Positions 1 to 64,000 of a stretch of DNA of 64,000 nt are shown piece after piece. This DNA comes from Algoriphagus terrigena DSM 22685 (GTDB lineage Bacteria > Bacteroidota > Bacteroidia > Cytophagales > Cyclobacteriaceae), in NCBI RefSeq assembly GCF_000429445.1, contig NZ_KE386904.1, positions 1 to 64,000 on the forward strand. Direction: 5' to 3'. The position numbers were made by a program, and so were the translations under genes. Under the pieces are notes generated by a model, which made no database searches, was not told the origin of the DNA, and saw nothing but the letters and a program-made list of their open reading frames with translations. Positions within the stretch are counted from its first letter, which is position 1; each line of letters starts with the position of its first letter.

Positions 1-3000
1 TCGCCAGCTTCGGAGTAGGTTGCCACATCGGCAACTTTGTCCACGGTCAGGCCTGGATCATCCGTACCCGGAACCACATTGGTATCCGTGCCGTCGGTCT
101 CTCCGCCGTCAGGATCGGTGCCGGTGGCGGTTGCGATGTTGGTCACCTCGCCGTTGTCCACATCCTGCTGGGTCACGGTGTAGGAAGTTGTTACCGTAGC
201 TGTTTCGCTTGGGGCAAGTGTTCCTACATTTTCCTCAAAGCCTGTCAACGGATCTTCTACCGTCACATTGCTCAAAGTCACGTTGCCGGTGTTGGTTACC
301 ACGATAGTATATGGAATCACATCACCAGCTTCAACATAAGTATCCACATCAGCGACTTTATCAACAGATAAGCCAGGGTTATTAATGCCATTCACCGGAA
401 CTTCATCTAGATCATCCACTTCCTCACCTTCAGGGTCAGTACCAACCACAGTAGCAATATTTACAAAGCTTCCATTGTCAATGTCAGCTTGAGTCACTGT
501 GTAGCTTGTGGTTGTTGTAAAGGATGCCTCAGGTGCCAAAGGCCCGAAGTTTTCAGAGTATCCTGTCAATGGATCTGACACAGTCACGGAAGTCAAAGTC
601 ACATTTCCTGTATTTGTAACTACCAACGTAAATGGAACAACATCTCCCGGCTCGGCATAAGAAGTGACATTCGTTGATTTTTCAATATCAATTTCAGGAT
701 TTTGAACTCCGTCGATGGTCGTACCATCCCCGCCGTCGGTCGTTCCGCCGTCAGGATCTGTGCCGGTGGCTGAGGCAAGGTTGGTGATGCTGCCGTTGTC
801 AAGGTCTGCTTGGGTGACGGTGTAGTCAGTGGTTATTGTCACGGATTCTCCCGGTTCCAGCGTTCCCTCATTGTTGGTGTAGCCTGTCAGGTTATCGTCC
901 ACGGTCACGTCGGTGAGCGTCACGTTGCCTGTGTTGGTCACCACAATGGTGTATGGGATCACCTCGCCGACTTCATCGTACGTGGTTTCATTCGCAGTTT
1001 TCACCACTTCCAGACTAGGTGCTTTGATTCCCTCAACCAGCGCGTCGTCTGTATCTGTCACTAAGCGGTTGATCGGGGTTCTGCCTGCTGCGGTCACGGT
1101 GTTCATGACCTCGCCGCTGTCCACATCTGCCTGCGTCACGGTGTAATAGGCCGTGAAGCTTTGGCTTTCGCCTGGAGCCAGCATGTCGATCTCCTCTTCC
1201 ATGCCTGTCAGTGGGTCTTCCACCCTCACATCGGTCAGCGTCACATTGCCCGTATTGGTCACCACGATGCTGTAGCTCAATACATCCCCGGCGCTGTTGT
1301 AGTCTGTGTCATTTGCAGTTTTCTCCACACTGATCTCTCCGCTTCTTCTGCCAAGTACCACGGCCCGGTCATTGTCGGTCAGGATTCTGCCCGCAGGGGT
1401 GGTTCCTTCGGCTGTCGCATTGTTGACAATCCTACCCGCATCCATCTGCTCCTGGGTCACTGTCAGTACGGTCGTTCTGTCCAGGCTTTGACCCGGTACC
1501 AAGGTAGGTATCACCGCATCCAGACCCGTCAGCGGATCTACCACATGCACATCGGTCAAAGTCACATTGCCCGTATTGGTCAGGGTCAGCGTATAGGTGA
1601 TCACATCACCCGCCTCATCAAACAGGTTAGGCGAAGCCGACTTGGTAATCTCCAGGCCTCCTGCCCTTCTGGCCACCACAATCGCATTGTCTGTATCTGT
1701 GACATCTTTGTCATTGATGTCATGCGCGGTCACCGAAGCGGTATTGGTAAAGAAGCCGTTGTCTATATCGGCCTGGGTCACATCTCTTGTAAGCGTATAG
1801 GTAGCCGATTCTCCCACCGCAAGGGTAGCCAGTGTGATCGGCGTATCTATTACCTGCGGATCGGTGATCTCCACCTCGTAAAGTTCCAGGTTGCCCACAT
1901 TGCTCACGATAAGCTCATAGCTGATCGTTTCTCCCGCTACATCATAGGTCAGCGGTGTGGCGGTTTTCAGGATTTCAATGCCCGGCTCGCCATCGGCAAA
2001 CACCCGTACATCGTCGTCGTCTTCCACCGTGGAGTTGTCCGGTGCTGTACCTTCCACCATCACGGTGTTTAATACATTGCCGTTTTCCAGGTCTTGCTGC
2101 GCAATGGTATAGGCTGTCGTGAAGGTCAATACCTGATTCGGTGCCATCGTACCGATGTTCTCCGAATAGCCGGTCAACGGATCTTCCAGCGTTACCCCTG
2201 TCAGGGTCACATTGCCGGTATTGGTCACCACAAGGGTATAGCTGATCACGTCTCCGGCTGTGTCGTAGATTCTCGGAACGGCTGTTTTCCTCACTTCTAT
2301 GGCTCCTGCCTGTAGGGCAAGCACGGTCACATCATCTTCGTCTGTTACGGTCTCATCTGTCGGAGTGAGTCCTTCTGCCGTGGCAGTATTTTCCACCTGC
2401 CCTGCATCGATCTGCGTCTGGGTCACCGTATAGCTTTCGGTCAGCGTGACTGTCTCTGCCGGTGCCAGGGTGCCTATATTCTGATCCAGTCCTGTCAACG
2501 GATCTTCCACCGTCACATCTGAGAGGGTCACATTGCCGGTGTTGGTCACAAGGATGGCATAGGTGATCACATCGCCAGGAGTATCGTACCCTGTCACGTC
2601 CGCAGACTTGTCAATGGCAATCTCTCCGCGCTGGTCGGCTGTGATGATCACTTCATCCTCATCGCTTACCTCGCTGTCATTGGTATCCGTCCCGGTCGCA
2701 GTGGCAGTATTGACCACTTCGCCAGCATCCACATCCTGTTGGGTAATGGTGTAAGGCGTGGTGACTGTCGCGGATTCACCCGGTGCAAGTGTGCCTGTGC
2801 CGACGGACTCATCCAATCCGGTCAGCGGATCCTCGACGGTCACCTCTGTCAGGGTCACATTACCGGTATTGGTCACCACCAGGGTGTAATTGATCACTGT
2901 GCCTGCCTCATCGTAAGTCGTTTGGTCGGCGGTTTTCACCACTTCTATCTCCGGAGTCTGGGTGGCATCCACATCGGCACCGTCTCCGCCGTCTGTTTCT

Positions 3001-6000
3001 CCGCCGTCAGGATCTGTGCCGGTCGCTGTCGCAAAGTTGCTGATCGTGCCGTTGTCCACATCTTCCTGGGTCACGGTATAGGTCGTGATAATGGTGGCGC
3101 TTTCTCCCGGCGCCAGTGTGCCCACGTCCTCTGTCAGTCCGGTCAACGGATCTTCCACCGTCACATCGGTCAAAGTCACGTTACCGGTGTTGGTCACCAC
3201 AATGCCGTACTTGATCTCTTCCCCTGCCTCGGTATAGGTGGTCGCGTTGGTGGCTTTCATCACATCCAGCGAAGGATCTTTGATGCCGTCCACTTCTGCT
3301 CCGTCTCCGCCGTCTGTAGGGTTGCCGTCAGGATCTGTGCCGGTCGCTGTCGCAAAGTTTACAATCGTTCCGCTGTCCACGTCTGCCTGGGTCACCGTGT
3401 AGTGGGTGGTCACAGTGATGGATTCTCCCGGTGCCATCGTGCCGAAGTTTCGGGTCAGACCGGTCAGGTCATCCCTGCCGTTCACGTTGGTCAGAGTCAC
3501 ATTGCCGGTATTGGTCACAATGATGGTGTATGGGATCACGTCTCCCGCGGCGGCGTATTCGTCCACGTTTGCTTCTTTGTCCACACTCAAGCCCGGGGTC
3601 TGTGTCGCAGGGGTTACCGTGCCGTCTGTGCCCTCGGTCTCGCCGCCGTCTGGATCGGTGCCGGTCGCTGTGGCTATGTTTTCAACCGCTCCGCTGTCCA
3701 CATCAGCCTGGGTGACGGTGTAAGCGGTCGTCACGGTCACTGTTTCGCCAGGAGCTAGCGTGCCTACATTCTCTGAGTAACCGGTCAGCGGATCTTCTAC
3801 CGTCACATCGGTCAAGGTTACGTTACCCGTGTTGGTTACGATCAAAGTGTATGGAATCACATCCCCTGCTTCCGCATACGTCGCCGCTGTTGTGGTCTTC
3901 TCAATCGCGATCGATGGGTTCTTGATGCCGTCGATAATCAACTCGTCTTCATCCTCGACCTCACCGCCGTCTGGATCTGTTCCGGTTGCGGAAGCGATAT
4001 TTTCAAGTGAACCTCTATCGACATCGGCTTGAGTCACGGTGTAGCTAACCGTAATAGTGGCTGTTTCTTCCGGAGCGAGTGTTCCAAAGTCTCTACTTGA
4101 TCCAGTTTTAGGGTCAGTAACAGTCACATTATCCAAGGACACGTTTCCATCATTGGTCACGACCACCCTATATTCGATCACATCGCCTGCTTCGTCGAAG
4201 GTGTCCACATCGGCAGTTTTCTCCAATACAATGGATGGTTCCTGAATAGCGTCGATCTGAACTGTGTCCAAATCCACCACGTTTTCATTTTGTGGTGTGG
4301 TACCTCGTGTTCCAGCTATGTTTTCGTAGAATCCATTATCCAGATCCTCTTGGGTAATGACATGTGTTGTAGTATAAGTAACTGACGCACCCGGAGCCAT
4401 GGTAGGCACTACTTCGTCCAAACCTGTTTTTGGATCTTTCACCAACACATTGGTCAAAGTCAAATTACCCGTATTGGTCACGGTAATGGTATAAGTCGCC
4501 GTCTGTCCTACTGCATCGTAAGTGCTGATATCCGAAACTTTCTCTATATCAATGTCCCCATTCAGGATGGCTGTCACTTCCTCGTCGTCCATTGCCTCCA
4601 CAGTTCTGTCTGCCGGAGTAATGCCTGCCGCAGTAGCAATATTGTCAAATGCCGCAGCATCCACATCGGCTTGAGTGATGGTATAAGTGGTCGAGACGGT
4701 AGCACTTTCGCCCGGTGCCAAAGTACCGGCATTCTGATTCAGCGAAGTCTGAGGATCGGTCACCGTAACATCTGTCAAGGTCACATTGCCGGTGTTGGTC
4801 ACCACGATGGTGTATGGAATCACATCGCCTGCCGCATCGTAAGTGGAAACATCAGCGGTTTTTTGGATCGCGATATCTCCATTTCTCAAGGCTACCACCA
4901 CTGCATTGTCATTCACTTCCAGGTCACGGCCTTTTGGTGTGGTGCCGGTAGCTGTGGCAATATTTCTCACCAAACCCGCATCCACATCGCCTTGCTCTAT
5001 GGTGTAAACTTCGGTGTAAGTCCTGCTAGCGCCCAGAGCCAAATCCCCAACAGCCACATCCATTCCCGTGAGCGGATCGGTCACGACCACATTGCTCAAA
5101 GTCACATTGCCACGGTTCTGGATCACAATCGTATAGGTAATCTGATCACCGGCTTCACGGTACAATCTTGGACTTGGGGTTTTGCTGATTGTCAACAAGC
5201 CGGCAGTCAAAGCCGTCACTTTTTCATCATCCTCATCGCTCACCACTTCAGCGTTAGAAGCGGTGCCTTGGACAGTTGCAATATTGGAAATACTGCCGCT
5301 GTCCATATCCGCCTGAGTGACGGTGTAAGTCGTGTTTCTGATCAAAATACTTCCCGGAGCCAAGGTTCCCACATTTTCGGAGAAGCCTGTTAAATCATCC
5401 GTGATGACCACATTATCAATAGTGAGATTACCCACATTGGTCACGGTCAAGTTGTAATTGATCACTTGACCAGCGCGCTCGTAGACTTTTGGCGAAGCCG
5501 TCTTCTGAATCTCAATTCCCGGAGTACCTCTACGGAATACCGTAACATTATCCGTGTCGGTCAGGCCGTCTTCCACGGAAGTATTCCCTGTGACAGTGGC
5601 AGTATTCACAATTCTTCCACCATCCACATCTACTTGGGTAATGGTATAAGTAGGCGTAAACGTTGCTGATTCACCCGGAGCCAAAGGACCGAAGTCTTCA
5701 TCCAAGGCAAGTTTGCTATCCACCAGATTGAGATCAGTCAAAGTCAGGTTACCTGTATTGGTCACCACTAGAGTGTAGGAAATCACATCGCCAGGAGCAT
5801 CGAAGATTCTAGGCGAGGCGGTTTTCGCAAGGTCAATTGAACCGCTTTGCAAAGCTACCACCTCAACCGCTGCTTCATCTGTCACGTCCGGACCTGTAGG
5901 AGGAGTGCCAATGACATTTGCATCATTGATCACTGAGCCACCGTCCACATCAGACTGGAGGATCGTGTAGGTAGTCATGAAGGTCACCACTTCGTCCGGT

Positions 6001-9000
6001 GCCAAGGTTGGAATGGTCTCATCCATGCCTGTCAATGGATCGGTGACCATCACATTGGTTAAGGTCACATTTCCGGTATTGGTCACAGTGACGGTGTAAG
6101 TAATCACATCGCCTGCGGTATCGTAAGTTGCCACATTCGCCACTTTTTCAAGGAGAATAGCCGGGCTTTGCTCTGCAATTACCGTCACATCATCTTCGTC
6201 AGATACAGTGGCGGGATTTGGAGAATTACCGGTTACACTTGCTGTATTGTCAATTTGGCCATTGTCGACGTCAGCTTGAGTCACCGTGTATCGGCTGGTC
6301 AAGGTATAGCTCTGACCCGGAGCCATGGATGGATAGGTTTGATCCAAATTCACCAATGGATCTGTCACATTCACATCTGTCAGCGTCACATTTCCGGTGT
6401 TCGTGATCACCACGGTATATCTGATCACATCCCCTGCTTCATCGTAGGTGGAGACATTTGCTGATTTGGTCAACTCGATCTCTCCCTGCTGGATCGCATC
6501 CACGGTCACATTATCACTGTCTTCTACTGTGTCATCATTAGGATCCAAAGCCGTCACACTTGCCGTGTTATCGATCTGTCCATTGTCCACATCCGCCTGA
6601 GTGACGGTGTATGGAAAATCTTTGGACAGACTTGCGCCCGGCGACAAGGTATTGATCGGCTCATCGGCACCTGTCAGTGGATCTGTGACTTCCAAGGTAT
6701 TCAGGGTCACATTTCCGGTATTAGTGATAGTCACTGTGTAGATGATCACCTCACCGGCAGTGGAATAAGTAGCCTTGTCAGCTTCTTTGACCAGATCGAT
6801 TTCTGGTGTTTGCGTAGCTTCCACTACCACAGAATCCTCGTCTTCCACGGTTTCGCCAGCTGGAGTTTCGCCAGTGCCTGAGGCAGTATTTTCTACCTGA
6901 CCCGCATCGATATCATCCTGATCTACCGCATAGACGGCAGTGTAAGTTCTGCTTTCTCCAGGTGCCAAAGTCTGAACAGTCTCGGTCAAACCTGTCAATG
7001 GATCTGCCACTTCCACATTGGACAAAGTCACATTACCTGTATTTTGAACCACAATGGTGTAGGTAATTTCGTCACCCACCGCCTCGTAAGTACTTACATC
7101 GGCAGATTTGGTCACCGTGATTTCACCGTTTTGGATGGCTGTCACCAATTCATCATCTGTGTCAGCTACCGTTCTGTCGGCCGGTGTTGTACCGGTTACG
7201 GTTGCAGTATTTGGCAATTCTCCATTGTCCAAATCCTCTTGAGTGATGCTGTATGTGGTTGTGAAAATCTGCACATCTGCAGGAGTCAAACTTGGAACTA
7301 CGGTGCTAAATGCCGTCAGCGGATCGGTCACCTCGACATTTGTCAAGGTTACATTTCCGGTATTGGTCACTGTCAGCGTATAAGTGATCAGGTCATCTAC
7401 CGCTTCGTAGGTATCCACATCTGCCTCTTTCGTCAGCTCGATAGCAGCAGCTCTTCTGGACAATACCACTGCATTGTCGTTATCAGTCACAGTTCTGCCC
7501 GGAGGTGTAACTCCGGTAGCAGTGGCCTGATTCACGATCAATCCAGCGTCCACATCAGCCTGAGTGGCAGTGTAGGAAACGGTGTAAGTTTCAGAAGCTC
7601 CAGGCGCCAAAGTAAGCGCTCCTCCATTGTCAAACCCAGTCAGCGGATCGGTCACTTGCACGTTTGCCAAGGTCACATTTCCTGTATTCGTCACGGTCAA
7701 GGTGTATTCAATGACTTCGTCAGTTTCATCAAATGTTCTCTGAAGCGGCACTTTTTCAACGGAAATAGAACCTGATCTTCTGGAAAGCACTCTCGCATCA
7801 TCGGAATCGGTCACTTCATTTCCGGAAGGAGTTTCCCCGGTTGCGGTAGCTTCATTCAGTACCAAAGCTGCATCTACATCATTCTGATCCACTGTATAGG
7901 AAGTCACTGTAGAAACCTGTTCTCCCGGTGCCATTTCCCCTACAGCCCATGTCAAACCTGTCAATGGATCGGTCACTTCGACATTTGTCAAAGTCACGTT
8001 GCCCTCATTGGTCACCGTGATCGTGTAGGTGAGCTCTTCTCCAGCTTGGTCGAAGATCAATTGGTTTGCTTTCTTATCGATGCCGATTGCTCCGGATCTC
8101 AATCCCTGAACTCTGGCATTGTCGGTGTCCTCTACCGGATCACTGTCAGGATCTATTCCAGTTACTGTAGCGGTATTGGAGATGAATCCTTCATCCAAGT
8201 CATCCTGCGTGGCGATGTATGTCACCGTAATGGAGGTGCTTTCGGCAGGTGCCAAAGTGCCAACATTTTCATCGGTATCAGTAAGTGGATCTGTGATTGT
8301 TACATCGGTCAAAGTCTCATTTCCGATGTTGGTTACTGTAAGCGTATAGGAAATCTCATCACCAGCCTCGTCAAAAGTCTGAGGTGAAGCTGATTTGACA
8401 ATCTCTATTGCCGGAGCTCCTACCACATATACTCTTGCATTATCTGTGTCCTCCACTACTTCTCCGTCAGGAGTTACGCCTGAGGCACTGGCTGTATTCA
8501 CCAGATTAGTGTTGTCGACATCTTCCTGAGTCAGGGTATATGTGGTCGTGAATACCTGGCTTTCACCCGGCAACAAAGTACCGACCGTCTCGTCAAACGC
8601 GGTCAACGGATCGGATACTTCCACATCATCCAGGGTCACATTACCAACATTGGTTACCACAATGGTGTAAGTGATTACCTCACCTGCTGCATTGAAGAAT
8701 TTAGGATTCGAAGTTTTGGTTACTTCGATTGCTCCGTTTTGGACGGCCACAATCTGCTCGTTGTCGGTATCTTCTACCTCTTCGTCATAAGGAGTAGTAC
8801 CGGTAGCTGTCGCAATATTGGTTACAGAGCCCGCGTCCACTTCTACCTGACTTACGGTGTAAGTGGTCTGGAATTGCTGTGATTCATCCGGCGATAAAGT
8901 TGGAACTGTCTCCGTCAAACCGGTCAACGGATCGGTCACTTCCACATCTGTCAGGGTCACATTTCCGACGTTGGTCACTTCCAGCGTATAGGTGATGACC

Positions 9001-12000
9001 TGATCGGCAGCGAAATAGATTTTTGGCGAAGCCAATTTCGTGATTTCAATTCCGCCGATTTGGTTTGCTTTAGAAACCACCTCATCGTCATCGCTGACTT
9101 CCTCCTCATTCGGATCTGTTCCTACCACCGTAGCGGTGTTCAGAATTTCCCCGCTGTCCATGTCCGCCTGAGTGACGGTGTAGGTGGTTTGTCCCTGCTT
9201 AGTTTCATTTGGAGCAAAAGAACCTGCATTGTAAACCAATTCAGTCAATGGGTCAGTGACGACCACATCTGTGAGGGTCACGTTTCCTGTATTGGTCACT
9301 GTCAAGGTGTAGAAGATCACATTTCCAGCCTGATCGTAGGTGGTTTGGGTGGTCTCCTTCACGATCTCAATGGATGACAACTGAATCGCTTCAATAGTCA
9401 AATCATCCTGATCCGTGACTTGCGTGTTCTGCGGAGTATCCCCAACGGCAGTAGCCTGATTATAGATCGAGCCGTTATTGATGTCCGCTTGAGTGACGGT
9501 ATAGTTTTCCCTGACATTGGTGGATTCTCCCGGAGCCAAGGTGCCCACATTGGTAGTCAATCCGGTCAGAGGATCATTGACAGAAACATCCGTCAAGGTT
9601 ACATTGCCGGTATTGGTCACTGCCAAAGTATATCGGATCACGTCACCCGGAGCATCGTAATCAGAGACATTGGAAGATTTCTCGATGCTGATCTCAGGAT
9701 CAAGCAATGCCGTCACCGATTCATCATCAGAGTCTTCGGCCCGGCTGTTATCCGGAGCCACTCCTGTCACTTCTGCAATATTGTCAACTTTACCAGCGTC
9801 CACATTTGCCTGAGAAATCGTGTAGTTGACGGTAACCGTACTGGATTGAGCAGGTGCCAAGCTTCCAATATTTCGAGTCAAGCCTGTTTTTGGATCTTTC
9901 AGAGTTACCTCATCCAGCGTCACGTTGCCGGTATTTTCCACCACCAAGGTATAGGTAATTACCTCACCCGGCGCAGCGTAGGTTTTAGGATTAGCAGTCT
10001 TGGTGATGGATATATCAGGATTTTGAAGTCCCAGAACAGTCACATCGTCAGAATCTCCAACCTGACTGCCATCAGGAGCATAGCCATTTGCATCTACCAG
10101 GTTATAGACGAAGCCACTATCCATGTCTTCCTGAGTCACTTCATAAGCTTCGGTGAAGGTTCTGGATTCACCTGGCTGAAGGGTAAGGATAAATCCACTT
10201 AGCCCGGTATTGTTGTCCACACCGTAGATTCTGCTGAGCGTCACGTTTCCAGTATTGGTGACCACAATAGTATAGGTGATGACCTCTCCTGTTTCTGAGA
10301 AAGTGGCTTTATCAGCAGTTTTCACTACCTCAATTTCGCCGTCTTGGATGGCATCAACTATGACAGAATCGTCATCCTCCACAAGCTCACCGTCCGGAGT
10401 ACTTCCGGCTCCTGTCACAGTATTTTCAATCTGTCCGGCATTCAGATCAGCCTGATTTACGGCATAAACTTCCGTAAAGGTGACGCTTTCTCCCGGTGCC
10501 AAAGAGTCAATGTCTTCCGTCATACCGGTAAGTGGATCGATCACTTCCACATCGGACAAGGTCACATTGCCGGTGTTTTCGACCACTATGGTATAAGTGA
10601 TCTGGTCTCCTACGGCTTCGTAAGTGTTGACATCAGAAGTTTTGGAAACTGTGATTTCACCATTCTGAATGGCTGTCACCAGCTCATCGTCTGTGTCCCT
10701 TACAGTAAGACCAGCTGGGGTAGTTCCTGTTACACTTGCTGTATTTGGCAGCTCACCATTATCCACATCTTCCTGTGTGATCACATAAGAAGTGCTGAGT
10801 TCCTCACTTTCACCAGGTGCCAAAGTCGCGATAGTGCTGCTGTATTGGGTAAGCGGATCAGTCACCTCGACATTGGTCAGGGTCACATTGCCGGTGTTAG
10901 TCACCACCAAGGTGTAATCGATTACGTCACCTACCTCGTCGTAAGTCTGCACATCCGCATCCTTGGTGATGGAGATGGACGCTGATCTTCTTGCCAGCAC
11001 AATGGCGTTGTCTGTATCGGTAACCGTTCTATCAGCAGGAGTCAAACCTGATACAGAAGCTACATTGACAATAGTGCCCCGATCTACATCGGCTTGAGTG
11101 ACTGTGTAGGAAACAGTATAAGTTTCCGAATCCGCCGGAGCCATGCTGCCAATTGTTGTTTCAAAGCCGGTCAGCGGATCAGATACTTCAACATCTGTGA
11201 GCGTTACATTTCCTGTATTGGTGACGACAATTTCATAGTCAATCACTTCTCCCGCTTGGTTGTAAGTCCTCTGAAGTGGAGTTTTCTCGATGACAATGGA
11301 ACCGGATCTTCTAGCAAGTACTCTGGCGTCATCCTGATCAGTCACAACATTTCCTGATGGGGTATTCCCGGTGGCAGTGGCCTCATTCACTACCAAACCA
11401 GCATTGACGTCATCCTGATCAGCTGTATAGCTAGTAACTGTGGAAACACTTGCTCCAGGAGCCATTTCTCCAATATCCCAAGTCAATCCAGTCAATGGAT
11501 CTGTCACTTCCACATCAGTCAAAGTCACATTTCCTTCGTTGGTCACCGTAATTGTGTAGCCCAAGTCATCCCCTGCTTCATCGAAGGTCGGTTGATTCGC
11601 TGTTTTCTCTATACCAATAGCACCGGAACGGAGACCCTGGACTCTTGCATCATCTGAATCTTCAACTGTTTCGTCATCCGGATCAACTCCAGTAGCTGTT
11701 GCAATGTTGGTAATGAATCCCTGATCCAGATCATCTTGGGTAGCGTCGTAGGTTAAAGTAACGGTTTTGCTTTCCGTAGGGTCCAAGACTCCATCATCCA
11801 CCAACTCGTCAGTTCCTGTGAGTGGATCGACCACGGTCACATCTGTCAAGGTCACATTACCGATATTGGTGACTACCAAGGTGTAAGTGATCGTCTCACC
11901 TGCCTCATCGAAGGTCAGCGGATCTGCGGTTTTCTCAATTTCTATGGCCGGAGTGCCAAATACATAAATCCGTGCATTGTCAGTATCCGATACTTCCTCA

Positions 12001-15000
12001 TCCGAAGGCGACAAACCGGTTGCTGTGGCAGTATTTACCAAATTGGTATTGTCCACATCTGCCTGAGTCAATGTGTATGTGGTGGTAAATGTCTGGGTTT
12101 CTCCGGGCGCCATGGTACCCACCAACTTGACGAAGTTGGTCAATGGATCGACTAACTCCACCTCATCCAAGGTCACGTTTCCGGTATTAGTTACCTCGAT
12201 GGTGTAAGTGATCACTTCACCCGCGGCATTGAAGAATTTCGGACTGGAGGTCTTCACCACTTCAATCGAAGCACTTTGCTGGCCTGTGACCAGTTCATTG
12301 TCCGAATCAGAGACATCTTCGCCTTGGGTAGTCTGACCTGCAGCACTTGCAGTGTTTGGAATGCTTCCGGCATCAAGGTCGGCCTGAGTAGTTGTATAGG
12401 TAGTGGTATAAACTTCCACTTGGCCTGGAATCAGCACATCAATGGTCTCATCCAGCCCGGTCAGTGGATCGGTTACCGCGACATTTTCCAAAGTAAGGTT
12501 ACCTGTATTTTCTACCGTAATCGTATAGGTGATTTCTGTATCCGGCGCGCTGAAGGCATTCGGATCGGCAGTTTTGGTGATTTCAATGTCTCCATTTTGA
12601 AGCGCATTGATCAGTTCATCATCCGTGTCAGTTACCTGATCACCATTCGGATCAACTCCATTTGTTGCTGCTGTATTTGAAATAGAGCCATTGTCAATGT
12701 CCGCTTGCGTGATGGTGATTGTCGTGGTGTAAGTCGCACTTTCATCCGGTGCCAAAGTACCCACGGCTTCATCCAAACCTGTTAACGGATCTGTCACCAC
12801 GACCTCAGTCAGGGTCACATTTCCGGTGTTGGTCACGACGATGGTATAAGTCACCACTTCACCCGGAGTCTCGTAAGTAGCTTTATCCGCAGATTTGGTC
12901 ACCTCAATACTTGGAGTTTGAATTGCCTCTACCAGTTCATCGTCAGCATCTGACACTTCCGGAATCCCGCTGGAAGCAGGAGGCGCAGCAGTCACGGAAG
13001 CCGTATTTGGCACCGAGCCATTGTCCACATCTGCTTGATCCACGGTATAAGTGGTCGTGAAAATCTGAGTGGCACCGGGTGCGAAAGTCGCGATGCTTTC
13101 GTCCATTTCAGTCAATGGATCAGTCACCTGGACATCAGTCAAGGTCACATTTCCAGTGTTTGTCACCGTGACCTGGTAGGAAATTATATCCCCATCCTCA
13201 GAATAGCTTGTCGTAATTGCGGTCTTGTCGATGGAAATCGAAGGACTTTCAATCGCCGGAACAGTCACCTCATTGGTCTCAGTATCCACATCACCGCCAT
13301 TGGTATCCTGTCCGGTCGCAGTGGCCTGATTGGTATAGGAACCCACATCAATATCAGCCTGCACGACCACATGCTCGGCAGTGACTGTAGCATTCTGCTG
13401 AGGTGCCAAAGTGGCGATTGGACTTCCTGAAGTGATCGTCGCTTTTGGATCTGTGACCACAATATTCGTGAGAGTCACATTCCCGGTATTTCTGATGACA
13501 ATGTCGTATTTGATCACCTCACCGACGGCGGAATAGCTGCTGGTTCTGGATCTTTTCGCAGAAATCAAAGAAGGAGATTGTATAGCCGGAACTATGACTT
13601 GATTAGTCGTGGCATCCACGTTGTTGTTTTTCGGATCCTGACCTCTTGCAGTGGCTTGATTGGCATATTCGCCAGCGTCAAGGTCTGCCTGAGCCACGAC
13701 ATGTTCAGCTGTAATGGTGGCAGTTTGGTTTGGTGCCAAAGTCAAAACTGGATTACCTCCTGTGATTACCGCCTTCGGCTCATTCACAGTGACATTTGTC
13801 AGCGTTACGTTACCTGTATTCTCAACGACGATCGTGTACTCAATCACGTCCCCCACTTGATCGTAATTCGCCGTGGAAGTAGCCTTTGTCGCGACCAAAG
13901 AAGGAGTCTGGATGGCCTGAAGCGTCACCTGATTGGTGGTGGTGGAGATAGGGACACCCGTTTTCAAGGCTCCGTTAGCAGTAGCCTGATTGGTGTAAGA
14001 GCCCGCATCCAAATCAGCCTGAGTTACCGTGTGCACCGCAGTCACCGTGGCTGTCGTGTGGGCAGGGATGATCGCGACGGGATTTTCACTGGTTATCTCT
14101 GCCTTAGGGTCATTGATCTCCATGTTGTAGAAGGAGACGTTACCTGTGTTATTGATCAGAATTTCATAATTGATCACTTCGCCTACGAAAGAGTAGGTAG
14201 TCTGAGGAGAAGACTTGGAAGAAGAAATAAATGGATTCTGAACACCCGTGATTCTTTCCAGATCGTCGTCAGAAACTGGCAACCCATTGAAGTCAGTACC
14301 TTCTGCAGTCGCAGTATTGTCGATCTTGGAATTGTCCACATCGTCCTGAGTGACGGTGTAGGCCTCAGTAAAGGTCACACTTTCCCCAGGAGAGAAGGTG
14401 GCTACAGTCGTAGAAAGTCCCGTCAGATCATCGGAAACTTCCATGTCGAATACCGTGATATTTCCGGTATTGGTGACAGTAATGGTGTAATTCAGCGTTT
14501 CACCAGCATTGATGTAGCTATTTTGCTGCACCGACTTGTCCACCGTGATTTGTGGACTTTGGGCTCCATTCAGGATTTCAGTGTCATCGTCTTGGACTAC
14601 ATTTCCCAAAAAGTCTACGCCTGTCGCATCGGCGGTGTTGGTAATCGTGCCACGATCCACATCCTCTTGAGTCACTGTGTAGGTCTCTTGGAAAGTCTGG
14701 CTGTCGCCCGGCTCCATGGTGGCTATTTGGGTGCTAAGCAAGGTTTTGGAGTCGGAAGCGGTGATATCATACACCGTCACATTACCGACGTTTTCCAAAA
14801 CGATGGTGTAATGAAGCACTTCGCCTACAGCGGTGTAGCCGCTTTCCTCCACTGATTTGGTTACTTCCAGTCTTGGATTTTGGATGGCATTTACGATTTC
14901 CTCTCCGAGCGCATCAGGCAAATTTCCTCCTGCAGGAATACCTGCAGCCGTAGCCGTGTTGGTGAAAGAACCTGCATTGACATCTTGCTGGTTTACGGTG

Positions 15001-18000
15001 TACTTGGCGGAATACTCCCAAGTCTCCCCTACGTCCAGGATATCATCTCCGTCTTTGTCACCAGTTCTATAGGTCGGACCTTCGGCAACAAATGGATCAG
15101 TGACATTTACATTGCTGATCGAAATATTCCCGGTGTTTTCGAGCTCAAGCTGATAGGTCAATATATTGCCCGGTGCCGAATAGGAATTCGGCAGTGTGGT
15201 GCTGGTTTTGGTCAGTGTCCAAGCTGGGTTTTGGATGGCATTGATGGTTTCGCTGTCCGTCAGGTCAGGGATGGAACCTCCAGCCGGTCTGCCTTTAGCG
15301 GTAGCTATATTCACAAACTGACCAGTGTCGATATCCTGCTGGGTAATGACATGAGTGGCAGTATAAGTCCAGCTTTCGCCTACATCCAAGACATCGTCGT
15401 CGTCACTGTCACCTGCCAGATAATCCGGTCCGGTGGTGGCGTTCGGATCTTGTAGATTGATGTTGCTGATGGAAATATTTCCGGTATTGGCGAGGACGAT
15501 GCTATAGTTGAGCGTCTGCCCGACTTGAGTATAAACCCTTGGATTGTCGATGCCCGCTTTATCCAATGTCCAGCTTGGGTTTTGAATCCCGACAACCGTT
15601 TCATTCGCACTTCCCTGAGTGGAGCCGCCCCCTGCTAAATCTCCATCCGCATTGACGGTATTATCAAATTTTCCATTATCCACATCAGCCTGAGTGGTAA
15701 CATAGGAAGCCGTGTACGTCCAAGTTTCATCGACATTCAATAAACCATCTCCATCATCACCACTGACATATTCCGGACCGGAGTTGACTTTCTGATCCAC
15801 TACGTCCAGATCCGTGACTGTGATATTTCCGGAATTGGTAACCGTGATGACATAGTTGATCTCCGTCCCCGGAGCATCGAATTGGGCAATGTCAGCTTCC
15901 TTGGTTACCGTCAGTTCAGGCTGTCTGTTGGCAGGGACATTTACCGCGTCTTCATCTGAAACTATGGCACCACGGAAATCCCTTCCGGTAGCATTTGCGG
16001 TATTGAGGATATTTCCCCGATCTATATCCTCTTGGGTGACCTCGTAGGTGAAGGTAAAAGTAGCCGACTCAGTTGGTGCCAGTTCCGAAACTGTCTCCTC
16101 AAATCCTGTGAAAGGATCTGTGACATCGGTCTCAAAGACGGTAAGATTTCCGGTATTGGTTGCAACCAAAGTATAGTCGAGCTCATCACCTGGATTGGTA
16201 TAAGAAGTTTCCGCGACTGTCTTCGTAAGGCTGAGTTTAGGATTTCTGGCACCGGTTACGTCTTCCGTAGCGTCGTCGGATACAGGCACATCATAGAAGT
16301 CCTCACCTGTGGCAGTCGCTGTATTCGTCACCACTCCGACATCCAAATCCCCCTGAGTGACGGTGTAGCTTTCTGTAATGGTCACGATTTGACCCGGGGC
16401 CATAGTGGGTTCGGTCTGGCTCAAACCTGTCAATGGATCCGTAATTTCCACATCGAAAAGAGTGACGTTTCCGGTATTGGCGACTAGTATGGTATAGTTG
16501 ATTACATCACCTTCCGACTTATATCCACCTTGAGCAGCCTCTTTCTCCACCTTGATCTGTGGCGTCTGCACACCGTTGATGCGCTCGGAGTCAGTATCGG
16601 TGAGCGTTTCATTGGAGGTATTTTGACCGGTCGCAGTAGCTGTATTTGTGATGAACCCGATATCTACATTCTCTTGGCTGACGGTGTAGGTTTCGTTGAA
16701 GGTCTGGCTTTGCCCCGGTTCCAGATCTATGGTCTCACTCAGTCCGGTCAATGGATCTGTGACCACTACATTGGTCAGTGCATCATTCCCCCGATTGGAT
16801 ACTACGATAGTATAGTTCAGCACTTCACCGGCTTCCGTATAGCCGTTTTCCTGAACCGTTTTGGTTATCCTCAACTCGCTATATGGCCCATCTCCACCAT
16901 CCGTGGTACTATCTGAATCACTGGTGTCATTCCCATCCGGGTCCTCTCCGGTTGCTGTGGCGGAATTGGTAAAGCTCCCCGCTGCAACATCCTCAGCAGT
17001 CACTGTGTGAGAGGTAGTCAAGGTATAGGACTCGCCCGGAGCCAAGTCGCCTATGTTTACATCCAGACCCGTGCTTGGATCGGTCACTTCAATGTCAGAG
17101 ATCGTGACGTTTCCGGTATTGGTCACCACAATCGTATATTCCAACACATCACCCTCTACCAGATCCCCTGATGTTTGGGTTTTGTTGACATTCAATTCCG
17201 GATTTTTTGCTCCGTTTATGTCTTCCGAATCATCATCCTGCACATCCTCCCCATCTGAATTTGTTCCCGAAGCAGTGGCGGTATTGCTGATGTTACCATT
17301 GTCCACGTCGGCCTGGGTTACTGTGTAAGTAGTAGTATAAAGCACCGTCTGTCCCGGAGCAAGAGTCCCAATATCTTCCGTCAAGCCAGTCAATGGATCG
17401 ACCACCGTTGCATCACTGATGGTCGAGTTGCCGGTATTGGAAACCACAATTGTATAAGTCACCACCTCTCCCGCTTCAAAATAACCTGATTTATCAGCGT
17501 TTTTGAGCACGGTGATTTCGTCTGATTCGGCTCCGTTGGTCGTTTGCGAATCATCATCGGTGATATCTTCCCCGTTTGGATCCTGGCCTGAGGCTGTGGC
17601 TGTATTCGTGACGGAACCATTGTCGACGTCCGCAACGGTTACCGTATAGGTGGTGGTAAACACCAAAGTTTCACCCGGAGCAAAACTTGGTATATTCTCG
17701 CTCATGCCTGTGAGCGGGTCCACTACATCGACATCACTGAGAGTGACATTCCCGGTATTGGTGACAGTAATGGTATATTCCAAGACATCACCGGCCTCCA
17801 CGTAGCCGTCGCTGGTCAGGGTTTTATCTACATTGATGGAAGGCTTCTGATCCGCATCGGATTCGGTGGAATCTGAGTCGTCGACGTCTTCACCGTTTGG
17901 ATCGGTGCCTGATGTTGTCGCAGTATTGGTAATGGAGCCACTGTCCAGATCTTCCTGAGATACTGTGACCGAGCCTGTATAAGTCAATTCCTGACCTGGC

Positions 18001-21000
18001 TCCAAGGTGATTCCACTTTCATCCAGATCAATCAAGTCATCAACGACTGTAACATCGCTGAGCGTGAGATTTCCGGTGTTTCTCACGACGATAGTATAAT
18101 TTAAAACTATTCCCGTATCGTCGTAGGTGACCTTGTCGACTGATTTCTCAAGGGAGATATCAGGGTTTAGGATTGCATCTATGGTGGAAGAATCTTCAGC
18201 ATCCGGAAGGTCATCCCCATTGGCGGGAGTGCCGTCGGCTGTAGCAGTATTGGTAACACTGCCATTATTAATATCTTCTTGGGTAATGGTGTATTCAGCG
18301 GTAAAGATCCAAACCTCGTCCGGATCGAGTTTTCCGTTGTTGTTCGAATCACCCGAGACATAGGTAGGCTCAGAAGTCAGCGGGTCTGTAACGGTGATCT
18401 CAGAGATGGAAACGTTGCCGGTATTCTCTACTTCGAACGTATAGGTGATCACTTCGCCAGCGTTGGTGTAGGTATCGCTGGATGGAGTTTTGGTGATCTC
18501 CCAATCGACTACCTGATTCGCAGGGACGGTTTCATCGTCGTTGATATTTGGCAGATTTCCCCCAAACGAAATCCCGTTTGCTTCGGCAGTATTGGAATAG
18601 CTGCCGTTGTCAATGTCATCCTGGGTCACCACATAGCTGGCGGTGTAAGTCCAGGTTTCACCCACATCCAACACATCATCGTCGTTGTTGTCTCCACTTT
18701 CATAAACCGGTGGATTGGTAGCCCCGGTATCGAACACTTCTACACTTTTGATAGAGACGTTTCCGGTATTGGCGATTACTATGTCATACTCGATCACATC
18801 ACCGGCTGAGGCATATTCTTTGGGATTATTGGTGGTAGTTTTGGTCATCTCCCAATCTGGGTTCTGAATAGCCGGAACCGTCACTTCATCCGTTTCATCA
18901 GGTAAGGTTCCCGCTGCAGGATCACCACTCGCAGTGACCTCATTGGTAAAACTTCCATTGTCAATGTCCTCCTGGGTCACTACGTGGGTAGCTGTATAAG
19001 TCCAGGTTTCCCCTACATCCAACACTCCGTCGGAATCCTCATCGCCCGTTTCGTAGGTAGGGCCGGAAGTTGCCAGCGGATCTTCCACTACAGGATTATT
19101 GATGGTAATATTCCCGGTATTTTCCAGGATAATGGTATAGTTCAACACCTCACCAACTGCGATATAATCCGGTTCTCCCGCTGACTTGCTCACCTCCATC
19201 CTCGGAGTTTGGGATGCCTTGATGTCTTCAGAGTCATCGAGGGTGAAAGTCGTTCCGTTAGGGGTAGTTGCTGTGGCAGAGGCTGTGTTTTGCAAAGAGC
19301 CCCGATCTACGTCTTCCTGGGTGACAGTATAGGTCAAGGGGATGGTGATGGTCTGACTTGGCTGGAATTCTGGATAGACATCTGAAGTCCCTACTTTCGG
19401 GTCCGTGATGACCAGATCAGTCAGGGTAACGTTGCCGGTATTGACCACCGTGACATTATAATGCAGTTCCTCACCGGCCTCGGAATAGCCGCTTTCCTCC
19501 ACAGATTTGCTGATGGAAAGCTTGGGATTCTGAGAACCTACCAGCGTCTCATCATCGGTAGTGTCGTCAAGATCTCCACCCGCAGGGTCTCCGGAAGCTG
19601 TCACTTCATTGGTAAAGCTGCCGGCGTTTAGATCATCCTGATTGACGACGTGCTCGGCGGTGTAAGTCCAGGTTTCTCCTACACTCAGTTCATTGTCAGA
19701 ATTGGTATCTCCGGAGACATAGGTCGGACCCGAAGTCGCCTGTGGATCAGACACGACGACATTGCTGATCGAGACGTTCCCGGTGTTTGAAAGAATGATT
19801 TCATAGGTAAGTACATCCCCGATTTCTCCATACCCATCCTCATTGACTGATTTGGAAATGGTCCATTTAGGCGTTTGGATAGCCGGTACGGATTCTTCAT
19901 CTGTGACATCGTCCAAGTCTCCTCCGGCAGGATCTCCGGTGGCTGACGCGGTGTTATCGAACGAACCGTTATCCACATCTTCCTGGGTGACGGTGTATTC
20001 TGCGGTAAAAATCCAGGTCTCATTTACATCAAGTTCCTGATCGTTGTCCTGATCTCCTGATTGGTATGCAGGAGCACTATTAGTCAATGGATCTGAAACG
20101 ACCACATTGCTGATGGATACGTTTCCTGTGTTTTGGACAGCAATGGTGTAAGAAATGACATCACCCGGCTTGGAGTAAGACGCAGTATTGCTGGTCTTGG
20201 AGATTGTCCATTCTGGATTTTGAATGGCAGGGACGATAGCTTCGTCGCTTTCGGGATCCAACGTGCCTCCGGCTGGATCACCATCCACAGTCGCTGTATT
20301 CGCATAACTTCCATTGTCCACATCATCTTGAGTGACCGTATAGGAAGCCGTGTAAGACCAGGATTCACCGGGGCTAAGTCTGCTGTCGCCATTGGCATCC
20401 CCAGAAGAATAAGTCGGGCCTGAAATGGCCTGACTATCCGTCACATTCACATTATTGATAGATACGTTGCCTGTATTTTCTACTACAATAGTATAGTCCA
20501 GCACATCGCCTGCATTGGTGTATTCGCTTTGGTTGGCAGTCTTAGATAAAGTCCAGGAAGGGTTTGGAATGGAAGGCACAGTTGCCTGACCGGAAGCATC
20601 CGGAATGGACCCTGAAATCAAATCCCCCGAGGCCGTGGCTGTATTGGTATATCCTCCGCTGTCGATGTCTTCTTGGGTGACCACGTGTGTCGCTGTGAAT
20701 TCCCAAGTTTCGCCGACTTCCAAAACCCCGTCCCCGTCGTCACCTGATTCATAAGTAGGAGGAGAACTCGCGCCTGGGTCGGTAACGACAGGATTTTGAA
20801 TCGAAACATTCCCTGTATTTTCCAGTGTGATCGTGTAATTAATCACATCTCCGACGGCGTCAAAATCACTTTGAGCGGCGGATTTGCTAAGCGTCCAGGA
20901 AGGATTCAGGATGGCATTGACGGTCGTTTGTCCGGTGGCTTCATCCAGATCACCGGCTGTAGGATCTCCTGTGGCAGTGGCTGAGTTGGTAAAGCTTCCG

Positions 21001-21260
21001 TTGTCGATATCCTCCTGCGTCACTTCATAGGAAACATTGAAAATCCAGGTTTCACCGACTTCCAGAATATCATTTGTATTGGTATCACCAGAGCTATACT
21101 CAGGGCCGGAGGTGGCCTGTGGATCTAAAACCACCACATTCGAAATGGAAACATTCCCGGTGTTTTGTACAGTAATGGTGTAATCAATGACATCGCCGGG
21201 ATTTTCATAGCTATCCGAACTGCTTTTTGTCAAAGTCCAGCTCGGATTGGAAACAGGAGC
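1..21260 (-). repeat. Coding tandem array, about 65 repeats of about 320-345 bp
   Basis: The YTVTQxD signature (plus-strand complement gcctgagtgacggtgta and variants) recurs about every 321 bp from base 170 to about 21017; spacing gives about 65 copies. Three classes are visible. Most units are short (about 107 aa) with LAPGES before the YTVTQ strand. Eleven are longer (about 114 aa) with a GDxxxDxxLxxGETW segment, near 14990-15720, 18277-18990 and 19640-21030. Three units around 13260-14200 use a HVVVQAD variant with EVTV-type linkers. Array-wide conservation in one frame argues for selection on the protein. Confidence 0.88.
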
Positions 21261-22547
21261 AGTTATTTCGCTTTCAGAGTTATTGGAAGGATTCGGATCA
21301 TTCTCATTGCTTGAAGTGATGGAAGTCTGATTTTCAAAGTCAGCACCTGAGACAGGCTCCAATACTCTGGCTGTAATAGTCAAAGTTGCAGAAGCTCCTG
21401 AGGCCAGATTTCCCACGGTCCATGTTCCCGATCCCTCAACGTAGTTGCCCTGCGAAGGACTATCAGAAACATACTCATAGCCATCAGGAAGTTGATCGGA
21501 GACGACAATCCCCGTCGACGGAGAAGGTCCGTTGTTGGTGACAGTAATGGTAAAATTGACCGTACTTCCCACATCCGGCGTTCCGTTGTTCACAGACTTG
21601 GCAATGCTCAGGTCCGTTTGAGGAACGGGAGTTAAGGTGATGGAACTTTGGTTGTTGGAATTATTTGGATCGAACTGATCCGAACTGGCAGTTGCCGTAT
21701 TCTGGTAGTTTCCGGTTCCATTGACCAGGGCAGTGATTTCAATGCTCGCGGTGGCACCGTCCGCCAAGTCACCCACGTTCCAATTTCCGGTTGCGGGATT
21801 GTAGTCTCCCCCACTGTTGTCACTTACGTAGGTGTAGCCTGACCTGAGCTGATCAATGACCACGACATTGGTTGCGTGATAATTACCATTGTTTGTCACC
21901 GAAACTGTGAAAACAACTTGGTCACCGGCATTTGGAGTGTTAGTACTCGCTGATTTGGAAGTAGCTAAATCCGCTATAAGAATCGGGTCCACTGAGATGC
22001 TTGACTGGTCATTTTCCCCATCCGTATCAATCTCGTCATGCGTGACAGCAGCAGAAAATCCATAATCCTCTGTAGCAGTAACTGTGGCCGTAATCTCGAT
22101 ACTTACAGCGTCTCCAGAGGCCAGTGACCCAACATTCCAAATTCCGGTCAGGGCGATGTATGCTGCCCCGCCAATGCTGTTACCCTGGTAATCATAGCCA
22201 GCCGGAAGCGGTGCTGAAACTTCCACCCCCGAAGCATCCGCTGGACCATTATTGGTGACTGTGATGGTAAAGACGACATCATTGCCAAGGACCGGGTTGG
22301 AGTTATTGACAGAGAGCGTAAGGGCTAAATCTGTGGGAGCATCATATCCTACCCTAGCTGGAGAATAGCTGCCTGAGCTATTGTTTGAAAGATGTTCGGC
22401 AACCAAGCCATTTGATGAACCTTCTTTATAGCCGGTGCTCAGATAAGAAGCTGTAGGCTCCAGCGAAGCATTTCCTGAAAAGGAAAACGATCTGCCAAAT
22501 GAGAAAAACAGCGCAAAAAGTAGCAGAGAGGTAGATTTCCATTGCAT
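1..22547 (-). CDS. Giant secreted DUF11/DUF7507-repeat surface protein (3' end outside window)
   Basis: One open frame reads from the ATG at 22547 to base 1 without a stop, so the protein exceeds 7,515 residues. The same frame is in use at 22547, 11108 and 182 (codon positions divisible by three), so no net frameshift occurs. The N-terminus [18 protein letters not shown] is a signal peptide. Residues about 69-428 form three DUF11-type domains ([17 protein letters not shown] motifs). The rest is about 65 tandem repeats with the core GDVIxYTIxVxNTGNVTLxNVTV, DPLTG, LAPGES, YTVTQxDIDNG, ATATGxxP. Such repeats are beta-sandwich domains of large cell-surface or adhesin-like proteins. The C-terminus, where a type IX secretion or other anchor would be, is not visible. 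Adhesion or stalk function is inference; exported repeat protein is well supported. Confidence 0.93.
21262..22340 (-). other. Three N-terminal DUF11-type domains of the giant protein
   Basis: These three domains precede the tandem array and differ from it. They carry TNNGP or TNNGN instead of TNTGN, and the segments [38 protein letters not shown] and [18 protein letters not shown] where the array has YTVTQ. Each ends in an Asp/Asn-rich linker such as [10 protein letters not shown]. They match the classical conserved repeat domain (B_ant_repeat) found at the mature N-termini of long bacterial surface proteins. Confidence 0.75.
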
Positions 22548-23068
22548 ACCAAAATTGATTTAGCGTGAATGCAACTAGTTAAAAAGATACGAAAATCCTA
22601 ACATTCAATTAGTTACATATATTTAACAATATTTAGGCTCTCTTACATATTGAACCTCTAAGTAAGATCGTTGCTAAAACCCAATTCGGCAAAAATTCCG
22701 GGTTATTTTTGAATCACCCAATGTGATTTTTTAAACAATTGTTAGCACATTATCTTTTCCAAGCTTTGCTATATTCAAGTAACCGTCATTTTCTATGATA
22801 TATCGACTAGCGCGCACGTAGGCGTTTCAGCTGTCAGGCGTTCGGCTGCGCTGTTGTCATTTTCTCCAAATGCCGGATGACGGTGTTGCTATGTTATGGA
22901 CTTGTCGCGTTGTCTGTTGCAGGAGGTGTGGCACCTGAAAGACAAACCACGGTGGGAGAGACAAATCTCTAAGGGTAGTCCTGCTTGGGGCGAAGCAGGA
23001 CAATAGGAAAAGTTACCGCGGAATGAAAAGTAAATCTCGTATGGACGGGCCCTGAAGCAGCTATTTAC
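22548..23068. other. Intergenic spacer with a hairpin-rich, GC-shifted patch
   Basis: No coding frame is convincing here. The left 250 bases are AT-rich upstream sequence of the giant gene. From about 22800 to 23055 the composition shifts to GC-rich and short stem-loops follow each other: AGGTG-TGG-CACCT, CCAC-GG-TGG, AGAGA-CAAA-TCTCT, and the 9-bp stem GTCCTGCTT/AAGCAGGAC at 22978-23001. This could be a decayed mobile RNA element or a structured untranslated RNA; I do not recognise a family. Confidence 0.5.
22581..22608 (-). promoter_or_regulatory. Possible promoter of the giant repeat gene
   Basis: On the minus strand a TATCTTTT element (one mismatch to the Bacteroidota -7 consensus TAnnTTTG) lies 34 bases upstream of the start codon, with TTG 16 bases further upstream. 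The spacing is shorter than the usual 17-23, and the region is AT-rich, so chance matches are likely. Confidence 0.25.
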
Positions 23069-24889
23069 TCACTTCGAGTGATACTTCCCTACCAGTTCCA
23101 TCACCTTGTCAAACACTTCCGAATTCTCAAAAATCCCTCTAAAATCATCTGAATGGGGTCCATAAGCGAATATCGGCACTAAAATTCCCGTATGATCATC
23201 GCTGTGGAAGGCAAGTTCGACCTCCCCGGTTTCCAGATTTCCCTGGGGAATGGACACTCCGCCGGTTTCATGATCAGCGGTAATGATCAGCAGGGTTCCG
23301 GGATTCTCATCAGCATATCGCATCATTTCCCCGATGGTCCGATCAAAGTCAAGCATCTCTTCCACAATCGTTGCGGTACTGTTGCCATGACCGCCCGAAT
23401 CAATCATTGCGGATTCTATCATTAGAAAAAGGGGCTGGTTTTTACGCTGAAGAAAAGTCGTTGCGGCCAAAGCGCTTTGGCTCAGGAAGTCTCCCCTGCC
23501 CTTTTCCATCGATGGATTGGAACCCGGAGCAGAGAAAAATCCAACACGATCGGCATTTGATTTTGCCACTTGATCCAGTTGCTCCACGAGTTCAAACCCG
23601 ACGGATTTCAGATTGGAGAGCTGGGGTTCAAAGGCTTTTCCGCCTCCGCCTATAAACAAATCCAGTTCGCTCTTTGGCAAATAGGCCGCAATCTGATCCG
23701 ACTCGTCGCGCTCGGGATGATGGGCATAGAAGGAAGCTGGCGTCGCTCCTGTCAGTTGATCTGTCGTAATGATGCCGGAAACAAATTGATACTCTGCCAA
23801 GATATCCGGCAGATTTGAAAGAACTGGCCCGTCAGGAGCTACACCTAGGGCCCGGTTGTTGGTTTTCGTCCCAGTGGCCAAAGCAGTAGCGCCTGCGGCC
23901 GAGTCGGTGGTAAAGTCATCTGCCGCCTGGGTTTTGATCAAGCCCATGTTTTTCAATTGGGCCAGATTCAGATCTCCTCCGTTGGCAAAAAGCCCTGCGG
24001 AAATCTGCGCCAGTCCATTGCCGTCGCCGATCAGGAGAATGATGTTTTTGACAGGCATAGCAACTCCATCTGATTCGAAGGTCGGCTGATAAACTGCGTG
24101 CCGGGTGGAAGTGGAATAGACATTCTGGCTCAGTGTGCTCAGGTAAGCCTGTGCGGCACCCGGTTGATCGGTGTTGATGTAGTCCACGCCCATATCGTAA
24201 AAGGCCTTCCAGGCGGACTTACCGTCCGGTGAGGCCCAAAATCTGACCGGCTTTTGGAAGGAATGAACCAGAGCAATAAACTCCTCCAGTTTTGCCTTTT
24301 GTGCTTCGACTATTCTGCCTTTTCCATTCCAAACAGAAAATTGACTGAAGCTCAAGCTCACCATTCCGATCTTTTCCCAAGGCAAATCGGCAGTCAAAGT
24401 TTTACTTTGGTAGTCAAAAAACACCCATTCCGGATACTTGGAATAGTCTTCCGGTTTAGGCCTGTTGCCGGAGATGATAAGTTTCAATCCCGTGGGATTT
24501 TGGGGAGAAAAAAGCATTTCCTCAAAATCAGCCGCATCTTTCACGATTGCCTCAAGCGTGGCGTATCCTTCTGTCTTGGAATCGATGAGCAGATGAAAGC
24601 CAAAATCATCGATCATCCCCAGATCAACAGCCTTTTGGATAGGTTCCAGATAAAGTGAGCGAAGCGTCAGTTCGGGCTGGATACTTTCCTTCTCATGCGC
24701 CACCATCAGGCCGCCATCTTGCAGTATGACATCGACCTCGATGCTGGCGGCTCCTGCCCCAAATGCCTCCCAAAAAGGCACATTTCTTAAGTAATCATTG
24801 TGCGAATGGAGCTTGAAATCCTGTTGGGCAAAGAGCCAAACGGGAGCTAAAAACAACAGGACGAAAAGGCCTTTTTTGAGATTTTCCAT
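23069..24889 (-). CDS. Secreted GDPD-like / alkaline phosphatase fusion
   Basis: A 606-residue protein starting at MENLKKGLFVLLFLAPVWLF, a signal peptide ending near FAQQ; upstream in-frame codons are not needed. Residues about 25-250 resemble a glycerophosphodiester phosphodiesterase/PLC-like barrel: HSHNDY (His30), IEVDV (Glu51, Asp53) and VAHE (His65). Residues about 275-606 are an alkaline phosphatase: metal ligand in LIGDGNG (Asp289), nucleophile Ser330 in TTDSAAGATA, then TTDQLTGATPASF, ADHETGG and HSDDHTG. It should act outside the inner membrane, releasing glycerophosphate or similar esters and then inorganic phosphate. Divergent from a PI-PLC-like gene, which supports phosphate scavenging from phospholipid head groups. 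Substrate is inferred. Confidence 0.9.
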   Translation of the reverse strand: MENLKKGLFVLLFLAPVWLFAQQDFKLHSHNDYLRNVPFWEAFGAGAASIEVDVILQDGGLMVAHEKESIQPELTLRSLYLEPIQKAVDLGMIDDFGFHLLIDSKTEGYATLEAIVKDAADFEEMLFSPQNPTGLKLIISGNRPKPEDYSKYPEWVFFDYQSKTLTADLPWEKIGMVSLSFSQFSVWNGKGRIVEAQKAKLEEFIALVHSFQKPVRFWASPDGKSAWKAFYDMGVDYINTDQPGAAQAYLSTLSQNVYSTSTRHAVYQPTFESDGVAMPVKNIILLIGDGNGLAQISAGLFANGGDLNLAQLKNMGLIKTQAADDFTTDSAAGATALATGTKTNNRALGVAPDGPVLSNLPDILAEYQFVSGIITTDQLTGATPASFYAHHPERDESDQIAAYLPKSELDLFIGGGGKAFEPQLSNLKSVGFELVEQLDQVAKSNADRVGFFSAPGSNPSMEKGRGDFLSQSALAATTFLQRKNQPLFLMIESAMIDSGGHGNSTATIVEEMLDFDRTIGEMMRYADENPGTLLIITADHETGGVSIPQGNLETGEVELAFHSDDHTGILVPIFAYGPHSDDFRGIFENSEVFDKVMELVGKYHSK

Positions 24890-25063
24890 TTTCAAAAGTA
24901 TCGCGTAAAAACCTAAATATTCGCTGATTTTAGGGCTTTTCCAGTGAAATAACAAAAAGGTAAACCAAGGGAAACATCTCAAAAAACGATAACATAAACT
25001 TGACTTTGAATTAAATGATCACGGATTTGAATGCCCCATCTTTCGGATTGATCCATCAAACCT

Positions 25064-26134
25064 ATGAATTCTCCTAAAACCCTTTTGTTCGCAGTTTCGC
25101 TTTTCCTTTTGATCAGCGGAAGTTTTGGCCAAAAACTCAATGAAACTCAGGTCATCGGCAGCCACAACAGCTATAAAAGCGCCATGCCTTCCCCGATTTT
25201 GGACTATCTGAATAAGGTCAACCCGGCAGCGGCACAAAGCTTGGAGTACGAGCATCTGCCGCTTTCGGAGCAACTTAACTTGGGACTGCGAAATCTGGAA
25301 CTCGATGTCTTTCATGATCCCATGGGAGGAAGATTTGCCAACCCCAAGTCCTTGGCAATGCTGCCGGAAGGGACTGTTTTTGACCCGAAAAAGGAGCTTT
25401 CCGAGCCGGGTCTGAAGCTTTTCCATGTGCAGGATTTGGATGTGCAATCCCACCACCTGCTTTTCAAAAACGCACTTTTAGAGCTAAAATCCTGGAGCGA
25501 TCAGCATCCCGATCACCATCCGGTGTTCATCCTGATCAATGCCAAAGACGGAAAAGTTCCGATGACGGTCAACCCACTTCCCTTTACCGGAACCGCGCTG
25601 GACAGCATCGACTTGGAAGTTCGCACTTACCTGGGAATTGATAAACTGATCACGCCGGATCAGGTTCGTGGAGACTATGAATCGTTGGAAAAGGCTGTCT
25701 TGGCTGGTAACTGGCCTGAACTGGAGGCTGTCAGAGGCAAGTTTCTTTTTGTGCTGGATGAGAGTGAGGAGAAAATCCGCCGCTACCTGACCGAAAAACC
25801 GGAACTGAGAAACGGGGTACTTTTTGTCAATCTGAAAGAAGGAAATCCTGAAGCCGGTTTCCGGATCATCAACGATCCCGTGTCCAACGAAACCTACATT
25901 CAGGAGCTTGTAAGAAAAGGCTACATCATCCGAACCCGCGCAGATTCCGATACCAAAGAGGCCCGAACCGGTAACTACAGCAAGTTTGAAAAGGCGAAGG
26001 CTTCCGGTGCACAGGTGATCTCCACGGACTACTACATTCCTTCCAGGCTCTTTCCATCCGACTACTCGGTAAGCTTTGAGAACCACACCTTTGAGCGGCC
26101 CAACCCTATTCTAAACCAAAGTGAAATACTCTAA
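25064..26134 (+). CDS. Secreted Ca2+-dependent PI-PLC-like phosphodiesterase
   Basis: A 356-residue protein with signal peptide MNSPKTLLFAVSLFLLISG. Catalytic landmarks of the Ca2+-dependent phosphatidylinositol-specific phospholipase C family are visible: His34 in GSHNSYK, probable metal ligands Glu79 and Asp81 in RNLELDVFHDP, and the second His121 in LFHVQD. The C-terminal barrel strand has GYIIRTRADSDT and STDYY. The family cleaves inositol or related phosphodiesters. The gene is divergent from the GDPD-like/alkaline phosphatase fusion across 174 bp, so shared control (phosphate limitation) is likely. Exact substrate is unknown. Confidence 0.85.
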   Translation: MNSPKTLLFAVSLFLLISGSFGQKLNETQVIGSHNSYKSAMPSPILDYLNKVNPAAAQSLEYEHLPLSEQLNLGLRNLELDVFHDPMGGRFANPKSLAMLPEGTVFDPKKELSEPGLKLFHVQDLDVQSHHLLFKNALLELKSWSDQHPDHHPVFILINAKDGKVPMTVNPLPFTGTALDSIDLEVRTYLGIDKLITPDQVRGDYESLEKAVLAGNWPELEAVRGKFLFVLDESEEKIRRYLTEKPELRNGVLFVNLKEGNPEAGFRIINDPVSNETYIQELVRKGYIIRTRADSDTKEARTGNYSKFEKAKASGAQVISTDYYIPSRLFPSDYSVSFENHTFERPNPILNQSEIL

Positions 26135-26148
26135 ACTGATTCCTGCAC

Positions 26149-26385
26149 ATGAAACTTGAATCCAAAACTTTGATTAAAGCTAAAACCGAGCTATTGCATC
26201 AAGTCGATCACTTCGACGAGTTTTCTGATCTCTATAAGATAGAGCACCGATGGCTCAGCCAAAAATTCCATTCCAAGATGTTTGAGAATGTTGGATGTGG
26301 AATACTGGCTGGATTTCGTACAACTTCATCTTCAGGAATCAGTCAGGCTACGTATATTGAATTTGGACTGGCTCCAGGAGCTTAG
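26149..26385 (+). CDS. Doubtful small hypothetical protein (78 aa)
   Basis: An ATG-started frame begins 14 bases after the PI-PLC-like gene and runs 78 codons (MKLESKTLIKAKTELLHQ...). I recognise no domain, signal or membrane segment. It borders a palindrome cluster and ends in low-information sequence, so it may be a decayed gene tail or not coding at all. The only support is its position close behind an upstream gene on the same strand. Confidence 0.22.
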   Translation: MKLESKTLIKAKTELLHQVDHFDEFSDLYKIEHRWLSQKFHSKMFENVGCGILAGFRTTSSSGISQATYIEFGLAPGA

Positions 26386-26514
26386 CCTTTTGGAAGATGG
26401 AGTTTCCCTGAAGCAAACCACCTCGGCGTAGTCTATTGCTTTGTTCGAGAGGACGCTGGCTGGGATTTGCCCTTTTATTTTTTTGGAATTTGTAATTTCA
26501 ATATCAATAAGTTC

Positions 26515-26720
26515 AACCCCATTCGGGGTTGTTGTTGACGTGGTTGACATTCCTACCCCCGGTTTCACCGAGGGCTATTGAAAGGTTCGACCACTTGGTG
26601 GTCATTATCCCAAATCATCGTAATTCAATTCCCGACCCTGACAAGGGATCAAACTTCTCAATAACCGCGGATGAAACCCGTGGAAAAAACGATAGCGATA
26701 GGATTCCCACAACCCCGAAG
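26515..26720. repeat. Cluster of short palindromes (REP-like)
   Basis: At least six short stem-loops lie head to tail: AACCCC-ATTC-GGGGTT (26515-26530), CCCCCGG-TTTCA-CCGAGGG (about 26556-26573), GACCAC-TTG-GTGGTC (26589-26603), CCCT-GACA-AGGG (26636-26647), CCGCGG-ATGAAAC-CCGTGG (about 26665-26683) and ACAACCCC-GA-AGGGTGT (about 26709-26725). The AACCCC/GGGGTT and CCCGG-TTTCA types are commonly scattered between genes in Bacteroidota. They fill the gap between converging genes 26134 and 26825. Confidence 0.65.
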
Positions 26721-26770
26721 GGTGTCGAACTAATTTTAAAGCCAATTGCCAGATCCATCCAAATTCACAA

Positions 26771-26800
26771 AAAAAGCCGAACGGAGTCCGCTCGGCTTTT
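26771..26800 (-). terminator. Rho-independent terminator after the first SusCD operon
   Basis: A stem AAAAGCCGA/TCGGCTTTT with an inner CGGA/TCCG pairing lies 25 bases after the SusD-like stop. On the minus strand it is followed by a run of seven T, the standard terminator form. It also has four T on the plus strand, so it may act weakly in both directions. Confidence 0.85.
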
Positions 26801-26824
26801 GGATTTATTACCTCTTGAGAAATT

Positions 26825-28573
26825 TTAATAACCGGGATTTTGCACCAAGAATCCGGCAATGTTTGAAGCTCCATCAATCGCCCTTTGCGGAATCGGGAAC
26901 AGTCGCTTGTTGACATCGCTATCGGTCTTCTCAGTCCAACTGTCTTCGTATTTTCCAAAACGGATTTGGTAAACTCTTCTCAGGCCTTCCCAATACAGCT
27001 CGAAGCCAGACTCCCGGAACAGGATATCCAGATCGATGGAAGTCAAGGGAGCGGGTGTCTGTGCAGGACGGGCATTTCTGGAGGTTCTCAGCGTATTGAT
27101 ATCGGCAAGTGCGCCGGCATTGTCGCCCTTTCTCAGCTTGGCTTCAGCGCGCATCAAGTACACTTCACCCAATCGAACCAAAACTATATCCACGCTGCTT
27201 CTGCTGCAGCAGTCGGTTGCAGTTCGGCTAAACTGGTATTTGGAGAATCGGTGTCCGGTGTTGTGAAGACTTCCTTCGTTGGTGAAATCCACCTCGTAGG
27301 TATGATCCACGTAGCGGATATTTGCACCGCTGCTTCTTCTGTTGATCACCGGATAGACTCTGATCTTCCCATCCGGACATTTGATGATGTTTCCGCTGCC
27401 GTCCTTTCTTGGGCCCCAGATGATATTACGGAGGATTCCACGGTCCATTTCAAATTCAGTAGCGTCCACACAGTAGTAATGCTCTGAGTCGTTCGTGGGA
27501 TTTATTCCGGTGAGGTCTCTGAGATTTTCCGGGATGACCGTATTCTCCTGATAGAAACGGGCATCTGCATCAGCCGGGTCGACATCGCCATAGGCATCAT
27601 ACCAAGTCTGAACAAAATCCGGGGTAGCCGCTACGGCGTCCGTGCCCCTTGTGCTGGGGAATTCAGGTCTTGGTACCTGATCTCCGGATATAGACCAATA
27701 TTGCCATCTGCTGTGTTCGGTCTGAAGTACTCCTCGCTGATCGAGGGAAAAGATGATCTCTGGATTGGTGTTGTTGTTGTCATTGAAGAGGTCAAAGTAC
27801 TCCGGTGACAGGGAATAACCCGCGCTGATGATGTTGTTGGTGTATTCGATCACCTTGTCCATGTCTTCGGCTCTAAAGTCCGGAGTTCCGTAAGGATCGC
27901 GATAGACCGCTGCGTTCAGATACAGACGCGCGAGCAAAGCCTCCACGGCATGCTTGTTCATCCGACCCGGACCGCTGCTGCTCTCGCTGATCAGATTCAC
28001 CACTGCCAGCAATTCTGCCTCGAGGTAATCGACGGCTTCCTGCCCTCTCAGGATCTCTGACTGTTGGTCAGAACGCTCCTTTTTGAATACCAGTCCCCAG
28101 TTGTCCAAGGCCAACATGTTCAGGTAAGCCTTCATTGCGAGCATTTCGTAAAGTGGGTTTTGGGCACTTGCATTCCCAGCTTCCACTTCCAGCCCGAGCT
28201 GCTCTTCCGCTGCCACTGCTCTGGACAATGCCAGGGTTATGAAAGTCCAAGAATCCCCTACCAAGGCATTGCTTGGAGTCATCAGGTGCTGGTGGATGGC
28301 GATAAATTTCCCGCCGTCAAACCAGTCCGTACCCCCACGGTAGGGAAGAATTCCTTCATCTGAAGCGACTTCCTGAAGCCCAAAATTATTCGTATGCAGC
28401 CACACTTGGCGCAGCATCCCATAGACCGGGGCGATGGACCCGCTGACAATTTCCGCTTGGCCTGTCCCGGTCAGTGACTCATCGAGCACTTCTTCCTCTA
28501 AGGTGGTACAACTCAGAAATGCCAGGAAAAAGGCTGCTGCTGGAATTAATTTTCTAAAACTTATAGTCTTCAT
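26825..28573 (-). CDS. SusD/RagB-family outer-membrane nutrient-binding lipoprotein
   Basis: A 582-residue lipoprotein. The chosen start gives MKTISFRKLIPAAAFF with lipobox LAFLSC (Cys22); 11 extra upstream codons lack a reason to be used. Family features are an N-terminal TPR-like helical region (ALSRAVAAEEQLG, LYEMLAMKAYLNML), HAVEALLARLYLNAAVY, and the C-terminal YLMRAEAKLRKGDNAGALADIN, RESGFELYWEGLRR and FPIPQRAID. SusD proteins cap a TonB-dependent SusC channel at the cell surface and bind the ligand. Its partner ends 46 bp upstream. No glycosidase is adjacent, so the substrate cannot be named. Confidence 0.93.
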   Translation of the reverse strand: MKTISFRKLIPAAAFFLAFLSCTTLEEEVLDESLTGTGQAEIVSGSIAPVYGMLRQVWLHTNNFGLQEVASDEGILPYRGGTDWFDGGKFIAIHQHLMTPSNALVGDSWTFITLALSRAVAAEEQLGLEVEAGNASAQNPLYEMLAMKAYLNMLALDNWGLVFKKERSDQQSEILRGQEAVDYLEAELLAVVNLISESSSGPGRMNKHAVEALLARLYLNAAVYRDPYGTPDFRAEDMDKVIEYTNNIISAGYSLSPEYFDLFNDNNNTNPEIIFSLDQRGVLQTEHSRWQYWSISGDQVPRPEFPSTRGTDAVAATPDFVQTWYDAYGDVDPADADARFYQENTVIPENLRDLTGINPTNDSEHYYCVDATEFEMDRGILRNIIWGPRKDGSGNIIKCPDGKIRVYPVINRRSSGANIRYVDHTYEVDFTNEGSLHNTGHRFSKYQFSRTATDCCSRSSVDIVLVRLGEVYLMRAEAKLRKGDNAGALADINTLRTSRNARPAQTPAPLTSIDLDILFRESGFELYWEGLRRVYQIRFGKYEDSWTEKTDSDVNKRLFPIPQRAIDGASNIAGFLVQNPGY

Positions 28574-28619
28574 ATAATTGCGATTTTCTGGGAGATGGAT
28601 ACGCATCTGCCTGTTTTTC

Positions 28620-31600
28620 TTAAAAGGTTAGATTCAGATTGACCATGAAAGTCCTAGCTCTTGGATAGGTGAAGCGGTCGATACCGAAGGTTTGGATTCC
28701 CCCAGAAGTTGTTCCGGTGTTGATCTCCGGGTCAAATCCGGAATAGTCTGTGATCACAAACAGGTTTTGGCCAGTGACGGAAAGGCGGATAGCTTGGAAG
28801 GCATTACCAATTCCGATCTCAGTCGGGTTCAGGTTGTAACCCAAAGAGGCGTTATTTAACCTAAAGTACGAGCCGCTCTCCAGGTATCTTGTCGAAACCG
28901 TATTGGAGTTGTTGAAGGACTCCTCGGGATATTGGACTGCGAAATCCGTGGTGTTATTGGATCTGGAAAGCTGGGCCTTCGTGAAGAGCGACATGGTCGT
29001 GTGATTGAAGATCTTATTTCCGGACACACCGTTGAAGTTGAGTCCCAAGTCAAAATTCTTGTATCTGAAGTTGGCGTTGAAGCCATAGATCACTTTAGGG
29101 ATGGCACTTCCCACCACCGTTCGGTCATTGTCCAGGATTTGGCCGTCTCCGTTGACATCCACAAACCGGTTGAGTCCGTCCTCTCCGATTCCGTCAAACT
29201 GCAGCATGTAGAATGCGCCAATCGGCTGGTTGTTGATGTAGCCATTGATCGTCGCACCGGTTTGACCGGCACCCTGTGCTGCGCCGGTAGTCAAGACCGA
29301 ATAAGGGGAATCCCGTACCTCGTTTTGGATAAACGTGACATTTCCTCCAATCTCATAGGAAAAGGCCTTTTGCGCGTTGTTGCTGTAATTCAGCGCCAAT
29401 TCGATCCCACTATTGTGGATCTTCATGTTCTCAATATTATCCCAGTAGGTCGAGGTCGGCTGAACCGGGTCGGCCGGAACCACTTCCAGCAGGATGTTCG
29501 AGGATACTTTGTTGAAATAATCCAAGGTACCGGTCAAACGGTAGTCGAAGAAGGCGAAGTCAACTCCCACGTCAAATTGGGTAGATACCTCCCACTGCAG
29601 ATCCGGGTTCGCCAGTCGGGTAAAAACGATCCCATACGGGTAGCTGTCCAGCGTGGTCCCATCGGTATCGATCGGATAGGTATTCAAACTCCCCGACCCT
29701 GTAGCCAGGCGATCTTCTGAGAAGCTTGCCTTGGTGATCTTGGAAGGGATTTCCTGATTTCCGGTTTGTCCCCAGCTGGTACGGAGTTTCAGGTTGTCAA
29801 AACCGGAGTTGGCCATGAAGGCTTCCTTGCTCAGGTTCCAACCCAGCGCAAAGGAGGGGAAGTAGCCGTACTTGTTGTTATCACCAAACTTGGAGGAACC
29901 GTCCGCCCGGATGGTCGCCGTAAACAGGTACTTCTCGTCGTAGACGTAGTTTAACCGGCCAAAGAAGGACTGCAGCTCATTTTTGACAGCAGAGGAACTT
30001 ACGGTCGTCGGGAATTCGGTGGTACTGTTGTGGTCCTGATATCTTGGCTCGATGTTGTTATCCGCAAAGCCTCTGGCGGAAGTACCTCTGAACTCATCCA
30101 GGAATGTCTGATATGAGTGACCGGCCAATATCGTGACATTATGCTTGTAATTGTTCCAGTTGTAGGTCAGGGTATTTTCCACCAAGCTATTGGTATTGGC
30201 AGAGATCAACTCATCCAAGGTTCCATCCGACACATTGGATTCGTTTACGACCTCTGAATAGGGTTTGTACTGAACGTATCGGCTGGTATTGGAAAAATCC
30301 ACCCCAAGATTCAGCTTATAAGTAAGTCCGTCGATGATCTCGAAAGAAGGGGAAATCGTCCCTAAGATCCGGTTGTTTGCGGCATCATCACTGTAGAGTT
30401 CATTTCGCTTGAGTGGGTTGAGGGCATTGGTGTTGAGCAACGTAGGTTCGCCATTGGTGTAGGCAGGGATCGTCGGATTCAGGTAAAGCATATCACTGAT
30501 GATAGATCCAATACTTGGGCGCAGATTTTCGGTGTAAGATGCCGTCAAGTTGTAATCGACAATCAGCCGGCCCTCAAACGCTTTCTGGTTCATATTCAGT
30601 TTGCCTGAATAGCGCGTCAGGTTGCTGTTATTCAAGATCCCTTCCTGGTCCTGATAGCCAAGTGAAGCGAAATAGGAAAACTTCTCGGAGTTGGCTCCGC
30701 TCATGGACAAGCTGTAATCTTGGGAAAAGCCAACCTGAGTCAGTTCATCCTGCCAGTTGGTATTTCCTTCGAAATCCTCCAGTGAGCCACCTACTGCGAC
30801 TACCTGACGGCGAAACTCGTCTGCTCCAAAGACGTCGATTTGCTTGGACATGGAAGACCATGCAGTAGATGCCGATAAGTTTATCTGGGAGGCTCCTGAT
30901 TTTCCTTTCTTGGTCGTGATGACGATGACTCCATTGGATGCTCTGGAACCGTACAAAGCTGTAGCACTGGCATCCTTCAACACATCGATGCTTTCAATAT
31001 CGTTGGGATTGAGAAAGTTAAGTGGATTGGAGGCGATTCCTGTATCGGAGTTATCCAGCAGAAAGCCATCCAGTACATAGAGCGGTTGGGTACCAGAGCG
31101 TAAGCTACCGATTCCCCGGATGATCACATTTTGGTTGGCACCGGGCTCGCCGCTGGCGGAAGTGATGTTTACACCGGCCACTTTGCCCTGCAACAGATCG
31201 ACGGGATTGGTAATTACTCCTTTGTTGAAATTTTCGCTTTTCACAGAACCGATGGCGCCCGTGACATCAGACCGCTTTTGGGTACCATAGCCCACTACGA
31301 CCAATTCGTCCAATTGCCTTGCATCCGGCTCCAATTGTACGGAGAGTGTGGATAGTCCCGCCACTGCCACTTCCTTTGGAGTATATCCCAAATAGGAAAC
31401 CACCAGGATCGCATCACCAGCCACATCGATGGAGAAGTTACCATCCAGATCTGTGATGGTACCATTTGTAGTACCCTTTACAAGGATCGCAGCTCCAGGC
31501 AAAGGCGCCCCTGTCTCATCCGTGACCGTACCGGTCACTACTTCAAAAGCGCTTTCTGATGCAAGTGAGGCCTCAGCCGCTGCTGCCGTTAGCCCCAGCG

Positions 31601-31673
31601 ACCAAAAGAGTAAGCTGAATAACAAGCCCAACCGGAGCGATCTGCCTGTTTTGGAGATTGTAAAATTTCCCAT
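28620..31673 (-). CDS. SusC/RagA-family TonB-dependent receptor
   Basis: A 1,017-residue outer-membrane receptor. The signal peptide (RSLRLGLLFSLLFWSLGL) is followed by a carboxypeptidase-regulatory-like domain (VTGTVTDETGAPLPGAAI to about residue 115), the TonB-box region DELVVVGYGTQKR, the plug domain (RGIGSL, LYVLDGF, IDVLKDASATALYGS) and a barrel ending YPRARTFMVNLNLTF, the usual C-terminal beta signal. It imports a ligand with the following SusD-like lipoprotein, energised by TonB. First gene of the two-gene operon. Confidence 0.95.
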   Translation of the reverse strand: MGNFTISKTGRSLRLGLLFSLLFWSLGLTAAAAEASLASESAFEVVTGTVTDETGAPLPGAAILVKGTTNGTITDLDGNFSIDVAGDAILVVSYLGYTPKEVAVAGLSTLSVQLEPDARQLDELVVVGYGTQKRSDVTGAIGSVKSENFNKGVITNPVDLLQGKVAGVNITSASGEPGANQNVIIRGIGSLRSGTQPLYVLDGFLLDNSDTGIASNPLNFLNPNDIESIDVLKDASATALYGSRASNGVIVITTKKGKSGASQINLSASTAWSSMSKQIDVFGADEFRRQVVAVGGSLEDFEGNTNWQDELTQVGFSQDYSLSMSGANSEKFSYFASLGYQDQEGILNNSNLTRYSGKLNMNQKAFEGRLIVDYNLTASYTENLRPSIGSIISDMLYLNPTIPAYTNGEPTLLNTNALNPLKRNELYSDDAANNRILGTISPSFEIIDGLTYKLNLGVDFSNTSRYVQYKPYSEVVNESNVSDGTLDELISANTNSLVENTLTYNWNNYKHNVTILAGHSYQTFLDEFRGTSARGFADNNIEPRYQDHNSTTEFPTTVSSSAVKNELQSFFGRLNYVYDEKYLFTATIRADGSSKFGDNNKYGYFPSFALGWNLSKEAFMANSGFDNLKLRTSWGQTGNQEIPSKITKASFSEDRLATGSGSLNTYPIDTDGTTLDSYPYGIVFTRLANPDLQWEVSTQFDVGVDFAFFDYRLTGTLDYFNKVSSNILLEVVPADPVQPTSTYWDNIENMKIHNSGIELALNYSNNAQKAFSYEIGGNVTFIQNEVRDSPYSVLTTGAAQGAGQTGATINGYINNQPIGAFYMLQFDGIGEDGLNRFVDVNGDGQILDNDRTVVGSAIPKVIYGFNANFRYKNFDLGLNFNGVSGNKIFNHTTMSLFTKAQLSRSNNTTDFAVQYPEESFNNSNTVSTRYLESGSYFRLNNASLGYNLNPTEIGIGNAFQAIRLSVTGQNLFVITDYSGFDPEINTGTTSGGIQTFGIDRFTYPRARTFMVNLNLTF

Positions 31674-31704
31674 GCGTTATAGGTTTAAGTGGATAATTAG
31701 ACCG

Positions 31705-31712
31705 CAAAACTA
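31705..31712 (-). promoter_or_regulatory. -7 element of the first SusCD operon
   Basis: On the minus strand TAGTTTTG matches the Bacteroidota -7 consensus TAnnTTTG exactly and lies 31 bases before the SusC start codon, giving a short leader. No TTG is found at the proper -33 distance, which suggests activator dependence. Confidence 0.45.
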
Positions 31713-31745
31713 GCCGCCGGAAACTCGGCGTTGAGGAACTTAAGA

Positions 31746-31765
31746 TGAACTTTTCGTGAAGTTCA
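31746..31765. promoter_or_regulatory. Inverted repeat upstream of SusC (possible operator)
   Basis: TGAACTT-TTCGTG-AAGTTCA is a perfect 7-bp inverted repeat. It starts 33 bp upstream of the TAGTTTTG element, the place expected for a transcriptional activator site. Confidence 0.4.
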
Positions 31766-32110
31766 CTTGACCTACCTTAAAACAAATTGATAGGTATAAG
31801 ATAATAAATATTGAGTCCGGGACTGAATTTATTTCCCGGTTTTTTAGGGCCTATTACTTTTTAAATACTTGAATACTATGACTATACAACGGTCTAGTCT
31901 AAGAAAAAAGGCGATCAGGGTGGTGGTGAGGAGAAGGTGATTGACCGGGAAAAAGTCCAACTCATGGCATTAATGAGGATGGTGACCAGTCAAAAAACCG
32001 GTTTTCGGATTACCCGGGTGTTAAGGAAAGATGCGATGCTGGATGACCGATTCTGGTTGTAGCGCGGAAGGTTTTCCGTTAGGCTGCTGACGTTTTTCGC
32101 CATTGTTCGA

Positions 32111-32196
32111 CGTACCGTAGGTACGCATCATGGGTAGCACGGAGTCTTAACCCCGTGCAGAATCAGGTATGCAACCATAGGTTATGGTTGCATACC
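32111..32196. repeat. Three consecutive stem-loops after the Gfo/Idh gene
   Basis: CGTACC-GTA-GGTACG (32111-32125), GCACGG-loop-CCGTGC (32137-32158) and a perfect 14-bp stem with a 3-base loop at 32166-32196 (arms GGTATGCAACCATA and TATGGTTGCATACC). The last lies about 60 bases after the oxidoreductase stop. No T-run follows on either strand, so these resemble REP elements or an RNA-stabilising 3' structure more than an intrinsic terminator. Confidence 0.55.
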
Positions 32197-32256
32197 GGGA
32201 ACTACAGCCAGGTCAACCGGGAATCGGCTGGTTTTGCTATATAGAGTATTCAGTCA

Positions 32257-33645
32257 TCATACCAACTTCATCCCTACCGGGTCCCAAAGGATGGGTTTCT
32301 CCTGTGCAATGCTCAGATTGCAGGCGAGTGACGGTGCTGCCGCCCGAAGACCAAATTCCGCATCTTCGAGGATTGGCGAACCGTTCCGAACGCCGTTGAA
32401 AAAGGTAATCATGTGATCCACCCGATCGTCATATCCCTCGGGCGCTTCGAATTTGGTGGGCTCATTTTGAGTGAAGTTCCCGCCCTTTTCAGATCCGTAG
32501 GTTGCCACGTACCACTTTTGAAATTCCTTTTTTTGCTCCGCTGAAAAACTCGTGTAGGAATCATAGCCACCAAACCCCGGCGCGGCTTCTCTTTTGAGCG
32601 TCTGAACGGTAAAGTCGTTCCATCCGATGGTGATCACGCCATTGGTACCGACTAGCTTCAGGCCAAATTCGCCTTTGCCCTCTCCGTCACAAAGGTTGAC
32701 GCGTGTGGTCACCTGAAAGGAATCGTGCTGCTCGGTTTTGGGATAAGTCATCAGGGCATTGATCACATCATAGGCGTCCCGTCCGTCTTTCCAATACTTC
32801 AGATCGCCAGCGCTGAAGATCTTGTTTGGGCCTTTGGAGTCCGTTAGGGTATGAACGGTTGTCAGCAGATGGACGATCAGGTCTCCAGCTGCGCCGGTGC
32901 CATAATCACTGTAATTTCTCCATCGGAAAAACCTGGTCGCATCGAATGGGATCTTTGGCGCGTAGCCCAAAAACGAATCGAAATCCACCGTCTCAGGGCT
33001 GGCATCCGTTGGAATCGAATAATCCCACGCGCCCATGGCAGTGGATCTGTCGCAATAGGCAGACACGAAGGTCAGATCACCAATCACTCCGGACTGCAGT
33101 ACCTTTTTAGCCTCCAGGACTGCGACCGAACTTGCCCGCTGACTGCCTACCTGCAGCACCTTCCCAGTAGACTTTTGCGTGTCGATGATCGCCTGCCCGT
33201 CTTCGATGCGTTGCACCATGGGTTTTTCACAATAGACATGCTTGCCGGCTTTCATTGCATCGATGGCAATCCGCTGATGCCAGTGATCCGGCGTACACAC
33301 CAAGACCGCGTCGATGTCCGGTCGGGCCAAAACCTCCCGGTAATCTCTCGTCGTGAAGATGTCTTTGCCGTATTTTTCCCTCGCATACTCCAGCCTTCCG
33401 GTGTACAGATCACAGACCGCCACCAGCTCTACTCCATCTATAGTCAACGCGGCATCGGTGTCGTAGTGGCCGATGATTCCGCCGCCGATCAGTCCGATTC
33501 GTACTTTGTCATTGGCTTGGGATTTTAACCCACGTTTCAATAAGACACTTTTTGCAGAGGCCGAGCCGGCGAAGCTTGTTCCAACAGAGGCCAAGGCGAG
33601 AGTTCCTCCTGCTTTTTTCAGAAATTCCCTGCGTTGATTTTTCAT
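32257..33645 (-). CDS. Tat-exported Gfo/Idh/MocA-family oxidoreductase
   Basis: A 462-residue protein with a twin-arginine signal (NQRREFLKKAGGTLALAS). The Rossmann fold starts at VRIGLIGGGIIG and the family motif EKPM follows VYC near residue 130; AVLVCTPDHWHQ is also typical. C-terminal motifs include FRWRNYSDYGTGAAGD. The family performs NAD(P)-dependent oxidation, reduction or hydrolysis of sugars and polyols; exported members in Bacteroidota carry their own tightly bound cofactor. It lies upstream of and parallel to the SusCD pair but 583 bp away, so co-regulation is only possible. Substrate unknown. Confidence 0.9.
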   Translation of the reverse strand: MKNQRREFLKKAGGTLALASVGTSFAGSASAKSVLLKRGLKSQANDKVRIGLIGGGIIGHYDTDAALTIDGVELVAVCDLYTGRLEYAREKYGKDIFTTRDYREVLARPDIDAVLVCTPDHWHQRIAIDAMKAGKHVYCEKPMVQRIEDGQAIIDTQKSTGKVLQVGSQRASSVAVLEAKKVLQSGVIGDLTFVSAYCDRSTAMGAWDYSIPTDASPETVDFDSFLGYAPKIPFDATRFFRWRNYSDYGTGAAGDLIVHLLTTVHTLTDSKGPNKIFSAGDLKYWKDGRDAYDVINALMTYPKTEQHDSFQVTTRVNLCDGEGKGEFGLKLVGTNGVITIGWNDFTVQTLKREAAPGFGGYDSYTSFSAEQKKEFQKWYVATYGSEKGGNFTQNEPTKFEAPEGYDDRVDHMITFFNGVRNGSPILEDAEFGLRAAAPSLACNLSIAQEKPILWDPVGMKLV

Positions 33646-33865
33646 GGTTAATGGGTTTAAGAGTTCCTTGTCTATCTAAACACTTAAAAAATCACGAATT
33701 ATCAAAACCCAGACTTTCCCCCTTGAGCGCATTGCCTCCTGCTGTGCTCACAGTGATGTAAAAATCAACGAGCTAAAAGCTAACAATCCATCCTTGACTT
33801 AAAGCGAAAATGGGATTTGCTCAAAGAACAAACCCCATCCCATTAAGAAAACCAATAATCGAAAA

Positions 33866-34393
33866 TTACATAGCCAACCGGAGGGTTGCTTTGTCCCCGG
33901 AGGCGTTTAGATGTTGATTGAGTGTCCCGACCCATTTTTCAGCGATGAAAGGCTCGTCCGACAGTCTTCGGATCTGTCTTTCATCGAATATTGTAATGCT
34001 CTTGGCTGGTTTGCTGTGGTCTTTGAAATGCAGCAGGATATCGAGGTATCCTAACTTTTTCAATCTTGACTTACCGACACTCACCTCTTCGTAGTGCGCG
34101 TCGACCGAGGCATGATCGACCTGATTGAGATTGATCGTCATCTGTACTGGATAGTGGCCAAACCGGCAATATACGAGCACATTCTGCTTTAGATCCAAGC
34201 CCAGCATGTAGTGGTTTCTCCACTTTTGAACCTTGTCAAGAACCAGCTCTCTGCTCAAGGCAAATTCCTGAAATGACTCTTTGTTGACTTTTTGACCTTT
34301 TCTATAGCTGAGTAGATGGTATATGTAGGGCAAGCTGATCAGCAGCATGCCTATAAGGGAGACCCATAGAATCCCTGAGAAATTCATTTCCAT
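33866..34393 (-). CDS. Hypothetical protein with one N-terminal membrane helix
   Basis: A 175-residue protein. Residues about 6-28 (ILWVSLIGMLLISLPYIYHLL) are one membrane helix; the rest is soluble and slightly basic, with no motif that I recognise. The first Met pair (MEM) leaves two start choices six bases apart. It follows a second small membrane protein by 63 bp on the same strand. Confidence 0.6.
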   Translation of the reverse strand: MEMNFSGILWVSLIGMLLISLPYIYHLLSYRKGQKVNKESFQEFALSRELVLDKVQKWRNHYMLGLDLKQNVLVYCRFGHYPVQMTINLNQVDHASVDAHYEEVSVGKSRLKKLGYLDILLHFKDHSKPAKSITIFDERQIRRLSDEPFIAEKWVGTLNQHLNASGDKATLRLAM

Positions 34394-34456
34394 TTGATTG
34401 GTTGTTAGTAGTGAAAATTTTGAATGATTTAAGATTTGCTCCGAAATCCGTTCAAA

Positions 34457-34789
34457 CTACCAAGTGAAGAAGAAGTGAATAAAGGTTTGCTTTACGTCAA
34501 AAAATGGAACCGTACTGTAAGCGGAATAAAGACCGGTGGCTACTGCCGCCTTTGAATGCACCAACAGACCTTTGAAAGCTGCAGAGGGGAGCGCTACTTT
34601 AAGATCAAGCTCAAGAGGAGGTTTTTCGGCGAGGTCGCCGATTTCTGATAGGAATCCCTGAGAAGTCTGGAGATAAGATTTGCCATCAACCGAAGAAACT
34701 ACATCGACCGATAGTGGAGTCAGCAAAACGAAAAATAAGCCTACAATCCAGTTGGCCAAAAGAATACCTAAGGGAATCTGCTTGCTCAT
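34457..34789 (-). CDS. Hypothetical exported or membrane-anchored protein (110 aa)
   Basis: One hydrophobic N-terminal segment (LGILLANWIVGLFFVLLTPL) could be an anchor or uncleaved signal. The remainder (about 85 residues) has alternating hydrophobic character and ends FFFTW, with no known motif. It sits between an unknown membrane protein and the flavin operon, all on the minus strand. Confidence 0.5.
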   Translation of the reverse strand: MSKQIPLGILLANWIVGLFFVLLTPLSVDVVSSVDGKSYLQTSQGFLSEIGDLAEKPPLELDLKVALPSAAFKGLLVHSKAAVATGLYSAYSTVPFFDVKQTFIHFFFTW

Positions 34790-34932
34790 AATCAGAAATA
34801 GGCTTGAATATTACAAAAAACAAAACAACTTCAATCCGGGTTCAGGAATAAAAATGTTAAATGCTTTTAAAAATCCGAATCGGCCAGGGTTGTTTTTTTG
34901 AGAAAAGCTTAAGTCTGAAAGTACAATCCACG

Positions 34933-36045
34933 TCAATTCTTTAGGCTACTCATGTAGTCCTCTGCCTTTTTTGCCAGATATCTGTTTTCGGAATTAGTCA
35001 ACTCCTTAATTGTCGAGAGGGTTTCTCGGTCATCTATCCCCTGTTCTCTGTACACGTCCAGGATACCCGCGATGATTGGAACTTCCATCCCGGATAATTG
35101 GCCGTTGAGTTTTACCACTACTTCGGGGGAGATTTGCGGTGCATCCTTGAGGAGTTCCACGGCTCTGCTCCTCATTCCAAAATCAAAGGATTGAAAATTA
35201 TCCATCAGCTTGTTTTGGACATCCGTGTAGAACAAATCCTTCGGAACCAAACTGTTTAGGCATTTTTCTGCCAAGCTGTAGTCTGCAGAGCCCATCAAAT
35301 CAAGAACAATTTCCCTGGATTTGGGAAAATCAGAAAGCCTACCGTGCATCAGATCGATCGCCCAAAGTTTATCTTGATAAGGTGCCTCGGTGATCATGGT
35401 CCTTAGAAACTCATCGTTCATCATGTCATTGGTCCACGCTTCTACCTCTGTCTGCGAAGTCCCGTACACCAACTCATAGATCGTGTAGGTAGTATAGGCA
35501 GAGCCTTTGATGACGTATTCCAGTACATCTTTCGACGTAGCACCGCTCACACCGTCGACATTGTAGAGGGAGGCTTTACTTTTTGCGGCGATCTGATTGT
35601 AAGTAAATTGACCCAAGGGAAGACTAGGGTCAGAAAGGAGTTGATTGAGCCTGACGTATTCCTCTTCGGTAAATGGCACATGGTCATCTTTGCTCAAAAA
35701 TTCATTCTCCGGCAGCTCAAACCCCAAATACCTACCGGTTGGATTCCAATAAAGTGTGATGTCGAGCAGCTTGCATTGGTTGTCATAGCATACCCCCGTG
35801 TGTACGCTCCTGGAGTAGTAGACCGGAAATCCGTCTTCAGAGATATATTGATATAAAGTGACGTTTCTTTTTTCCACCTCATCGTAGATCTTTTTTTCGT
35901 TGATCTTGGCGACGGGGAAATTCAGGGTCAGCTCATTTTGATATTTTACATTCTTTAATTCTCTGACAGCATCTGACACCACACCGGAAGATCCGACTAG
36001 GACAATCATCAACATAGAAGCAAATACGGTCAGCTTATGCATCAT
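34933..36045 (-). CDS. Exported protein with a candidate FMN-attachment motif and a helical C-terminus
   Basis: A 370-residue protein with a signal peptide (KLTVFASMLMIVLVGSSGVV). Residues 164-170 read DGVSGAT, matching the DxxSGA(S/T) consensus at which ApbE-type flavin transferases attach FMN to the last Thr (here Thr170). The motif is preceded by a beta-rich part (DITLYWNPTGRYLGFEL) and a CYDNQC pair, and followed by SAYTTYTIYELVYG. Residues about 205-370 are helical repeats, possibly HEAT-like. The start is seven bases after the stop of the FAD oxidoreductase, so they are almost certainly co-translated. An electron-transfer role between the two is inference; I do not recognise the whole protein. 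Confidence 0.75.
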   Translation of the reverse strand: MMHKLTVFASMLMIVLVGSSGVVSDAVRELKNVKYQNELTLNFPVAKINEKKIYDEVEKRNVTLYQYISEDGFPVYYSRSVHTGVCYDNQCKLLDITLYWNPTGRYLGFELPENEFLSKDDHVPFTEEEYVRLNQLLSDPSLPLGQFTYNQIAAKSKASLYNVDGVSGATSKDVLEYVIKGSAYTTYTIYELVYGTSQTEVEAWTNDMMNDEFLRTMITEAPYQDKLWAIDLMHGRLSDFPKSREIVLDLMGSADYSLAEKCLNSLVPKDLFYTDVQNKLMDNFQSFDFGMRSRAVELLKDAPQISPEVVVKLNGQLSGMEVPIIAGILDVYREQGIDDRETLSTIKELTNSENRYLAKKAEDYMSSLKN

Positions 36046-36052
36046 CGGTTTG

Positions 36053-37432
36053 TTAGCCTTTGGAAGTTTTCACGCTCGGAGGCACGATTCCTCCGTGCAT
36101 CTCTATCAGCCTTTTCAGTTCGCCGATGGGCAAGTCGGCCGGAGTTAGATTCTTTTCGATTGCCAGTGCCGCTGCTGCCCCAGCTGCCTGTCCCATTGCC
36201 ATACACGAAGCCTGCACTCTCAGTCCTGAATTTGCCAACTGGTCGCTGCAGATACTTCTCCCCGCCACGATAAAATTTTTGCTCTTCTTGGGTATCAATG
36301 CCCTGAACGGAATCGCGGGGACGATCCCTTCAGCCAGTTGTTCAGGCACGACGCCTTCTGTATTGTGAAGATCGACTGGATAGTAAGAATACGCGATGGA
36401 ATCCGGATATCCCTTGCCGGTGATGTAATCCTCATAGCTTATCCGATACAATCCATCGATTCGATAAGTTTCCCGTATGCCGGCTTCCGTTCTCATGGAT
36501 TCGATCCTTATATTACCCAGTCCTGGCTGTTTTTTCAAAAACCGGAGATGCTTTAGCAGGGATTCCCGTCCTTTGATATTCGCCGAGGTGTGAGTCTCTG
36601 AGGTAGTGGAGTCTGCTCCCTCGATGTGCTGGACATTGTCGCCTTTTTCCTTCAGCAGAGCAATGATATCTCCCCGAAACTCTCCCCGTATCAGCTCTCC
36701 CCGATCGATTGCCATCTCATAAGCGACCTTGAGCCGCTCCAGGTCCAAGCTTTCAAAGTCATACCCGCCGATGGTAAACATCAAGGTGCCGGGCTGGGTC
36801 ACTTTTTCTTTAAAAAGATCATAACCCGCAATGGAAGCGGCGATGGCATTGCCAGAGCAGTCAATGATCTGCTTACACTTGATCTCAGCGCGCACCCCCT
36901 TGCCCACGGTCTCCACGTACCAGTGATTATCCTTAAAATCAAGTGAAGTGGGAGTCTCATAATAGCGGATTTCAACACCTGCTTCCAGGCACTTCTCTTC
37001 GAGCAGCATGGCGTACAGAGACGGATTTATCCGTATCTGGTGCTTCCAATGCTCCCTTCCGTGGGGAATTGAAAAGTTTGGCAGTGAGTCTCCGTTCAGT
37101 TGCACGGCACTTTGAATCAACTCCCATCCTACCCCACTGATGACCTGCTTCCCCCATGCAAAAAATAATCCCGGAAAGGCTACACCCGCGGTAGTAATCG
37201 TCCCTCCCAGCTGACTCTGACATTCAATCAATGTCACCTGATGCCCGGTTCTTCCCGCCTGGATCGCAGCAATGGACCCGGCCGTTCCTCCTCCTATCAC
37301 CAAGATGTCCGTCTCCAGTTTCCGCTGAATGGTTTCATAGGGCTTCGTCAGTACATCGGCCTTCACCAGTCCGCCGCCGGTAAGACCGACCGAAAGTGCG
37401 CCGATTGTCGAAAGAACATCTCGTCTGTTCAT
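36053..37432 (-). CDS. Tat-exported FAD-dependent oxidoreductase (FAD_oxidored family)
   Basis: A 459-residue flavoprotein. MNRRDVLSTIGALSVGLTGG is a twin-arginine signal. The FAD Rossmann motif is ETDILVIGGGTAGSIAAIQA (about residues 40-60) with Glu at IECQSQLGGT. The C-terminus has NFIVAGRSICSDQLANSG and ASCMAMGQAAGAAA, typical of the FAD_oxidored family found in secreted Bacteroidota and Planctomycete enzymes. It heads a two-gene operon with the DGVSGAT protein seven bases downstream. Substrate unknown; a carbohydrate or organic acid oxidised outside the cytoplasm is plausible. Confidence 0.88.
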   Translation of the reverse strand: MNRRDVLSTIGALSVGLTGGGLVKADVLTKPYETIQRKLETDILVIGGGTAGSIAAIQAGRTGHQVTLIECQSQLGGTITTAGVAFPGLFFAWGKQVISGVGWELIQSAVQLNGDSLPNFSIPHGREHWKHQIRINPSLYAMLLEEKCLEAGVEIRYYETPTSLDFKDNHWYVETVGKGVRAEIKCKQIIDCSGNAIAASIAGYDLFKEKVTQPGTLMFTIGGYDFESLDLERLKVAYEMAIDRGELIRGEFRGDIIALLKEKGDNVQHIEGADSTTSETHTSANIKGRESLLKHLRFLKKQPGLGNIRIESMRTEAGIRETYRIDGLYRISYEDYITGKGYPDSIAYSYYPVDLHNTEGVVPEQLAEGIVPAIPFRALIPKKSKNFIVAGRSICSDQLANSGLRVQASCMAMGQAAGAAAALAIEKNLTPADLPIGELKRLIEMHGGIVPPSVKTSKG

Positions 37433-37873
37433 AGGTTTACAATTTGCTTTTCTAAGGTCATAGGAATGCCCTGAATAGTCATCCGTCCCCTTTGGTGAGA
37501 AAGGCCTTCAAATGGGCATTCGATCTTCTACTTGTTGGGTTGAAAAATAGCTATGATTATCCGCTTTCATGCCATTAACCATCCAATCTGCTTCTGTTGG
37601 ATTAAACCCGCACCACGCCTCAGTCTCACGATATACCCATAGGGCAAAATGTCCCTACATGGACAAAATGAGGTCTATACTACCCAAAATGGAGCATCCT
37701 TAGACGCTGCCGTCAGTTCCGTGACTTGCGACCATCTACCAATTTTAAAGCCAAAATCTTCCAAAACGGGGTGAATTGACGCATTTGAGCTGCGCAGGCC
37801 ACCCACTGGAATAGTAGTTGATCAAAAAAAGAAGACAAAAAACCCTCATTGTTTCATTTTGACCAAACCAACT
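37433..37873. promoter_or_regulatory. Divergent control region with three CAAAATG direct repeats
   Basis: This 441-bp gap separates the minus-strand flavin operon from the plus-strand SusCD operon. CAAAATG occurs three times in the same orientation at 37645-37651, 37664-37670 and 37685-37691, spaced 19 and 21 bp, about two helical turns. Such spacing fits tandem binding of one regulator on one DNA face. No strong promoter match is seen close to either start. Confidence 0.45.
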
Positions 37874-40800
37874 ATGAAAAAGCTTTCAGCACTTATTTTT
37901 CTTGCCGGTATGTCTCTGGGCGCTGCCTCGGAGACTTTGGCAGAAAACAATCCGCCAAATTTCCTCCAGGACACGGTGCCGTCGCGGGACACCGTCCCTC
38001 CGCCTTCCGTCTCCACGGAAGAGCTAACAATCACCGGAACAGTCAAGGATCCAGACGGTAATCCTCTGCCCGGCGCAACCATCCAGATCAAAGGAACCGA
38101 GACTGGAACTATCTCCGACGATTCTGGAAAATACACCATCCAAATACCAGCAGACCAATCAGATGTCGTGCTGGTATTTTCTTTTTTGGGCTTTCAGCCA
38201 AAGGAAATCAACGTGGACAACCAGACGACGATAGACGTGAGTCTGTCAAGTGATGATCAGGAACTGGAGGAAGTGGTGGTAATCGGCTATGGTTCCACGC
38301 GAAGGGCAGACCTCACCGGTGCGGTCGCGCAGGTGAACTCAGACGAACTGAATGCTTTCCCAACTTCCAACGTACTCCAGTCCCTCAACGGGCGGGCTCC
38401 AGGGGTCCAGGTGATCCAGAACAACGGTGCACCCGGCGGCGGGGTTTCGGTCAGGATCCGAGGTGCAAATTCCATCCAGGGAGACAATGATCCGCTCTAT
38501 GTGATCGACGGCTTCCCCTTTTCGGGCAATCCCACCAACCTCAACAATTCCGATATCGCAAGTATCGAAATCCTTAAAGATGCATCAGCCACCGCGATCT
38601 ACGGTTCGAGAGGTGCAAATGGAGTGGTTCTGATCACGACCAAAAACGGCAGCGGCGCAGGGACCGTGGTGGAGTTTGACGCTGCATACAGCGTACAAAG
38701 TCTCAGGAAAAAGCTGGACCTGATGAATGGGAACCAATATGCCCAGCTGATGAATATCCAGGCGGTAAATGACGGAGTCGACCCGTATTTCACAGACGCC
38801 GAGGTCAACAGTTTCGGTGAAGGGACCGACTGGCAGGATGAGATTTTTCAAAATGCTCCGATCAAAAACACGTCTCTGAGTGTCTCAGGTGGCGGAGAAA
38901 ACACCCAGTTTCTCGTCGGAGGAAGTATCTATCAGCAGGACGGAATCATCAAGGGCTCCGACTATGACAGATACTCGATCAGAACCAATGTCAATCATAA
39001 GATCAGCGAAAAGTTCAAGTTGGACTTCAACAGTACTTTGACCAAACTGGTGACGTCCCGGAGAGACAGCGAGGGTGGATCAAGAGGCGCGAGTATGATC
39101 GGGGCAGCGTTGGTGGCTTCACCGCTTTCAAATCCCTATGATGCCGACGGTTCGATCAACAATCTGGCAGACGACTTCCCTTTTATCTCGCCCGACATCG
39201 TCAATCCACTCTATTTCATCAACGAGCAATCGAACGTCATCAACGCAAACGTAACGCTCGTCAACGCTGCCATGAGCTATAATCCCATTCCGGAACTGAC
39301 CATCAAAGTAAGCGGAGGCATTGAAAACAGGGACGACAGGACCGACAGCTACCGAAGCACCAAATTCCTCAACAGCGACGGAAATGCAAGTGTCACCACC
39401 AGCCAGTATCTCAGCCGTCTGAACGAGAATACAATTACTTATGCAAAGGTGTTTAATGAAAAGCACGATTTGAACGTGTTGGCAGGCTTTACCTATCAGG
39501 ATTTTACCACGAAATATCTCGCCGGAAGTGGTGCGGGATTTTTGAGTGACCTCTATGAAACAGACAACCTGGGAGCTGCGGAAACGCCCGGAATCCCAAC
39601 CTCAGGCTATTCGAATTCAGTCTTGCTCTCCTATCTGGGCAGAGTCAACTACGGCTTTGACAACAGGTATCTTTTCACAGCTTCATTCCGCGCGGATGGC
39701 TCATCGCGCTACAGCGAAGGAAATAAATGGGGATACTTTCCCTCGGGAGCTATCGCCTGGAAAGTCTCGGAAGAGAATTTCATGAAGTCACAGGAGTCCA
39801 TCTCCACCTTGAAGATCCGCAGCAGTTGGGGACTGACAGGCTCTCAGGCGATTGATCCTTATGCTACGCTGAACAGACTTTTCCCCGGCTACACCGTCTT
39901 CGGGGATGAATTGTACAATTTCCTTGCGCCGGGCTCCACCCTTCCCGGAGACTTGAAGTGGGAAACCACCGAGCAATTTGACTTGGGGTTTGATCTCGGT
40001 CTCTGGAAGGATCGTATTGTAGTGGGCTTTGACTACTACATCAAGACCACCGACGATCTGCTCAGCACGGTTCGCCTGCCAAGTTCTTTTGGCTACACGA
40101 CCACGATAGACAATGTGGGGTCAATAGAGAACAAAGGCGTAGAATTGAGCCTTTTTGCACAGGTTTTCTCATCGGACTTCCGATGGAGCTTAGACGGAAA
40201 TCTATCGTTCAACCGCAACCAAGTCCTGAGCTTGAATGACGGCCAACCTATCCTTACCAATTTCATCAACGTGATCACGGTAGCGGATAATTTCTCCATT
40301 ATGGAAGAAGGAAGACCTCTGGGACAGTTTTGGGGGTATCAGGAGGATGGCTACACCGAGACGGGCGCGATCAAATACAGGGATTTGAACAGCGACGGTG
40401 AAATCTCCGAAGCGGACAAAACCTATATCGGAGATCCAAACCCGGATTTTTTCTACGGGTTCAACTCCAACATGGGTTACAAAGGCTTCCAACTTGATCT
40501 TTTCTTCCAAGGAAGTAAAGGAAACGACCTAATGAACGTCAGCGCAATCTCCAGCACGATGGACTATGGGCAGGGATTAAACATGCCGGAAGAGGTGCTT
40601 TTGGATCACTGGACGCCTCAAAATACCGATGCGAAGTATCCGAAAATCAGCAGAAACTCCAATACCCGGGTGTCAGATCGCTTCGTGGAAGACGGCTCAT
40701 ATCTGAGGTTAAAAAACATCCTGTTGGCCTATAATTTCCCTCTCAAAAATTCCCAGGAAAAATTCCTCCAAAGCCTTCGAATCTATGCGAGTGGACAGAA

Positions 40801-40936
40801 TCTGCTCACATTCACGAATTACTCCTGGTGGGATCCCGAGGTGAACAGCAAAGGCGCGGACAACAGCATGGGGATTGATCACTTCAGCTATCCGATTCCG
40901 AAGTCTTACACGATTGGTCTAAACGCAACTTTTTAA
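37874..40936 (+). CDS. SusC/RagA-family TonB-dependent receptor (second pair)
   Basis: A 1,020-residue receptor starting at MKKLSALIFLAGMSLGAAS, a clear signal peptide; five codons upstream of this ATG begin with TTG and are unlikely to be used. A short Pro/Thr linker leads to the regulatory-like domain (ITGTVKDPDGNPLPGATIQ), then LEEVVVIGYGSTRR, the plug (VRIRGANSI, LYVIDGFPF, IEILKDASATAIYGS) and a barrel ending PKSYTIGLNATF. It imports a ligand with the SusD-like protein 18 bp downstream. It differs clearly from the 28.6-31.7 kb receptor, so the two pairs probably take different substrates. Confidence 0.95.
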   Translation: MKKLSALIFLAGMSLGAASETLAENNPPNFLQDTVPSRDTVPPPSVSTEELTITGTVKDPDGNPLPGATIQIKGTETGTISDDSGKYTIQIPADQSDVVLVFSFLGFQPKEINVDNQTTIDVSLSSDDQELEEVVVIGYGSTRRADLTGAVAQVNSDELNAFPTSNVLQSLNGRAPGVQVIQNNGAPGGGVSVRIRGANSIQGDNDPLYVIDGFPFSGNPTNLNNSDIASIEILKDASATAIYGSRGANGVVLITTKNGSGAGTVVEFDAAYSVQSLRKKLDLMNGNQYAQLMNIQAVNDGVDPYFTDAEVNSFGEGTDWQDEIFQNAPIKNTSLSVSGGGENTQFLVGGSIYQQDGIIKGSDYDRYSIRTNVNHKISEKFKLDFNSTLTKLVTSRRDSEGGSRGASMIGAALVASPLSNPYDADGSINNLADDFPFISPDIVNPLYFINEQSNVINANVTLVNAAMSYNPIPELTIKVSGGIENRDDRTDSYRSTKFLNSDGNASVTTSQYLSRLNENTITYAKVFNEKHDLNVLAGFTYQDFTTKYLAGSGAGFLSDLYETDNLGAAETPGIPTSGYSNSVLLSYLGRVNYGFDNRYLFTASFRADGSSRYSEGNKWGYFPSGAIAWKVSEENFMKSQESISTLKIRSSWGLTGSQAIDPYATLNRLFPGYTVFGDELYNFLAPGSTLPGDLKWETTEQFDLGFDLGLWKDRIVVGFDYYIKTTDDLLSTVRLPSSFGYTTTIDNVGSIENKGVELSLFAQVFSSDFRWSLDGNLSFNRNQVLSLNDGQPILTNFINVITVADNFSIMEEGRPLGQFWGYQEDGYTETGAIKYRDLNSDGEISEADKTYIGDPNPDFFYGFNSNMGYKGFQLDLFFQGSKGNDLMNVSAISSTMDYGQGLNMPEEVLLDHWTPQNTDAKYPKISRNSNTRVSDRFVEDGSYLRLKNILLAYNFPLKNSQEKFLQSLRIYASGQNLLTFTNYSWWDPEVNSKGADNSMGIDHFSYPIPKSYTIGLNATF

Positions 40937-40954
40937 CCCGAAAAGAACCACACC

Positions 40955-42418
40955 ATGAAAACGTCTAACAACAGTCAATCAATAAAACACAAACTCCTGA
41001 TAGCCGGATTTTTAGCTCTGGGAGGTATCGTAAGTTCTTGTGAAAATGTACTTGAGGAAGAACCAAAAACAATCGTCTCGGAGAACTTCTATCAAAGCAA
41101 ATCAGACTTTGAAGCAGCGACGAATGCGATCTATTTCCCCCTGCGAATGGTAAGATCGGAGCAGGTAGCCGTGCTCAGCGCCCACACAGACTGGGGATAT
41201 GGACGCGGCAGCCGTGCGCAGTACAACGACTTTGAGGGATTCAATCCCACCAACATCAACGCTGCAGCAGCCCGGTGGAACAGCTTCTATCAGGGAATCC
41301 GGAATGCAAATATTGTCATCGAAAAAGCACCGCTCAGTGAGGAGTTGACGGAGGAAGAACGGAATCTTTTCCTGGCGGAAGCCAAATTCCTGAGAGCGCT
41401 CACCTACTTTGATCTGGTGAGAAACTGGGGAGGAGTTCCGCTCCGCACCGAGCTCAATATCGCCGAAAAGGATGTACCCAAAAGCAGTCCTGAAGAAGTC
41501 TATGAGCTCATCCTTGCGGATCTGGCTGAAGCGGAGATGAATCTTCCGCTCACGGCGGCGGAACCCGGAAGACCAACCCAATGGGCGGCAAAAACCTTGT
41601 TGGCCGACGTGTACCTACAGCTGGCGGACTATCCGATGGCGAAGATGAAAGCTCAAGACGTGCTGGATGCAGCCGAATTCCAATTGGTGAAGATCACCTC
41701 TGTGAATGATATCCGGGAGAAGATCTTCGGAGCAGCCTTGATCACCTCTACGGAGGAAATTTTCTCCTTCAAGTTTGCAAGGCAGACAGGTCAAGGCAAT
41801 GGTCTTCCTTGGATCATGAACCATCCCAGTACTGGATTGTACAATTTCGGCGGGGCCTATGCGCACTACGGAGATGCTACCAATCCCTTTCACAAGGAGT
41901 GGGCAGACGGAGATCTGAGAAAAGGCCTTTGGCAGATTGTCAACTTCGGGCTGGGCGATTCTACGATCGTGAACGGCAAATACGCAGAGTCACAGGCGGT
42001 GGACAATACAGGTGCAGGGAATGATCTGCCGGTGTACCGGTACCCGGAACTGCTGCTAATCTACGCCGAGGCGTCGGCTCGTGTCGATGGCGTGACGGAG
42101 GCAAATCTTGAAGCGGTAAATCAAGTTAGACGCCGGGCTTATGGGCTGGATCCGATGATTCCATCTGAGACGGATTTTGTGATGACAGACCTGACAGTTG
42201 AAGCCTTTTTGGATCTGATTCTCCAGGAAAAAGCCTACGAAACCCAGTTTGAAGGGAAGCGCTGGCTAGATCTGAAAAGAACGGGACGGGCAGAAGAATT
42301 TGTCATGAAAAACAAAGGGATTACCATCTCAGAAATACACTATCTATGGCCTATTCCTCTGGAAGAGTTGAACTTCAACGAAGCGATGGATCAAAGCGAT
42401 CAGAATCCGGGGTACTAA
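40955..42418 (+). CDS. SusD/RagB-family nutrient-binding lipoprotein (second pair)
   Basis: A 487-residue lipoprotein with lipobox IVSSC (Cys29). Family marks are NVLEEEPKTIVSENFYQS, LAEAKFLRALTYFDLVRNWGG, WAAKTLLADVYLQLADY, LLIYAEASAR, EAVNQVRRRAYG, EKAYETQFEGKRWLDLKR and the end LWPIPLEELN...QNPGY, the usual SusD C-terminus. Eighteen bp separate it from the SusC partner, and an intrinsic terminator follows. No degradative enzyme is next to it. Confidence 0.93.
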   Translation: MKTSNNSQSIKHKLLIAGFLALGGIVSSCENVLEEEPKTIVSENFYQSKSDFEAATNAIYFPLRMVRSEQVAVLSAHTDWGYGRGSRAQYNDFEGFNPTNINAAAARWNSFYQGIRNANIVIEKAPLSEELTEEERNLFLAEAKFLRALTYFDLVRNWGGVPLRTELNIAEKDVPKSSPEEVYELILADLAEAEMNLPLTAAEPGRPTQWAAKTLLADVYLQLADYPMAKMKAQDVLDAAEFQLVKITSVNDIREKIFGAALITSTEEIFSFKFARQTGQGNGLPWIMNHPSTGLYNFGGAYAHYGDATNPFHKEWADGDLRKGLWQIVNFGLGDSTIVNGKYAESQAVDNTGAGNDLPVYRYPELLLIYAEASARVDGVTEANLEAVNQVRRRAYGLDPMIPSETDFVMTDLTVEAFLDLILQEKAYETQFEGKRWLDLKRTGRAEEFVMKNKGITISEIHYLWPIPLEELNFNEAMDQSDQNPGY

Positions 42419-42452
42419 GTTATCCTGATCTTTGTGGTCCCTGACCTACCTG

Positions 42453-42487
42453 GGCAAAGTCTTTTCCGAAGGGCTTTGCCTTTTTTT
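42453..42487 (+). terminator. Rho-independent terminator after the second SusCD operon
   Basis: GGCAAAG pairs with CTTTGCC around a 14-base loop and is followed directly by seven T. It lies 35 bases after the SusD stop. Confidence 0.9.
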
Positions 42488-42544
42488 ATCGGTAAGGACA
42501 GAGCGGGCAGATTTTGCTGTCATTCAAAAAATAAAAAAGTGATT

Positions 42545-42964
42545 CTACCCAAAATTCTCATTAACCACCTTCCAAAAAGCCTCCGAGGTCAAAGGTTTAT
42601 TTACAAATTCCTTCACCACGGGTATCTGGGCTGCTCTTTCTATATCATCGGGATTATTGCTAGTCGACAGCATCACCACAATGGACCGATCAAGAATTTC
42701 CTGAGAGAGTTCATCGTATTTGACCAGAAAATCCCAGCCGTTCATTCCCGGCATATGGATATCCAGAAAGATAATACCCGGCTGAGGGAGCTCCGCATAA
42801 TCTCCCTTGCTAAGCAAAAAGTCAAGCCCCTCTTCGGCTGATTTCACGGATTGAATATGCACTCCAGTGGACTCTTCCTCCAAGATTATCGTGTGATAGA
42901 AGTTAGTGGCTTCATCATCGTCAATAAGCAAAACACACTCTAACTGTTGGATTTTCTCTCTCAT
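42545..42964 (-). CDS. Single-domain response regulator
   Basis: A 139-residue stand-alone receiver. Acidic pocket Asp15-17 (LLIDDDE), phospho-acceptor Asp68 in FLDIHMPGMNG, Ser/Thr switch in MLSTS and Lys in NKPLT are all present. No output domain is attached, so it probably works by protein contact or as a phosphate shuttle, as in Rcp1-type regulators. It is the third gene of a set with an ethylene-receptor-like membrane protein and a histidine kinase, 87 bp after the kinase. Confidence 0.92.
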   Translation of the reverse strand: MREKIQQLECVLLIDDDEATNFYHTIILEEESTGVHIQSVKSAEEGLDFLLSKGDYAELPQPGIIFLDIHMPGMNGWDFLVKYDELSQEILDRSIVVMLSTSNNPDDIERAAQIPVVKEFVNKPLTSEAFWKVVNENFG

Positions 42965-43015
42965 AGGATTATAATTTTCTTTCGATGGCCATAGGAAATC
43001 TCGCCAGACTCACAG

Positions 43016-43038
43016 TCAAGCGATTGTATGACGCTTGA
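43016..43038. other. Stem-loop between kinase and response regulator genes
   Basis: TCAAGCG and CGCTTGA form a perfect 7-bp stem with a 9-base loop, about 15 bases after the kinase stop codon. No T-run follows. It could set the relative expression or RNA stability of the two genes. Confidence 0.4.
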
Positions 43039-43051
43039 GTCCTGCTCGATT

Positions 43052-44209
43052 TCATTTGATTTTCGTCAAGGTAAAGTAAAATGCACTGCCCTGGTTTTTT
43101 TTGGAGTCGATCCAGATTTTCCCTCCGTGTAGTTCCACGATCTTACGACAATATGCCAAGCCCAACCCCATCCCTTCGTATTGCTCAGTTGGATGAAGGC
43201 GCTGGAAAATAAAGAATATTTTCTCGTAGTCGGTTTGATCTATTCCTATTCCATTGTCTCTGACGCAAAATTCAATATGCGACCCAATGTCCTTTGCAGA
43301 CAATTCAATCACGGGTAAGACACTTTTGTCACTGAATTTCAACCCGTTGCTGATCAAATTTTGAAAAAGCATGCGCAACTCTACCGGATTTCCCAACACG
43401 ACCGGTAGCTCATTTACTTTAATGGTGCCCTTGGAAGCTTTCAGACTTGAATCAAAATCCAATACAATGTTATTTACCAACTCATGGCAATTCACGGGTT
43501 GGGTCTCCCGCTTAATGCCTATTCTGCTAAATTCCAGCAACCCTCTGATCAAAGTTGTCATCCTGCTGGTGGCAGATGTTACATAGTCCAGCATTCGCTT
43601 TCCCTGATCGTCAAAGTTTGGATAGTACTTTTTGGCGATCAGTTGAGTCATGTTGCCGATCGTGCGAAGCGGCTCTTGCAGGTCATGGCTGGCGATGCTC
43701 GTAAACCGTTCCAGTTCCCGGTTTTTGACCACCAAGTCCGCATTCAACTTTTCAAGCTGGACTTTCTTTTCGGACAGTTCATCCTGCTTGGCGTCCAACT
43801 CTTTCAACTTTTCCAGCAGAGTATTTGAACGCTCTGAAAGCTGCGCATTGATGCCTTCCAAACTCGAAAAACTACTTTTTGCTAGAAAAACAAGCGTCAC
43901 GCAAGTCCAGATAACCACAAGCGCTATCACGGCATTTATTCCTGATAGATTGTCGGCCGTGGTGGTGAATACGTTGGTCCGTATTGCCGCTACAATCGTC
44001 AGAACCGTGCAAACTGCCGCGGTATAGATACTCGCAAATTTGCCTGGCAGAAGCCAACTATATAAGATCACTACCGAATACATTCCGGCTACCGCCACCG
44101 TACTGCTCGTATTCAGATCCACGATGAACACCACGCTGGTGATCAAGGTCGCCATGAAAACCAAGACGGCATTCTGAAAAAGTAGCATTGATCTTCCCCG
44201 GGTATCCAT
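43052..44209 (-). CDS. Membrane sensor histidine kinase
   Basis: A 385-residue kinase. Residues about 10-112 hold about four membrane helices with short loops and no large periplasmic domain. A coiled coil (about 113-168) leads to HisKA with His175 in SIASHDLQEPL, then the ATPase: N box NLISNGLKFSD, G1 DNGIGID, F box IFFIFQRLHP and G2 GMGLGL. Its ATG overlaps the stop of the preceding ethylene-receptor-like gene by one base (TAATG), a sign of coupled translation and probable complex formation. The kinase lacks its own known sensor domain, so the neighbour may supply the signal. Likely partner: the receiver gene downstream. Confidence 0.93.
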   Translation of the reverse strand: MDTRGRSMLLFQNAVLVFMATLITSVVFIVDLNTSSTVAVAGMYSVVILYSWLLPGKFASIYTAAVCTVLTIVAAIRTNVFTTTADNLSGINAVIALVVIWTCVTLVFLAKSSFSSLEGINAQLSERSNTLLEKLKELDAKQDELSEKKVQLEKLNADLVVKNRELERFTSIASHDLQEPLRTIGNMTQLIAKKYYPNFDDQGKRMLDYVTSATSRMTTLIRGLLEFSRIGIKRETQPVNCHELVNNIVLDFDSSLKASKGTIKVNELPVVLGNPVELRMLFQNLISNGLKFSDKSVLPVIELSAKDIGSHIEFCVRDNGIGIDQTDYEKIFFIFQRLHPTEQYEGMGLGLAYCRKIVELHGGKIWIDSKKNQGSAFYFTLTKIK

Positions 44210-44688
44210 TAGTCAGTTTTAGCGCTCAGCTGTTTTTTTAGCGCTTCAATCTCCAATTCATAGCTTCTCAGTTGCTTTTCCAGCTGATAAGTTTTTAGCT
44301 CATCCTCAGTCTTCACTACAATCAGCTTGGGCAGATCCCGAATGAGCGCAAAAGCTGTGGCTAAACTCACTAGCGCCGTAAATACCCGCAGAAGCGCACT
44401 CAAGCGGTATCCTGGCCACCAAAACATAACTGCATCCATCAGATGAGTGCTTCCGCAAAGGATAATGAAAGCTCCAAAGAGCCAAAAGACAGGTAGAAAT
44501 GGAATGTTTTGCCGCTTTTGTATAAAATAAATGATGATCGCCGGAATGACGAAATAAGCCAGCCAGATTGCAATATCGCTGGTAATATACAGCCAGCCAT
44601 GAAACGGCGACCAATTGCCACAGAACCAACGTGGCGGCCAATCATCAGATGAAAATAGATTGGCGAAAAAGTCGATCACTTGCTCCAT
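44209..44688 (-). CDS. Stand-alone ethylene-binding-type (ETR1-like) membrane sensor protein
   Basis: A 159-residue protein made of an ethylene-receptor-type transmembrane domain and a short coiled coil, with no kinase. Residues 34-55 (YITSDIAIWLAYFVIP) and 72-82 (GAFIILCGSTH) align by eye with plant ETR1 ISDFFIAIAYFSIP and GAFIVLCGATH. Asp38, Tyr45, Ile48, Pro49, Cys78 and His82 correspond to ETR1 Asp25, Tyr32, Ile35, Pro36, Cys65 and His69, the residues known to bind the Cu(I) cofactor and ethylene. A third helix (about 99-116) leads into LIVVKTEDEL, like ETR1 LLSVKTREL. Trp-rich N-terminus PPRWFCGNW is unexplained. Ethylene or copper sensing is inference from the family. Confidence 0.85.
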   Translation of the reverse strand: MEQVIDFFANLFSSDDWPPRWFCGNWSPFHGWLYITSDIAIWLAYFVIPAIIIYFIQKRQNIPFLPVFWLFGAFIILCGSTHLMDAVMFWWPGYRLSALLRVFTALVSLATAFALIRDLPKLIVVKTEDELKTYQLEKQLRSYELEIEALKKQLSAKTD

Positions 44689-44981
44689 AACGTTTTTCGG
44701 GTTTTGTTTTAACTCAATCTAGGTGATTGAAAGCACAACTAAAAGATTTTTGGCATTTCGTTCTACCCAGGGAAATTCCTCATGCATTTGGTTGAATTCG
44801 AGGAGCGCCTCAACTCAACGATTTGTGCAGCAGTAGGAAACCCATTCCACGAAAAGTGGGAAAGCTTCCACTCGGAAAAACGACTACCCCCCGCTATTTC
44901 CCTTTAATGGGCGATTTGCCGGCTGGCACAAATCTGGGATAAGGAGAGTCAAATAATTTACTCACTTAACCAACTAACAAG

Positions 44982-45512
44982 ATGACCATCTCATATCATT
45001 CTCAGATCAGTGCATCGACTGCCATGTCCTGCACAGTCAAAACAGCCAGAGCGGAATCCGTAGGATCGATCAAAGAATTCATGATCAACACCGTCACCGG
45101 TCAGGTGGATTATGTCGTACTGAAGGTCGACGAAGGATTTCTAAATCTGGGGTCTAAGCTTCTCGCTTTGCCATTTGAATCCTTCGAGTTTAACACCGCG
45201 CAGGACGATGTCGTAGTGGTCAAGGAGACCAAGGAGACGCTGGAAAATGCACCCGGATTTGACAGCGACAACTGGCCATCCGGTCCACAAGCTGAGTTTC
45301 TGCACACGATGCGCACCTACTACAGCGAGGAGCCACGCAGCCTGTATGGCCGATACGACCATACCAACAGGTCATACTACGAGGACGAGGATCGATTCGA
45401 TTTCGACGCCGATCAGATTCGCGACCAGGAATTCGGCCACGGATTCGCAGAAAGAGATCGTCGGGGAGACCGGCCGTCAGATTTACGCAGAGGTGGAGAT
45501 CCGCTTCTGTAA
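44982..45512 (+). CDS. PRC-barrel domain protein with charged tail
   Basis: A 176-residue soluble protein. Residues about 18-85 form a PRC-barrel: SVGSIKEFMINTVTGQVDYVVLK is typical, followed by LNLGSKLLALPFESFEF. The last 60 residues are rich in Asp, Glu, Arg and Tyr and look disordered. PRC-barrels mediate protein or RNA contacts and in many bacteria occur in stress-related small proteins. It stands alone, with a terminator after it, so no partner can be named. Confidence 0.85.
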   Translation: MTISYHSQISASTAMSCTVKTARAESVGSIKEFMINTVTGQVDYVVLKVDEGFLNLGSKLLALPFESFEFNTAQDDVVVVKETKETLENAPGFDSDNWPSGPQAEFLHTMRTYYSEEPRSLYGRYDHTNRSYYEDEDRFDFDADQIRDQEFGHGFAERDRRGDRPSDLRRGGDPLL

Positions 45513-45533
45513 TCCCTGATACATGCAAAGTTC

Positions 45534-45567
45534 AAAAAGGCTAATCCAGTTTGGGTTAGCCTTTTCT
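45534..45567. terminator. Bidirectional rho-independent terminator
   Basis: A perfect 10-bp stem AAAAGGCTAA/TTAGCCTTTT with an 11-base loop lies between the PRC-barrel gene (plus) and cydB (minus). T-runs on both strands suit termination of both converging transcripts. Confidence 0.88.
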
Positions 45568-45645
45568 CTTTAAAATAAGAATTACAGTTGTCGATACCTC
45601 TCGGATACCGTTCTCCCTGCCGAGATCCTGAAGATAAGCTGAGAT

Positions 45646-46668
45646 CTACCCTCGATGACTCGCGGGGTTCTTCTCCTTCTGAAAGCTATAAATCAAATAT
45701 CCCAGCGAGGGCAGGATAAAAATACTTCCAAGGAGCAGCGCCCAAGCCAAAGTTTCGATGGGTTTTCCGACAGCGGCTGCGTTGAAGACGGTGAGGTTCT
45801 CACCAGCGCTCGTGATCACTATATCCGGGAAATAATGGTAGCCAAAAGCCAAAAGAACAGCTGTGACAACGAATCCAGCCAAGGCTCTCGACAGTAAGCG
45901 TCCAGCCTTGGGCAGCTGGATCCAAAGGACAATCATTGCCACCGTCGCCAAAAGCAAGATTCCCACCGTGACTATTTCGCCCAGCAGCAGCCCGACGAGT
46001 GGAACGTCCTGGAGTTCCGCAGCCAAGAACACTACTCCTCCCGCCAAGACCGTCGCCAGGATGAATAGCCGCGATCTCGTGACAAGGAATCTTTTCTCCG
46101 CTTCGTTACCCGCCTCTCCCACCAAGAAAACTGCCGCCAGAAATCCGCAGATGGCCACGGTAAATACACCCACCGATACACTGAATCCATTCAGCCAAGG
46201 CCAGACGTATGCACCAAGAAAGTCAACCGCGCCCGGGTCGATCTTTCCCCCGATCGAAGCCGCGAAGATCAAGCCCAGAAAAAACGGTGTCACAAAACTG
46301 GAAACGGTAAAAATCAGATTGTAAACCCGCTGCATCTCGTCCTGCACCGCATCGTAATGTCGGAACACGAAAGCGGTCCCTCTGCCGATAATCCCAAACA
46401 GCATCAAAAGCAAAGGAATGTGCAGATGGATGGACAATAGTGAGTAGACAGCCGGAAATCCGACAAACAGGATCACAATCGTGATGATCAGCCACATGTG
46501 ATTTGCTTCCCAGATCGGGCCGATGGTCTCGTAAGTCCTAGCGCGGATCTTGTTTTTCATCCGCTCCGGGGTCACGAGTTCGATGATCCCAGCACCAAAA
46601 TCCGCTCCGCCGAGCAGGACATATAGCAAGATCGAAAAGGCTAGAAAGACAATGACGACGTAGAGCAT
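45646..46668 (-). CDS. cydB: Cytochrome bd oxidase subunit II
   Basis: A 340-residue, multi-helix inner-membrane protein of usual CydB length. Recognisable features include the start of helix I, LLGGADFGAGIIEL, ERMKNKIRARTYETIGPIWEANHMW, and FPAVYSLLSIHLHIPL. With CydA it forms the quinol oxidase that reduces oxygen to water at high affinity. Ten bases separate it from cydA. No small CydX-type subunit was recognised downstream. Confidence 0.95.
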   Translation of the reverse strand: MLYVVIVFLAFSILLYVLLGGADFGAGIIELVTPERMKNKIRARTYETIGPIWEANHMWLIITIVILFVGFPAVYSLLSIHLHIPLLLMLFGIIGRGTAFVFRHYDAVQDEMQRVYNLIFTVSSFVTPFFLGLIFAASIGGKIDPGAVDFLGAYVWPWLNGFSVSVGVFTVAICGFLAAVFLVGEAGNEAEKRFLVTRSRLFILATVLAGGVVFLAAELQDVPLVGLLLGEIVTVGILLLATVAMIVLWIQLPKAGRLLSRALAGFVVTAVLLAFGYHYFPDIVITSAGENLTVFNAAAVGKPIETLAWALLLGSIFILPSLGYLIYSFQKEKNPASHRG

Positions 46669-46678
46669 GAGCGAAAGA

Positions 46679-48025
46679 TCAGGAGTTTGATGGGAACGGA
46701 TTTTCTTTAGGATCTGAAGCTTTTCGAAGCGAGTCCGGAACAGCCTTGATCTGTCGGATCAACAAAAATGTCACCACGACGGCCAGAGAGACGTAGATAC
46801 CGACAAACAAAAACAGGGAATACACGATCCCGGGAATCGGGCTTACGGCATCTTCGGTGCGGAGCACTCCATAGATAATCCAAGGCTGTCGGCCCACCTC
46901 GGTCACCGTCCAGCCGGCTTCCAGCGCGATAAATCCAAGAGGTGTGCCCAGCACAAACAGCCAGAGAAACCAGCGGGCGTCGAGCCATTCTTTCTTTTTC
47001 CATCGGGAAAAGAAAAACAGCAGACTCAGCCCAACCAGCGCCATCCCCAAGCCAACCATGATCTGAAAAGCGATATGCGTCACCATCACCGGGGGATGAT
47101 CTTCCTCCGGAAACTGATCCAACCCGATCACCTCGGCGTCAAAGTCTCCATGCGCCAGAAAACTCAAAGCTCCGGGGATCTCGATCGCGTAATCCACTTT
47201 CTTGTTTTTCACATCGGGAAGGCCGCCGATAATCAGCGGGACGGACTTTCCGGTTTCGAAATGCGCTTCCATAGCCGCCAATTTTGCAGGCTGCCTTACT
47301 GCAATGTCTTTGGCAGAGATATCTCCCGAAATCGGCTGCAAAATCGCCGCCACCCCTCCAAAGAGCAATGCAATCACAAATGCCATGCGGTGAAATTCGA
47401 CGTTCTTGCCCTTGAGCATCATGTAGGCGTGGATCCCCGCCACCGCAAAGCCGGTGGACACAAACGCCGCCAGCGTCATGTGCAAAGCCTGTGAAAACCA
47501 TGCGTCGTTAAACATCGCCGCGATGGGGTCGACATTCAGATACTGTCCATCCACGAAATCAAATCCTGCCGGACTGTTCATCCAGGCGTTAGCGGCCACC
47601 ACCAAGATCCCGGATGCGAGCCCGCTGATGCCAACCACGACGCCCGTGAACCAGTGAAACCAGGGGGAAAACCGATCCCATCCGTACAGGAAAAATCCCA
47701 GCGCAATCGCCTCGATGAAGAAGGCCGTGCCCTCGAGGGAAAACGGCATCCCAAAGATCGGTCCGGCGTGCAGCATAAACTTCGGCCAGAGCAGACCCAG
47801 CTCGAAGGAGAGAACCGTCCCTGAGACAGCTCCCGTCACGAAAAAAATCGCCACCCCTTTGCTCCAGGCTTTAGTCAGATCTTTGTAAAGTGGCTTTTTG
47901 GTTTTGAGATATTGGTAGTGGGAGGTAGCCATGAAGAAGGGCATTACCATCCCGATACAGGCAAAAATGATATGAAAGCCCAGCGATACTGCCATCTGCC
48001 ATCGGGCAGCGAGAAGATCCTCCAT
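46679..48025 (-). CDS. cydA: Cytochrome bd oxidase subunit I
   Basis: A 448-residue quinol oxidase subunit. His18 (SLGFHIIF) is the equivalent of the conserved N-terminal haem ligand; LHMTLAAF carries the second His. The periplasmic quinol loop shows GDISAKDIAVRQPAKLAAME, and EAGWTVTEVGRQPW is the family signature. The loop is short compared with E. coli CydA (522 aa), so it belongs to the short-Q-loop (CIO-like) type. First gene of the cydAB operon; the upstream 282 bp show no clear promoter match. Confidence 0.95.
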   Translation of the reverse strand: MEDLLAARWQMAVSLGFHIIFACIGMVMPFFMATSHYQYLKTKKPLYKDLTKAWSKGVAIFFVTGAVSGTVLSFELGLLWPKFMLHAGPIFGMPFSLEGTAFFIEAIALGFFLYGWDRFSPWFHWFTGVVVGISGLASGILVVAANAWMNSPAGFDFVDGQYLNVDPIAAMFNDAWFSQALHMTLAAFVSTGFAVAGIHAYMMLKGKNVEFHRMAFVIALLFGGVAAILQPISGDISAKDIAVRQPAKLAAMEAHFETGKSVPLIIGGLPDVKNKKVDYAIEIPGALSFLAHGDFDAEVIGLDQFPEEDHPPVMVTHIAFQIMVGLGMALVGLSLLFFFSRWKKKEWLDARWFLWLFVLGTPLGFIALEAGWTVTEVGRQPWIIYGVLRTEDAVSPIPGIVYSLFLFVGIYVSLAVVVTFLLIRQIKAVPDSLRKASDPKENPFPSNS

Positions 48026-48307
48026 TGGTGTTAAAATAAGGTGAGCGAAACAAAAAACTGACTATTTCATTGACGCTTTTTAAGACGTCTTGGTTCCCTG
48101 GATCTGGAGTATTTTCCAAATGAATATCTACTATGTTGCCAAATTGGGGTCGACTTCCAAAGAGCTTTCAAGAAGCTGTTTTCTTCCGGTATTACACAAC
48201 AGACATCCAAGCCGTCCTCCTGCTTCTCTCTCTGAAGCAAAAATCTCTTCCACCCAGATTCGCAATTTATCCAAACCTTTTTTTAGCTTAATGGAAAGCA
48301 AAAAAGT

Positions 48308-49294
48308 ATGTACGTAAACAGGCACTACCATATATGGAGCACCGTCCGCTGGTCCAAAAAACCCCTCACCAACGCCTTGCTTTATTCAGCGGCAATCATC
48401 GTGCTCTACGAAATCACCGGAATTCCTTTCTCGCTCCCCTGGCAACCGATCTCAGTCATCGGTATTGCGGTGGCCTTTTACCTGGGTTTCAAAAACAACA
48501 GCTCTTACGACCGTGCCTGGGAGGCGAGAAAAATCTGGGGCGCCATCGTCAATGATAGCCGCTCGCTGGCAATCGGTATCCTGAGTTTGCCCGCTGCGCA
48601 GGTTCCTTTTGAGTGGAAAAAGCAGTTTATATTCCGTCAAATCGCCTGGGTGATGGCACTGAAGCACACCATGCGCAAAGGAAAATCCTGGGAGCACAAC
48701 TCAAAATTTGAGAACCTGATTTTCACTCCCTATTTCAGAGAAGAAGGCATGAAAGGCATGGACGTGGAGCTCGAAAAATACCTGAACTCTGAGGAAATCA
48801 AAACGCTAAAAGCCTACACGAACATCCCGATCCAGATCCTGAAGGCGCACAGTCTCGATCTGAAGGACCTTGAAGAAAACGGACACATCACCGAGTACAA
48901 ACAGGTGTGGCTACAGCAGTTGATCGCCCGACTGGTGGACAATCAGGGCGCATCTGAGCGGATCAAAAACTTCCCTTTCCCCCGCCAGTATGCCTCCACG
49001 GGCCTTTTCATCAATTACATCTTTTGTGCCTTGATCCCCTTTGGCTTGCTCGATATTTTCTCGCAGTCCGAGCTTCTGCACTATTGGTTGACGGTTCCAT
49101 TTTCGACGATCATCATCTGGATTTTCTTTTTGGTGGACCGGATCGGAGACTATTCCGAAAACCCCTTCGAAGCCGCCTACAATGACGTACCGATTTCCTC
49201 TATTTCGAGGGTGGTCGAGATTGATTTGTTGGAGATGTTGGGTGAAAAAGAAGTACCTGATCCCTACCCGGTGGAAAATGGATTTTTGATGTAA
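48308..49294 (+). CDS. Bestrophin-family channel protein
   Basis: A 328-residue membrane protein of the bestrophin/UPF0187 family. The N-terminal helices contain ALLYSAAIIVLYEITGIPFS and the signature AFYLGFKNNSSYDRAWEARK, followed by WGAIVNDSRSL. A C-terminal pair of helices (YIFCALIPFGLLDIF, TIIIWIFFLVDRIGDY) ends in ENPFEAAYNDVP, also family-typical. Bacterial bestrophins form pentameric cation or anion channels. It is divergent from cydA, without evident functional linkage. Confidence 0.9.
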   Translation: MYVNRHYHIWSTVRWSKKPLTNALLYSAAIIVLYEITGIPFSLPWQPISVIGIAVAFYLGFKNNSSYDRAWEARKIWGAIVNDSRSLAIGILSLPAAQVPFEWKKQFIFRQIAWVMALKHTMRKGKSWEHNSKFENLIFTPYFREEGMKGMDVELEKYLNSEEIKTLKAYTNIPIQILKAHSLDLKDLEENGHITEYKQVWLQQLIARLVDNQGASERIKNFPFPRQYASTGLFINYIFCALIPFGLLDIFSQSELLHYWLTVPFSTIIIWIFFLVDRIGDYSENPFEAAYNDVPISSISRVVEIDLLEMLGEKEVPDPYPVENGFLM

Positions 49295-49423
49295 AAGGAA
49301 GCGGACGAGCTGGCCTTCAGCTCCCGTGACTTTGGACTTTAGCCCGCTGCTTATTTGCGAGACGAAATTTCGATATTGAAAATACAATGGACAATTACAC
49401 CTTTCCCGATCTTACTTTTACCC

Positions 49424-51193
49424 ATGAAAAACCTGCTGATTCTGCTCTTTTTTCTGAGCTCCCTCTCCTCATTTTCGCAGACCAACCCTGAAAACTACCC
49501 AGTCGATCCCGCATCAGTGGAGCAAGCCGGAGTGCCGAAGGGCGAGATACTGAAATTCACCTTTGACCAATCTAAATTTTTTCCCGGCACAGTACGTGAG
49601 ATAAGCGTGTACATCCCTGCCCAATACGCCGGCGAACCAGCATGCGTGTATGTCAATCAGGACGGAATCCAATGGAAAGCACCAACAGTTTTTGATAACC
49701 TGATCGCCAGCAAGCAGATGCCTATCACCATCGGCGTCTTTGTCACACCAGGTAAAGTGCCCGCCTCAAATGCGGATACCGAAATGGATCGCTTCAACCG
49801 GAGCTTTGAGTACGATGGCTTAGGCGAAACGTACGCCCGATTTCTTCTGGAAGAAGTCTTCCCATTTGTCGAGTCACAAAAAGCAAGTGACGGGCGATCA
49901 ATCAAGCTCTCCAAGAACGGAAACGATCGCGCCATTGGCGGCGGCAGTAGCGGAGCGGTTTGCGCCTTTACGGCGGCATGGGAGCGGCCGGAAGAGTTCT
50001 CCAAAGTCTTCAGCGCGATAGGAACTTACGTCGGACTTCGAGGCGCCGACAGCTATACCACGCTCGTCCGCAAGCACGAACCGAAACCGATTCGAATCTT
50101 CCTTCAGGACGGCAGCAATGACCTAAACATTTACGCCGGTGATTGGTGGAAAGCCAATGAATCCATGGAGCGATCGCTGGTGTTTGCTGGCTATGACGTC
50201 AAGCATGTCTGGGGTGATGGTGCCCACAACGGGCAGCACGGCACGGCGGTTTTCCCCGAAGCAATGCGCTGGCTGTGGAGAGATCATCCTACGCCGATAA
50301 TAGCTGGGCCAACCAAGAATCCATTTCTCAACGACATCCTGATTCCCGGTGAAGAATGGGAGTTGGTCGGTGAAGGCTACGGCTTCACTGAAGGAACGGC
50401 GGTGAATGCGAAGGGCGAAGTCTTTTTCCAGGACATTCCCAACGCCAAAACCTACAAGGTCGGACTGGACGGAAAAGTGGAACTCTATCTTGCCGATTCC
50501 AAAAAGGCAAGCGGTACGACCTTTTCGCCGGCAGGAGATATGCTCAGCATCACTGGCGCTTGGTCTGATCCGCCAACCCGTCAGGCACACCGATATACGT
50601 CGCCAGATCATTATGAGGTGCTGGCAGACTCCACTCCAGGCAATGACATCACGGTTTCATACAAGGGGAATACCTACATCACCTCGCCAGATGGCCGAGA
50701 GCGTCCCAGCAAACTGTACCTGATCAAACCCAGTGGAGAGCGGTTGGTAGTGGATGAGGGAATTCGCTTTGCCAACGGCCTGTGCCTGTCACCTGATCAG
50801 ACACAGCTCTATGTGACCGAGTCCACTTCGCATTGGGTCTGGGTCTTTCAAATACTAGCCGATGGTACGCTGGCGCACAAACAAAAGTATGGCTGGCTGC
50901 ATGTGCGGGATAGCGACAACAATGCTTGGAGCGACGGGTTGAAGACCGACCGCGAGGGAAGGATCTACGTGACCTCGCTCAGCGGGATCCAGGTAATGGA
51001 TCAATTGGGACGTGTGAACGCCATCATACCGACCCCGAAGACCAAAGGTCAGGTCTCCAATCTCTGCTTTGGCGGAGCCAACTTTGACATCTTGTATGCA
51101 TCGGTACACGACAAGGTTTTTCGAAGAAAAGTAAAAGTGCAGGGAGCCAACAATTTTGAACAACCGGTGAAGCCGCCAGTGCCGAGGCTTTAA
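49424..51193 (+). CDS. Secreted esterase / SMP-30 gluconolactonase fusion
   Basis: A 589-residue protein starting at MKNLLILLFFLSSLSSFSQ (signal peptide). Residues about 25-300 are an alpha/beta-hydrolase of the esterase D/feruloyl-esterase type: nucleophile Ser in AIGGGSSGAVCA, Asp in FLQDGSNDLN and His in DGAHNGQHG. Residues about 320-585 are an SMP-30/gluconolactonase beta-propeller (GYGFTEGTAVNAKGEVFFQD, FANGLCLSPDQTQLYVTES, DGLKTDREGRIYVTS). The pair probably deacylates and opens a lactone of a plant- or algal-derived sugar acid; this substrate view is inference. Other genomes carry the same domain order. Confidence 0.85.
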   Translation: MKNLLILLFFLSSLSSFSQTNPENYPVDPASVEQAGVPKGEILKFTFDQSKFFPGTVREISVYIPAQYAGEPACVYVNQDGIQWKAPTVFDNLIASKQMPITIGVFVTPGKVPASNADTEMDRFNRSFEYDGLGETYARFLLEEVFPFVESQKASDGRSIKLSKNGNDRAIGGGSSGAVCAFTAAWERPEEFSKVFSAIGTYVGLRGADSYTTLVRKHEPKPIRIFLQDGSNDLNIYAGDWWKANESMERSLVFAGYDVKHVWGDGAHNGQHGTAVFPEAMRWLWRDHPTPIIAGPTKNPFLNDILIPGEEWELVGEGYGFTEGTAVNAKGEVFFQDIPNAKTYKVGLDGKVELYLADSKKASGTTFSPAGDMLSITGAWSDPPTRQAHRYTSPDHYEVLADSTPGNDITVSYKGNTYITSPDGRERPSKLYLIKPSGERLVVDEGIRFANGLCLSPDQTQLYVTESTSHWVWVFQILADGTLAHKQKYGWLHVRDSDNNAWSDGLKTDREGRIYVTSLSGIQVMDQLGRVNAIIPTPKTKGQVSNLCFGGANFDILYASVHDKVFRRKVKVQGANNFEQPVKPPVPRL

Positions 51194-51248
51194 GTTAGAA
51201 GAGCTGGCCTGGCAAAGGTGTTCCGTTTGATGTCTTGATCCTCCCGCT

Positions 51249-51740
51249 TCAAAGCTTCCGATACATCACATAGACATTGGTCAGCCCTAGCCTTGAATGC
51301 AAAAATGCATCGGGAATCTCCCCAACGATCCCGAATCCCATCTTCTTCCAAAGGCTAACAGCGGCCTCATTACTCTTGACTACGTAATTGAACTGCATGG
51401 CCTGAAAGCCCAGGCGCTTGGCTTCCGCAAAAGAAAAATTGGCCATCGCCTTGCCTATTCCTTTTCCGGCTGACTTTTGAATTACCATATATCCTGCATT
51501 GACCACATGTGAACCGCTGTCCGGTTGATTGGCTTTGAGAAAAAATGTCCCAACCAGCTCCCCGTCAGACTCACAGACATAGGTCTCCTTATCCGGTGCA
51601 AGCCAATATCCCATGATCTTTTCGCTGGAAGAATCGGGAGCAAAAACATAGGTCTCTCCCGCTTGGATGATCGGCTCGATGATCTCCCAAAGTTTGGAGG
51701 AGTCTTCAGGCTTGGCTTTTCTAAGAATTAGGTTTTCCAT
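51249..51740 (-). CDS. GNAT-family N-acetyltransferase
   Basis: A 163-residue single-domain acetyltransferase. The acetyl-CoA loop is QKSAGKGIGKAMA (about residue 90), followed by AKRLGFQAMQFNYVVKSNEAAVSLWKKMGF, the standard core. The substrate cannot be read from sequence. It stands alone between two minus-strand operons. Confidence 0.88.
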   Translation of the reverse strand: MENLILRKAKPEDSSKLWEIIEPIIQAGETYVFAPDSSSEKIMGYWLAPDKETYVCESDGELVGTFFLKANQPDSGSHVVNAGYMVIQKSAGKGIGKAMANFSFAEAKRLGFQAMQFNYVVKSNEAAVSLWKKMGFGIVGEIPDAFLHSRLGLTNVYVMYRKL

Positions 51741-51924
51741 GGCATTTTCAAAAATCCGGTTGACAAAAATAGTCGCTAAAAATCATTTTGAGCATACCCA
51801 AAGTACCCCTACCCTTTTCTTAGATTTCTATCCCAAATGCCATTTGGAAACATAGGAAGAGTTCGTTACAATTGCTGAACTGTCTTAATTCTTAAATCTA
51901 GCGTCTAGAATCTGAATTCTTGGA

Positions 51925-51952
51925 TCTTGACTCTTGACTCTTGACTCTTGAT
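51925..51952. repeat. Four tandem TCTTGAC units
   Basis: Three exact copies and one variant copy of a 7-base unit, preceded by related words (AATTCTTGGA, AATCTGAATTCT). Similar arrays are common between genes in Bacteroidota genomes. Confidence 0.7.
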
Positions 51953-51956
51953 TCTC

Positions 51957-51990
51957 AAAAAAAAGCCCAGACTGAAAATTCAGTCCGGGC
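51957..51990 (-). terminator. Rho-independent terminator of the efflux operon
   Basis: GCCCaGACTGAA pairs with TTCAGTCcGGGC around AA (11 paired bases and one mismatch). Eight T follow on the minus strand. It lies 32 bases after the last small gene of the operon. Confidence 0.9.
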
Positions 51991-52021
51991 GGGCAATTAA
52001 GCAACCATTTGCTCTCTACGA

Positions 52022-52285
52022 TCAGGAAACAAACTCCTCGATCAAACTGACCGGTCTGAGTTCGAGCTCCTTAAAGTCCTTGTCCAGATATTTATTGGAC
52101 GCATATTCCAATTCGAAGATCAATCCGTTGATGAAGACCTCATCCATGTGCAGGTCATTCTTCAGGTGAAGCTTTCCCTGTCTTCCATTCAGGCTAATTC
52201 CGTACGATTCAAAAACCCTTGACAGGTTTTTTGCTAGTTTATGTCCTTTTATCATAACTCTATTAATGTTCTTTTTCATTTTCAA
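52022..52285 (-). CDS. Hypothetical small protein (87 aa) closing the efflux operon
   Basis: A basic 87-residue protein without signal or membrane segment (MKMKKNINRVMIKGHKLAK...). Its start lies inside the 3' end of the preceding gene (about 23 bases overlap), which argues that it is real and coupled. I recognise no family. The operon terminator follows 32 bases after its stop. Confidence 0.6.
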   Translation of the reverse strand: MKMKKNINRVMIKGHKLAKNLSRVFESYGISLNGRQGKLHLKNDLHMDEVFINGLIFELEYASNKYLDKDFKELELRPVSLIEEFVS

Positions 52286-52655
52286 CCCCTTTCCAATACA
52301 TCTCTATAAGCGCCCCTGAACCAGTCAGAAAATACGCCAACAGGATAAACTCCCTGGTTTCCCAGTTTCCGATCACCAACTCCGGCAAATTCCCCAACAG
52401 TGGGAGAATGCCTACCGCTACACAACCCATGGCTACCCGGATGCGGATTTGGGCAGCATCAGCCCCCGATCCAATCCAAAGCAGGTAAGTCAAAAAGAGG
52501 AGCCCCAATGCTCCGGTAGCTTTCATCGAAAAATCCAGCGTCTCAAGCTCAGCCCCCGCTCCTGTCATCAGGAAATACACGAGGTAAAGCTGAAACAAGG
52601 CCAGGGCCCGAATTCCCAACTTGAAGAAATCAGGCCCTTGCTTCGTCTTCATCAT
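52263..52655 (-). CDS. Hypothetical four-helix membrane protein
   Basis: About 130 residues starting at MMKTKQGPDFFKLG; a longer frame would overlap the permease gene, so the Met codons at 52655 or 52652, just after the permease stop, are preferred. Four hydrophobic segments are visible (LALFQLYLVYFLM, ALGLLFLTYLLW, VAMGCVAVGILPLL, ILLAYFLTGSGALIEM). No family recognised. It is between the RND permease and a small protein in the same operon. Confidence 0.65.
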   Translation of the reverse strand: MMKTKQGPDFFKLGIRALALFQLYLVYFLMTGAGAELETLDFSMKATGALGLLFLTYLLWIGSGADAAQIRIRVAMGCVAVGILPLLGNLPELVIGNWETREFILLAYFLTGSGALIEMYWKGVENEKEH

Positions 52656-52668
52656 CAACCAATTCGGA

Positions 52669-55600
52669 TCAGACGTAAGCGGCGGCCTCAGATTCAAATT
52701 CCTCCACAGGAGTGTCATCCAGCTCGATTTGCTTCTTCTCTGCCTTGCCGACTTTTACCAGCATGCGATCAAAGAGGTAATAAATCACCGGCACCACGAT
52801 CAGAGTCAGGAACATGGAGGAAAGCAAACCGCCGATGATCACCCAGGCGAGCCCGTTTTTCCACTCCGCTCCGGCTCCGCCTGCCAATGCAATCGGAAGC
52901 ATACCGATCACCATTGCAAGCGTAGTCATCAGGATCGGACGGAAACGGATCTTCACTGCTTTCAGCAAGGCTGTCTTCACCTCCACTCCAGCTGCTTTGA
53001 GCTGGTTGGTAAAGTCGACCAAGAGGATCGCGTTCTTCGCTACCAGACCCATCAGCATGATCAGACCCATGATACTGAAGATACTCAGCGTGCCTTTGGT
53101 CAGTGCCAAAGCCAACAGAGATCCGATCAGCGCCATCGGAAGTGAAAACATCACCACCAGCGGATACACATACGAATCATAAAGGGCCACCATGATCAGG
53201 TAGATCAAGATGATCGAGGCAAGCAGGGCAAGGCCTAAACTTCCAAAGCCTTCGCTTTGGTTTTTCATATCTCCGTCATAGTTGATTTGGACTTGCTGTG
53301 GAAGATCCATCTGGTTAATCGCGGCTGTCAATTCAGCACCGACCGTACCGGAAGGAATACCCGCCACCTGAGACGTAATCTTCACAGAACCTACCCGGTC
53401 GCGTCGCTCCAACTTGGTCGGCCCTTCGGACTGATTCACCGCAGCAAACTGCTCCAGCTTGATCAGCTGACCTCTGCTGTTGAGGAAAGTAATATTTTGA
53501 ACATCAGAGATGGATTGACGATCAAACTCATTTAGACGGATCTGAATATCATACTCATAGTCACCATCGGTGTATTTGGAGTCTTCGTTTCCGTTGAAAG
53601 CAACCTGTAAGGTTCCACCCACTTGATCCATCGACAGTCCCAATTCATTCATCTTGTAGCGATCTACTTCGACTCTGATCTCAGGGTTCCCTGCTTCCAG
53701 CGAACTTTCGATCTTTCTAGATCCGCGGATTCCTGCAAGGATGTCCATGATTTTTTCGGCAGTCACCTGCACCGAATCCCGATCTGGACCGGATACGATC
53801 ACCTGAATCGGCGCGTCGTTGGCCGTACCCATAATGGAGATTGGCACCGCGGTATATTCTGCTCCAGTGATTTTCTCCTCGAGGTCATTTTCCACAGTTC
53901 TTGCGAAATCAGGTCCTGAAAGCGCTCTTTGCTCCTTTGGAACCAACTTCACAGAGATCTCTGAAGTGAACGGAGACGACTGTGAACCGGTAAACTGTCC
54001 ACTCGCCATACCCACTGTGGTAAACACCTCAGTGACTTCCGGCAAGGATCGCAGATACGCTTCGACTTCCTGGGTTTTGAAATTGGTCTGCTCCAGCGTC
54101 GCGTCTTTTGGCAGCTCCATTCTCAAGATAAACTCCCCGCGATCACCCTCAGACACGAATTCACTTCCAATCAATCCCATGCCTACCAAGAAGAACGAAG
54201 AGACAAATAGCCCAAAGGTCAAGATCAAAAGGACAGCTTTGTGCGCAAATCCCCATTTCAATATCCCAAGTAACCAATCCACAAAGGCATCCAAAGCGCT
54301 TTCAAATCCATAAACGAACTTGCCGAAGAAAGAATCCTTGCTCAGATGCTCCAGCTTAGAAAAGCGCGAGGTCAGCAGCGGAATCAGCGTAAATGCTACC
54401 AACAAACTGAAAACCGTAGCCATCGCCACCGTGATACTGAATTGCTTCAAAATCCCCCCAATCAAACCTCCGGTCAAAGCAAGCGGCACGAATACCACCA
54501 CGATCACAAGGGTAATAGACACAACCGTCGCGCCGATCTCGCGGATACCGTCGTAGGAAGCCTGAGCGATCGTCTTGCCCATTTCCAGGTGACGGTAGAT
54601 GTTTTCAATGACCACGATCGCATCATCCACCAGGATACCTACCACCAGCGAAAGCGCCAGCAGGGACATCAGGTTCAGCGTGAAGCCCATCAGGAACATT
54701 ACCGTAAACGTCGCAATAATAGAAGCTGGCACAGCGATCATTACGATGATCGCATTTCGGATACTGTGTAGGAAAAGCAGCATGATCAAAGCCACCAACA
54801 CAATCGCAATCACCAAATCCTTGATTACGTCATTGGCTGCCTCCAGCGTAAACTCAGAAGCGTTTTGGGAAATCTGGAACGAAATTCCCTCTGCCTGATA
54901 GGTATCTTCCAGCAGCTGGAGCTCGTGCTCGATGAGCGCAGATACCTCCACCGCATTGGCGTCAGACTGCTTTTGGATGCTCAATCCGATCGCGTCATTG
55001 TTGTCCAGTCGGGCAAGGATAGAAGCATCCTTGAAGTCATCGGTCACCTCGGCTACTTCTTTGAGCTGAATCGGAGATTCGTCAGGTCGGTATGCGATTA
55101 CCAATTTTTCCAAATCAGAGACATCCTTGAATTTCCCCGCCAAGCGGATCAGGACCTGGCCGTCATTGTTTTTCAAGCGGCCGGTCGGGAAGTCCAGGTT
55201 GCTGGAGTTGATCTTCTGCACCACCATCAGGGGAGAAATCCCATAGGCTTCCAGCTGATTTCTGTCCAGATTGACTTTGATCTCACGCTCGGTTCCGCCC
55301 ATCATGTTGACCTGCGCCACGCCGTTGATCTTGGCGAGCGAAGGCTGGATTTTGTTTTTGATCAAGTCAAAAAACTGCGCCGGATCGAGATTGGAATAGA
55401 CCGCCATCTGCATGATCGGCAAGTCGTCCAAGTCAAATTTTCCCAAGCTCGGAGGATCTGCGTCATCCGGCAGATCACCCAATATTGCATTGATCTTTCG
55501 CTGGGCGTCCTGCATGGAAATGTCCACGTCAGTGCCAGCCTCCAGCTCAATGGTAATGATCGAGATACTCTCCTGAGAGATGGAATTCATGGATTTGATC

Positions 55601-55827
55601 CCTTCCAGAGAGGCGACTGCGTCTTCTATCTTTTTGGTCACGGAGGTCTCAACTTCAGAGGGCGCGGCACCGGGATACACCGTGGAGATGGTCACCACGT
55701 TGGTTTCCATCTTGGGCAGCAACTCGTACGACAACTGACTGTAGGAAAACAAGCCCATCAGCGTCAGCACGGTGAAGAGAACGACGACCATCGTCGATCT
55801 CTGTATGGATAGTTTGGTGATATTCAT
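52669..55827 (-). CDS. RND-family efflux permease (AcrB-like)
   Basis: A 1,052-residue inner-membrane pump of full family length. Helix I starts ITKLSIQRSTMVVVLFTV; the porter domain follows (ELLPKMETNVVTISTVYPGA). The proton-relay pair is present as VDDAIVVIENIYRH in helix IV, equal to AcrB Asp407/Asp408, and LVAKNAILLVDFT in helix X provides the Lys (AcrB Lys940). Multidrug (HAE1/HAE2-like) rather than metal type is favoured because heavy-metal pumps have other motifs. It works with the adaptor and TolC-like gene upstream; only two bases lie between permease and adaptor. Confidence 0.95.
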   Translation of the reverse strand: MNITKLSIQRSTMVVVLFTVLTLMGLFSYSQLSYELLPKMETNVVTISTVYPGAAPSEVETSVTKKIEDAVASLEGIKSMNSISQESISIITIELEAGTDVDISMQDAQRKINAILGDLPDDADPPSLGKFDLDDLPIMQMAVYSNLDPAQFFDLIKNKIQPSLAKINGVAQVNMMGGTEREIKVNLDRNQLEAYGISPLMVVQKINSSNLDFPTGRLKNNDGQVLIRLAGKFKDVSDLEKLVIAYRPDESPIQLKEVAEVTDDFKDASILARLDNNDAIGLSIQKQSDANAVEVSALIEHELQLLEDTYQAEGISFQISQNASEFTLEAANDVIKDLVIAIVLVALIMLLFLHSIRNAIIVMIAVPASIIATFTVMFLMGFTLNLMSLLALSLVVGILVDDAIVVIENIYRHLEMGKTIAQASYDGIREIGATVVSITLVIVVVFVPLALTGGLIGGILKQFSITVAMATVFSLLVAFTLIPLLTSRFSKLEHLSKDSFFGKFVYGFESALDAFVDWLLGILKWGFAHKAVLLILTFGLFVSSFFLVGMGLIGSEFVSEGDRGEFILRMELPKDATLEQTNFKTQEVEAYLRSLPEVTEVFTTVGMASGQFTGSQSSPFTSEISVKLVPKEQRALSGPDFARTVENDLEEKITGAEYTAVPISIMGTANDAPIQVIVSGPDRDSVQVTAEKIMDILAGIRGSRKIESSLEAGNPEIRVEVDRYKMNELGLSMDQVGGTLQVAFNGNEDSKYTDGDYEYDIQIRLNEFDRQSISDVQNITFLNSRGQLIKLEQFAAVNQSEGPTKLERRDRVGSVKITSQVAGIPSGTVGAELTAAINQMDLPQQVQINYDGDMKNQSEGFGSLGLALLASIILIYLIMVALYDSYVYPLVVMFSLPMALIGSLLALALTKGTLSIFSIMGLIMLMGLVAKNAILLVDFTNQLKAAGVEVKTALLKAVKIRFRPILMTTLAMVIGMLPIALAGGAGAEWKNGLAWVIIGGLLSSMFLTLIVVPVIYYLFDRMLVKVGKAEKKQIELDDTPVEEFESEAAAYV

Positions 55828-55829
55828 GC

Positions 55830-56879
55830 TTACTGGACTTTTACCTTAGTACCTTCTTTCACATTGATCAAGCCTGAAGCAATCACTTCGTCACCTGCTT
55901 TCAAGCCTTCCAGGACTTCCACCATTCCATCATCCAGCGGATTGATTTTCACCGAGCGATAGACAGCTTGACCGTTTTCGATCAGGTAAACTCCCGGATC
56001 TTTCAGGCTTCCGGCGATGGATTTGCGGCTGATCTTCAACACTTCTTCATCTTGCGAAAAATTGAAATGAGCCGTTCCAAACATCCCTGGCTTGATTTGC
56101 TCCGGATTGCCATTCATGAGAAGGACGACTTCGTATTTGAATGCTCCGTTGGCTTTGTCGGAGATGAAGTCCACTTTTCCGGTAAAATCCTGTCCGGTGA
56201 TCGCATTGACTCCGACTGTGATCTGCTCACCCTTTTTCACTTTGGCGATCTCGCCTTCGGTCACACCGACAGACAGCTTCAGCGGATTCTTATTGATGAT
56301 GTCTACCAATGCCATTCCCGGGCTTACCAAAGTGCCCAGCTCGAAGTAGTCTTCATTGATGAAACCTGAGATCGGAGCCTTCACCTGGGTATCGTCCAGT
56401 CTTTTTTGCAAAGCAGAAAACTGAGCTTCGGCAATCTTGTAGGCCTTCTGGTTATCCTCCAATTGTTTCTTGGTGATCGCGTCGGTGTTGGCTAGGTTTT
56501 CATAGCGCTTCACATCCTTTTCGGCCTGCTCCAAGTTTAGCTGGGCGATGGTGTAGTCAGAGCGAATCAGACGGTCATCGACCTGGACGATCAGATCGCC
56601 TTTTTTGACGTAGTCCCCTTTTCTCTTGAGGATCTTGGTGATCGCACCTGAGGTCTCAGACATGAGCTTGAGCTCTTGAGACGGCTCAAACACGCCGTTG
56701 GCTTCGAAGTTTCTGTTGACGGTTTGATTCTCGACCTTTTCCACAGTCACAGAGATAAAATCACTCGACTTCATGGCCGACTCAGCAGCTTCATTCAGTT
56801 CCGTTTTGTTGTTGTAGAGCGTAAAAGCGATGGCGCTGACGCCAATGAGCAAAAATCCGATGATAATTAATTTTTTCAT
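55830..56879 (-). CDS. RND efflux periplasmic adaptor (membrane-fusion protein)
   Basis: A 349-residue protein with an N-terminal membrane anchor (LIIIGFLLIGVSAIAFTLY). The lipoyl halves are LMSETSGAITKILKRKGDYVKKGDLIVQVDDR and VKAPISGFINEDYFELGTLVSPG, separated by a short alpha hairpin. The beta-barrel (INKNPLKLSVGVTEGEIAKV) and membrane-proximal domains follow. It links the permease to the TolC-like channel. Confidence 0.94.
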   Translation of the reverse strand: MKKLIIIGFLLIGVSAIAFTLYNNKTELNEAAESAMKSSDFISVTVEKVENQTVNRNFEANGVFEPSQELKLMSETSGAITKILKRKGDYVKKGDLIVQVDDRLIRSDYTIAQLNLEQAEKDVKRYENLANTDAITKKQLEDNQKAYKIAEAQFSALQKRLDDTQVKAPISGFINEDYFELGTLVSPGMALVDIINKNPLKLSVGVTEGEIAKVKKGEQITVGVNAITGQDFTGKVDFISDKANGAFKYEVVLLMNGNPEQIKPGMFGTAHFNFSQDEEVLKISRKSIAGSLKDPGVYLIENGQAVYRSVKINPLDDGMVEVLEGLKAGDEVIASGLINVKEGTKVKVQ

Positions 56880-56897
56880 GATAGGTAGGAGTTGGCG

Positions 56898-58265
56898 TTA
56901 CTGAATGAGGTTTTTGATCTTTCCGGTAGAGTTGAGGATATCCAACTGGGCAAGGCGCACTTGGATAATCTGATTGTTGTAGTTCCCTTGAGCTTGTCTG
57001 CCGCTGGCTTCCGCTGCCAAAAGATCGGTCAGAGGACTCAACGACTCTTTGTAGAGCAACTGTGTCTCAGAGAGGACATCATTAGCCAGCGCCAGGTTAT
57101 CCTCCAGCGACTTCAGCGTGCTCAGGGAGTTGTAGTACGTGTTGAGTGCGTTTTGATATTCAAGTTCGGCAGCATCAGTCGCCTGGGATTTGTCCAGTTG
57201 AAGTTGCTGGGCAGAGACTTTGGATTGTGCGGCTTTGTACTTGGTCTGTCCGCCGTTGAAGATGGGGATCTCCAACTTCAGCCCGATCAGGAAGCCTTGG
57301 TACCAACTGTGGCTGGTGCTGACGAAATCAAAGTCCTGAGCGAAAGCACTTTTGTTGAAGTCTGCAAATCCGACCAGCTGAGGCATGTGCTCCGACTTGA
57401 TGTTTTTATATTCGTATTCATACAGCTGCTCCTGCACACCCAGGATTTGGATGTCCTTACGGTCCTCGACATTCAAATCCGCAATCTGAAACTCCCGCAC
57501 CATGTGATTCATATCCGTCACCTTGTGGTCAAGGGTAATCTCAGTGTCCACAGGAATACCCATTACCAGTTTCAGATAGCCCTCGCGCTGAAAGAGCGCA
57601 ATCTCCAAGTTCTCCAGCTCGGCGCGAACTGAGGTCAGGTTTACTTTGACCCGGTTGAGATCGACCTTTCGGGCGAGGTCATTGTCATACTGCGCCTGCA
57701 GGATTTTTTCCAACCCTTCAAACTGGCTGATAGTAGCCAGGAGATTTTCCTTCTGAAGCTCCAGCTGGATCGCTCCGAGGAAGTTCATCGCGATCTCGTG
57801 GATCACATCTTCCTCAGACTGCTGAGCCAGGAGGTTGTAAAACTCCTCCCCTGTCTTGGCGGCTTTCAAGCCGATCAGGTAGGAGTTGCTGTAGATCAGC
57901 TGATTCAGCTGAACACCGGCTTTCAGCGACTGGGGCACACCGAGGGCGATCACCTGGATATCCTCAGGACTGCCTCCAAAAATCCCCCCAGGGACTGCCT
58001 GTGGAAACACATCGATGAAATTGTTGTAATCCCCGTAGGCGGAAATCTGAGGAAGTCCAGCCCCTCGGATCTCGTTTCGCTGATACTTGGCCTTGTCTTC
58101 ATCGAGCAAAGCCTTCTTGTAATTCCTGTTGTTCTCCAATCCAATCTGGATGGTTTCCTTCAAGGTCAGCGGATCCGGAAAAGTAAATTCCGGAGCGGAA
58201 TTTTGTGCTGACAATACCCCTGGTATCAATAGGGTAACTGCGTAAATCAGGTATTTTCGAAACAT
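56898..58265 (-). CDS. TolC-family outer-membrane efflux protein
   Basis: A 455-residue protein starting at MFRKYLIYAVTLLIPGVLSAQ (signal peptide). The 33 codons upstream of this Met include the palindromic operator region and are not expected to be translated. Two alternating helix-strand halves are seen (LTLKETIQIGLENNRNYKKALLD, and ...LSALEYQNALNTYYNSLSTL-type), with the conserved LNILNSTGKI end. It forms the outer-membrane exit duct of the pump. Nineteen bases separate it from the adaptor. Confidence 0.92.
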   Translation of the reverse strand: MFRKYLIYAVTLLIPGVLSAQNSAPEFTFPDPLTLKETIQIGLENNRNYKKALLDEDKAKYQRNEIRGAGLPQISAYGDYNNFIDVFPQAVPGGIFGGSPEDIQVIALGVPQSLKAGVQLNQLIYSNSYLIGLKAAKTGEEFYNLLAQQSEEDVIHEIAMNFLGAIQLELQKENLLATISQFEGLEKILQAQYDNDLARKVDLNRVKVNLTSVRAELENLEIALFQREGYLKLVMGIPVDTEITLDHKVTDMNHMVREFQIADLNVEDRKDIQILGVQEQLYEYEYKNIKSEHMPQLVGFADFNKSAFAQDFDFVSTSHSWYQGFLIGLKLEIPIFNGGQTKYKAAQSKVSAQQLQLDKSQATDAAELEYQNALNTYYNSLSTLKSLEDNLALANDVLSETQLLYKESLSPLTDLLAAEASGRQAQGNYNNQIIQVRLAQLDILNSTGKIKNLIQ

Positions 58266-58302
58266 TGTGCTAGTTGGTAGTAGATTTTGATAATTATAGT
58301 TT

Positions 58303-58320
58303 GTTCTGTTAAAACAGAAC
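58303..58320. promoter_or_regulatory. Perfect 18-bp palindrome GTTCTGTTAAAACAGAAC
   Basis: Eight-base arms GTTCTGTT/AACAGAAC flank AA, located between the regulator stop and the tolC-like start. Related half-sites (GTTCAGTT, GTTCT...AGAAC) lie in the promoter of the regulator gene, so this is a good candidate operator of the GbsR/MarR protein. A role as an RNA hairpin cannot be excluded. Confidence 0.6.
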
Positions 58321-58338
58321 TTAATATTCAAATTTTTT

Positions 58339-58797
58339 TTAGCCTTGGCTTTTTCTGAATTCATTGAAAAGTGAAGGGATTCGGGTTTTCAAGAAATCCA
58401 TGAACTTACAGATGTCTTTGATGTTGTGGTTAAATTCCGGCTTTGTCTCGCCCCTTGCCTCCAGTACTTCCTGCATAAATGAACTCATCTCAGAGATATC
58501 ACAAAGCTTCTTTTCCATATCACCCTGCCAATTTTCCAGAGTCAGATGGAAAAATCTTTTCCGATCTCCCGGCTTGGTTTTGTAGGCTACATGGCCTTTA
58601 AGCTGAAGTACATTCAAGGCATTACTCACTGCACTTTTGCTTACGTTTAGATAATCGACGATTTCTTCAAAGGTCGCTTCCGCCTCTTCCAAGACTAAAA
58701 GCAAGCCCATAATTCGGCCCATCAACGGCTGCACTCCACGCATTTCGTGGAATACTCCAATCCGTTCAATGAGTTCTAATTTTTTTTCGCTTAACAT
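58339..58797 (-). CDS. GbsR/MarR-family transcriptional regulator of the efflux operon
   Basis: A 152-residue regulator; the chosen start is MLSEKKLELIERIG, as 11 upstream codons are not family-like. The winged helix-turn-helix is seen in LEEAEATFEEIVDYLNVSKSAVSNALNVLQ, followed by the wing KTKPGDRKRFFHL. A C-terminal helical part is typical of the GbsR subgroup. It is the first gene of the pump operon, so it most likely represses its own promoter and releases on binding a toxic ligand. Confidence 0.9.
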   Translation of the reverse strand: MLSEKKLELIERIGVFHEMRGVQPLMGRIMGLLLVLEEAEATFEEIVDYLNVSKSAVSNALNVLQLKGHVAYKTKPGDRKRFFHLTLENWQGDMEKKLCDISEMSSFMQEVLEARGETKPEFNHNIKDICKFMDFLKTRIPSLFNEFRKSQG

Positions 58798-58829
58798 TTT
58801 TAGTAAGGGTTTATACTCTCTAAACGTCA

Positions 58830-58860
58830 CAAAGATAATTTGGTTCAGTTAGTTCTCCAA
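58830..58860 (-). promoter_or_regulatory. Promoter of the efflux operon with internal operator
   Basis: On the minus strand TTG is followed after exactly 20 bases by TATCTTTG, a perfect match to the Bacteroidota promoter TTG-N(17-23)-TAnnTTTG. The spacer contains AACTGAAC (one mismatch to the AACAGAAC arm of the 58303-58320 palindrome), and a GTTCT-N8-AGAAC inverted repeat overlaps the TTG box. This placement suits repression by the encoded GbsR/MarR regulator. Confidence 0.7.
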
Positions 58861-58875
58861 ATAAAGAACAAACTT

Positions 58876-58883
58876 TATTTTTG
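58876..58883 (+). promoter_or_regulatory. Possible -7 element for the EamA transporter gene
   Basis: TATTTTTG matches TAnnTTTG on the plus strand, divergent from the efflux promoter, but lacks a TTG at the proper distance. The GTTCT/AGAAC half-sites lie just upstream, so both directions might respond to the same regulator. Confidence 0.35.
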
Positions 58884-59057
58884 ACAATTATCGGCAGTGG
58901 TCTTGCCGCGAAAGAAGTATCGTCAGAGCTTTCGGTAATAGCAAAAGACCTTTGGTCCTATCCAGTCAACTTACGCGATTTCGCAATATCTTCGCAGCGA
59001 AAATCAATCAAGCTATTGAACTTACCGATTCATCTTCGAAAATTTCCGGGTCTCATC

Positions 59058-59960
59058 ATGGCGCTGTCGTCCGCCGTTTTTTGGGGAGTTTCCGGCACCT
59101 GCGCACAGTTTCTTTTTGAGAAAAAAGGATTCGATCCTGCGAAGCTCGTGTGCTGGAGGATGCTGCTGGCGGGATTTATCTTGGTCTGCTATTCACTGAC
59201 CGAAGAGCGAAAAGACACTTTTAAAATCTGGAGAAACCCAAGCGCCGCTGTCCAGTTACTTTTGTTTGCCATCGTCGGAATGGTCGGTGTGCAGTACACC
59301 TATTTCTATAGCATCTCCCTGTCCAATGCTGCGACCGCTACGATCTTGCAATACATTGGCCCTTTGTTCGTCGTGGCATTTTACGCGATAAAACACCGCA
59401 GATGGCCCGTGTTGGCAGAGTATGCATCATTGATCCTGGCATTGGTCGGTATCTTCCTGCTAGTGACTCACGGATCATTTGACCAATTGGTCATCTCTGA
59501 TGCTGCACTTTTCTGGGGGATATTTTCAGCTTTTTCTCTGGCATTCTACACGATTCAGCCGGTTGTCTTACTCAAAACCTACTCGCCTGCCACCGTGACA
59601 GGATGGGGAATGCTGGTGGGAGGTTTGGCATTTTCTCTTTTCAGTGAGCCTTGGGACTTTCAGGGAACTTGGGATCTGGAAGCCTGGAGCGCTTTTGTCT
59701 ACATCATTCTATTTGGAAGTGTACTGGCCTTTTATTTTTTCCTAAAGGCGGTAACCATCATCGGAGCCTCGACGGCCAGCCTTCTTTGCAGCGTGGAGCC
59801 ATTGGCAGCAGCAGGAGTAGCTGTGTATTGGCTCGGAATCTACTTTGGGCCGATGGACTGGCTGGGCACAGGCTTTATCCTGATGACCGTGATACTGCTG
59901 TCTCTTGCCACCAATGAAAAAAAATCCCTACCCCCTCGGTCGGGTTCACTAGACAACTAG
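59058..59960 (+). CDS. EamA/DMT-family inner-membrane transporter
   Basis: A 300-residue protein with ten predicted helices in two EamA halves: ALSSAVFWGVSGTCAQFLF at the start and ALFWGIFSAFSLAFYTIQP for the second half, ending PMDWLGTGFILMTVILLSLA. The start at the internal ATG gives exactly the usual family length; a longer frame (to about 58881) would begin with TTG inside the promoter region. Substrates are amino acids or other metabolites; none can be chosen. Its stop overlaps the convergent metallophosphoesterase stop by 12 bases. Confidence 0.85.
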   Translation: MALSSAVFWGVSGTCAQFLFEKKGFDPAKLVCWRMLLAGFILVCYSLTEERKDTFKIWRNPSAAVQLLLFAIVGMVGVQYTYFYSISLSNAATATILQYIGPLFVVAFYAIKHRRWPVLAEYASLILALVGIFLLVTHGSFDQLVISDAALFWGIFSAFSLAFYTIQPVVLLKTYSPATVTGWGMLVGGLAFSLFSEPWDFQGTWDLEAWSAFVYIILFGSVLAFYFFLKAVTIIGASTASLLCSVEPLAAAGVAVYWLGIYFGPMDWLGTGFILMTVILLSLATNEKKSLPPRSGSLDN

Positions 59961-60932
59961 CCCTTCGATCCTGAAGTTGCTGATTTCAGGCTTGAGATTT
60001 TCCCGTTGCTCGGCTTCAGTCAAGATGGTGTATCCCAAGTCCGTCGGCGAAGGTCCAATCCACTGAGATTGTCGTCCCTCTACAGACACCTTTCCTGATT
60101 CCGGGTCTATTGTAAGCAAGGCAAATAGGCAATCCGAATAAGGGCAGGTGAACTTTAGCGCGGGATATTTCTCGTGTACTTCCTGAGGCAGACTTTCATG
60201 CGCCAGTTTTTCCCCCACCCAATAATAGGAAGCGGAATTGATGTGCAGGTAATTGACCCCGCCGACTAGAACGTGCTGATCCACATGGGCGTGGCCATTG
60301 ATCGCTAGCAGAATCTTGGATGAAAAACGGCTCAGGATCCCCTGGATTTCTTGTGAATTGTCAATCGTATAGATCCCAGCGATCGGCTGGTGGCAGACGA
60401 CCAAGACCGGTTTACTGGACTTCTCCAGTTCGGCGATCAGCCAAGCTTGCTGGGACGGATCGATGTAGGAAGGATAGCCACCTTTGTTGCTGGGAGAACC
60501 TGGATCGTTGCCGTCCAGCACGATCAAGTGGATTGAACCCAGATCCGCCGAATAATAGCGCGCAGTCATTCCAAAGGCTTCGCATACAGCTTCACGCGAA
60601 AAGCCTCCGTCCATATCATGATTTCCCAGCACATGAAAAACCTGCGGATGGGCTTCGTTGAAAGTGCGAATCGTCATGGCATTTTCAGGGATTGGAATCG
60701 CAAAATCGCCCATTTGGATCAATGCGTCTGGCTTTTCTCTGGCCATATGATCCAGAAAATTCTGGAGTCTGGCCTCACCATCATGGATGATGTCAACATG
60801 CAGATCGGAGATAAGACCGATTTTGAGGACTTTTTTCTTCGAAAAAAGTTGAAGGACGGAATCTGGAAGGGCTAAACTGAGAAGCGAAACAGAGCTGGTT
60901 TTTAGAAAATCTCTTCTGGAATTGGTAGACAC
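59949..60932 (-). CDS. Tat-exported calcineurin-like metallophosphoesterase
   Basis: A 327-residue enzyme with a twin-arginine signal (SRRDFLKTSSVSLLSLAL). The five metal-binding blocks are present: ISDLHVD (Asp43, His45), QMGDF (Asp76), GNHDMDG (Asn104, His105), VCHQP and NGHAH. It resembles 3',5'-cyclic nucleotide phosphodiesterase/purple-phosphatase-like exported hydrolases. Substrate not readable. It converges with the EamA gene. Confidence 0.9.
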   Translation of the reverse strand: MSTNSRRDFLKTSSVSLLSLALPDSVLQLFSKKKVLKIGLISDLHVDIIHDGEARLQNFLDHMAREKPDALIQMGDFAIPIPENAMTIRTFNEAHPQVFHVLGNHDMDGGFSREAVCEAFGMTARYYSADLGSIHLIVLDGNDPGSPSNKGGYPSYIDPSQQAWLIAELEKSSKPVLVVCHQPIAGIYTIDNSQEIQGILSRFSSKILLAINGHAHVDQHVLVGGVNYLHINSASYYWVGEKLAHESLPQEVHEKYPALKFTCPYSDCLFALLTIDPESGKVSVEGRQSQWIGPSPTDLGYTILTEAEQRENLKPEISNFRIEGLVV

Positions 60933-61035
60933 GGGTAGAAACTATTAAACAGTGTACTAAGGTGAAAATATAAAATTAAGAGCGGACTATCGGATCCGGG
61001 AGTTGAGTTTCAGGATTCTTATCCAGGCCCTGTTT

Positions 61036-61449
61036 TTACTCAATAGTGCTGCAAAACTTATCAAACACCTTAATAAAATCAAAGTACTGATCTGCCTCAG
61101 AAGGCTTGACGATGTAGCAGCTCGCCTGCTCCTGATAGCTGGTCAAGATATCCTCCTGAGTGGACGAGGTCGTGAGCATGATCACAGGAATCTCCCGAGT
61201 GGCAACGTTGGCTTTGATTTCCTGCAGGACTTGATGGCCGGTTTTCAGCGGTAAGTTGATATCGAGCAGTACCAGATCCGGGCGATCAACCTCTTCGAAT
61301 TTTTCCCGTCGAAAAAGATAATCTACCCCGTCCTTGCCGTTGTGAACCACTTCGATGTCGACTACATATTTGCTCTCTTGAAGCGCCTCCGAGGTCAGCA
61401 AGACGTCACCGGGATTATCCTCAATCATCAAAACTCTAAACCTCTTCAT
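61036..61449 (-). CDS. Single-domain response regulator (Rcp1-like)
   Basis: A receiver of 137 residues from MKRFRVLMIEDNPGD (three codons shorter than the longest frame). Phospho-acceptor Asp63 lies in LVLLDINLP, the switch in MLTTSS and Lys in YIVKPS. The DNPGD start and YLFRRE loop are typical of receivers paired with phytochrome-like or PAS kinases. It lies upstream of no output gene but beside a LytTR regulator and a PAS kinase, which could share signalling. Confidence 0.9.
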   Translation of the reverse strand: MKRFRVLMIEDNPGDVLLTSEALQESKYVVDIEVVHNGKDGVDYLFRREKFEEVDRPDLVLLDINLPLKTGHQVLQEIKANVATREIPVIMLTTSSTQEDILTSYQEQASCYIVKPSEADQYFDFIKVFDKFCSTIE

Positions 61450-61524
61450 ACAGATCAATCAAACTATACCGCTATTTTATTTAAAGCTATCAAAAAACCG
61501 GAGTCGAAATCCCGCCAGGCCACC

Positions 61525-62226
61525 TCAGATATTCATCTTTTCCATCAGTTCTCGGTACAATCCGCGTCGGATCGGGACGTTGGTTTCTCCAAGATTGATT
61601 TTTTTGGCGTTGAATGACGCGATGTAATCCATGTTGACCAAGAAAGACTTGTGAACTCTTAGAAACTTGTCAGCTGGCAGTTTTTCCTCGAATCCCTTCA
61701 GGATATCCCGCACCAGATAGGATTTGGCTTTGGTGAATACTTTCGTGTACAAACCGTCCGCCTTCAGATAAACAATCTCTGTATAAGGCACGGGCACCAG
61801 ATAGCCTTTGTCCATGATCTTCAGAGAACCCTTTCCTTTGCTGTCTTTGCTGGATTTTTCCTCGTGCCTCTTTAGCCCAAAAAAAACGGCGGTTTTCAAG
61901 CTATCAAGTGTAAAAGGCTTCAGCAGATAGCCTTCGTGAATGTCGGAAGAGATCCGCTCGAGATACTCTGTCCCGGAGTACGCGGTACTGAAGACGATCG
62001 GGAGATTGAATTTCTCCCGGATCTTGTAGGCCAGATCAATCCCGTCCAGATCGCCACGGATCAAGATGTCCATCAGGACCAAATCCACTTCGTTCTCATC
62101 CAAAAAATCGAGTGCGCTACCGGCATTGTCTACGACGGCTGCCACTTTGTAATCCATGTTCGAAAGGATTTCACTGATGTTGTTGGCCAGCTCGACTTCG
62201 TCTTCGACAATGAGGATCTTTTTCAT
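61525..62226 (-). CDS. LytTR-family response regulator
   Basis: A 233-residue regulator. The receiver (1-120) has Glu8-Asp9, phospho-acceptor Asp53 (LVLMDILIRGDLDG) and Lys103 (LLKPF). The LytTR DNA-binding domain (about 135-230) shows TEIVYLKADGLYTKVF, FLRVHKSFLVN and NLGETNVPIRRG. It should bind direct repeats upstream of its targets after phosphorylation. It is divergent from a PAS histidine kinase across 329 bp, the likely partner. Confidence 0.92.
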   Translation of the reverse strand: MKKILIVEDEVELANNISEILSNMDYKVAAVVDNAGSALDFLDENEVDLVLMDILIRGDLDGIDLAYKIREKFNLPIVFSTAYSGTEYLERISSDIHEGYLLKPFTLDSLKTAVFFGLKRHEEKSSKDSKGKGSLKIMDKGYLVPVPYTEIVYLKADGLYTKVFTKAKSYLVRDILKGFEEKLPADKFLRVHKSFLVNMDYIASFNAKKINLGETNVPIRRGLYRELMEKMNI

Positions 62227-62555
62227 ATATTCAATTTATAAAACATCGGCTTATTTCCCCCTATCGCCCTTGAGTTGTACGATGTATTTAATCAAGATGT
62301 CACGAATTGTAAACGTACTGACGGTAAACAACTTTGAACAACTGTCACGCGGCCCTAAATTTGCGCAGCGATTAGTGCGAAGTCACCCTGTTTTCGCCTG
62401 ACAGAAACCCGCAGCAGCACCTTAAGTGTCGAAATCAGGCTGGCTCTCCCGAAAAACCCAATCGGTCAAAGCTGCTTTTTTTCAGCCATTGCCACCAGCA
62501 CTATTCCCACTGGTAAATGATGAAAATCCTGCCTGTACCTCCAATTTAAGGGTGG
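62227..62555. promoter_or_regulatory. Divergent spacer between LytTR regulator and PAS kinase
   Basis: No gene is seen. GTAAAC occurs as a direct repeat at 62309-62314 and 62324-62329 (15 bp apart), and TGTCACG at 62299-62305 and 62343-62349. LytTR proteins bind direct repeats, but the usual spacing is nearer 21 bp, so these are only candidates. No good TAnnTTTG element was found. Confidence 0.3.
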
Positions 62556-63749
62556 GTGGTAGGAGCAAAGGATTTTGGTAAAGAAGCGGATAAACATAGT
62601 ATATTATATTTCCAATTGCACAAGATATTGACTCCTTCAGACCAAGACGCCAGCAATTCGATACTCCCTACCGGATTTTCGGAAAAAGAGCTCCTTCAGT
62701 TAGTTATCGACCAGTCTGAGGACATTCTGGTATTGACCAATGCCGCTATGGAGATTGAATTTATCTCCCAGTCACTGGAGACTTCTCTGGAAATATCGGT
62801 TGCCCGCTCCACTGGAAAGAAGATCAACGAAGTCCTGGAGAATTTCCCCTCGCTGCCGCTGATGAAGCCGAATCAGAAGATGGTCATCCCGGTGACCACT
62901 CCGAAGACAAAAAAGAAATTTTTGATCGAATTCGAGTTCAAGCCGCTTTTTACGCCAAAGGGCAAGATCAGGGCGATTTTTGCAATCGGCAGAAACGTCA
63001 CCGAGCGGGAAAACTCCCTCAAGAAATTCAAGGACACTGCATTTAAAGAGAAGGAGTTAAACCAGCTGAAGTCGCGTTTCGTCTCCATGGCTTCTCATGA
63101 GTTTAGAACTCCCCTTTCAACGATCTTGAGCAGTGCGCTGCTGATCGAGATGCTATTGAAAAAGGACTTTAGCCCGGAAATCGAATCGAAAATCCTCAAC
63201 CATGTCGGCAAGATAGTCGCACAGACCAACAGGCTGACAGACATCACGAGCGACGTGCTGCTCCTTGAAAAAAGCATTCAACAGGAGATGAAGATCTCAG
63301 TGAAAAAGGTCCAAATCGGCCGGTTTGTCAAAGATTTGGTGGATACGATCAACCATGAGAATTTTGACCGGAGGCAAGTCCGGTGCTTTGCCCCTGAGAC
63401 CGAAGTGACGGTGCAGACGGATCCGAGTCTGTTGGTTCATATTTTCAGAAATCTGATCTCGAACGCGCTGAAATACTCTCAGGGATCGCTGGATCCCGAG
63501 GTGCATCTCCAGTTTCGGGGCTCGTATTTCGAAGTGATGGTCAAAGACTACGGTCTGGGCGTTCCCAAAGAGGATCAGGATCATATTTTCGGATCTTTCT
63601 ACCGCGCCAAAAATGTCGGAAACATCAAGGGAACCGGCTTGGGACTAAACATTGTGAAGGAACTGACCAAAAAATTAAACGGCGAAATCTGGTTTACCAG
63701 TAAGCAAGGCATGGGATCGGAGTTTTATGTATCCTTCCCGTTTAAGTAA
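62556..63749 (+). CDS. Soluble PAS-domain sensor histidine kinase
   Basis: Up to 397 residues; the longest frame starts with GTG and no ATG lies in the first 64 codons, so the true start (GTG at 62556 or a TTG near 62616) is uncertain. A PAS domain (about 45-150: ILVLTNAAMEIEFISQSLE ... FAIGRNVTERE) leads to HisKA with SMASHEFRTPLSTI, then the ATPase: NLISNALKYSQ, VKDYGLGVPKEDQ, FGSFYRAKN and GTGLGLNIV. No membrane helix. Divergent from the LytTR regulator. Ligand of the PAS domain unknown. Confidence 0.9.
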   Translation: MVGAKDFGKEADKHSILYFQLHKILTPSDQDASNSILPTGFSEKELLQLVIDQSEDILVLTNAAMEIEFISQSLETSLEISVARSTGKKINEVLENFPSLPLMKPNQKMVIPVTTPKTKKKFLIEFEFKPLFTPKGKIRAIFAIGRNVTERENSLKKFKDTAFKEKELNQLKSRFVSMASHEFRTPLSTILSSALLIEMLLKKDFSPEIESKILNHVGKIVAQTNRLTDITSDVLLLEKSIQQEMKISVKKVQIGRFVKDLVDTINHENFDRRQVRCFAPETEVTVQTDPSLLVHIFRNLISNALKYSQGSLDPEVHLQFRGSYFEVMVKDYGLGVPKEDQDHIFGSFYRAKNVGNIKGTGLGLNIVKELTKKLNGEIWFTSKQGMGSEFYVSFPFK

Positions 63750-63754
63750 AGGAT

Positions 63755-64000
63755 TCACTTTTTTATCCTCGACGCAGGCAGCAGATCTTCTCTCACCTCC
63801 GACCCGGCGCCGATCTCGGTTTCCCGTCCGATTCGCACTCCCTGCGAAATGACTGCTTCCTTCCCGATAGTTCCGGCATCTTCGAGATAGCTGTATCCAC
63901 CGATACTCACCGCTTCCTCGAGATAGCTGTAGCTGCTGATCACCGTCTCATGCCCGATGGAACAGCGCTGGTCAATCGTGTTGAAATTGCCGATCTGGGT
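63755..64000 (-). CDS. C-terminus of a left-handed beta-helix (hexapeptide) acyltransferase-like protein
   Basis: The last 81 residues of a gene that enters from the right edge. Hexapeptide-repeat patterns (IGHETVISSYSYLEEAVSIG, SYLEDAGTIGKEAVISQGVRIG) mark a left-handed parallel beta-helix. The family includes sugar O-acyltransferases (NeuD/LpxA-like) that act on surface polysaccharides. The catalytic His and the N-terminus are outside the window. It converges on the PAS kinase stop with five bases between. Confidence 0.75.
   Translation of the reverse strand, partial: TQIGNFNTIDQRCSIGHETVISSYSYLEEAVSIGGYSYLEDAGTIGKEAVISQGVRIGRETEIGAGSEVREDLLPASRIKK

Follow-up and report, generated by a model that had tools for sequence, protein, structure and literature searches.

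The plant, cyanobacterial and Azospirillum ethylene receptors described in the accessible parts of the literature that we searched are single chains; the locus analyzed here raises the question of whether such a receptor can also be built from two, a protein with an ethylene-binding domain (EBD) and a separate histidine kinase. It lies in a 64,000-nucleotide stretch of the genome of Algoriphagus terrigena DSM 22685 (the window), and the original prediction, made from the letters alone, was of an ETR1-type membrane domain, a kinase and a receiver, in that order and all on the minus strand, with the first two genes sharing one base. Open reading frames (ORFs) and Pfam domains confirm this gene order, and the shared base is present in the sequence. 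The features of the locus are these:

44209..44688, minus strand: standalone EBD sensor, 159 aa (ORF and ETR1_N match)
44320..44601, minus strand: ETR1_N domain proper, sensor residues 30-123 (Pfam), in which the seven binding positions of ETR1 hold D38, Y45, I48, P49, I75, C78 and H82
44212..44319, minus strand: sensor residues 124-159, a C-terminal helix of low conservation that is probably cytoplasmic (AlphaFold2 model and identity comparison)
44207..44211, minus strand: TAATG, sensor stop and kinase start with one shared base (read in the sequence)
43052..44209, minus strand: partner histidine kinase, 385 aa (ORF and Pfam), with a core resembling bacteriophytochrome kinases
43865..44209, minus strand: four-helix membrane (4TM) domain of the kinase, residues 1-115 (hydropathy of relatives and a medium-confidence model)
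43715..43864, minus strand: long helix or coil of the kinase, residues 116-165, leading from the 4TM domain to HisKA (model helix 87-198)
43067..43714, minus strand: HisKA (residues 166-230) and HATPase_c (residues 274-381) of the kinase (Pfam), with H175 the phospho-acceptor by motif
42545..42964, minus strand: single-domain receiver (CheY/Rcp1-like), 139 aa (ORF and Pfam)

The match to ETR1_N (E 1.3e-35; 122 bits, where the cut-off is 27) puts the membrane domain well inside the ethylene-binding family, a point on which the prediction had been made to depend. HisKA (E 7.7e-10) and HATPase_c (E 4.8e-24), with the phospho-accepting histidine and the receiver domain (Response_reg, E 2.4e-12), make up a two-component system; no output domain was found by Pfam in the receiver. 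EBD and kinase are not joined in one polypeptide of the ETR1 or AzoEtr1 type, being encoded in separate ORFs in different frames; the sensor has its own gene adjoining that of the kinase, an arrangement of the H-NOX/HqsK type. No second EBD match was found in the window genome (5.78 Mb), the sensor being the sole one. Upstream of the sensor are a divergent PRC-barrel gene (44982-45512, plus strand) and the genes for cytochrome bd oxidase subunits II and I (45646-48025, minus strand), none of them a conserved neighbor. A promoter scan found 2 candidates where 3.9 were expected by chance, and a terminator scan found 5 against 2.7 expected, little above chance.

Aligned with the N-terminus of Arabidopsis ETR1, the sensor is identical at 46 of 122 residues and shares with it a three-helix EBD in which all seven ethylene-binding positions are kept. 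Three of these positions in ETR1 are Asp25, Cys65 and His69. In the accessible text of the papers concerned, all seven residues are required for ethylene binding (PMC11819568, PMC6682694), D25, C65 and H69 are among the named ethylene-binding residues (PMC11819568, PMC12643061), and these three form the Cu(I) site (PMC12643061). The same seven sensor residues are matched in a colinear alignment with AzoEtr1 of Azospirillum brasilense, whose plasmid-borne genes the sensor matches at 33% identity (E 2e-18); the ORF found there has 525 aa and starts as in the published AzoEtr1, and its D35, C75 and H79 are numbered as in the publication. Residues 1-130 of AzoEtr1, expressed in yeast, are described as binding ethylene (PMC11819568), so an EBD without an attached kinase can bind the gas, as a standalone sensor needs to do. 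The seven positions are present in all 22 sensors of the split clade described below, bar one I-to-L replacement, and this conservation suggests that the window sensor may bind Cu(I) and ethylene.

Three hydropathy peaks, marking the three transmembrane (TM) helices of an EBD, are present in the split sensors; one (L070) has a fourth, N-terminal peak. An AlphaFold2 model of the window sensor (mean pLDDT 70.7, pTM 0.37) places helices at residues 28-58, 64-88, 92-122 and 128-158. A search by sequence for a solved structure of the sensor gave no meaningful match (best E 1.4).

The kinase has a membrane domain of its own. Its model (pLDDT 79.6, pTM 0.54) has helices at residues 4-33, 37-53 and 59-77, followed by one from 87 to 198; a Foldseek search with this model ranked bacteriophytochrome kinases first or close to it, the kinase core alone being matched. 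No Pfam family matches the window 4TM domain even at E 10, and in a Pfam scan of 24 4TM members the best weak match was to MASE1 (E 0.0026, in 2 of the 24). TM4 lies 64 residues from the phospho-accepting histidine in 16 of 23 relatives; helix end-to-histidine distances were compared to probe the register of the coil and gave no clear rule. Between the 4TM domain and HisKA, the kinases of 6 of the 23 relatives carry some 90-345 extra residues, which in alignment look like PAS domains; all six retain the 4TM domain.

An EBD gene was counted as standalone when the match fell in an open frame of at most 244 aa, and a match as strong at E ≤1e-15. The 295 genomes sampled from the window's GTDB family contain 77 strong matches, 22 of them standalone and 55 in frames of at least 379 aa. 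In 390 genomes of the order, a sample that shares genomes with the family sample, 15 of 97 matches are standalone; a sample of the phylum (395 genomes) gave strong matches in 20, of which the window's alone is standalone. The overlapping genus, family and order samples yield 28 distinct standalone EBD genes, window included, the other 27 being taken with loci of 5-8.5 kb. A 4TM kinase lies directly downstream of 24 of the 28 (window included), one has a broken kinase and three have none. The predicted separate sensor polypeptide beside a four-helix kinase is thus an architecture of at least 24 loci, and conservation of the gene pair in related genomes, the other point on which the prediction hung, was found as well. 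Carriers of the split include Marivirga sericea, Aquiflexum gelatinilyticum, Cyclobacterium plantarum and a Cyclobacteriaceae MAG. Within the window's genus carriage is patchy: none of the 35 other genomes in one sample reached the cut-off, the 21.7-bit match of G021 staying below it, while G330 and G633 carry the gene.

In the locus with the broken kinase (L089, genome G288), an intact split-type sensor stands next to a kinase gene interrupted by stop codons, and a sensor gene can therefore outlast its partner kinase, at least for a while. Of the three standalone EBD genes without a kinase, L094 is a fragment running off the end of its contig, and L091 and L096 are orphans. The orphans (L091, 3761-4429, and L096, 4208-4837, both on the minus strand) encode EBD proteins of 222 and 209 aa, respectively, with long C-terminal helices; all seven binding residues are kept in L091, and F and L occupy two of the positions in L096.

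A profile of the 4TM domain, made from the split kinases, was run on the same 295 family genomes; weak relatives may be missed because at most 15 first-look candidates per genome were scored. Matches at E ≤1e-5 occur in 29 of the 295 genomes, and in 22 of these they exceed 90 bits. High scores for the split kinases follow from the construction of the profile, and the informative part is the absence elsewhere: standalone EBD and 4TM domain above 90 bits occur in the same 22 genomes and in no others, one of the kinases being the broken one. In the remaining seven genomes the scores are 28-44 bits and no EBD was matched, so a 4TM domain can work without one. These weak relatives show the same four-helix pattern in kinases (L129 and L131) and in other proteins (L125, L126 and L132); the domain therefore belongs to a wider family with no Pfam entry, one branch of which accompanies the EBD. 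The three nonkinase proteins, of 173-179 aa and from genomes without an EBD match, combine the 4TM-type domain with a conserved cysteine-rich tail (CxxCKKIKD).

The 4TM domain was found in none of the 41 fused EBD ORFs of the fetched loci (E ≤1e-3). About half of these ORFs are truncated where their locus stops, three are near-copies of others, and the set represents only part of the sampled fused genes. A natural fusion of EBD and 4TM kinase was sought among the 41 and not found; ORFs of 500-550 aa, equal to the combined length of sensor and kinase, lack the 4TM domain.

With start codons picked mechanically, the 24 sensor-kinase gene pairs (window and relatives) comprise 15 that overlap by one base, five by four and one by eight, the other three being spaced 4-8 nt apart. 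Outside the window, kinase and receiver genes overlap in 16 of 19 loci and are 1-5 nt apart in 3 of 19; in the window itself the two are separated by 87 nt (42965-43051), against the overlap or near-overlap of its relatives. The sensor and the kinase are present in 24 of the 24 loci and the receiver in 19. As for the five loci without a complete matching receiver, one ends before it (L086), one holds a cut copy (L087), and in three (L075, L076 and L095) none was found adjoining the kinase despite sufficient DNA. No other gene family occurs in more than three of the 24 loci, except antisense shadow ORFs (10 loci). A wider operon or an output gene was considered, and none is conserved among the 24; cydAB upstream and a SusC/SusD pair downstream of the window system are not conserved neighbors in the relatives' loci and are regarded as coincidental.

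With a single cyanobacterial sequence as its root, a tree of 64 EBDs gathers the 22 split sensors into one clade (99/99) nested among fused receptors, which fits a single fission of a fused receptor. The sensors of L091, L094 and L096 fall outside this clade, and a single origin for all 25 short EBD ORFs was rejected (p-AU 7.7e-60). In the kinase tree, the split kinases lie near the kinase of a fused receptor (L057) and the bacteriophytochrome-like kinases of the window genome, mostly without strong support; shared descent with the kinases of fused receptors is thus weakly supported.

The reading that we prefer, at a probability of roughly 60%, takes the system to be an EBD receptor of two subunits, served by a receiver of its own and with a single origin in Cytophagales; the three proteins very probably constitute one functional unit. 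At the site known from ETR1 the three-helix sensor would bind Cu(I), and by way of the copper also ethylene; it would be made together with the 4TM kinase, and the two would assemble in the membrane. Ligand-dependent movement of the sensor helices would then be passed to the membrane helices and coil of the kinase, and the resulting change in the kinase would alter phosphorylation of the single-domain receiver. Phosphotransfer from kinase to receiver is suggested by the gene order and its conservation in 19 of 24 loci; the physical contact, the direction of signaling and the output of the receiver are likewise expectations of this model. As to origin, the system would derive from fused EBD receptors in Cytophagales, the EBD having become a separate gene and the kinase having a 4TM domain in its place.

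Other accounts of the same genes have been weighed. Overlapping sensor and kinase genes in different frames are what a sequencing error or frameshift in a fused receptor gene might leave behind, but the split recurs in 24 loci with differing stop/start junctions, named isolates included, and the kinase has a membrane domain of its own that is absent from every fused receptor examined; recurrence refutes this artefact, to which we attach next to no probability. It is also conceivable that the proteins are co-expressed yet separate in function, the 4TM kinase responding to a signal of its own and the EBD serving other partners or the handling of Cu(I). The related 4TM domains in kinases without an EBD, the orphan EBD proteins without a neighboring kinase and the survival of a sensor beside a broken kinase all fit such independence; yet the 22-of-22 co-occurrence, in both directions, in 295 genomes, the overlap of the two genes in 21 of 24 pairs and the retention of the 4TM domain where extra cytoplasmic domains have been inserted (6 of 23 kinases) argue against it, and we consider it improbable.

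Somewhat less remote, though still unlikely, is a two-subunit receptor whose signal is not ethylene but copper status, redox or another small Cu(I) ligand. The conserved residues define the Cu(I) site (PMC12643061), ethylene is just one possible ligand, and a cytochrome bd oxidase operon stands upstream in the window; however, conservation of the neighborhood does not extend to the bd oxidase genes, and all seven ethylene-binding residues are kept, beyond the copper ligands themselves.

If the two-subunit receptor is accepted, the sites at which its chains might meet can be sought in the pattern of conservation. Identity to the window averages 83% across the membrane domain of the sensor and 46% along its C-terminal helix; the corresponding figures for the kinase are 53% (4TM domain), 48% (coil) and 62% (core). 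The split sensors have ten fixed positions that are rare in their fused relatives, and nine of these lie in predicted membrane helices (L43, I51, Q57, P66, V67, G72, I76, I116 and R117). With three crossings in the sensor and four in the kinase, both C-terminal helices would be cytoplasmic, and the docking of one coil on the other, as first proposed, is possible. It is not the favored arrangement, because the coils are the least conserved parts, the sensor membrane domain is the most conserved, and 9 of the 10 split-specific positions are in predicted membrane helices; the comparison leans towards contact within the membrane. The split-specific positions could instead be explained by the shared ancestry of the split clade. 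Opinion is evenly poised on a stricter version of the preferred reading, that of an obligate two-subunit ethylene receptor, the product of one fission, in which the EBD subunit drives a dedicated 4TM kinase by intramembrane contacts; the 4TM domain may then act as a socket that accepts separate sensors in general, or it may add a second input.

Comparison with known systems sets off what is particular to this one. ETR1 is a single EBD-GAF-kinase-receiver polypeptide (PMC12643061), whereas the window system occupies three genes and its kinase has a second membrane domain. AzoEtr1, for all the likeness of its EBD, has EBD, PAS and kinase fused in its 525 aa (PMC11819568). Cyanobacterial receptors such as SynEtr1 have an EBD with the same residues (seen in Okeania L021), but theirs is fused to cytoplasmic domains and a kinase, as in the single 902-aa ORF of Okeania. 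The fused receptors of Spirosoma panaciterrae (L014) and genome G511 (L057) have EBDs near the split clade (on an unsupported branch), a bacteriophytochrome-like kinase core and, in L014, an adjacent receiver gene; unlike the split system, each is one polypeptide (376-387 aa) without a 4TM domain. The original prediction had also counted the receiver of its own among the unusual traits of the divided receptor; a separate receiver is not unusual, as a response-regulator gene adjoins that of AzoEtr1 (PMC11819568) and the regulator to which SynEtr1 signals is encoded downstream of it (PMC6682694).

The nearest working precedent for separate sensor and kinase is H-NOX with HqsK in Vibrio parahaemolyticus, where the gas sensor is a protein of its own and shares an operon with the kinase under its control (PMC6759604). 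The analogy is one of design: H-NOX is a soluble haem protein for NO and of an unrelated sequence type, whereas the window sensor is an integral membrane protein with a Cu(I)-type domain. No Bacteroidota or split EBD receptor was found in the accessible parts of the open literature searched (including PMC11819568, PMC7700396, PMC6682694 and PMC12643061), although an earlier mention is possible, for example in the reviews of Papon and Binder (2019), Carlew and others (2019) and Lacey and Binder (2016).

If the two-subunit reading is correct, ethylene or Cu(I) sensing would extend to a group of Bacteroidota, with a receptor design unlike that of any single-chain ethylene receptor, and the separate NO sensor H-NOX would have a counterpart in the membrane. 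A first candidate role would also fall to the related 4TM domain, which is common in other proteins and belongs to no Pfam family. How the movement of an EBD is relayed to the kinase is a matter of current work, and a naturally separable sensor and kinase would open this step to direct test.

Another divided or broken EBD system is possibly present in the Acaryochloris plasmid pMB01, where an EBD ORF of 305 aa without annotation (L172, 2989-3906) is followed, about 1.4 kb downstream, by genes annotated as an ATP-binding protein and a response regulator.
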